Positions 1 to 32,155 of a DNA stretch of 32,155 nucleotides are shown in pieces (the stretch's first letter is position 1; each line of letters starts with the position of its first letter). The stretch spans positions 35,985 to 68,139 of the forward strand of contig JAABTP010000005.1 of NCBI GenBank assembly GCA_011389815.1. The letters are read 5' to 3'. This stretch comes from Desulfobulbaceae bacterium (lineage in GTDB: Bacteria > Desulfobacterota > Desulfobulbia > Desulfobulbales > Desulfobulbaceae). The notes under the pieces are model-generated. The model was not told the DNA's origin. It worked only from the letters and a program-made list of their open reading frames with translations, and searched no databases. A program made the position numbers and the translations under genes.

Positions 1-91
1 GGAGAACCCTGAAAGGGTTCCGCTATACCAGGCCGGGGTAACACCCCGGAATCTCTGCTGCCTGCCTGTACGGGCACGGCATGCCGTGCCC
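1..91. repeat. Palindromic REP-like intergenic repeat, copy 1
   Basis: The stretch next to the TPR gene's stop codon is made of short inverted repeats. The clearest is a perfect 20-bp palindrome at 72-91 (GGGCACGGCATGCCGTGCCC). GGGAACC/GGTTCC-like and CCGGGGTAACACCCCGG hairpins lie at about 5-51. The part at 53-89 is shared with 1318-1349, with an extra CCTG here. This is seen directly. It resembles dispersed REP-type hairpin repeats, but no mobilising gene is visible. Confidence 0.65.
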
Positions 92-1192
92 CTACCCCTT
101 CTCCTTAATCCCCTCCAGAATGGCGTGGATAACAGCACCATCCTCGTAATCCAGTGACTCGCAGAGGGTATCCTCATCGCGCTCGCCGTCAAGGATGCGC
201 TGAATGGCCTCAACAAGATCCTCCCAGCCCAGTTCAATCAACTCTTCCAGACCTGCCTCCAGCTCATCTTGCAACTCTGGAGTGATACATGCCTCCACGA
301 CTGCATAAATTATCGCCTCATTCTCCTGAAGCTGCTGCTGCCAGCCAGGAGAGGCCAGATACGCCTGCCTGCTCCTGGCCCGGTACTCGGCAGCTTGGCT
401 GCTGTCGCCCTGCTGGTCGGCAATGCGGGCAAGCAGGGTGTAGGTCATCCATATCTGCATTGCTGCCGGGTCAAGGCTTTCGCTAATGGCCAGGGCTTCC
501 TCAGCATAGGCACGGGCCTCATCCAGACGGGCCGGGTTATTGGCTAAAAGGCTGGCAAGATTGTTCAGGGTACGGGCGATGCCGGGCTGCTCATCCGCTG
601 CCCGGAGGGCCTTTAATGCCTTGCGGAACCACTGCTCTGCCTCTTCATGGCGACCTGTATAACCACAGATTTGAGCGAGCTGTTGCCAGCTTGCGGCAGC
701 ACTGACGTTGCCCCCCAGCAAGCCCTGCTCCTCCATCAGCCGGGCTGCCTGCTGATAGGCCTGCTCTGCTGCCTCCCACTGCTCTGCCTGTTGATAGACA
801 ATACCAAGGTTGTGCGTATTCATAGCCTCTTGCATTGGTTCGTCTATGCTCCGAAAAAGGGTAATTGCTTCCTTGCAGCACTCCTCCGCCTCTACCAGTT
901 CGGCCTGTCTTCGAGCCAGGGTGCCGAGCTGGCTTTTGCTTACCGCAACCTCCCGCTTATCACCCAGCTTTTCAGAAATCTCCAGGCCTGCCTGATAGGC
1001 TTCTTTTGCCCCGCTGTAGTCGCCTTGATCACGCAGTACATCAGCCAGATCCATCCAGGCTGAGCTGGTCTGCCGCCGCACCCCGTCGCTCCGCTCCAAC
1101 CGGGCTAATTCGGTCAGCTTCTGCCGGTAGAGCTGTTCTTTCTCAAAAAGAAGCTGTGCTCTTGCTGATTGTGTTGTTTCCATTTTCATCAT
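92..1192 (-). CDS. Tetratricopeptide-repeat protein (TPR half of a CHAT/TPR pair)
   Basis: A soluble protein of up to 366 residues without signal peptide or membrane segment. Residues about 40-290 hold successive 40-residue TPR units typical of the kinesin-light-chain-like class: A-W-x-x-L-A-x-x-x-x-x-x-G-D/R-x-x-E-A patterns recur at about 45, 85, 125, 170 and 210. The last 80 residues form an acidic helical tail. GGAGG directly abuts ATGATG, so the third ATG at 1183 (nine bases downstream of the Shine-Dalgarno) may be the real start. TPR arrays bind proteins. The CHAT fragment upstream on the same strand suggests this was the sensor or partner half of a CHAT-TPR protein (inference). Its target is unknown. 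Confidence 0.8.
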   Translation of the reverse strand: MMKMETTQSARAQLLFEKEQLYRQKLTELARLERSDGVRRQTSSAWMDLADVLRDQGDYSGAKEAYQAGLEISEKLGDKREVAVSKSQLGTLARRQAELVEAEECCKEAITLFRSIDEPMQEAMNTHNLGIVYQQAEQWEAAEQAYQQAARLMEEQGLLGGNVSAAASWQQLAQICGYTGRHEEAEQWFRKALKALRAADEQPGIARTLNNLASLLANNPARLDEARAYAEEALAISESLDPAAMQIWMTYTLLARIADQQGDSSQAAEYRARSRQAYLASPGWQQQLQENEAIIYAVVEACITPELQDELEAGLEELIELGWEDLVEAIQRILDGERDEDTLCESLDYEDGAVIHAILEGIKEKG

Positions 1193-1254
1193 CCTCCATA
1201 CTGTTGAATCGGTAAATTAATGCCCCTGTTTTCTCTTCTCTGGTGGCACATACC

Positions 1255-1362
1255 ACCCTGCCCGGTGTTGAAACACCGGGCTATTCCCGGTGCTGTCCCT
1301 TTGGGACGCTGTTGCGAATCTGCTGCCTGCACGGGCACGGTATGCCGTGATCCACCCGTGCC
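1255..1362. repeat. Palindromic REP-like repeat, copy 2, ending the CHAT gene
   Basis: A group of hairpins: CCGGTGTTGAAACACCGG at about 1261-1280, a GTCCC/GGGAC hairpin at about 1296-1310, and GCACGGG...CCCGTGC at about 1330-1362 enclosing a near-palindrome (CACGGTATGCCGTG). The core at 1318-1349 matches the repeat at the window start. The CHAT reading frame runs into this repeat and stops inside it, so its last 25-30 codons are repeat-derived. Confidence 0.65.
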
Positions 1363-1946
1363 TGTTCCTGCTTTGCCAGGGCCGAGAGCACGGCATCGGC
1401 ATCGCGGCGGGGATCAATAAAGCCAGCTCCCTCCGGTCTGCTGACAATAAAGAGGAGATGCAGATTAAGCTTGGGCGCACGGGGCTGCGGGGTACGGGCA
1501 TCGCCTGCGCCGGGCAGTCCCCGCCGGATGGAGATGGGCGGGTTCTCGTTGACAAGAAAGGAGCCACCCGGCGTGTGGAGCAGCTCCCAGGGCAGAGTGA
1601 GCACGGCAGGTTCATCAGCAGCAATACTGAGGACGCGGCCCGGCTCGTTGCTCTCCAGGAAGCGGTCAAACAACTTGGCCGCCTTGCGCTCGTTATCCAG
1701 GGCCGCCTCGAACAGGGCGGTTCCCCAGACAGGCAGCCGCTCCTGCACGGCAACGGCCCGTGCATCATCCGGTTCAGCCGCATAGCTGGTTCCGTAGTCC
1801 TCCAGATACCAGCGCAGTTCTTTGAGATCGGCTTCCTTGAGGGGACTGGTGAACCCGGCAGGCGGGCTGTACTCCGCTGCCGCACCCAGCAGGGCAACGC
1901 TGACATGGGCAGCATCGGTGAAGGTCAGTTGCAGTTCTATGGACAT
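1281..1946 (-). CDS. Truncated CHAT-domain protein (N-terminal part only)
   Basis: A 221-residue frame with a good Shine-Dalgarno (AAGGAG, nine bases before ATG). Residues about 110-185 carry the start of a CHAT caspase-like domain: the LPWELLHTPGGSFLVNE and PISIRRGLP stretches, then LHLLFIVSRPE and a DPRRDADAVLSAL helix. The catalytic His and Cys motifs of CHAT peptidases lie farther downstream and are absent; the frame instead enters a palindromic repeat and ends. The product is therefore probably catalytically dead, or the rest has been deleted. Known CHAT proteins act in signalling and defence, often fused to TPRs, and a TPR gene follows 88 bases on. The truncation is seen directly; loss of function is inferred. 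Confidence 0.72.
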   Translation of the reverse strand: MSIELQLTFTDAAHVSVALLGAAAEYSPPAGFTSPLKEADLKELRWYLEDYGTSYAAEPDDARAVAVQERLPVWGTALFEAALDNERKAAKLFDRFLESNEPGRVLSIAADEPAVLTLPWELLHTPGGSFLVNENPPISIRRGLPGAGDARTPQPRAPKLNLHLLFIVSRPEGAGFIDPRRDADAVLSALAKQEQARVDHGIPCPCRQQIRNSVPKGQHRE

Positions 1947-2376
1947 GGTATCAGGCTCCTTAAGGACTGTAGAGTGGTATCTGTCAGGTTATCATGAAAA
2001 CAGCATAACCGTAGAACAATAACAGAAGAACAGGCATTGCCCCAGAAGAAAATACCAGAAAGATTCCTTGAAGTTTATCTATAGCATGGTGATTACCGGG
2101 GAGCGATACAAAGGAAGAAGAGAAGAAAATATACTGAGCAAGAGATATTTTCCAGATTGCTATACGATTATTTTTATGTTAGTACGAACTCTTTTTGTTA
2201 AAAGTTGCTTGAAGATAAAGAAGAGATATTTTGTTAAATCAGTTACTAGGTACCACAACGAGGGAGTTGACAGGGTGCCACAAGATGGTGTATGAACTAT
2301 GATCTAATTTCATGAACGCTATGGTCGATTTACTTGAGTATCGGCTTTTGGTTTTTCTTTAACTGAGGAGAATATA
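1947..2376. other. Divergent intergenic region, no convincing gene
   Basis: About 430 bases between the start of the CHAT gene (minus) and psrA (plus). It is A/T-rich. The 12-mer AAGAGATATTTT occurs twice (2140-2151 and 2221-2232). A short frame at 2068-2295 has no ribosome-binding site and no recognisable product. A candidate promoter for the psr operon is listed separately. Confidence 0.6.
2267..2296 (+). promoter_or_regulatory. Candidate sigma70-type promoter for psrABC
   Basis: A perfect -35 TTGACA (2267-2272), an 18-base spacer and TATGAA (2291-2296) as a -10 element, about 80 bases before the psrA start. This is the best match in the region. The -10 is only moderate. Confidence 0.4.
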
Positions 2377-4587
2377 ATGGCTTTTTCGAGGAGGAATTTT
2401 CTCAAATTTGCCGCCATGTCCGCTGGAGGCGCAGTGCTTGCCGACACCCCTTTTATTTCCGCTGAAGCCAGAGCAAAGGCTGAGGGAGGGAATGTAAAGT
2501 ACGTGCCAACCAGCTGTGAGATGTGCTTCTGGAAATGCGGGGCTATTGCCAAAGTAGTTGATGGCAAGGTGGTTAAACTGGAGGGGAATCCGTATCATCC
2601 CCAGAGCCGGGGTAAACTCTGTGCCCGTGGTCAGGGGGGGATAGGTCAACTGTATGATGAGGACCGGCTGAAGCACCCCATGATTCTTGAAGGTAAACGG
2701 GGCGAAGGCAAGTACAGGAAAGCAAGCTGGGACGAAGCGCTTGACTATGTGGCAAAGAAGATGAAAGCCATTGCTGCAAAGCATGGCCCGGAAGCCATTG
2801 CCATGATGTCCCATGGCTCTTCTGGTGATTATATCACTAATGTCTTGAAGGCAATGGGATCTCGCAATATTGCCTTCCCGTCGTTTGCCCAGTGTAAGGG
2901 AATTCGTGATGAGGCATGGCTGCTGACCTATGGCCATAAGCCCGGTTCCAGCTGTGAGCAGGTTGATCTTGAAAACAGCCGTGTTATTGTTCTTATCGGT
3001 ACCCATTTGGGCGAGAATATGCATAACTCGCAGAATCAGGAGTTTGCCGAGGCTGTTGGTCGTGGGGCCAAGATCATTTGTGTGGATCCCCGTTACTCCA
3101 CTGCAGCTTCCAAGTCTTCGTTTTGGCTGCCTATCAAGCCGGGAACCGATACAGCCTTGCTGCTGGCCTGGATCAATATCGTGATCAGTGAAGAACTGTA
3201 TGATAAGGAGTATGTTGAAAAATATACTGTGGGTCTTGAGGAAGTCAAAGAAGCGGTCAAAAAGTATACCCCGGAATGGGCTGCTCAGGAAACAGAGCTT
3301 CCCATGCGCCAGATTATTGAGTCGGTTCACGAGCTTTGTCGTTATGCACCTAATGTTGTTGTGCATCCGGGACGCCATTATTCCTGGTACGGCAATGACA
3401 CCCAGCGTGCCCGTGCTGTGGCGATTCTGAATGCCCTGCTTGGAACCTGGGGACGGAAAGGCGGAATGTGGTTGCCTCCCAAGGCAAAATTTGCCAAATT
3501 TAATGACGGTGCGCCAGCCTATCCTCCTGCCAGTAAACCTCCGCTGATAAGAGGTGATTTTCCCTTTGCTGGCGGTGCTGGTGTAACCCAGGTTCTCCGT
3601 GATGCCACTATCACAGGGAACCCCTATCCGATTAAGGCATGGTTTGTTGCTGGGACCAACCTGATGAAAGCCCTGCCGAATCAGGAAAAGACTCAAGATG
3701 CCATTGATAATCTGGATCTGCTGGTCGCTGTTGATATTATGCCAACAGAAACCGTGATGCTGGCTGATGTGATCCTGCCTGAATGTACCTATCTGGAGCG
3801 TCATGACGGCTTGTATAAGATCAAAACCCGTGAGGCTGGAGTTGCAATCCGTCAGCCTGCTGTTGAGCCTATGTATGAAACCAAACCTGCCTGGTGGATC
3901 GGCAGTGAGCTTTGCAAGAAGTTGGGGCTTGATCAGTATGCAGTCAAAGGTAACGGTATGGATGCCTGGGAAGGTCGGATGCGTCGACAGGCCAAGGCCT
4001 GGGGTATTGATTTTGATAAGCTCTCCAAGGACACTGGCTATGTGACCATCCCCGGCAGTGAACGACCCTATATTACAGCGGATAACCAGCCGTTTTTTGA
4101 TACCTTTTCCGAGAAAATTAATCTGTACAGCGAGGCCTTGGAAGAAGAAGGCTTTGATCCCGTTCCCCAGTATGAGGAGGTTGAACAGCCCCCAAAGGAC
4201 ATGTTTCGTCTGATATACGGTCGTAGTCCGGTCCATACCTTCAGTCGAACCATCAACACCCAGTGGCTTTGGGAACTTCAGAAGGAAAATGAGGTCTGGC
4301 TGAATAAAAAAGAGGCCAAGCGCCTTGGGGTAAAAAATGGTCAGTATGTTCGCTTGGAAAATCAGGACGGTATGCGATGCAATAAGATTAAAGCAAAGGT
4401 CACTGAGCGTATCCGTCATGACTGTGTGTACATGGTTCATGGTTTTGGTCATAACGCTCCACAGATGACACGGGCAGATGGGAGCGGTGCTGATGATCAA
4501 AAGCTGATAACCAAATATATCGAAGATCCGATTACCGGCGGTACCGGAATGCGGGTTAACTTTGTTAAGATAATTAAGGAGGCCTGA
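2377..4587 (+). CDS. psrA: Polysulfide/thiosulfate reductase-type molybdopterin subunit, Tat-exported
   Basis: A 736-residue catalytic subunit of the DMSO-reductase superfamily. A twin-arginine signal (SRRNFLKF, residues 4-11) sends the folded enzyme to the periplasm. The N-terminal [4Fe-4S] site is Cys47, Cys50, Cys54 and Cys82. Cys173 in FPSFAQCKGIRDE is at the position of the molybdenum-ligating Cys of PsrA/PhsA. The C-terminal molybdopterin-dinucleotide-binding domain (about 610-736) is intact. Length fits PsrA/PhsA (about 730-760). GAGGAG lies seven bases before ATG. The two following genes supply the Fe-S and quinone subunits. The family reduces polysulfide or thiosulfate with quinol electrons; in sulfide-oxidising or disproportionating relatives the complex may run in reverse (inference). 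Substrate cannot be fixed from sequence: tetrathionate or arsenate-type relatives are less likely but not excluded. Confidence 0.88.
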   Translation: MAFSRRNFLKFAAMSAGGAVLADTPFISAEARAKAEGGNVKYVPTSCEMCFWKCGAIAKVVDGKVVKLEGNPYHPQSRGKLCARGQGGIGQLYDEDRLKHPMILEGKRGEGKYRKASWDEALDYVAKKMKAIAAKHGPEAIAMMSHGSSGDYITNVLKAMGSRNIAFPSFAQCKGIRDEAWLLTYGHKPGSSCEQVDLENSRVIVLIGTHLGENMHNSQNQEFAEAVGRGAKIICVDPRYSTAASKSSFWLPIKPGTDTALLLAWINIVISEELYDKEYVEKYTVGLEEVKEAVKKYTPEWAAQETELPMRQIIESVHELCRYAPNVVVHPGRHYSWYGNDTQRARAVAILNALLGTWGRKGGMWLPPKAKFAKFNDGAPAYPPASKPPLIRGDFPFAGGAGVTQVLRDATITGNPYPIKAWFVAGTNLMKALPNQEKTQDAIDNLDLLVAVDIMPTETVMLADVILPECTYLERHDGLYKIKTREAGVAIRQPAVEPMYETKPAWWIGSELCKKLGLDQYAVKGNGMDAWEGRMRRQAKAWGIDFDKLSKDTGYVTIPGSERPYITADNQPFFDTFSEKINLYSEALEEEGFDPVPQYEEVEQPPKDMFRLIYGRSPVHTFSRTINTQWLWELQKENEVWLNKKEAKRLGVKNGQYVRLENQDGMRCNKIKAKVTERIRHDCVYMVHGFGHNAPQMTRADGSGADDQKLITKYIEDPITGGTGMRVNFVKIIKEA

Positions 4588-4588
4588 T

Positions 4589-5146
4589 ATGCCCAGATAC
4601 GCCATGGTCATTGACCAGTCAAGATGCATCGGCTGCATGGCATGTGTGGTGGCATGCAAGCGCGAAAACGATGTGCCGCCGGAACATTACCGCACCCGGG
4701 TGCTTGAAATGGTACAGGGCACCTTTCCTGACCTGACCACAGAGATGCGCTCTGAGCTTTGTAATCATTGTGATAAAGCCCCTTGTGTGAACATCTGTCC
4801 CACCGGAGCTTCCCATCACGAAGAAGACGGTACAGTTCAGATTGACCGTAAGAAATGTGTTGGTTGTAAGGCCTGTATTACTTCCTGCCCGTATAACGCC
4901 CGTCATATTAATAAGGAACTCGGGGTTGCTGATAAATGCACTTTCTGTCAGCACCGTTTGATTGAAGGGAAAAAACCAGCCTGTGTTGCCACCTGTGTGG
5001 GTGGTTCCCGGATTTTTGGTGATCTTGACGATCCCAACAGTGAAATATCTGTGCTTCTTCGTAAGACCAGTCATCGGGTTCTCAAAAAGTCGATCGGAAC
5101 TGGCCCGAATGTCTATTATATTAACCAGTATCCTACAAGATCGTAA
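4589..5146 (+). CDS. psrB: Four-cluster [4Fe-4S] ferredoxin subunit (PsrB-like)
   Basis: A 185-residue electron-transfer subunit with sixteen cysteines in four groups: Cys13/16/19/23, Cys58/61/66/70, Cys90/93/96/100 and Cys117/120/132/136. This is the pattern of PsrB, PhsB, DmsB and NrfC subunits with four [4Fe-4S] clusters. There is no signal peptide, so it would be co-exported with the Tat-tagged PsrA by hitchhiking, as known for this family. It starts one base after the psrA stop with AAGGAGG as Shine-Dalgarno, which implies translational coupling. Role: passing electrons between the molybdenum subunit and the membrane NrfD subunit. Family assignment is very secure; the substrate name follows PsrA. 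Confidence 0.88.
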   Translation: MPRYAMVIDQSRCIGCMACVVACKRENDVPPEHYRTRVLEMVQGTFPDLTTEMRSELCNHCDKAPCVNICPTGASHHEEDGTVQIDRKKCVGCKACITSCPYNARHINKELGVADKCTFCQHRLIEGKKPACVATCVGGSRIFGDLDDPNSEISVLLRKTSHRVLKKSIGTGPNVYYINQYPTRS

Positions 5147-5158
5147 GGAGGAGATACC

Positions 5159-6142
5159 ATGGAACTGAGTATTACCGGCACCAATGCCATTACCTATCCG
5201 GTCGTGCATGTCTGGGACTGGCGGGTAGCCATTTATCTCTTTCTCGGCGGTCTTGCTGGCGGGTTAATGACGATGAGTGCGATTAACTATCTGCGTCCAG
5301 GAAAAAAATGTGGTCCTATGCAGAGCGTCTGCTGCTGGCAGATTCCGGTGTTGGCACCGATTCTCTTATCTATAGGCCTGTTTTTTCTCTGGCTGGATCT
5401 TGAGCGGAAATTGCACGGGCATTTGTTTTATATGACCTTTAAACCGCTTTCTCCCATGAGCTGGGGTGCATGGATTGTCCTGATCATCTATCCCTTGATG
5501 ATCCTTTACGCCTTAGCAGCCCTGCCAGATGAGGTGAAGGTGCGAATCAAGAATGCCTTTATCAAAAATACAGCAGATGCTTTGGCACCGCATCTGGCAA
5601 AGCTGGCAAAATTTAACCTGGTGTTCGGTGTGTTGTTGGCTATCTACACCGGTATTCTACTGAGTACCTTTGTGGCCCGACCGCTTTGGAACTCGGCTAT
5701 CCTGCCCCTTCTTTTCCTGGCCAGTGGTATGAGTACAGGGGCTGCGGTGATGATTATTGTGGCTAAGAATAAAGAGGTTAAACTTTTCTTTACAAAGCTG
5801 GACATCTGGCTGATCCTGGGAGAGCTTCTAATTATTGCTCTGCTCTTCTACGGTCATTATACCGGTGATGCAGCTCATCAGGCAGCAATCATGCCGTTCT
5901 TTAACTCTTCTCATGATACCTTTCCGTATTTCCTGAGTATTGTGACGATCGGGATTGTTTTACCTCTGGCAATTGTGATGAAGTTTCTTGAGGTCACGGG
6001 TAAACATACTGATGAGGTTACCGGCTTTGGGCTTTTCCTGATGAATAGCAGTGCTGTTCTTGTTCTTATTGGTGGTGCTGTTATTCGTTTTGCCTTGGTC
6101 TATGCAGGTCAGCTTTCAGGCTATGGGTATGTGATGATGTAA
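5159..6142 (+). CDS. psrC: NrfD/PsrC-type integral membrane quinone subunit
   Basis: A 327-residue hydrophobic protein with about eight or nine predicted membrane helices, for example in the stretches around residues 17-40, 60-80, 100-120, 150-170, 180-200, 215-235, 255-280 and 295-320. It belongs to the NrfD/PsrC family, which binds quinone in the membrane and has no haem. AAGGAGG lies seven bases before ATG, 12 bases after psrB. It would anchor PsrAB on the periplasmic face and exchange electrons with menaquinone. A strong terminator follows, so the operon is psrABC only; no maturation chaperone gene is adjacent. Confidence 0.87.
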   Translation: MELSITGTNAITYPVVHVWDWRVAIYLFLGGLAGGLMTMSAINYLRPGKKCGPMQSVCCWQIPVLAPILLSIGLFFLWLDLERKLHGHLFYMTFKPLSPMSWGAWIVLIIYPLMILYALAALPDEVKVRIKNAFIKNTADALAPHLAKLAKFNLVFGVLLAIYTGILLSTFVARPLWNSAILPLLFLASGMSTGAAVMIIVAKNKEVKLFFTKLDIWLILGELLIIALLFYGHYTGDAAHQAAIMPFFNSSHDTFPYFLSIVTIGIVLPLAIVMKFLEVTGKHTDEVTGFGLFLMNSSAVLVLIGGAVIRFALVYAGQLSGYGYVMM

Positions 6143-6211
6143 CCTTGTTCTGATCCATTGGCTCGGTATAAGACATAACCTCCTCCTGTCCTGTCCTTTT
6201 GAGGATGGGAT

Positions 6212-6255
6212 AAAAAAACCGCCGTGTTGCAAATGCAGCATGGTGGTTTTTTTTT
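6212..6255. terminator. Rho-independent terminator after psrC
   Basis: A 14-16-bp stem with several G-U pairs (left arm 6215-6230, loop AAAT 6231-6234, right arm 6235-6250) is followed by nine T on the plus strand and preceded by seven A. It can therefore work in both directions, which suits its place between convergent transcription units. Confidence 0.88.
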
Positions 6256-6332
6256 GTTGGTAGGCCTTTGGCGAGCACATCTTTCTCTTGTTCATTTCCT
6301 GTACAGACATAGTAAATTAACGCTTCTCAAGC

Positions 6333-6540
6333 GTAACCGTATTCACCCCCTCCCCTCATTCCACACAAAAAAACTGGACAAAAAAAGAGGATCACGATAG
6401 CCTAACCGTCAGAATGTTTTTTACGAGATCTATCCGTGGAAATATCTCGCTGAGGTTATCACGGCTCGGCGTCAGGGTCTGGATGTACCTCCTCTGCCTC
6501 TTGCTGCGTAAAAAAATGAGAGGGGTCTGAACGGGGTTAC
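6333..6540. mobile_element. 208-bp IS66-like deletion derivative (MITE-like)
   Basis: The element starts GTAACCGTATTCACCCCCTC (6333) and ends with the inverted counterpart, whose reverse complement begins GTAACCCCGTTCAGACCCCT (6540 inward). The inverted repeats run about 25 bp and are imperfect. GTAA at the tips is characteristic of IS66-family ends. The interior keeps only a 3' transposase-like tail: an open frame to the stop at 6509-6511 whose end reads EVITARRQGLDVPPLPLAA. The left 80 bp closely match the last 77 bases of the window. No 8-bp target duplication is visible (TCTCAAGC before, ACAGGGGT after), so it is old or rearranged. Ends and boundaries are seen directly; the family name rests on the GTAA tips and the tail. 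Confidence 0.65.
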
Positions 6541-6755
6541 ACAGGGGTGCCAGCTTTTCGTCCCAATGAGGTGTAAAAGGGTAGGGCTTATTTGCCAAAA
6601 TACCCTTGGACTCCACAGCATTGACAAGGCCGATCGGTACACCGATCACCAGGTCAGAGGTGAAAACTCGGTAGGCCCGATCTCGGATCAATAATCCGAA
6701 AACTCTCTGCTTTGATCTCCAGCGGCCCTATCTTTTGTATTTCCGGTAAGTTCAT
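6541..6755 (-). pseudogene. cbiC: Remnant of precorrin-8X methylmutase
   Basis: On the minus strand an ATG at 6755 opens a frame whose residues EIKAESFRIID match the start of CbiC/CobH. It soon stops. Another frame continues with VIGVPIGLVNAVESKGILAN, the glycine-rich core of the same family, and a third gives SLGRKAGTPV, the next conserved block. The remnant therefore carries an internal deletion of roughly 100 codons, a frameshift near 6565-6570, and loss of the 3' end exactly where the IS66-like element begins (6540). CbiC moves a methyl group to make hydrogenobyrinate/cobyrinate in cobalamin synthesis. No other cobalamin gene is in the window. This is a decayed gene, not a functional one. 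Confidence 0.78.
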
Positions 6756-6764
6756 AAAATGAGA

Positions 6765-7367
6765 TCAATCTGAAATATTTTCCGTTTCAATACGCGCCAT
6801 CGCCTCTTTGTAACAATTGGGACAAACCCCGTGACTGAACATTGCCTTAGAATGTTCGGAAATATACTCTTCCACCTGTTGCCAATAGCCTTCATCATTG
6901 CGAATCTGTTTGCAATACGAACAAATAGGAAGGATGCCGGTCAGGGTTTTTATCTCCTCCAGAGCCTGTTCCAGCTCTTTTTCCCGTTTTCGCAGGGTAA
7001 TATGGGTATTAATGCGGGCAAGCACCTCTGCCTGTTGAAAAGGTTTGGTAATATAATCAACCGCTCCTGCTGCAAAGCCTGCCATTTTATCACCAACACT
7101 GTCCAGTGCTGTCATAAAAATGATCGGCAGGGTAGCCTGATTTTTATCTTCCTTGATTTTCCTGCATATCTCAAAACCATTTATTCCCGGCATCATCACG
7201 TCCAGGAGAATAAGGTCGGGTTGGATTTTTGGGAGAATATCTAATGCTCTTTGCCCACTGTCCACCATATATACCCGGTAATCATGCTCCTGTAAAAAAG
7301 AAAGCAGTACCTTGAGGTTGGCAGGTTGATCATCAACTACAAGGATTGCGTCTTGTTCGGGTTGCAT
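6765..7367 (-). CDS. Response regulator: receiver domain with Cys-containing C-terminal tail
   Basis: A 200-residue protein. Residues about 7-122 form a CheY-like receiver (ILVVDDQ acidic pocket, phospho-acceptor Asp in LILLDVMMPG, Thr in FMTAL, Lys in TKPFQ). A short coiled coil follows, then a tail with CSYCKQIRND and CPNCYKE, a pattern often found at the end of receiver-only regulators in Deltaproteobacteria. There is no DNA-binding domain, so output is probably protein-protein contact. Its start overlaps the end of the hybrid kinase by 31 bases, which makes it the last gene of the sensory operon. The four cysteines could bind a metal, but this is not established. Confidence 0.88.
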   Translation of the reverse strand: MQPEQDAILVVDDQPANLKVLLSFLQEHDYRVYMVDSGQRALDILPKIQPDLILLDVMMPGINGFEICRKIKEDKNQATLPIIFMTALDSVGDKMAGFAAGAVDYITKPFQQAEVLARINTHITLRKREKELEQALEEIKTLTGILPICSYCKQIRNDEGYWQQVEEYISEHSKAMFSHGVCPNCYKEAMARIETENISD

Positions 7368-9970
7368 AAGGTACTGCTCCGGGTTGCTGCGATAAAGTTT
7401 AATAATCCTGAAAACTGAAATTCATCAGAATATTTTTTTAAATGGGTGCAAAAGACTGCATATTTTCCTGGATCCATCTCACATATATCGTTTATTTTTT
7501 CTGTTATTCCGTTGATGTCACCTATTTCAACAAGGCTGACCAGCTCATCCAGTACTTCTGGTGCAGGCAGGGAACAGTCTTTCGGGACTGTGCGTTTTTG
7601 GGCTGTACTATAGAGTAAGGTTATAGGCAGGTGGGCAGCCATGGTCTCCAGCAGCTTATTGACTGAATAAGGCTTTCCGATAAAATCGCTGAAACCGTGC
7701 TCCAGGCATTGTTGACGGAGGCCATTCTCCTCGGTTTCCAAGGAAGCAATTGCAATCATTGAGATATGAGCCAACTCCTCATGACGGGTGATCTTATGTC
7801 CTGTACGGAGGCTGTCTGTCAGTGGCATGGGCAGATCCATCAAAAGGATATCAGGTTGCACTGCCCGGCATTTTTCAATAATTCTTTGACCATCCTTGAC
7901 CTCATGGACAATAAAACCGACTGATTGGAGAATATCCCGAAGTACTGCCCGGTTGGAAGGTGTCTCATCAACCACCAGAACCTGCTGTTTTTTTTCCGGG
8001 TTATCATGGGATGTATAGCCAGTTATTGCTTGCAGGTGATTTTTTCCATTATTGATCCTCTCGCTCCTCTCATCCAGGGACGAAACTTCCAGGGTGAAGG
8101 AAAAACAGCTGCCTGGTCCCCCGTGCCCTGTGACTTCTTTCTTCATTGGGCTGATGAGTTGCAGCTTACCGCCCATCAGGTGTACTAACTGAGCACTGAT
8201 GGACAACCCCAGCCCAGTTCCTTCGCTATGGTGTAGACGATCACCTGCCTGGCGAAACGGCTCAAAGATTATCTCCTGATCTTCAGGAGCAATTCCAGGT
8301 CCGCTGTCTTCCACGGAAAAGGTTAACAGCACTTTGTTATTTTCAGTCTTCTCACCTCGAACGATCAGGGTGCAGTAGCCAGTTTCAGTAAATTTTACAG
8401 CATTGGAAAGTAAATTCAGAAGAACCTGGCGTAACCGTAACCCGTCCACCAGAATGGTGCTTGGTACATCGCCTTCAATGGCATAGTGAAAAGTCAGCCC
8501 CTTTTCCTTACTGCGGAGCTCTATAATATCTTTTATATTATGAAGAAAAGAAAGGGGATGAATCTCTGTCTTAATTACTTCAAGCCTGCCAGATTCTATT
8601 TTGGAGATATCCAGGATATCATTTATCAATAACAGAAGATGTTCCCCTGAACGATGAATGGTTTGAATACCGTTATGTTGTTTCTCGGTTAAGGTATCAT
8701 CCCGCAGCAGGATTTGGGTGTATCCGAGAATAGCATTCAGGGGAGTGCGCAGTTCATGGCTTATACTGGAAAGAAAAGCTGATTTGGCCCGGCTGGCTGC
8801 CTCTGCTTTTTCAGCTGCTTCATAGCGCTCAGTAATATCACGTCCCACACCTAAGACACCAGCAACAATCCCGTCATCATAAAGTAAGGGGGTTCGGATG
8901 GTTTCCAACAGCATCTTGGAATCGTCATCTGCAAAGGTTCCCCATTCCTCATGAACCACAGCAGTACCCGCTTCGATCGCCTGCTGATCCCGTTCATGAA
9001 ATCGTTTTGCCTGCTCTTTTTCAATAAGGTTATAATCTGTCTTACCGACAAGGTCTGCTTCCAGTACCCCGAAAAATTGTTCCACACGGGGATTGCAGGT
9101 CAGGTATACCCCCTCTATATCCTTGAGCCAAAGAAGGTCTGGAACCGTTTCTATAATCAATCGGTTCAGGCGTTGCATATAGTGAAGTTGTTTTTCAGCA
9201 GCTTTTTTCTCTGTGATATCAATCCAGGTGGAGCGGGTGTGGAGTATTTTTCCACTTGCATCCCGGACAGCTGAGACATTGAGCAGCACGTCAATCCGAC
9301 TGCCGTCACATCGTACCAATTGGAGTTCTTCATTACTGACTCTGCCTTTTTCCAGAAAGATGGTAAAGATTTGGTTGAATTCTTTATGGCAATCAGGGTG
9401 ATAGAAGTCTGTTATCTTGCGATTAATAATTTCTTTTCTTGTGTAACCAAGGCTGTCTGCAAAGGTTTGGTTACAGGTCAATATCCGGCGTGTCCCAGCA
9501 TCGACAGACCCGAGCATATTGGGAGAGCGATGATAAAGATCCCGGTATGCTTCTCTGCTCTCTACGAGCTGCTGTTTGAGCTGCCAACGGTCCAGGTTGA
9601 ACTGGATCAGGCGTTCAAGCAGGGTATCGGTGAGTTCGGACTTGGGGAGGCAATCGTCTGCTCCCTTTCTGATAATATTGAGAATGGTCTGCTCATCATC
9701 CAAAGAGGTCAGAACAACGATCGGGCAGGGTGCAACCAAAGAGGAGAGCTGCGCAAGGGTCTCGTTAATGCTACTATCCCGAAGGGAAAGATCAATGAAG
9801 AGCAGGTCAAATGTGCCTGTCTCAAGAGAGGCCAACCCTCTTTCCAGGGTTCGATGCTGCTGAACCCGCGCCCTGCTATAAGCGGTTAAGGCAAGATTAG
9901 CCTGAAAGAGTTCCGCATGATCTGGATTATCCTCTATCAAGAGTATGTGTAACTCCTTGTCATGCATCAC
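7337..9970 (-). CDS. Hybrid histidine kinase (REC-PAS-PAS-HisKA-HATPase-REC)
   Basis: An 877-residue cytoplasmic kinase. Domains: N-terminal receiver (8-125, Asp60), PAS (about 140-258), PAS (about 266-385), HisKA with phospho-acceptor His405 in SSISHELRTP, HATPase (about 505-630; N-box around Asn523, DSGPGI 555-560, GTGLGLS 584-590), and a second receiver (about 663-780, Asp712). A helical tail of about 90 residues follows that has no clear His-phosphotransfer motif. There are no membrane segments. GTG at 9970 followed by ATG at 9967 are both possible starts; the gene overlaps the preceding receiver gene by 11 bases. The N-terminal receiver suggests it is fed by the upstream kinase/Rcp1-like pair (inference). 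Confidence 0.9.
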   Translation of the reverse strand: MMHDKELHILLIEDNPDHAELFQANLALTAYSRARVQQHRTLERGLASLETGTFDLLFIDLSLRDSSINETLAQLSSLVAPCPIVVLTSLDDEQTILNIIRKGADDCLPKSELTDTLLERLIQFNLDRWQLKQQLVESREAYRDLYHRSPNMLGSVDAGTRRILTCNQTFADSLGYTRKEIINRKITDFYHPDCHKEFNQIFTIFLEKGRVSNEELQLVRCDGSRIDVLLNVSAVRDASGKILHTRSTWIDITEKKAAEKQLHYMQRLNRLIIETVPDLLWLKDIEGVYLTCNPRVEQFFGVLEADLVGKTDYNLIEKEQAKRFHERDQQAIEAGTAVVHEEWGTFADDDSKMLLETIRTPLLYDDGIVAGVLGVGRDITERYEAAEKAEAASRAKSAFLSSISHELRTPLNAILGYTQILLRDDTLTEKQHNGIQTIHRSGEHLLLLINDILDISKIESGRLEVIKTEIHPLSFLHNIKDIIELRSKEKGLTFHYAIEGDVPSTILVDGLRLRQVLLNLLSNAVKFTETGYCTLIVRGEKTENNKVLLTFSVEDSGPGIAPEDQEIIFEPFRQAGDRLHHSEGTGLGLSISAQLVHLMGGKLQLISPMKKEVTGHGGPGSCFSFTLEVSSLDERSERINNGKNHLQAITGYTSHDNPEKKQQVLVVDETPSNRAVLRDILQSVGFIVHEVKDGQRIIEKCRAVQPDILLMDLPMPLTDSLRTGHKITRHEELAHISMIAIASLETEENGLRQQCLEHGFSDFIGKPYSVNKLLETMAAHLPITLLYSTAQKRTVPKDCSLPAPEVLDELVSLVEIGDINGITEKINDICEMDPGKYAVFCTHLKKYSDEFQFSGLLNFIAATRSSTLCNPNKTQSL

Positions 9971-10418
9971 ATTTCTCTGTACTCTGTACCAGGTGGTGTT
10001 GGTTTAATTCCCAGTACTGCAGGATTTCGTTGATGACTTCTCCGTATTGATCTGCTTCCATAGGCTTAACAATATAGCTATTGGCATAGCTGCTTAAGGC
10101 ACGCTTAATGTCTTTTCCTGAATTGGAGGTGGAAAAAATAACCACAGGAATGCCTGCCAGCCGTTTGCTGTTTTTAATCCGGGCCAGGATTTCATGACCG
10201 TCATATTTGGGGAGTTTCAGATCCAACAGTACAAGCCAGGGAAGGTTTTGCTCAGGGGACGTTTCTATTTGTTCCAGATAGGTCATAGCCTCAGCCCCAT
10301 CATGGAGGCGGTTAACCCGAATTTTTTTATTGTAGTCTGAAATATAGAACTCGGCAAGTTCAGCATGATCATCGCTGTCCTCAACCAACAAAAGCTGTTC
10401 AGTTTTTCGCTCTCTCAT
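9960..10418 (-). CDS. Rcp1-like single-domain response regulator
   Basis: A 152-residue receiver-only protein with LLVEDSDDHAEL at the N-terminus, phospho-acceptor Asp in LVLLDLKLPKYDG, Ser/Thr in VIFSTSN and Lys in IVKPME. The extended pattern (HDGAEAMTYLEQ, then a long loop) is that of the Rcp1 class, normally partnered with phytochrome or other sensor kinases. GGGAGGAG is the Shine-Dalgarno. It lies between the membrane kinase and the hybrid kinase and probably shuttles phosphate between them. That role is inferred from order only. Confidence 0.9.
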   Translation of the reverse strand: MRERKTEQLLLVEDSDDHAELAEFYISDYNKKIRVNRLHDGAEAMTYLEQIETSPEQNLPWLVLLDLKLPKYDGHEILARIKNSKRLAGIPVVIFSTSNSGKDIKRALSSYANSYIVKPMEADQYGEVINEILQYWELNQHHLVQSTEKCDA

Positions 10419-10515
10419 TTACTCCTCCCTTGTTTCTGTATTTTTTGATTTTTTCTCAATATATTTTGTTTGTATAAACGTCCATCTTGCCACTTTTGGG
10501 GGAACAAAATATGAA

Positions 10516-12369
10516 TTATGTTTTGCTGTTCTGACCTGCTTGATGAGAGGTGTCGGACTGGCACTTGGGAAAGGTAAGACGAAAAACAGCACCTTCTCCC
10601 TGGAGCTGTGGCTCCACCTGTATATCTCCCCCATGAAATTTCATAATTTTTTTGACCACTGCCAGGCCAACGCCGGTTCCCTCTGTATGGGAATCAAGGC
10701 GATAGAACAGCCCAAAAATTTTTTCATGATATTCAGTGGGGATTCCAGGGCCATTATCTCTACAAAAAATATACCACCATTTTTCATCTTCAGTAGCATG
10801 AATCTCCAGCCTTCCGCATTTGTCATTCAATGCATATTTCAGGCAATTTGAAAGGATATTTTCAAAAACCTGAAGAATTCTGCTTTCATTGGCATAGAGA
10901 ACAGGAAGCTTGGATGTAATCTCAAAGGAGAAATGCTCTGTTTTGAGACGCATGCTCTGGTTTTCAGTAAAAGATGCGAGCAATTCATTGAGATCAATCT
11001 TTTTTTTATCCATATCCATTCTTCCCACCCGACTTAGTTCCAGCAGGTCTCTGATAAGCTGGCTCATCCGCTCATTGGCCTTCACCACCTTGTCCAGTTT
11101 ATCCACAGCCTGCTCGTATTTTCCCTGACCAGCAAGTTTACGAATAATACTGATAAAGCCCATGCTCGTGACAATGGGGGATTTCAGATCATGGGATACT
11201 GTATACACAAATTGTTCCAGTTCTTCATTGGAGCGGCTGAGTTCCTTTCTGCTCTCTTCAAGGGCAATATTTCTCTCTTTAAAACTGCCTGCTGCTCTGG
11301 TAAGTTCGCCCAGCTCATCCTTGAGAAGATATTTGGGAATTTCAGCCTCTGATGATCCGGAAGCAAGCCTTCTGAAGGTGTGACTCAGGCGGTTAAGAGG
11401 TTCTGTAATACTTTTGATGATCAGAAAAGAAAACACGCTGATAAACAGGAGCAGGATACCAGAGAGCAAAAGGAGAAAATGTGAAATTGCACTTGCACGA
11501 TCCAGCATCTGTTCTTGAAGTTGATCAGAGTTTTTCGCAATCATTGTGGAAAGTCGTTCTGCCTGGTAGATTGTCTCGTATGCCTGAGCAGCCATAACCA
11601 CATTGACCAAATACAGGTAACCACGGGTTCGTTGGACAGCCTCAAGAAAGCTGCTTTCATAGCGGGCAAGCACTCTGGCTATTTCCTCCAAATGAGCCTG
11701 ATCACCTTTGGGCTCTTTTAACAGGGTTTCAATAACCTTTCCTGTTTTCTGGATGTTCTCTGTGGCTAAATAGATAAAAGTACTATCAAGGGAATCAAAA
11801 TATCGGTAAGCGTTTTTTTCAATCTGCAAGAGGAAGTTCAACATCTTGTAGTACTGCAAGGTTTTTTTGCTATTACTTGCCTGTAAGGAAGTGATCTGTT
11901 CTTCTATGAGCAGTTGAGCGTTGGTTGCATATTGGCGGAACTCTTGCCGAACCAGGCGTTGTTGAATGCCACGTTGCTTGCGAACTTCCTGAAAGGTTGT
12001 ATAATAGGTGTGCAGATATTTCTTTGCTTCCTGGATATATTCGTAGCTATCCAGTTTTTCTTTCCCCTGAATACTGGCAATGTCCTGGAGCATATGTGTG
12101 TAAATTTCTCCAACCCGCTCACCAGCAGCATTATGGCCGGAAGAGGTATAAATAAGAGCCTGACGCTGCATCTCTGACATATGCGTTGAAAAGGTGATGA
12201 TCTTTTCAACATGACGGCTAAAGGTGATAACGGCATGGAATTTGTCTGCTAAGGTGCTTAGGGAACCGTACGAGAGAAAGGCAATAATAAAGGCCAGGAT
12301 CCCGGTAACGATATAGCCAGAGTATATCCTTTTTTTCAGGGGGATGTTTTTTATGAGTAACGATACCAT
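10516..12369 (-). CDS. Membrane sensor histidine kinase with HAMP domain
   Basis: A 617-residue kinase. Transmembrane helices at about 15-35 and 297-319 bracket a helical periplasmic sensor region of about 260 residues. HAMP is at about 320-372. HisKA has His393 in YTVSHDLKSP, and HATPase has an N-box in ENILSNCLKY, DNGPGI and GTGVGLAV. There is no PAS domain. The gene starts nine bases after the stop of the solute-binding-protein gene, so the two are co-translated and the binding protein is the obvious periplasmic ligand-presenting partner. The signal sensed is unknown. Confidence 0.9.
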   Translation of the reverse strand: MVSLLIKNIPLKKRIYSGYIVTGILAFIIAFLSYGSLSTLADKFHAVITFSRHVEKIITFSTHMSEMQRQALIYTSSGHNAAGERVGEIYTHMLQDIASIQGKEKLDSYEYIQEAKKYLHTYYTTFQEVRKQRGIQQRLVRQEFRQYATNAQLLIEEQITSLQASNSKKTLQYYKMLNFLLQIEKNAYRYFDSLDSTFIYLATENIQKTGKVIETLLKEPKGDQAHLEEIARVLARYESSFLEAVQRTRGYLYLVNVVMAAQAYETIYQAERLSTMIAKNSDQLQEQMLDRASAISHFLLLLSGILLLFISVFSFLIIKSITEPLNRLSHTFRRLASGSSEAEIPKYLLKDELGELTRAAGSFKERNIALEESRKELSRSNEELEQFVYTVSHDLKSPIVTSMGFISIIRKLAGQGKYEQAVDKLDKVVKANERMSQLIRDLLELSRVGRMDMDKKKIDLNELLASFTENQSMRLKTEHFSFEITSKLPVLYANESRILQVFENILSNCLKYALNDKCGRLEIHATEDEKWWYIFCRDNGPGIPTEYHEKIFGLFYRLDSHTEGTGVGLAVVKKIMKFHGGDIQVEPQLQGEGAVFRLTFPKCQSDTSHQAGQNSKT

Positions 12370-12378
12370 TTTTCTCTC

Positions 12379-13641
12379 TCAGGCAAGAACAAACTCACTC
12401 CATTTCGGCAAGGTATACTCATAGGTATCCATAACCGTATTCCAAATAGCGATATTTTCAAAGCGTTGGATATAAGATCCACCGGTGCGGACAGTGCCCG
12501 GTTGCACAGATATCTTTCCATCAGTTCCTCGCAGTGCTTCTGCAGCAGGTTTGCCATCATACCAATAATCCCACTCCGCTTCCGACATAAAGGGACGAGA
12601 GCGTTGTGGATTTGATATATAATATCCCTGTCTGGCAATAAAGGCACCAGGCCAACCAGAGAGCCACCAGTTCATAAAGGCATAGGCAGCATCAAGCCGT
12701 TCACCTGAGCATGCGCGGGAAAGACACATAACTCCGTGCCAGGCCCGGTAACCCTCTTTGGGGGCTGCGTAGATGCAGGGGATATTCATGCCGTTTAAGG
12801 TACTCACTCCTGGTGAGAACATGCTTTGCAGAACAACCTCACCTGATGCCATCAGGTCCACTGATTGTGGAACAGAACTCCAGACACCACGAAAATGGCC
12901 TTGCCGTTTTTTGGTAATGATAATGTCAAAAAGCTGATCCACCTCTTCTCTGGTCATATTACCCATGTCCTGAAACTGCATCTCTCCTTGGGCCTGCACA
13001 GCAAGTGCAAGGTCAAACAGACCAATGGTTGGTGCATTCACAATAGCAACCTTGCCGTGAAAACGTTTTTCCAGGAGCCAGCCCCAGCTTTCTGTGGTAT
13101 AGGGAATACCCTGTTTCACCACATTTGCGTTATAGCCAAAGGAGTCTGTGTTGTGGACATAGGGCAGGAAGCTAATTTGACTGGTTGCATTTGAACCGAG
13201 TCTGTTATTTGCCTGGACATAAAGCAGCTTATAAGGGGCATCGCCAAGGCCCAATCTTGCCTTCTCCGTGATGCGTCCGGTTTTGCTCAGGCTGTTGATT
13301 TCATCCCAGTACACCAAGCGGTCGGTATCAATGGGCTGGATAGTTCTGGCCTGCCAGAGTACTTTAATGCTGTTTGACCATTGTTCATAGAGATCAAAGG
13401 AGTCAGGATCAGTACTTGCCTTGAGGAGTACCTCGGCACTTCCGCCGGGATAAAATTCAATATTGATTCCAAGATCTTTTTCTGCCTGTTGGCGAATTTT
13501 TTCCTGAAGAGTGACATGAGTTCCCACTATGCGGATGGTTGGTTTGTGGTTACGGGCCTTAATGATATTGGGAAAGGCTGTTGTTACCAGAGCTGCTGCG
13601 CCTAATTTACTGCTTTTTTTAAGAAAAGATCGGCGGTTCAT
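12379..13641 (-). CDS. Tat-exported extracellular solute-binding protein (PotD/Fe-type fold)
   Basis: A 420-residue periplasmic protein of the ABC-transporter solute-binding superfamily (spermidine/putrescine-like). A twin-arginine signal is present (NRRSFLKKSS, residues 2-11, then a hydrophobic stretch ending near ARN). Family traits are the YVHNTDSFGYNANVV region, FHGKVAIVNAPT, AYAFMNWWLSG and a C-terminal region rich in aromatics. No ABC permease or ATPase gene is adjacent. The next gene is a membrane histidine kinase, so this is more likely a ligand receptor for signalling than a transport component. Polyamine is only a family guess. Tat export suggests folding or cofactor binding before export. 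Confidence 0.85.
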   Translation of the reverse strand: MNRRSFLKKSSKLGAAALVTTAFPNIIKARNHKPTIRIVGTHVTLQEKIRQQAEKDLGINIEFYPGGSAEVLLKASTDPDSFDLYEQWSNSIKVLWQARTIQPIDTDRLVYWDEINSLSKTGRITEKARLGLGDAPYKLLYVQANNRLGSNATSQISFLPYVHNTDSFGYNANVVKQGIPYTTESWGWLLEKRFHGKVAIVNAPTIGLFDLALAVQAQGEMQFQDMGNMTREEVDQLFDIIITKKRQGHFRGVWSSVPQSVDLMASGEVVLQSMFSPGVSTLNGMNIPCIYAAPKEGYRAWHGVMCLSRACSGERLDAAYAFMNWWLSGWPGAFIARQGYYISNPQRSRPFMSEAEWDYWYDGKPAAEALRGTDGKISVQPGTVRTGGSYIQRFENIAIWNTVMDTYEYTLPKWSEFVLA

Positions 13642-13778
13642 AGGTGAAAAAGAATTGGAACAGGTTGTTATTTTCGTAGTTGGCAGGTGAAAGAGGTTTA
13701 ACCAAGGATAAGGATAGCAGAATGCGATCAGTAATTCATCTTCTTTGTTGTTGACGTTGTCCTGTTATAGGGTTCTTC

Positions 13779-13807
13779 TTGACGAATAGTATGCTGTCAC
13801 GTACTTT
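13779..13807 (+). promoter_or_regulatory. Candidate promoter of the ygbA-like gene
   Basis: TTGACG (13779-13784), a 17-base spacer and TACTTT (13802-13807), 41 bases before the start codon. The spacer holds TGAC...GTCA arms (N12) overlapping the -35 element, a possible operator. No classical CRP/FNR half-site pair was found. Confidence 0.4.
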
Positions 13808-13848
13808 TGACCTGTGTAGGGGTGGAAAATGGATAAGGAGGTGATGAT

Positions 13849-14217
13849 ATGAAATGTGATAAAAAAATCAAGAAAAGGTCTGGGCGAATGCAGCGCGAAG
13901 CTGACACGGTTGCGGTAATGATTCACCAGTACTGTCGTCGGCTCAAACATAATGACAGCGAGGAACTCTGTGCGGATTGTGCTGAACTGTTGCGCTATGC
14001 CGAGCAAAGTCTTGCTCAATGTCCTTTTCAGGAAGGGAAAACAACCTGTGGCAATTGTCAGGTTCATTGCTATAAACCAAGCATGCGTGAAAAAATTCGT
14101 AAGGTGATGCGGGTTGTTGGTCCCCGGATGATCCTGACCAATCCAATCATGGCCTTGAGACATGCTATGGATGGATTGCGAAAAAAACCAATAGAGGAAA
14201 AAGGAAAGAAAGAGTGA
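13849..14217 (+). CDS. ygbA: YgbA-family protein (nitrous-oxide/NO-stimulated)
   Basis: A 122-residue Cys-rich protein of the YgbA_NO family. Conserved features: a basic start, CADCAELLRYA (Cys41, Cys44), CPF (Cys58), CGNCQVHC (Cys67, Cys70, Cys74) followed by YKPSMREKIRKVMR and GPRM. AAGGAGG lies seven bases before ATG. Members are induced by nitric oxide and aid recovery from nitrosative stress in enterobacteria; the biochemical activity is not settled. The cysteine set suggests metal or Fe-S binding. It is divergent from the sensory operon and convergent with the flavoprotein gene. Confidence 0.85.
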   Translation: MKCDKKIKKRSGRMQREADTVAVMIHQYCRRLKHNDSEELCADCAELLRYAEQSLAQCPFQEGKTTCGNCQVHCYKPSMREKIRKVMRVVGPRMILTNPIMALRHAMDGLRKKPIEEKGKKE

Positions 14218-14245
14218 TGATCAGTGGGGTTCTCGTAGGGCGCAC

Positions 14246-14273
14246 AAGGGCGACCCTGGTGATCGCCCTTTAT
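14246..14273. terminator. Probable bidirectional terminator between convergent genes
   Basis: AAGGGCGA (14246-14253) and TCGCCCTT (14263-14270) form an 8-bp stem with a 9-base loop. The T tract is short (TTTATT). It sits between the ygbA stop and the end of the flavoprotein gene. Confidence 0.5.
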
Positions 14274-14297
14274 TGAGGGGTGGTACGGTGAACCGGA

Positions 14298-15209
14298 CTA
14301 CTGCCGTTTCTTTCGGGCGTACATGGCTGCTTCGATGCCTGCAACACAACCTTCGCCAACAGCCTTGGCCATCTGATACGGAGGGCCGACAATATCACCG
14401 GCTGCATAAATCCCTGGGATATTGGTTTCCTGTTTGCGATTAACGTCAATATATTTAAAGCGTTCAGTGTCTAACATTACGCCGATCTGGGTGGCTAATT
14501 CAAGGGCTCCTTTGGATCCCAGTTCGATAAAAAGACCATCGACTTGTATCTTATCCCCATTTTTGAGGAGAACCTCTTCCAGCTTGTCATTACCAGTAAT
14601 TTCCTGTACCCAGTCACCAGTGCGGAGTTCAACGTCACTGGCATGAAGTTTTTCCAGCATCGCCTCAGAACCTTGCAGCTCTTCTGCCACCAGATAGACC
14701 TTGGCTGCATAATCAAGCAGGGTTAATGCTCCATCAATGGCTGCACTTTGGTTACCAACCACCATTACGGTATCATTGCGATAGAAGTTGGCATCACAGT
14801 CAACACAGTAGCTGACTCCCATGCCGTTGAGTTCTTTTTCACCAGGAACGGAAAGTTTATTTTTGGAGACCCCCATGGCAAAGATGATGGTCCGGCTTAT
14901 GACAGTATCACCACTTTCCAGTTCCACAGTGAACAACTCATTTTTTCCCTGGCCAATTTTTAAAACATCATCAGGTCGTACTTCGGTGCCAAAACGCTGA
15001 AGCTGATGCATACCTGCTTCCAGTAAGGTCTTGCCGTCCAGGATTTCGCTGATGCAGGCGTAGTTTTCTACATGGGCCGGGTAAAGAGCACTATTTTCAA
15101 TCCGTCCTAAGAGCAGGACATGGGTTTTTCTTCTGGTTGAATGAATGGCTGCCTGGATACCTGCTGGTCCTGCGCCGATAATAATAACATCATAGATTGC
15201 ATCCGACAT
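14298..15209 (-). CDS. Thioredoxin-reductase-like FAD/disulfide flavoprotein
   Basis: A 303-residue protein when started at the ATG at 15209, which has GAGGAGG seven bases upstream; a longer in-frame start at 15266 lacks such a site. FAD-binding GAGPAG is at 12-17, the redox-active pair Cys135-Val-Asp-Cys138 (followed by Asp, as in TrxB) and the C-terminal FAD motif IYAAGDIVGPP. The second dinucleotide site reads GNQSAA (152-157), not GGGDSA, and the HRRxxxR NADPH-phosphate motif is absent. The electron donor may therefore be NADH or ferredoxin instead of NADPH (inference). No thioredoxin gene is adjacent, so the partner is unknown. Confidence 0.85.
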   Translation of the reverse strand: MSDAIYDVIIIGAGPAGIQAAIHSTRRKTHVLLLGRIENSALYPAHVENYACISEILDGKTLLEAGMHQLQRFGTEVRPDDVLKIGQGKNELFTVELESGDTVISRTIIFAMGVSKNKLSVPGEKELNGMGVSYCVDCDANFYRNDTVMVVGNQSAAIDGALTLLDYAAKVYLVAEELQGSEAMLEKLHASDVELRTGDWVQEITGNDKLEEVLLKNGDKIQVDGLFIELGSKGALELATQIGVMLDTERFKYIDVNRKQETNIPGIYAAGDIVGPPYQMAKAVGEGCVAGIEAAMYARKKRQ

Positions 15210-15565
15210 GAAAGACCTCCTCTTGTCGTTATGGGTCGTTATGGATGTTTTTCTTCGTTTTTTCAAGAGGGAAGTTTAACTCGCAAAAAAAACAGAAAAG
15301 AATTTGTTTGATTTTATTCAGGCTTATGTACACTATATTCAGTTCAGGGTCGACATAATTCTCAGAACCCGTTATACTCCTTCTATGTTTTTTTAAGATA
15401 AACAATGGATAAAGTTGCTCTGATTTTATTCTCTTGAGTTCCTGTATAATCACGTATTGCAGAGCTGTTTTAACGGCGAAAGAAATGCTATTCAGTGGGC
15501 AGCGTCGTTGGTTTGAATAGTGTCACTGATAAGAGCTGAATGAACAGATCAGTAGGGGGAAATTT
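15210..15565. other. Divergent intergenic region before tolQ, with two promoter candidates
   Basis: No gene is seen. TCGACA-N17-TATACT (15350-15378) is a good sigma70-like match toward tolQ, and TATAAT at 15445-15450 is a second -10 with a poor -35. CTATTCA (15488-15494) and TGAATAG (15514-15520) could pair in the tolQ leader. Confidence 0.4.
15225..15266 (-). promoter_or_regulatory. Candidate promoter plus 10-bp tandem repeat before the flavoprotein gene
   Basis: On the minus strand TTGAAA (15266-15261), a 17-base spacer and CATAAC (15243-15238) form a plausible promoter. A perfect 10-bp direct repeat (GTCGTTATGG at 15225-15234 and 15235-15244) overlaps the -10 and lies just before the Shine-Dalgarno. 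It could be an operator or a slippage site. Confidence 0.35.
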
Positions 15566-16258
15566 GTGAATCTTTCTGTGTTAAGCATGATGGCGCATGC
15601 CGGTTGGGTAGTGAAGCTGGTTATGCTTGTCCTGCTTATTTTTTCCGTGCTTTCCTGGTGGATTATTATTTCCAAATATTTTTTATTTTCAAGGGCTCGT
15701 TATGCCTCGGAGGATTTTTTAGCAGATTTCTGGGAATCAAAAACCCTGAATAATGCGTATGAGGCTGCACAGAATTTTACGCTCAGTCCAGAGGCTTCTG
15801 TCTTTGTCTCAGGCTTTAATGAGTTGCGCAAGATCAGTGCAGCCCGCAGTGAACGTGTCCCCACAGAAACCCTGCAAAGCAAGCTGGCCTCAATGGATAA
15901 TCTGAAGCGAGCGGTTCGCAAGGCCCAACTGGTGGAAACTGATCGACTGGAGCGTTCTCTTTCTTTTTTAGCCACCACTGGAAGCGCTACCCCTTTTATT
16001 GGACTGTTTGGGACGGTCTGGGGAATCCTGACCTCTTTTCAGGAAATAGGGGCCCATGGTTCTGCCTCTTTGGCTGTTGTTGCTCCGGGTATTGCTGAGG
16101 CCTTGGTTGCTACCGCTGCAGGCTTGGCGGTGGCGATCCCAGCAGTTGTGTTTTATAATTTTTACTGCAATAAAGTAGCTGATTTTGAATCACATATTGA
16201 GAATTTTTCTTTTGATTTTTTAAATCTGGTTGAACGTGATATGCTGTCAAGAGAGTAG
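15566..16258 (+). CDS. tolQ: TolQ proton-channel subunit (MotA/TolQ/ExbB family)
   Basis: A 230-residue inner-membrane protein with three helices: about 15-37, then two long ones at about 130-155 and 170-195. The hallmark blocks are present: GSATPFIGLFGTVWGI and PGIAEALVATAAGLAVAIPAVVFYN, which carry the pore threonines. The GTG start has AGGGGG seven bases upstream. TolQ and TolR form the proton-motive-force-driven motor that energises TolA for outer-membrane constriction at division and lipid homeostasis. ExbB is the near alternative, but the downstream tolA and tolB genes decide for TolQ. Confidence 0.93.
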   Translation: MNLSVLSMMAHAGWVVKLVMLVLLIFSVLSWWIIISKYFLFSRARYASEDFLADFWESKTLNNAYEAAQNFTLSPEASVFVSGFNELRKISAARSERVPTETLQSKLASMDNLKRAVRKAQLVETDRLERSLSFLATTGSATPFIGLFGTVWGILTSFQEIGAHGSASLAVVAPGIAEALVATAAGLAVAIPAVVFYNFYCNKVADFESHIENFSFDFLNLVERDMLSRE

Positions 16259-16309
16259 CCGGGCTCAGGCAGAATTATTTTGTTGTCCTTCTCAAAGGAG
16301 AGGGAATCA

Positions 16310-16741
16310 TTGGAAAGTGCTATGGGATCTTCCAGGAGTAGAGGTCGAAAAGGCGTAATGGCGGAAATCAATGTGACGCCACTTGTGGATGTCATGCTGG
16401 TTTTGCTGATTATTTTTATGGTAACAGCTCCAATGATGACTCAGGGGGTGGATGTTGATCTTCCTCAGACCACGTCCAGGGCTTTGCGCCAGCAAGAAGA
16501 TCCCTTGGTTGTGCAGATAGACAGTGATGGAAAGATTCACCTTGGTAAAACACCGGTACTTCTAGCTCTTATGCGGCAAGAGCTGGAAAAAAAATCGCAG
16601 GAGGTGAAAAAGGAACCAGTGTATCTCCGGGCAGATAAAAATGTACCCTACGGAACCGTGGTCAAAGTCATGGCCCAGATCAAACAGGCTGGTTTTGCAA
16701 AACTGGGTATGGTGACCGAGCCTGATAACAAGGAGCAATAA
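16310..16741 (+). CDS. tolR: TolR (ExbD/TolR family)
   Basis: A 143-residue protein from the TTG at 16310, which has AAAGGAG nine bases upstream. An upstream TTG at 16280 has no such site, and the ATG at 16322 is too far away. One N-terminal membrane helix holds the essential Asp27 in NVTPLVDVMLVLLIIF. The periplasmic domain ends in the ExbD/TolR pattern VYLRADKNVPYGTVVKVM. It partners TolQ and uses the Asp for proton passage. Confidence 0.93.
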   Translation: MESAMGSSRSRGRKGVMAEINVTPLVDVMLVLLIIFMVTAPMMTQGVDVDLPQTTSRALRQQEDPLVVQIDSDGKIHLGKTPVLLALMRQELEKKSQEVKKEPVYLRADKNVPYGTVVKVMAQIKQAGFAKLGMVTEPDNKEQ

Positions 16742-16777
16742 GAGACTTGAAACAAATCTGACAGCCTTGAAGAGAGC

Positions 16778-18028
16778 GTGAAAAAGACAATGAGTGGTTT
16801 GTACAGTGTCGATAATTGGGAGACTTTTTTAGCACAGCCAGAGCGGGTGCCCAGCTGGAAGATTCCCTTTAATATAGCTGTAGCACTGCATCTTGTTGTT
16901 TTTGCGGGAGCTGTTGTTCTGCCAGATGCGGGGAAGAGGCCTGAGATGGACAACGTGGTTGTAGTAGATTTACTCTCCTTGCCTCTTGCTGCCCCGGCTC
17001 CAGAGGTGGAACAGCAGGCTGTGATGCCGCAGGCAAAGAAAAAGGAATTTCCTGCTCAACAGCCTGAACCTGTTCAACCTAAACAAGTTAAAGCACCAGA
17101 TCCTGTACCGGAAGCTGTTGACAGCAAGCCAGAAGTGATTGAAAAGGTGGTGAAAACTCCTGATCCTGTACCAGAGATTGCGCCTGAGCCGAAAATTCGT
17201 CCTCAGTCAATTGCCCAGGCCAAGCCGGTCTCACTACGTCCTCTTAAACGAAAAAAAAAGCTTGCTGAGGATGTTCGGTTGGCTGAAGTAAAGGAGCAAG
17301 AGGCAAAGAAAAAACAACAGTACCAGGAACGACAGGAACGACAGGCACAACTGGCCGCATTAGAAAGAAAACGTCTTGTTGAACAACGTAAGCGAGAACA
17401 GGCTGCTGAGGAAGAGAAAAGACGTATTGCCCGGAAAAAAAAGCAGCAACAAGTAGCGGCAAAGAGAAGGCAGGCAGAACTACTGGCTGATCAGCGACGC
17501 AGGGAACGGGAGATTGCTGAAGCAGCTCGGTTGGCCCGTCAGGCAGAACAGGCTGCGGAACAGGCTCGTCTGGAGGCTGCAGCACTGAAACGGGAATATG
17601 CCTCTGTTTCTCAGGCGGTTTCAAGCCTTAATACTCCGATATCCTCCCGTGCTTCCTGGGGGGCTGCTGATAGCAGAGGAGGATGGGCTGGAAACGGTGT
17701 GTACAGCGGTTCTGGGAGTGAACAGGGAAACCCTGCTGTGCTCAAGCAGTATATTGCTTCGTTGCACGGGAGAATAAGCAGCAACTGGCAACTTCCTGAA
17801 ATACTTAAAAAAAAGCCTCATCTGAGAGCGATGGTTGCCCTGACTATCGGTCGGGATGGATTTATTAAAGATATGCGGATTGAACGGAAATCCGGCAATA
17901 CTATTTTTGATCAATCCGTGCTAAAGGCCTTACAGAGTTCTGCACCTTTTCCGGATTTCCCTGTTTTGATTGATAAGTCGACCTTGGAATTTGCGTTGAA
18001 TTTTACTCCCCAGGGCTTGGCTTTCTGA
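16778..18028 (+). CDS. tolA: TolA, periplasm-spanning energy transducer
   Basis: A 416-residue protein with the TolA layout: a short cytoplasmic start, one membrane helix at about 31-48, a Pro/Glu-rich stretch to about 150, a long Lys/Glu/Ala/Gln helical region at about 150-275, a Ser/Gly linker, and a C-terminal TonB/TolA-type domain at about 320-416 (SNWQLPEI, VALTIGRDGFIKDMRI, LKALQSSAPFPDFP). The start is GTG at 16778. It transmits force from TolQR to outer-membrane partners. The helical region is shorter than in gamma-proteobacterial TolA, but the order of domains is unchanged. Confidence 0.92.
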   Translation: MKKTMSGLYSVDNWETFLAQPERVPSWKIPFNIAVALHLVVFAGAVVLPDAGKRPEMDNVVVVDLLSLPLAAPAPEVEQQAVMPQAKKKEFPAQQPEPVQPKQVKAPDPVPEAVDSKPEVIEKVVKTPDPVPEIAPEPKIRPQSIAQAKPVSLRPLKRKKKLAEDVRLAEVKEQEAKKKQQYQERQERQAQLAALERKRLVEQRKREQAAEEEKRRIARKKKQQQVAAKRRQAELLADQRRREREIAEAARLARQAEQAAEQARLEAAALKREYASVSQAVSSLNTPISSRASWGAADSRGGWAGNGVYSGSGSEQGNPAVLKQYIASLHGRISSNWQLPEILKKKPHLRAMVALTIGRDGFIKDMRIERKSGNTIFDQSVLKALQSSAPFPDFPVLIDKSTLEFALNFTPQGLAF

Positions 18029-18151
18029 CCTAAAGGGAGTGTTGGCATTAGCTTGATTTTTCAGTGGCAGGATTATACATTGTATTTTATTCGGTGGGCA
18101 GTATATACTTCTTGCCTATGTTTTAACTCACTTATTTTTGGCATGCATGTA

Positions 18152-19453
18152 ATGAAATTTTTTCGATCCTTGCTTGGTAGTGGTGCAGTCTTTTCACTCC
18201 TGATGGTGACTTTCTTTTTTCTCGTTCCCAGTGCTTCAGCTGAACGGATTTATCTGGATATTGCCAGCTCTGGAGTACGTAAGCTTGTTATTGCTGTGCC
18301 ATCTTTTGTTAACGGAGAAGGTAATCAGAATACAGCGACAGGTCGCGATCTTGCCCGATTACTGGAAGAGGGGTTGCGTTTTCATGGTTTTGTCCGCATT
18401 CTGGATGCTCATCGTTATGAGGGGCAGCACAGGCCGGACTGGCGCGGTTTGGGTGCAGACTATGTTGTGACTGGAAGGTATAGCCTGACAGGAGAACGGA
18501 TGAGTATTGATGGCAGTCTGCTTGATGTAACGAGCGGAGATATGCTTGCAACAAGAAATTACCAGGGGAAAGCTCATCAGCGAGAAGAGATGGCCTTACG
18601 CCTTGTTGATGCTCTGGTTGAAGCCTTTACTGGCGAACCAGGGGTTGCCCAAAGTTCTTTGGCCTTTATTTCTGATGCAACCGGGCGGAAAGAAGTTTAT
18701 ATCTCTGATGTGTTTGGTCGCAAGGTTCGGCAAGTAACCCGGCATCATCATCTCTGTGTTTCGCCGCGCTTTACTGCTGATGGACGCCAGCTGGCCTATA
18801 CTTCCTATCACCGGGGAAATCAGGATCTTTTTGTAACAGATTTGGATCAGAGCAAAAAGACCCGTACTCTATCCAGGCGTAGGGGAATGAATCTGGCCCC
18901 GGCATTTTCTCCCAATAATCGGTCAGCTGTTGTTACCCTGAGTAAAGACGGGAATCCTGATTTATACCTTATTACTATGGATGGGGATATTATCAAACGT
19001 CTCACCAAGCGGGCAGGGATCAATGTCTCTCCGTCCTTTTCTCCTGATGGACGATCAATATGTTTTGTCTCTGACCGAAGCGGTCGGCCCCAAGTGTATA
19101 TTATGGATCTCCAAACCATGCGGGCGCGTCGTTTAACCTTTAAGGGCAAAGAAAATGTTGAGCCATCATGGTCGCCACGAGGGGACAAAATCGTCTATAC
19201 CCGTCTTGTTCAAGGCCAATATCATATTTATACTATTTCTGTCAATGGCGGTGAGTCCACCCGGATAACCTCGGGTGCTGGCAGCTATGAATCTCCTACA
19301 TGGTCTCCTGATGGCAGGTTGATAGCCTTTTCCCGCAAGGTCAATGGCAAGATGGAAATTTATGTTGCCTTGGCCAATGGGGAAGGGATGCGCCCCATGT
19401 TTGCCTTGGAGGGCAACCAGTCTTATCCGCGCTGGTCTCCCCGGATGAAGTAA
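18152..19453 (+). CDS. tolB: TolB periplasmic beta-propeller
   Basis: A 433-residue exported protein when started at the ATG at 18152. It has a signal peptide (KFFR then a long hydrophobic core ending SASA, about residue 28) and a first domain typical of TolB at about 30-165. A propeller of WD40-like/PD40 repeats follows, visible as SFSPDGR, AFSPNNR, SWSPRGD and TWSPDGR blocks spaced about 43 residues apart. No Shine-Dalgarno is obvious; ATG 18143 and a TTG at 18053 are alternative starts, the last giving a non-canonical hydrophobic extension. TolB links TolA to Pal in the cell envelope. Confidence 0.92.
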   Translation: MKFFRSLLGSGAVFSLLMVTFFFLVPSASAERIYLDIASSGVRKLVIAVPSFVNGEGNQNTATGRDLARLLEEGLRFHGFVRILDAHRYEGQHRPDWRGLGADYVVTGRYSLTGERMSIDGSLLDVTSGDMLATRNYQGKAHQREEMALRLVDALVEAFTGEPGVAQSSLAFISDATGRKEVYISDVFGRKVRQVTRHHHLCVSPRFTADGRQLAYTSYHRGNQDLFVTDLDQSKKTRTLSRRRGMNLAPAFSPNNRSAVVTLSKDGNPDLYLITMDGDIIKRLTKRAGINVSPSFSPDGRSICFVSDRSGRPQVYIMDLQTMRARRLTFKGKENVEPSWSPRGDKIVYTRLVQGQYHIYTISVNGGESTRITSGAGSYESPTWSPDGRLIAFSRKVNGKMEIYVALANGEGMRPMFALEGNQSYPRWSPRMK

Positions 19454-19514
19454 TAATTTCTTGGAAAAATACGAGAAAAACTTTTAATTCAGCTGTACAT
19501 ATAAGGAAAGAGAT

Positions 19515-20729
19515 ATGAAACATATAAAAACTATTGCGTTTGCCGGTTGCTCGGTTTTTCTGCTTTGCCAATGCGCAAGTGTGGATGATGTGCGGAGATT
19601 AAATTATCAGCTCCGTACTATGAATCAGAAAGTTAAGGATGTTGAATCCAATACGACAAATCAGGTATTGAAACGAACTGCTGAATCATCCAGCCAGTTG
19701 GATACTGTTGCAGAGGAAACCCGTGAACTGCGGACCGTAACAGAAGAAAATCTGGAAGCAATCAATCGGATGAGGGAACAGGATGCCCAGCGGATTGCCG
19801 AGTTGGAAGAGGCCTTGCAGCAGGTGCGACGGGAAAATGAGCAGATTCGTTTTGAAAGTGATCAGATCCGTTCTGAGAGCACCCAGATTCGACGGGAAAA
19901 TGAGCAGCTTATTAAGTCGCTTGAGACCAGGATTGATACATTATCTGGAAATATAAAGCGGTTGGGTCAGGCCAGTGTTTATGCAGCGGAAAAGAAAGCG
20001 CGGGAGGCAAAAGAACGGGCAGAGGAGGCCAGGAGGCGAGCTGTCCAGGCTGCGAGAAGCCGGAATAAGACAACCTTGCTTCCAAGTAATAGAAAGGTAC
20101 GGAAAAATTATGGCACAGTGGTGGATGCTGCTCCACAACCACAGACCCAAGTCAGGATTAATCAGCCGGTTGTTAATACCTCTTCCCATCCCCGCATTAC
20201 CCCAGAAAGGCAGAAAAAAGCTGTGAACGTTGCACAGCAACAACCGCGTCCTCAAGTACAGCCAGTGCATCAGGCTCAGCAACAGGTACAAGCAGCCCCG
20301 GTACAGCAGCAAGCTGCTGTTGTCGAGCATCGTCCGCAAAACCAACGATCAGGGGCAGTAATGGAAGATGGTTTGCTGGGTCAAGGGATTTCTCTGTTTA
20401 AAGCCAAGGAATATAAAGAAGCATATAAAACCTTTGAGCAGGTTCTTGCTGGTCGTCCTGGAGATGATCAGGCTGCCAAGACCTTATATTTTATGGGGGA
20501 ATGTCTTTTCAATATGGGAGAATATGATTTAGCCATTCTTGATTATCAGAAGGTTATTTCAAATTACAGTAGAAACCCTCATAGCGCTGCTGCCTTACTC
20601 CGTCAGGGGATGTCTTTTGAAAAACTCACTGATCATGAGACTGCTAAGATTATCTATACAAAACTGATTGCTGATTATCCCAACAGCAGGGAAGCAGGAG
20701 TGGCCCGGCAACGTATGGAAGGATTGTAA
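19515..20729 (+). CDS. cpoB: CpoB/YbgF-like TPR protein of the Tol cluster
   Basis: A 404-residue exported protein. The N-terminus is a signal (MKHIKT then a hydrophobic stretch ending LLCQCAS); Cys20 could be lipidated, but Gln at -1 is unusual. A coiled coil spans about 25-180 with near-repeats of RREN/SEQIR. A Gln/Pro-rich linker covers about 200-285, and three TPR-like units cover about 290-404 (FKAKEYKEAYKTFEQVL, YFMGECLFNMGEYDLAI, LRQGMSFEKL). CpoB coordinates Tol action with peptidoglycan synthesis in enterobacteria. The coiled coil is much longer than in E. coli CpoB. AAGGAAAGAG precedes ATG. The expected pal gene between tolB and this gene is missing. Confidence 0.85.
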   Translation: MKHIKTIAFAGCSVFLLCQCASVDDVRRLNYQLRTMNQKVKDVESNTTNQVLKRTAESSSQLDTVAEETRELRTVTEENLEAINRMREQDAQRIAELEEALQQVRRENEQIRFESDQIRSESTQIRRENEQLIKSLETRIDTLSGNIKRLGQASVYAAEKKAREAKERAEEARRRAVQAARSRNKTTLLPSNRKVRKNYGTVVDAAPQPQTQVRINQPVVNTSSHPRITPERQKKAVNVAQQQPRPQVQPVHQAQQQVQAAPVQQQAAVVEHRPQNQRSGAVMEDGLLGQGISLFKAKEYKEAYKTFEQVLAGRPGDDQAAKTLYFMGECLFNMGEYDLAILDYQKVISNYSRNPHSAAALLRQGMSFEKLTDHETAKIIYTKLIADYPNSREAGVARQRMEGL

Positions 20730-20743
20730 ACAAAGGTCAAGAC

Positions 20744-21481
20744 GTGGCAAAAAAGAAACGTCTGGATCAGCTACTGACTGAGCAGGGATTGGCAGTTGAT
20801 CTTAAAAAAGCCCAGGCCATTATCGGGGCTGGACAGGTTATTGTTAATACACGGACTGATTATAAGGCAGGCAGTCTTGTTCCGGCAGACAGCGAAATTC
20901 GACTGAGAAAAAAAAAATCTGCTTTTGTCAGTCGAGGCGGGGAAAAGCTGGCTGGTGGCCTGAAGCAGTTAGGAATTGAACCTGCGGGGTGGATCTGTGC
21001 TGATATTGGCTCTTCAACTGGTGGTTTTACAGATTGTCTGCTTCAAAGGAAGGCTGTCAGAGTTTATGCTGTGGATGTGGGGTATGGATTGCTGGCCTGG
21101 AAATTACGCCAGGATGAACGGGTTATTCTGCACGAACGGACAAATGCCCGTTACCTGACCCGTCAGCATGTGCCAGACCCTGTGGATCTGGCTGTGTTGG
21201 ATGCCTCGTTTATTTCTTTGCAACCCTTGTTACCACCGTTGCTCCCCTTGTTTGGACCAAGGGTACGTATTGTGGCCCTGGTAAAACCCCAGTTTGAGCT
21301 GGCTCAGAATAAAGTCGGGCAAGGTGGGATTGTGCGGGACAGGGCATTGCATCAAGAGGCTCTTGAATCCGTAAAGCAATTTGCCGGAGAAATAGGGCTG
21401 CATTGTCAAGGAGAAGTTGCTTCATCGGTTTGTGGGGCAAAGGGGAATCAGGAATTCCTGCTGTACTTTACAGCTCTTTGA
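20744..21481 (+). CDS. tlyA: TlyA-family rRNA 2'-O-methyltransferase
   Basis: A 245-residue protein starting at GTG (AAAGG upstream), 14 bases after the cpoB stop. An S4 RNA-binding domain covers about 4-60 (RLDQLLTEQGLA), followed by an FtsJ-type Rossmann methyltransferase with SAM motif ADIGSSTGGFTDCLL (86-100), DASFISL and VALVKPQFE. TlyA enzymes methylate cytidine ribose in 16S and/or 23S rRNA. Old annotations call the family hemolysin A, but the sequence has only RNA methyltransferase features. Confidence 0.9.
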   Translation: MAKKKRLDQLLTEQGLAVDLKKAQAIIGAGQVIVNTRTDYKAGSLVPADSEIRLRKKKSAFVSRGGEKLAGGLKQLGIEPAGWICADIGSSTGGFTDCLLQRKAVRVYAVDVGYGLLAWKLRQDERVILHERTNARYLTRQHVPDPVDLAVLDASFISLQPLLPPLLPLFGPRVRIVALVKPQFELAQNKVGQGGIVRDRALHQEALESVKQFAGEIGLHCQGEVASSVCGAKGNQEFLLYFTAL

Positions 21482-21513
21482 TACTGTTGACCGTGTTAAG
21501 AATAGTGAGAGTA

Positions 21514-21545
21514 TTGAAAAATAAGTTTGAAAAATGTTGTATAAT
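21514..21545 (+). promoter_or_regulatory. Possible promoter before the SH3 gene
   Basis: TATAAT at 21540-21545 is a perfect -10. The best -35 (TTGAAA, 21514-21519) is 20 bases away, longer than ideal. It is weakly supported. Confidence 0.3.
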
Positions 21546-21557
21546 AAGGAGAATGTA

Positions 21558-22028
21558 ATGCGATACCGAACTGTTAAGGAGGGAGTAAGAGTTTGTATTC
21601 TCACAGCGGTGCTGGCAATAATGACGTCTGGAGCACTTGAAGCTGCTGAATTTGTCTCTGTTGCAAAAGATGGGGTGAATCTTCGTTCCGGCCCATCCAC
21701 GAGCCATGAGATCCTTTTTCAACTGCCTGCTGGCTATCCGCTTAAGGTACTGGAACGGGAGCCAAAATGGTTTAAGGTCAGTGATTATGAGAATGATAAG
21801 GGCTGGATTTATGCAAGTCTTGTTTCCAGCACGCCCTATGTTATTGTGAAAGTAGATGATGGAAATGTTCGGTCAGGCCCAGGAACTAATTATGATAAGA
21901 TTGGCAAAGTGGTTCGCGATGTTATCCTGAAAAAAATAGGAACTGAAGGAAATTGGTTCAAGGTGCGTCATCCTGAACTGACCGGGTGGATATACCGTAA
22001 TCTTGTCTGGCCCAAAGACGCTGGCTGA
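21558..22028 (+). CDS. Exported protein with two bacterial SH3 domains
   Basis: 156 residues from the ATG at 21558 (AAGGAG seven bases upstream; an earlier ATG at 21534 lies ahead of this site). Signal peptide about 1-30 (hydrophobic core, ending ALEAA). Two SH3-type domains follow: the first with VNLRSGPSTSHEIL and WFKVSD...GWIYASLV, the second with GNVRSGPGTNYDKIG and WFKVRHPELTGWIYRNLVW. Such domains bind cell-wall peptides or proteins in the periplasm. No enzyme domain is attached, so the role is a guess: envelope stress or wall binding. Confidence 0.85.
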   Translation: MRYRTVKEGVRVCILTAVLAIMTSGALEAAEFVSVAKDGVNLRSGPSTSHEILFQLPAGYPLKVLEREPKWFKVSDYENDKGWIYASLVSSTPYVIVKVDDGNVRSGPGTNYDKIGKVVRDVILKKIGTEGNWFKVRHPELTGWIYRNLVWPKDAG

Positions 22029-22074
22029 ACAGCATGATGTTTTCTGCACAGAAAAGAACGGTAGAGGGAAGGCG

Positions 22075-23289
22075 ATGAGAATAAAAACATATATATATCT
22101 TGGTGCCTGTTTGCTACTTTGCGGCATAACAGCAGTTGCGTCCTGGGCTTCCTCTGAAGAGGAGGTTCGGGAAAACCTGCAGCAATTAATCGCAACCAAG
22201 CAATGTCCAAGCTGTAATTTACGCGGTGCTGCTTTGACCAGAATGGATTTGCAAGGAGCCAATCTGCAAGGAGCTGATCTTTCTGGAGCCAAACTCAGTT
22301 TGACCAACTTATCCAATGCTGATTTGCGGAATGCTGTGTTGCAGAATGCTGTGCTGGGAGGGGCTGATTTTGCCGGAGCGGATCTTCGGGGCGTTGATTT
22401 TACAGGTGCCCAATTGGCAGGAGCCTACCTGAAAGAGGCCATCCATGATAAGGAGCTTATTCAGGATAAAACCTCTGAATCGGAAGCTCAACCCCAGGCT
22501 GAAGAGGACAATGAGGCAGGATCTGAGAAGCTGGATCCCATGTCATCAGGAATGGAGGAGAAACCAGTATCTCCTGTTATCGAAGAAAAACAGGAAGAGG
22601 TTGCATCAGAGGATTCATCAGGTTCGGAAACGCCTGTGAGCGGTGATCTGGAACCTCAGCAGGAGCGGAAAAAAGAAGAAAAAAAAAAGCCCCCTGTAAC
22701 ATTACCTGATATTGAAGAGCGGGCTGCAACAAATGTACGTCCCAAGGAGCTGGTTCCTCTTGAGGAGATTCAGCAGATAGAGACGGTGCCAGAGTCAGAG
22801 AATTCTGCTGTAACCCAGCAGGAAGAGTTGTCTGAGGACCTACCAGAGCCTGTACAATCTGAAGAAGAAGTTGCTGAAGTTTCTGAGGTTGCTCCAGCTG
22901 AGCAAGTAGGAACCTATACTGTAGAGACCTTTGCTCAAAGCCGAGCCAGATTGCAGGCCATTGTCGATAAGTTGCATGAAAAAAAGCGTTGTGTGGCCTG
23001 TGACCTGGCCGGAGCTGATCTTCGGGGGCAAGACCTGAAAGAGGTGGATCTTGAACGAGCAGACCTCAGTGGGGCACAACTGGAGGATGCAGATCTCCAC
23101 TCTGCTAACCTGAAAGGGGTAAACTTTACAGATGCAAACCTGAAAAATGCGGATCTGCGTAAAGTTGATTTATACCTTGCCGATTTTACCAACGCCAACC
23201 TCACCGGTGCGCAATTGAAAGGCGCTTTGATTGACTCAACCGAGTTTACCGGTGCAATCGGTGCCAAGCTTGAGGCTGCACAGAAGTAA
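22075..23289 (+). CDS. Exported double pentapeptide-repeat protein
   Basis: A 404-residue protein started at the ATG at 22075 (GAGGGAAGG upstream). Signal peptide about 1-25. Two pentapeptide-repeat (A[D/N]Lxx) helices, about 48-130 and 310-400, are each introduced by a helix and a CxxC motif (KQCPSCNLRGAAL with Cys44/47; KKRCVACDLAGADL). They are joined by a 170-residue acidic, Pro/Glu-rich linker with no predicted fold. The duplicated cap-plus-repeat layout points to internal duplication. Pentapeptide repeats form right-handed beta-helices used as binding scaffolds. The CxxC pairs could form a disulfide or bind metal in the periplasm. Function is not known. Confidence 0.85.
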   Translation: MRIKTYIYLGACLLLCGITAVASWASSEEEVRENLQQLIATKQCPSCNLRGAALTRMDLQGANLQGADLSGAKLSLTNLSNADLRNAVLQNAVLGGADFAGADLRGVDFTGAQLAGAYLKEAIHDKELIQDKTSESEAQPQAEEDNEAGSEKLDPMSSGMEEKPVSPVIEEKQEEVASEDSSGSETPVSGDLEPQQERKKEEKKKPPVTLPDIEERAATNVRPKELVPLEEIQQIETVPESENSAVTQQEELSEDLPEPVQSEEEVAEVSEVAPAEQVGTYTVETFAQSRARLQAIVDKLHEKKRCVACDLAGADLRGQDLKEVDLERADLSGAQLEDADLHSANLKGVNFTDANLKNADLRKVDLYLADFTNANLTGAQLKGALIDSTEFTGAIGAKLEAAQK

Positions 23290-23346
23290 GAGAGTATAGT
23301 CTTGACTATCTGAATATCTTGATGATGAGGAGAACCTTTCCTGCTG

Positions 23347-23533
23347 AAGGATTCCGGGGCGATCCTGTCCTGAAGGTTAGTAGGGATCTTATATCAGAGG
23401 TCAGTGGTGACCTTAAACCGAAGGTACGTACTTACCTTGCATAAAGATAAGCAGTGACCTTATACCCAAGGTCAGTGGTGACCTTTTATGAAGATCAGCC
23501 GGTACCTTTTCGGAAGATTCCGGTGCGGTTCTT
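23347..23533. repeat. Eight-unit tandem array of 18-20-bp imperfect palindromes (period 23-26 bp)
   Basis: Units start at 23347, 23373, 23397, 23421, 23444, 23468, 23491 and 23514. The consensus is AAGGTCAGTGGTGACCTT, separated by 5-7-base non-conserved linkers. Units 3 and 6 are near-perfect palindromes; unit 4 keeps pairing with different bases (AAGGTA/TACCTT); units 1 and 2 use T-G wobble positions. Outer AAG/CTT pairs are kept in most units. Confidence 0.85.
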
Positions 23534-23612
23534 CTGTTCCTAAGATTTACAGTATATTGCCCGAACAAGATGATAGGCGGCAGGCGAAAAACGCATTGCT
23601 TTGTAAATAGAG

Positions 23613-23641
23613 TTGACAAGAGATATTTAATCAGCTATACG
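23613..23641 (+). promoter_or_regulatory. rpsT promoter
   Basis: A perfect TTGACA (23613-23618), 17-base spacer and TATACG (23636-23641), about 150 bases before the rpsT start. The long leader would suit the translational self-control known for S20 genes. Confidence 0.65.
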
Positions 23642-23789
23642 GTATACTTTATTACACAAGGAGCTTAACAGACACTAGGCTCTGTTGAAGGAATTCCATG
23701 TGTTCTTTCGCAATAAGTAGCTATCTCAAAAGGATAGTTTTCGGAATTATATTTTGTAGATTTTTTATAGACAGTAATAAGGAGTTTTC

Positions 23790-24062
23790 ATGGCTAATCA
23801 TAAGTCAGCGTTGAAGAGGCACAGGCAGTCCCAGGTACGCCGTATGCGTAATCGAATCAATAAATCAAAAATGAATACGGTGGTACGCCGTGTTGAAGAA
23901 GCCCTGGTAGCTGGTGCTGAGGACGCTGCTCAGGAAGCACTGAAGATCGCGATTCCTGTTATTCAGAAGACCGCTGGAAAAGGGACAATTCATAAGAAAA
24001 CAGCATCCCGTAAGATTTCCAGGCTGACCGGACGCGTTAATCGTATGATGCCGATTGCCTGA
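23790..24062 (+). CDS. rpsT: 30S ribosomal protein S20
   Basis: A 90-residue basic helical protein with the bS20 pattern: MANHKSALKRHRQSQVRRMRN at the start, KSKMNTVVRRVEEAL, then GKGTIHKKTASRKISRLTGRVN near the end. Full family length. AAGGAG precedes ATG. It binds 16S rRNA early in 30S assembly. It is transcribed alone, with its own promoter and terminator. Confidence 0.97.
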   Translation: MANHKSALKRHRQSQVRRMRNRINKSKMNTVVRRVEEALVAGAEDAAQEALKIAIPVIQKTAGKGTIHKKTASRKISRLTGRVNRMMPIA

Positions 24063-24104
24063 TTGATACCTTCAGGGAATCCTTTGCTTGCAAGAAGGAT
24101 TATG

Positions 24105-24137
24105 AGCCATGGAAGCTGGACTTCCGTGGCTTTTTTT
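24105..24137 (+). terminator. Rho-independent terminator after rpsT
   Basis: AGCCATGGAAG (24105-24115), loop CTGGA and CTTCCGTGGCT (24121-24131), an 11-bp stem with one mismatched or wobble pair, followed by seven T. Confidence 0.92.
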
Positions 24138-24172
24138 GTTTCGTTAACAGATAATCATGTTGATAGATAATT

Positions 24173-25678
24173 ATGTACTCTCCTGATGCGGAAGCCTTTG
24201 CTGAGATGATGGAACAGGCCGGACTTGTTCCCCTTCATCGGACAATTGTCGCAGATCTTGATACCCCTTTGACCATTTTTGCCAAGGTGGCGGAAAAGGA
24301 AACGCATGCCTTTCTCTTTGAATCTATGGAGGGTGGAGAGAAATGGGGACGTTATTCTTTTATCGGGTTGGATCCATTGCTCTCTTTTTCTTCTGTTAGT
24401 GATAGCGTAACCCTTTGTAAAGCAGGGCATGGGGCAAATTCTGGGGAAGAAGTCAGAGAAGGGGTGAATCCCTTTACAGAGTTACGGAACCTTTTGGCCT
24501 CGTTCAATGCCAGCACTGCACCGGGCCTGCCCCGTTTTTATGGCGGAGCAGTGGGCTTTCTTGGCTATGATATGATCCGTTTTATTGAGGCAATACCGGA
24601 TCAACATCCTCCCCGTGACCTCCCGGATTCTTCGTTTATTGTCCCTCGGCTGGTTCTTATTCATGATTCTGTGGATCAGACCCTGACTGTGGTCTGCAAT
24701 GTTGTAATGCCGGAACAGGGTGGGGAAGCTCGTGACGCCAAAAAACTCTATCAGGACGGGTGCCAACGTATTGATACGATTATTGAGCTGATCAGGAATC
24801 CGCTGCCTGCTTCGTTGGCAGCACACGTAGGGGGCTGCCCGGCGCACACCTTCACCTCCAATATGGATGAGCCGACTTTTTCCGCTATGGTGGAACGGGC
24901 CAAGGAATATATTCTCTCTGGTGATATTATTCAGGTGGTGTTGTCCCAGCGTTTTCATACTAAAACTGAGCTTGATCCCTTTCTTCTCTATCGTTCCCTG
25001 CGTCATATCAACCCCAGTCCCTACCTGTTCTATCTCCGTCTGGATGATATTATCCTGATCGGCTCATCACCAGAAATTTTAGTGCGCCTGGAAGACGGTG
25101 AGATTGAGCTGCGGCCCATTGCCGGAACCCGGAAGCGGGGTGCCACGCCACAGGAAGATAAAGCATTAGAAGAGGAGCTGCTGGCAGACCCCAAGGAACG
25201 GGCAGAGCACCTGATGCTGGTGGACTTGGGCCGTAATGATGTGGGCCGGGTGGCGGCAGGCGGCTCAGTAGCTACTGGTGATCTGTTGGTGGTTGAGCAG
25301 TACAGTCATGTTATGCATATTGTCTCTGGAGTACATGGCAAGCTGGCTGAAGGGAAAGATCAATTCGACGTGCTGGATGCCTGCTTTCCGGCGGGCACAG
25401 TGAGCGGGGCTCCCAAGATTCGGGCAATGGAGATTATCGACGAGCTGGAACCGGCCCGGCGTGGCCCCTATGCCGGGGCAGTGGGCTATTTTGGTTTTTC
25501 CGGTAATATGGATTTCTGTATCACCATCCGCACCTTTATTATGAAGGAGAACGATCTCTGGATTCAGGCTGGAGCCGGGATTGTGTCTGACTCTGTGCCG
25601 GAAAAGGAATTTGAGGAAACAGTCAACAAGGCCCAAGGCCTACGTCGGGCTGTTGAACTTGCTGAAAAGGGGTTATAG
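24173..25678 (+). CDS. trpE: Anthranilate synthase component I
   Basis: A 501-residue chorismate-using enzyme. The N-terminal region holds FLFESMEGGEKWGRYSFIG (about 47-65), the segment linked to tryptophan feedback in TrpE. The chorismate-binding domain has PIAGTRKRG, AEHLMLVDLGRNDVGRV, CFPAGTVSGAPKIRAMEII and GPYAGAVGYFGFSGNMDFCITIRT. It converts chorismate and ammonia (from TrpG) to anthranilate. The ATG lacks a clear Shine-Dalgarno. No Trp-codon leader peptide or attenuator is visible upstream, where the rpsT terminator lies close. PabB is less likely because the feedback segment and adjacent component fit TrpE. Confidence 0.93.
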   Translation: MYSPDAEAFAEMMEQAGLVPLHRTIVADLDTPLTIFAKVAEKETHAFLFESMEGGEKWGRYSFIGLDPLLSFSSVSDSVTLCKAGHGANSGEEVREGVNPFTELRNLLASFNASTAPGLPRFYGGAVGFLGYDMIRFIEAIPDQHPPRDLPDSSFIVPRLVLIHDSVDQTLTVVCNVVMPEQGGEARDAKKLYQDGCQRIDTIIELIRNPLPASLAAHVGGCPAHTFTSNMDEPTFSAMVERAKEYILSGDIIQVVLSQRFHTKTELDPFLLYRSLRHINPSPYLFYLRLDDIILIGSSPEILVRLEDGEIELRPIAGTRKRGATPQEDKALEEELLADPKERAEHLMLVDLGRNDVGRVAAGGSVATGDLLVVEQYSHVMHIVSGVHGKLAEGKDQFDVLDACFPAGTVSGAPKIRAMEIIDELEPARRGPYAGAVGYFGFSGNMDFCITIRTFIMKENDLWIQAGAGIVSDSVPEKEFEETVNKAQGLRRAVELAEKGL

Positions 25679-25680
25679 CC

Positions 25681-26298
25681 GTGATTGTTCTTATTGATAA
25701 CTACGATTCGTTTACCTTTAATATTGTTCAGACCTTAGCTGCGGCTCCTCCGGGTGCACCTGCGGACTGGCAGCAGCCGGATATCCGGGTTTATCGCAAT
25801 GATAAGATCACGGTTCAGGAGATCGTCGATATGGCACCGGATCGCCTGTTGATTTCCCCAGGGCCCTGTACTCCTAAAGAAGCAGGGATCTCTGTGGAAG
25901 CCATTCAGTATTTCAGCGGCAAGATTCCCATCCTCGGGGTCTGTCTTGGACATCAGTCCATTGGCGAGGCCTTTGGTGGTAAGGTGATCCGGGCGGGCAG
26001 GGTGATGCACGGCAAGACCAGCCCCATGCATCATGACGGTCGCGGGGTGTTTACCGGACTGGACAATCCCTTTGCCGGGATGCGCTATCATTCACTGATT
26101 GTTGAGGAAGCAAGCCTGCCGGATTGCCTTGAGGCCACCGCCCATACGGATCAGGGAGAGCTTATGGGGATACGTCACAAGACCCTTGATATTGAAGGGG
26201 TGCAGTTTCATCCAGAATCCATCATGACCGGTGTGGGGCCGGTTCTTCTCCATAATTTTCTGCGAAAGGATTATCCGGCCTTGATGCGCAAGGGCTGA
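25681..26298 (+). CDS. trpG: Anthranilate synthase component II (glutamine amidotransferase)
   Basis: A 205-residue class I amidotransferase. Catalytic Cys88 in ILGVCLGHQSIG, His177 and Glu179 in VQFHPESI; LISPGPCTPKEAG forms the oxyanion region. The GTG start is two bases after the trpE stop, so the two are coupled. It supplies ammonia from glutamine to TrpE. A small insertion rich in Ala/Pro (about 20-33) is unusual. TrpG/PabA enzymes are sometimes shared between tryptophan and folate pathways. The rest of the trp operon is not adjacent. Confidence 0.93.
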   Translation: MIVLIDNYDSFTFNIVQTLAAAPPGAPADWQQPDIRVYRNDKITVQEIVDMAPDRLLISPGPCTPKEAGISVEAIQYFSGKIPILGVCLGHQSIGEAFGGKVIRAGRVMHGKTSPMHHDGRGVFTGLDNPFAGMRYHSLIVEEASLPDCLEATAHTDQGELMGIRHKTLDIEGVQFHPESIMTGVGPVLLHNFLRKDYPALMRKG

Positions 26299-26353
26299 AT
26301 TTTTTCTGAGGGATGCACAGGAAGGATTTTTTCCTTTATGTCGGGTGACCTGG

Positions 26354-26376
26354 GGCGATCCTCTGGGTTCGCCTTT
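26354..26376 (+). terminator. Weak terminator-like hairpin after trpG
   Basis: GGCGA (26354-26358) and TCGCC (26369-26373) pair around a 10-base loop and are followed by TTT only. Modest support. Confidence 0.35.
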
Positions 26377-26424
26377 CTCTGTTGGCTGGACGTTTTTCCT
26401 ATGAATTTAACCAGGTGAAGAGTA

Positions 26425-27249
26425 ATGAAGAAAGTAGCATCCCTGAAGTACGGAGTTGTTTTTAAAAAGGCTTTCTGCGACCCGGAAATTTTCACGGCCT
26501 TTGCCCAAGCTATGATCGGTCGGCCCATCAGCATTGACCATGTGGAGACAGAAAAGGAATTTGATCCGCCCATCGGCCACGTCAAACCTCGCTTTGACCT
26601 CTTTGCCGAAGACAGTGAGCATCGGCTTATTGTCGATATCCAGCATGCCCGGCTGAACGATCATTATGACCGCTTTCTCTATTATCATTGCGCGGCCTTA
26701 TTGGAACAGGTAGCAAGCTCTAAAAATTATCGTCCTCCCTTGACGGTGTATACTGTGGTTGTCCTCACCTCGGGTGACCGTCATCAGCGGGATATTGCAG
26801 TGGTTGATTTTGATCCCCATGACCTGGCAGGCAAGCCGCTTCAGGAAGTTTCCCATAAGGTGATTTATCTCTGTCCGAAATACGTTTCCGAGGCAACACC
26901 GGAGCCGTACCGGGAATGGTTGCGGGCTATTGACGATACTCTGGATGAAGAGGTGGATGAGAGCCAGTACGCTCAGGGCATTATCCAGAAGCTGTTTGAG
27001 TCCATCCGGCGGGATCATCTATCGCCTGAAGAACGGGCCAGGATGATTGAGGAGTATCATCAGGAGGAACTCCAGCAGACGAAGTTTGAAGAAGGTGTCA
27101 AAGAAGGGAAAAAAGAAGGCAAGAAGGAGGAAAAACAGTTTATTGCACAGAATTTTCTTCAAAAAGGAATTGCTCCCGATCTTGTGGCCGAGGCTACCGG
27201 TTTGTCAATGGCTGAAGTTTCGGCGTTGGAAGAAGCCCGGAATTCATGA
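26425..27249 (+). CDS. Rpn-family PD-(D/E)XK nuclease, copy 1
   Basis: A 274-residue protein of the Rpn (recombination-promoting nuclease / putative transposase) family. Nuclease core: FDLFAEDSEHRLIVDIQHA with candidate metal ligands Asp58, Asp71 and Gln73, then YYHCAALLEQ and TVYTVVVLTSGD. Family members are endonucleases that raise RecA-independent recombination; some act in phage defence and are held in check by a short protein from an internal start. The C-terminal 50 residues are copy-specific, with a Lys/Glu-rich EGKKEGKKEEK insert longer than in the other two. AGGTGA precedes ATG. It differs from copies 2 and 3 at only two residues (Gln181, Ile186) in the first 217. Confidence 0.9.
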   Translation: MKKVASLKYGVVFKKAFCDPEIFTAFAQAMIGRPISIDHVETEKEFDPPIGHVKPRFDLFAEDSEHRLIVDIQHARLNDHYDRFLYYHCAALLEQVASSKNYRPPLTVYTVVVLTSGDRHQRDIAVVDFDPHDLAGKPLQEVSHKVIYLCPKYVSEATPEPYREWLRAIDDTLDEEVDESQYAQGIIQKLFESIRRDHLSPEERARMIEEYHQEELQQTKFEEGVKEGKKEGKKEEKQFIAQNFLQKGIAPDLVAEATGLSMAEVSALEEARNS

Positions 27250-27274
27250 TGAAAGATGACCTTGGTGAACGTAT

Positions 27275-28075
27275 ATGAAAAAAGTAGCGTCCTTGAAGTA
27301 CGGAGTTGTTTTTAAAAAGGCTTTCTGTGACCCGGAAATTTTCACGGCCTTTGCCCAGGCTATGATCGGTCGCCCCATCAGCATTGATCATGTGGAGACG
27401 GAAAAAGAATTTGATCCGCCTATCGGCCACGTCAAACCTCGCTTTGATCTCTTTGCCGAAGACAGTGAGCATCGGCTTATTGTTGATATCCAGCATGCCC
27501 GGCTGAACGACCATTATGATCGTTTTTTGTATTATCACTGTGCGGCCTTATTGGAGCAGGTAGCAAGCTCTAAAAATTATCGTCCTCCCCTGACGGTGTA
27601 CACCGTGGTAGTCCTCACCTCGGGTGACCGTCATCAGCGGGATATTGCGGTAGTTGATTTTGATCCCCATGACTTGGCAGGCAAGCCGCTTCAGGAAGTT
27701 TCCCATAAGGTAATCTATCTCTGCCCAAAATATGTTTCTGAAGCAACACCGGAGCCGTACCGTGAATGGCTGCGGGCTATTGACGATACTCTGGATGAAG
27801 AGGTGGATGAAAGCCTGTATGCTCAGGGCGTTATCCAGAAGCTGTTTGAGTCCATTCGTCGGGATCATCTATCGCCGGAGGAACGGGCCAGAATGATAGA
27901 AGAATATCATCAGGAGGAGCTTCAGCAGACGAAATTTGAAGAGGGCAGAAAGGAAGAAAAACGGTTGATTGCAAAGAATTTACTGATGGATGGAGTCTCC
28001 ACGGAGCTTGTGGTCAGGGCCACCGGGTTGTCAGCGGAGGAGATAACGGCTTTGGAAACAGACCGGAATTCATGA
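27275..28075 (+). CDS. Rpn-family PD-(D/E)XK nuclease, copy 2
   Basis: A 266-residue protein. Its first 223 residues match copy 3 and, apart from two substitutions (Leu181, Val186), copy 1; the nuclease residues Asp58, Asp71 and Gln73 are intact. The C-terminal part (from residue 225) is short (RKEEKRLIAKN) and ends with its own helix pair LVVRATGLSAEEITAL. The leader GGTGAACGTAT is identical to that of copy 3. A GGAGG motif (27877-27881) stands 11 bases before the in-frame ATG at 27893, which could start a 60-residue C-terminal product. The gene is in the same transcript direction as copies 1 and 3 and dndC. Confidence 0.9.
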   Translation: MKKVASLKYGVVFKKAFCDPEIFTAFAQAMIGRPISIDHVETEKEFDPPIGHVKPRFDLFAEDSEHRLIVDIQHARLNDHYDRFLYYHCAALLEQVASSKNYRPPLTVYTVVVLTSGDRHQRDIAVVDFDPHDLAGKPLQEVSHKVIYLCPKYVSEATPEPYREWLRAIDDTLDEEVDESLYAQGVIQKLFESIRRDHLSPEERARMIEEYHQEELQQTKFEEGRKEEKRLIAKNLLMDGVSTELVVRATGLSAEEITALETDRNS

Positions 28076-28100
28076 TGAAAGATGACCTTGGTGAACGTAT

Positions 28101-28904
28101 ATGAAAAAAGTAGCATCCCTGAAGTACGGAGTTGTTTTTAAAAAGGCTTTTTGTGACCCGGAAATTTTCACGGCCTTTGCTCAGGCTATGATCGGTCGGC
28201 CCATCAGTATTGACCATGTGGAGACGGAAAAAGAATTTGATCCGCCCATCGGCCACGTCAAACCCCGCTTTGATCTCTTTGCCGAAGACAGTGAGCATCG
28301 GCTTATTGTCGATATCCAGCATGCCCGACTGAACGACCATTATGACCGCTTTCTCTATTATCATTGCGCGGCCTTATTGGAACAGGTAGCAAGCTCTAAA
28401 AATTATCGTCCTCCCTTGACGGTGTACACCGTGGTTGTCCTCACCTCGGGTGACCGTCATCAGCGGGATATTGCAGTGGTTGATTTTGATCCCCATGATT
28501 TGGCAGGCAAGCCGCTTCAGGAAGTCTCACATAAGGTTATCTATCTCTGTCCGAAATACGTTTCCGAAGCAACACCGGAGCCGTACCGTGAATGGCTGCG
28601 GGCTATTGACGACACTCTGGATGAAGAAGTGGATGAGAGCCTGTATGCTCAGGGCGTTATCCAGAAGCTGTTTGAGTCCATTCGTCGGGATCATCTATCG
28701 CCGGAGGAACGGGCCAGAATGATAGAAGAATATCATCAGGAGGAGCTTCAGCAGACGAAATTTGAAGAGGGGGTCAAAGAGGGGGAAAAGGAGGCAAAAC
28801 GGCTGATTGCGAAAAATTTGATGCGCGAAGGAGTTGCTCTTGAACTTGTGGCTGAGGCTACCGGTTTGTCGGCGGAGGAGATAGCGAGGTTGGAGAAAGG
28901 ATGA
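28101..28904 (+). CDS. Rpn-family PD-(D/E)XK nuclease, copy 3, coupled to dndC
   Basis: A 267-residue protein, identical to copy 2 up to about residue 224, with the nuclease residues Asp58, Asp71 and Gln73. The tail has GVKEGEKEAKRLIAKNLMREG and ends in a shorter ATGLSAEEIARLEKG. A GGAGG (28703-28707) lies before the internal ATG at 28719, as in copy 2. The stop TGA (28902-28904) is one base before the TTG start of dndC, and the Shine-Dalgarno of dndC lies within this gene's last codons, so the two genes are translationally coupled. This ties the Rpn array to the Dnd genes. Confidence 0.9.
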   Translation: MKKVASLKYGVVFKKAFCDPEIFTAFAQAMIGRPISIDHVETEKEFDPPIGHVKPRFDLFAEDSEHRLIVDIQHARLNDHYDRFLYYHCAALLEQVASSKNYRPPLTVYTVVVLTSGDRHQRDIAVVDFDPHDLAGKPLQEVSHKVIYLCPKYVSEATPEPYREWLRAIDDTLDEEVDESLYAQGVIQKLFESIRRDHLSPEERARMIEEYHQEELQQTKFEEGVKEGEKEAKRLIAKNLMREGVALELVAEATGLSAEEIARLEKG

Positions 28905-28905
28905 A

Positions 28906-30261
28906 TTGTATATTGTTGATTTTTTTGGTGACGCATTGAAAGAATTATTACAGGAAACCCGTGATGCTTTACGTAGCAACTATCTTGCTGATGATAGGCC
29001 GTGGGTTGTCGCTTTTTCCGGGGGCAAAGATTCGACGTTGGTTTTGCAGCTGGTGTATGAGCTGTTGCTTGAACTGGGCGATAAGGCGGTAAAACCCGTT
29101 CACATTGTCTGTTCTGACACCCGTGTGGAACCGCCGAACATTGCCGATTATATTCACACGAGTTTGCAGCAACTTAAAATACATGCCAAGCAATGCCGTT
29201 TTCCTCTCTTTGTTCATATTGTTCAGCCGACACCCAAGGAGAGCTTCTGGTTTAATGTCATAGGGAAGGGGTATCCGACACCGACTTCCAGCTTCCGTTG
29301 GTGTACCACAAAAATGAAGATCAAGCCGAGCCGGAGGGTGATTGATAGGATTGTCAAAGAACATGGCGGGGTAATCATTCTGATTGGTGTGAGAAAATCA
29401 GAGAGTTCCAATCGTGCTAAGACCATTCAGGCACGCGAGTACACCAGTCGCGGCCTCCATTCTCATGAAGATATTCCCGACGCCTTGATTATGTCGCCCA
29501 TTGCCTATTGGGATACCGATTCGGTCTGGGATTATTTGTTTACAAACAATCCGGCACCTTGGGGGATAGACCATAAATTCATGTTAAATCTCTATCGGCA
29601 GGCCAGTGGCGGTGAATGCCCGGTCGCTTTGGATTTAAACACGCAATCCTGTGGCAACAGCCGGTTCGGGTGCTGGACCTGTACGGTGGTTAGGGAAGAT
29701 AAGTCCATGAAGGGCTTTATTGATTCCGGCGCGACCGAACTTACTCCTTTGTATGATTTCAGAAATCGTTTAAGAAATGATATACGCCCTAATCCTTCGA
29801 TGCGGATGAACCAGCGAAGAGACGGAAGCCCTGCTCCGGGCGGCAAAGGGCCGTTTACACCAGAGGCGCGACAGAAAATACTTGCGGAATTGTTACAGTT
29901 GGAGGTGGATACGAAGCAACGTCTTATCAATGATGATGAGCTGGCCCATATTCAGCTACAATGGGCAGAAGATTTTGATACCCGTGGAACATTGGTTTTT
30001 GAACTGGCAAAAAAATATGGCCGGAACATAAAACAATTGGAGGGTGATTTGATGGAAATTCAGCGTGATAAAAGGGATGAACTTTTACTTGAGCTGGCTG
30101 CCGAACATGAAATTAACGAACAATGGGTTTATGAATTGATGAACTTGGTTGTCCAGAAATATCCGCCTTCAAACTTGCTTGGGAATAAAAAGGCATTGGT
30201 ACGCGATGTTCAAAAGGTCATTGAACATGCCGTTACAGCGGCAGAAGCGGCGGAACAATGA
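28906..30261 (+). CDS. dndC: DndC-type DNA phosphorothioation protein
   Basis: A 451-residue PAPS-reductase/ATP-pyrophosphatase-like enzyme. Pyrophosphatase loop SGGKDST (38-44), CSDTRVEPP (69-77), RWCTTKMK (131-138), GVRKSESSNR (161-170), and the cluster cysteines Cys238, Cys249, Cys256 and Cys259 in a CPV...CGNSRFGCWTC layout typical of DndC, followed by VREDKSM. The TTG start at 28906 has AAAGG five bases upstream, inside copy 3 of rpn. DndC binds a [4Fe-4S] cluster and activates the DNA backbone for sulfur insertion. No dndB lies upstream; Rpn genes occupy that place. The SspD homologue of the related single-strand system is the other possibility, but the following dndD favours Dnd. Confidence 0.92.
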   Translation: MYIVDFFGDALKELLQETRDALRSNYLADDRPWVVAFSGGKDSTLVLQLVYELLLELGDKAVKPVHIVCSDTRVEPPNIADYIHTSLQQLKIHAKQCRFPLFVHIVQPTPKESFWFNVIGKGYPTPTSSFRWCTTKMKIKPSRRVIDRIVKEHGGVIILIGVRKSESSNRAKTIQAREYTSRGLHSHEDIPDALIMSPIAYWDTDSVWDYLFTNNPAPWGIDHKFMLNLYRQASGGECPVALDLNTQSCGNSRFGCWTCTVVREDKSMKGFIDSGATELTPLYDFRNRLRNDIRPNPSMRMNQRRDGSPAPGGKGPFTPEARQKILAELLQLEVDTKQRLINDDELAHIQLQWAEDFDTRGTLVFELAKKYGRNIKQLEGDLMEIQRDKRDELLLELAAEHEINEQWVYELMNLVVQKYPPSNLLGNKKALVRDVQKVIEHAVTAAEAAEQ

Positions 30262-32075
30262 TTTTTGAAAAAATTATCCTTAACAATATGTTTTCCTATT
30301 ATGGAGAATCTATTTTTGATCTTACCGGAAAAACCGATCAGAAAAATATTGTTTTGATCAGCGGGAGAAACGGGTTTGGTAAGACCAGCTTTCTTAATTC
30401 GATAAAATTGCTTTTTACTGGCGTGACCGATGATCTGCGTTCAGAAGTACAAAGTCAACGAAGGCCCTCTCCAAAGCGCTATGTTATAGGCTCAGGCGAT
30501 GACTGGTGGGGAATTATCAACCGCCGTGCCAAGGCGGATAACGCCTTATGCAGCGTTGAGATAATATGGAGAGAAAATAGTGAGCAAGTAATTGCTCGTC
30601 GAGAGTGGATTGTACAAAACGATCGATATGATGAACAGTTGAGCATCAGGGTCTCCTCCAAGGTTTTGAAAAATGAGGAAGCGCAATCCTTTTTGGATAA
30701 GCGCTTGCCTGAAGAATATGTGCCGTTTTTCTTTTTTGATGGGGAAAAAATCCAGGAGTTGGCTTCAGCGAATATTGCTCGAACCGCAGAGCATATAGAG
30801 CGGCTGTTAAATATTTCCCATGTGAATAATCTCCGGGAAGCTCTGAAAGCTGCCATTGCAGATTGGCGAAGCGACGGAGCATTAGATCAGGCGGCAGAAG
30901 CGGAACTGGAAAAGGCAAAGAATGACTACCGCATTGTGGCGAAAAAGATTCAGGCCGAATTGCAGCAGAAAAAAGAGATACAATACGATCTTGAACAGTT
31001 GGAAGAGGAAATTGCTCAATTGCAGGAAAGGCAGGAGAGTTCCCGCAGTTTTATAAGTCAGCAGGATGAAGTTAGTGTTAAACGAAGGATTAAAGAACTC
31101 CAGCAGGAAAAGGAAGAGCTTGTCAATGAGATAGGTGAGGAATTACCGTATGATATTGTCCTGCTGGCGAATGAGAAACTGTTGAGCAAAGTTCAGGGCG
31201 AATTGAACAAGCTACTTGCAGAGAATAGCGTACAGGATAATTCCTTGGTGGAACAACTCCGAGATTTTTTACCGGATGATATCTTTGACCGTCCACCATT
31301 TCCTCTTAATCCAGTGTTGCCGCTTTCTGAAGAACAAAAAGGGTTTTATAAAGAAAAATTGATCAGAAAACTTGAGGAGTATACACAGGGTCAGAGAAGG
31401 GGAGTAAATAGTTCCTTCTTCCCTTTGAATATAGCGGACGCTAACATCTTACAAGAATGCATACAGCCCTATTTGGACAGTCGCCTTCTACGTGTAGAAA
31501 GAAAAAAGGCATTTGATCAATTGCAAGCTGTAAAGAAGAAAATTTATCAATTGGATGAAGAAGTACAAAATATCGGTGGATTATCAGCAGATGAAAAACA
31601 AGATTACGAGCAGCGGAAAGTCGTTCTTAAAGAAAAAAGGAGTGAACGTGACGAGTTGGTTTATCAATTAGGAAAAGTTAATAGCAGGGAAGATGGTTTT
31701 ATTAAAAAAATTGAAGAGCTAAAGAGAGAGATTGGTAGAAAGGAGCAATCACTAGAGGTTACTAAAATTTTTAGAAAGAAGATTGATAAGGCTCGTGAGG
31801 TGCAAAGATTTTTCAATGAATATAAAGATCGCTTGAAAAAGCAGCGAAAGGATGAACTCGGAAAGTTTATAAATCAGTACTTCAAACAGCTCATGACTTC
31901 AAATGTGCTGATTCAGCATATTGCGGTAGATGATAATTTCGGTGTTCATTATCAAGATAAAGATGGTTTACCAGTTGGAATGGGCAATTTGTCTGCGGGG
32001 ATGAAACAGCTGGCAGCTACTTCTTTATTATGGGCACTGAAAACTTGCTCGGGTTATAATGGACCCACATTTTAG
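30258..32075 (+). CDS. dndD: DndD ATPase, truncated before Walker B
   Basis: A 605-residue SMC/Rad50-like ATPase that starts in an ATGA overlap with dndC. Walker A is GRNGFGKT (36-43), DGEKIQEL follows near residue 160, two long coiled coils span about 195-290 and 410-545, and the ABC signature is LSAGMKQ (578-584). The frame then stops at TAG (32073-32075), right after GPTF, where family members continue with the Walker B/D-loop block (usually IDTPLGRLD-like) and about 60 more residues. The stop is three bases before an IS66-like end. Without Walker B and the H-loop the ATPase should be inactive. A one-base loss in the T run could also explain the stop. Confidence 0.85.
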   Translation: MIFEKIILNNMFSYYGESIFDLTGKTDQKNIVLISGRNGFGKTSFLNSIKLLFTGVTDDLRSEVQSQRRPSPKRYVIGSGDDWWGIINRRAKADNALCSVEIIWRENSEQVIARREWIVQNDRYDEQLSIRVSSKVLKNEEAQSFLDKRLPEEYVPFFFFDGEKIQELASANIARTAEHIERLLNISHVNNLREALKAAIADWRSDGALDQAAEAELEKAKNDYRIVAKKIQAELQQKKEIQYDLEQLEEEIAQLQERQESSRSFISQQDEVSVKRRIKELQQEKEELVNEIGEELPYDIVLLANEKLLSKVQGELNKLLAENSVQDNSLVEQLRDFLPDDIFDRPPFPLNPVLPLSEEQKGFYKEKLIRKLEEYTQGQRRGVNSSFFPLNIADANILQECIQPYLDSRLLRVERKKAFDQLQAVKKKIYQLDEEVQNIGGLSADEKQDYEQRKVVLKEKRSERDELVYQLGKVNSREDGFIKKIEELKREIGRKEQSLEVTKIFRKKIDKAREVQRFFNEYKDRLKKQRKDELGKFINQYFKQLMTSNVLIQHIAVDDNFGVHYQDKDGLPVGMGNLSAGMKQLAATSLLWALKTCSGYNGPTF

Positions 32076-32078
32076 GAC

Positions 32079-32155
32079 GTAACCGTTCACCCCCCTCATT
32101 CCTCACAAAAAAAGATTGGACAAAAAAAGAAGATCACGATAGTTTAAGGGTCACA
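32079..32155. mobile_element. Left end of an IS66-like element, running off the window
   Basis: Starts GTAACCGTTCACCCCCCTCA and matches 6333-6411 closely over its whole length, including GGACAAAAAAAGA and GATCACGATAG. Its position just after the dndD stop makes it the likely cause of the truncation. Whether it is a full insertion sequence or another short derivative cannot be seen. Confidence 0.65.

Follow-up and report, generated by a model that had tools for sequence, protein, structure and literature searches.

Architecture of the locus

The window (the whole stretch of Desulfobulbaceae DNA analysed here, 32,155 nucleotides in length) ends in a run of forward-strand genes followed by a repeat.

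24173..25678, + strand: trpE, left anchor of the hotspot; TIGR00564 at 549 bits, above cut-off
25681..26298, + strand: trpG, left anchor; TIGR00566 at 247.7 bits, above cut-off
26425..27249, + strand: rpn1, 274 aa; TIGR01784 and PF12784 above cut-off
27043..27249, + strand: putative RpnS of 68 aa starting within rpn1, at an in-frame ATG of the conserved ARMIEEY
27275..28075, + strand: rpn2, 266 aa; PF12784 above cut-off; without the extra repeat
27893..28075, + strand: putative RpnS of 60 aa starting within rpn2; GGAGG upstream
28101..28904, + strand: rpn3, 267 aa; TIGR01784 and PF12784 above cut-off; one extra repeat
28719..28904, + strand: putative RpnS of 61 aa starting within rpn3; GGAGG upstream
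28906..30261, + strand: dndC, start TTG 28906 or TTG 28936; TIGR03183 above cut-off
30258..32075, + strand: dndD, broken at the Walker B position
32079..32155, + strand: end of a high-copy, IS-like repeat that begins GTAACCGTTCA and terminates the contig

The gene order rpn1-rpn2-rpn3-dndC-dndD given by the first-pass annotation is real, the three rpn frames being intact and separated by gaps of 25 and 25 bases. The four-base overlap that it described between dndC and dndD is likewise borne out, shared by the dndC TGA (30259-30261) and the dndD ATG (30258). Its further claim, that the rpn3 stop and the dndC start lie one base apart, holds in part: a TTG does exist at 28906, one base beyond the rpn3 TGA (28902-28904), but in the closest relative dndC begins close to the other candidate (TTG 28936), so that the dndC start is ambiguous and the spacing is either one base or 31 bases according to the start chosen. 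Scans for promoters (8 vs 4.9 +/- 2.2 in shuffles) and terminators (4 vs 4.1 +/- 2.2) were uninformative.

The Rpn array

All three copies exceed the PF12784 cut-off, as do the two scanned (rpn1 and rpn3) that of TIGR01784. They resemble the RpnL/RpnS toxin-antitoxin nucleases (Zhong et al. 2023; PMC10327210) in their PD-(D/E)XK domain, tandem arrangement, internal ATG and variable C-terminus with four-residue repeats, of which the rpn1 C-terminal domain holds two additional ones. An in-frame internal ATG is present in all three genes and is preceded by GGAGG in two of them; by analogy with that study, these codons are possible, putative RpnS starts. Unlike the published systems, the present array comprises three copies with near-identical catalytic domains in a chromosomal hotspot. 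Residues 225-263 of rpn3 weakly match RpnA (49-residue chain 7th0_A, E 0.24).

Among the copies, the N-terminal domain has a pN of 0.002-0.006 and a pS of 0.21-0.32, and the C-terminal domain a pN of 0.22-0.27; C-terminal variation of this kind has been reported for RpnS (PMC10327210). A very recent duplication is ruled out, as 21-32 percent of synonymous sites differ, although the two 29-base stretches that separate the copies are identical to each other, which makes some gene conversion possible. The three genes seem to encode RpnL/RpnS-type nucleases independent of one another. Each would be a full-length toxic nuclease, most likely restrained by its own C-terminal part, and each would act independently of sulfur marks on DNA.

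A broken sulfur module and its intact counterpart in relatives

The first-pass annotation treated dndC and dndD as encoding the sulfur-insertion proteins, but dndD is not intact. DndC scores 355.6 bits with TIGR03183 (cut-off 290.4) and retains its SGGKDST loop and conserved cysteines in alignment, but DndD reaches 166.1 bits with TIGR03185, below the cut-off of 245.85. At 605 aa it is shorter than in nine relatives (671-686 aa; L088, L090-L092, L094-L098), and its stop falls where the Walker B motif sits in the aligned proteins.

In relatives the operon continues. A DndE::FtsK fusion (X) follows dndC-dndD at all nine readable loci, and two further genes, Y and Z, lie downstream at eight of the nine. 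The same dndC-dndD-DndE::FtsK-Y-Z order occurs on two rhizobial plasmids, and two other plasmids bear DndE::FtsK systems without Y-Z. Fisher tests, in which shared ancestry is ignored, gave p 1.8e-4 across all 12 genomes with DndC, and p 1.9e-6 for those whose DndC reaches 46 percent identity or more, a group picked post hoc. In the collection of phages, Y found no match at E 1e-10. The dndC, dndD, DndE::FtsK order resembles clade 3 Dnd, in which DndE is fused to HerA/FtsK (Rakesh, Aravind and Krishnan 2024; PMC10853773), but adds a PARIS-like pair that the available text of that study does not name; a further difference from that clade is that the fusion gene was not found in the window genome.

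We hold with good confidence, jointly with the hotspot and independent-array readings, that the window dnd genes are the wreck of an operon, dndC - dndD - dndE::FtsK - Y - Z, that is intact in these relatives. Gene order, remnants and conservation are read from sequence, the AriB-like fold of Z is predicted, and the activities set out below are those that we infer.

Identity of Y and Z

Y is an AriA/PtuA-like ATPase. Under the published PARIS rule (PMC9122126), which asks for at least 32 bits with AAA_15 or at least 27 bits with AAA_21, and for at least 27 bits with DUF4435, Y of one locus (L103) scores 58.1 and 61.1 bits. It differs from AriA in length (about 385 vs 464 aa) and is no closer to AriA than to PtuA, matching PtuA and retron ATPases about as well as AriA; its structure model is poor (pLDDT 65.7) and unusable.

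Z is predicted to be TOPRIM-like with an AriB-like fold. The model of the L096 protein (pLDDT 80.5) aligns with AriB (8ux9_A) at a VIA-align Z of 14.8 over 239 residues with an rmsd of 4.0, and its best non-AriB fold, OLD, reaches a Z of 8.4. Foldseek alone gave E 2e-3 and TM 0.41. The PADLOC AriB profile matches two Z proteins (E 1.4e-5 and 3e-5) and lacks a match to that of L096, and searching PDB sequences with a Z profile recovered neither AriB nor anything else useful. Three residues, E26, D81 and D83, are invariant. With DUF4435, four Z proteins other than that of contig C29 were scanned: two score 18.2 and 18.9 bits and two give no match, which sets Z apart from PARIS under the published 27-bit threshold. 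The pair is nevertheless PARIS-like (AriA-AriB) in being adjacent genes for an ABC ATPase and a predicted AriB-like TOPRIM nuclease, and the invariant glutamate at 26 shares its position number with the residue that was mutated in AriB.

A candidate effector

Since Y and Z follow dndCD-DndE::FtsK in relatives, and are AriA/PtuA-like and AriB-like, the effector of this Dnd type is likely the PARIS-like pair and not Rpn. In the intact operon, DndC would insert sulfur into DNA, DndD and the DndE::FtsK protein would scan or travel along it, and the Y ATPase would hold and sense; infection would then free the Z TOPRIM nuclease and growth would stop. The fuller proposal, that dndC-dndD-dndE::FtsK-AriA-like-AriB-like forms a distinct phosphorothioation defence in which a dedicated PARIS-like effector watches over the sulfur system and, when a phage blocks that system, kills or halts the cell, is put forward tentatively, at somewhat less than an even chance.

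A rival reading, to which we give a smaller but substantial likelihood, is that Y-Z is a PARIS-like system lying near dnd genes by chance and functionally untied to them. BREX loci also recruit PARIS-like pairs (in the available text of PMC12839542 and PMC9009780), and one genome (G234) carries a broken Y and a Z, while the 1.5 kb covered before them matched no dnd gene; together with three congeners that have Y without dndC, it indicates that linkage between the pair and dnd is not strict. Against a chance association, the order is identical at eight of the nine loci, which come from Desulfobacterota and Gammaproteobacteria, and among 72,556 plasmid records Y was found in just two (E 1e-20), both with dndC, dndD and DndE::FtsK. 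At one locus (G011), Z is invisible because the contig stops 96 b after Y.

The contig end and the probable other side of the locus

The terminal repeat has 29 matches in its own genome, the window copy included, and 27 of the 28 other copies start at window base 32076-32079. It begins about three bases after the dndD stop, which lies just before it. As the contig terminates in this repeat, dndE and other partners cannot lie further along the window. A second contig, C29, examined as far as lon, seems to hold the opposite side of the locus: on it a second repeat is followed by ~116 C-terminal residues of Y, an intact Z and lolC-lolD-lon. That the two repeats are the ends of one IS is unsupported; the C29 repeat differs, with no complement of GTAACCG at its end. 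We infer that the middle of the locus was lost between two mobile elements, though it may instead be unassembled.

The contig's termination within a repeat, in a genome of 233 contigs, invites the view that truncation and repeat are an assembly artefact and that a complete dnd operon exists in the genome. We judge this improbable: the dndD stop precedes the repeat and is outside the portion that most copies share, Y on C29 is cut by a repeat as well, and searches of this incomplete assembly found no DndE::FtsK gene, no second DndD match and no Y sequence beyond the C29 fragment. The L088 DndE::FtsK query matched two FtsK-like frames (710 and 776 aa) over 151-500 and 261-475 of its 508 residues, without the DndE part.

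Rpn beside dndC

Restriction partners proposed for phosphorothioation modules include DndFGH, PbeABCD and SspE (in the available text of PMC12707154). Here, inspection of ORFs on the two flanks by eye brought up none of these modules and nothing DndFGH-like; one distant DndF query, run genome-wide without a positive control, gave no match at E 0.1, which speaks only weakly against a DndFGH set.

The first-pass annotation had suggested that the Rpn nucleases might themselves be the partner, or simply a neighbour in a defence island. Outside the genus, blastp and tblastn with the window's own Rpn as query, from which a distant Rpn would escape, detected rpn at none of 21 dndC loci and none of four plasmid dnd loci within the flanks covered. 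Coverage upstream of dndC is 87 b in L090 and 745 b in L095, and at seven of the 21 (G013, G113, G116 twice, G129, G192 and G209) it is no more than ~1.4-1.5 kb. Rpn was likewise not seen at G034, outside the 21, with a weaker DndC (33.7 percent), and Pfam, run at each of 10 loci on a single ORF close upstream, in some cases other than the nearest, found no PDDEXK_2.

Within the genus, five congeners of seven were read between trpEG and lolCD-lon (the trpEG regions of G058 and G064 were left out). All five keep rpn at the site, dndC is intact in none of them, and the cargo varies from one to the next. TrpE is syntenic in the five, interrupted by the contig start in G062. As rpn follows trpG in all five, the position of the array is not due to chance. 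The suggested rpn-dndC adjacency recurs in one congener (G059), where a dndC remnant of ~40 codons behind rpn points to an old junction in this genus.

That one transcript carries the sulfur mark and three nucleases using it is therefore very unlikely: the close same-strand spacing of one (or 31) bases, the junction shared with G059 and the strong purifying selection on the three copies favour it, but rpn persists without intact dndC in every congener read, stays intact here whereas dndD is broken, and is undetected at the outside and plasmid loci within the flanks covered, a distribution on which Rpn is rejected as the dnd partner; the partner that recurs is Y-Z. The neighbour alternative is the one supported, rpn being constant at the site in the congeners read, the cargo varied and dndC intact in none of them. 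With the same good confidence as above, we read the locus as a defence hotspot running from trpEG to lolCD-lon and holding two separate things, an Rpn array and a wrecked phosphorothioation operon.

Implications

At this hotspot the rpn genes persist while the adjoining cargo is gained, broken and replaced. For phosphorothioation more broadly, DndFGH is found in only 806 of 3,416 taxa that combine the Dnd modification component with some linked nuclease (in the available text of PMC10853773), and the effector of Dnd outside those taxa is a question for which the five-gene operon, a sulfur module with a PARIS-like pair, offers a testable candidate. Literature searches turned up no published description of such an operon; a parallel is offered by BREX loci, into which PARIS has also been recruited (in the available text of PMC12839542). 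If the proposal is true, a dedicated PARIS-like effector would account for defence by those Dnd loci that have no DndFGH, Pbe or Ssp partner.

A truncated dnd operon behind three rpn genes

The first-pass annotation placed three rpn genes, dndC and dndD in this order on one strand, an arrangement borne out by the open reading frame (ORF) coordinates and HMM scans. The gaps that it gave are likewise reproduced, while its dndC start is uncertain, being either TTG 28906 or TTG 28936, with the closest relative starting near the second.

26425-27249, plus strand, rpn1, intact frame
27275-28075, plus strand, rpn2, intact frame
28101-28904, plus strand, rpn3, intact frame
ending at 30261, plus strand, dndC, after rpn3
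30258-32075, plus strand, dndD, after dndC

PF12784 scores above cut-off in all three Rpn proteins and TIGR01784 in both of those scanned; DndC is above cut-off for TIGR03183, and DndD matches TIGR03185 below cut-off.

The dndD gene of the window is broken. Its frame encodes 605 residues, compared to 671-686 in nine relatives, and stops where the Walker B motif sits in four aligned relatives. About 3 bases beyond the stop, at 32079, a repeat starting GTAACCGTTCA begins and reaches the contig end, the window forming the terminal 32,155 b of the 68,139-b contig C190 in a 4.0-Mb genome of 233 contigs. The final 86 bases match this genome at 29 places, self included; 27 of the 28 other copies begin at the base equivalent to 32076-32079, and all 12 copies for which a locus was returned sit no more than 26 b from a contig end, as expected where an assembly breaks at the end of an insertion sequence. 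Searching the genome with a full-length DndD model (E 0.001) returned the window gene as the sole match.

The same repeat end recurs as an 82 percent copy between longer ORFs at 6332-6411, and in G000 another copy, at the start of contig C201 (L029), has beside it the beginning of a CRISPR-like array with short, spaced repeats. At the left of the window (92-1946), the minus-strand ORFs 1217-1915 and 1281-1946 overlap out of frame next to an ORF of 366 residues, and are possibly a broken gene.

A dndCD operon with a PARIS-like pair in relatives

Scanning of genome contigs yielded 12 dndC loci, nine of which extend beyond dndD; the other three end too early. After dndD, all nine carry a DndE domain fused to FtsK (X; split in L092), with PF08870 and PF01580 in the two proteins scanned. 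A DndE-HerA/FtsK fusion is described in the available portions of PMC10853773. In eight of the nine loci, X is followed by an ATPase gene (Y) and then a TOPRIM-like gene (Z), which in L090 contains a stop. The remaining locus, that of the closest relative (L088, the contig of G055, from UBA5173, of the same family as the window genome), retains only 28 residues of Y. Near its dnd operon, at L088:15931-19470, lies a DNA polymerase III alpha gene with a LAGLIDADG match and an intein match below cut-off.

Among 72,556 plasmid records, Y occurs in two (E 1e-20), both with dndC, dndD and X upstream (frames split in one) and a Z relative next; two other plasmids carry X without Y-Z. Across the class, Y occurs in 8 of 257 genomes (E 1e-25): four with DndC, the window genome included, three congeners with an eroded hotspot, and G234, which has Z and a broken Y, its available flank lacking any dnd match.

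Y is an ABC ATPase with Pfam AAA_15 and AAA_21 matches, and its PDB matches are retron ATPases, AriA and PtuA. In Z, residues E26, D81 and D83 are invariant across nine sequences. The predicted model of the L096 protein (pLDDT 80.5) aligns best with AriB (Z-score 14.8 over 239 residues at rmsd 4.0, and 14.7 over 237 residues at rmsd 3.9), the best non-AriB fold being the OLD nucleases (8.4); Foldseek also ranks AriB top, weakly (E 2e-3). The PADLOC AriB model matches two Z proteins (E 1.4e-5 and 3e-5) and not that of L096. Under the published PARIS rule (PMC9122126) Y passes and Z fails; the pair is therefore called PARIS-like, since it falls outside PARIS as that rule defines it. According to the available portions of PMC12839542 and PMC12707154, AriA of PARIS senses an antirestriction protein and frees AriB, which cleaves tRNA; by analogy, we infer that Y and Z would act similarly. 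The accessible text of PMC12707154 presents PARIS as a guardian of restriction, names rpn, located in a defence island, as a toxin-antitoxin system, and ties neither to Dnd. The available portions of the open-licence literature yielded no published Dnd operon that includes Rpn or a PARIS-like pair.

The apparent other side of the locus

A DNA search with a congener's hotspot, the region between trpEG and lolCD-lon, found contig C29 (10,579 b), which by synteny appears to be the other side of the window locus. Towards lon it carries a repeat, the end of Y, Z, small ORFs, lolC, lolD and lon, the last three named on congener contig L104 (scores above cut-off for lolCE and lon, and below it for LolD). 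The repeat differs from that of the window and has 7 matches in the genome, self included. About 116 C-terminal residues of Y remain, with no further Y sequence matched in the window genome, and Z is intact (285 residues). The X gene was not found in this genome, the query matching only two FtsK-like frames, outside the DndE part. The middle of the locus may possibly be an assembly gap; the simplest reading is that the middle of the operon was lost between two mobile elements.

Rpn as a probable hotspot resident

Rpn matches occur in all eight genomes of the genus, the window genome and seven other species, and HMM searches found DndC in none of those seven. In the five congeners whose hotspot was read, rpn always lies between trpG and lolC, in four directly after trpG; G060 has a second, broken rpn and G063 two in tandem.

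Hotspot cargo in five congeners
G059: immediately after rpn, a dndC remnant (about 40 codons); next, Lamassu-like LmuA, LmuC and LmuB and another Rpn
G060: GHKL-type ATPase and Y
G061: AlbA_2 protein
G062: NF045808-matching protein, Y and Z
G063: 368-residue protein and Y

Because a dndC remnant lies behind rpn in G059, the rpn-dndC junction predates the split of that species and the window species. Immediately downstream of this remnant, the Lamassu-like genes (PADLOC LmuA, LmuC, LmuB) span L102:8822-12302. The G062 protein (L103:5865-6845) matches NF045808, a phosphorothioated-DNA restriction endonuclease family, at 131 bits, short of the 180-bit cut-off; its gene sits between rpn and Y-Z, the expected place of dndCDE, in a genome that is 69 percent complete and in which no DndC was found.

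Outside the genus, a class survey detected DndC in 12 of 257 genomes (E 1e-60, window genome included), giving 12 loci beyond the window genome; with the contigs of G055, G167 and G011 common to the survey and the contig scan, 21 distinct loci result. No Rpn match occurs at any of the 21 or at four plasmid dnd loci within the available flanks (87 b upstream of dndC in L090, 745 b in L095, about 1.4-1.5 kb in seven of the 21, those of G013, G113, G116 (two), G129, G192 and G209); the queries were the window's own Rpn proteins and would miss divergent ones. Pfam scans of a single nearby ORF upstream at each of 10 loci gave no PDDEXK_2. The available portions of PMC10853773 interpret stand-alone nucleases bordering Dnd loci as suicide effectors, and its main text does not contain "Rpn".

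The array itself resembles the Rpn family of PMC10327210, which in its accessible portions likewise shows a variable C-terminus. Across the N-terminal 224 codons, the three copies differ by 21-32 percent at synonymous and 0.2-0.6 percent at nonsynonymous sites. In the 39-43 codons of the C-terminus the nonsynonymous figure is 22-27 percent, and rpn1, rpn2 and rpn3 carry two, zero and one extra four-residue repeats there. That source describes RpnS, a self-specific inhibitor in the Rpn C-terminus, with C-terminal variation as in the window copies, as well as arrays that arise through tandem duplication, and rpn genes grouped with other defence genes. An in-frame ATG in all three copies is a candidate RpnS start (60-68 residues), and the genes would then be three independent nuclease-inhibitor pairs. 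Rpn genes are common in the window genome, where an rpn1 query has 17 matches (E 0.001), some being pieces of one gene. The two 29-base stretches at 27247-27275 and 28073-28101, from rpn stop towards next start, are identical despite the synonymous divergence, which may reflect gene conversion or start-region selection.

The proposal that Rpn is the dnd-linked restriction partner finds no support, given the retention of rpn in congeners where dnd is lost, and no Rpn match in the available flanks of the 21 outside and four plasmid loci. Residence in a defence neighbourhood, the other possibility raised initially, is the best fit, rpn being kept at the hotspot while cargo changes. The rpn-dndC adjacency is real and old within the genus, with Rpn most plausibly residing at the hotspot; the finding of value is the operon in relatives to which the broken window points.
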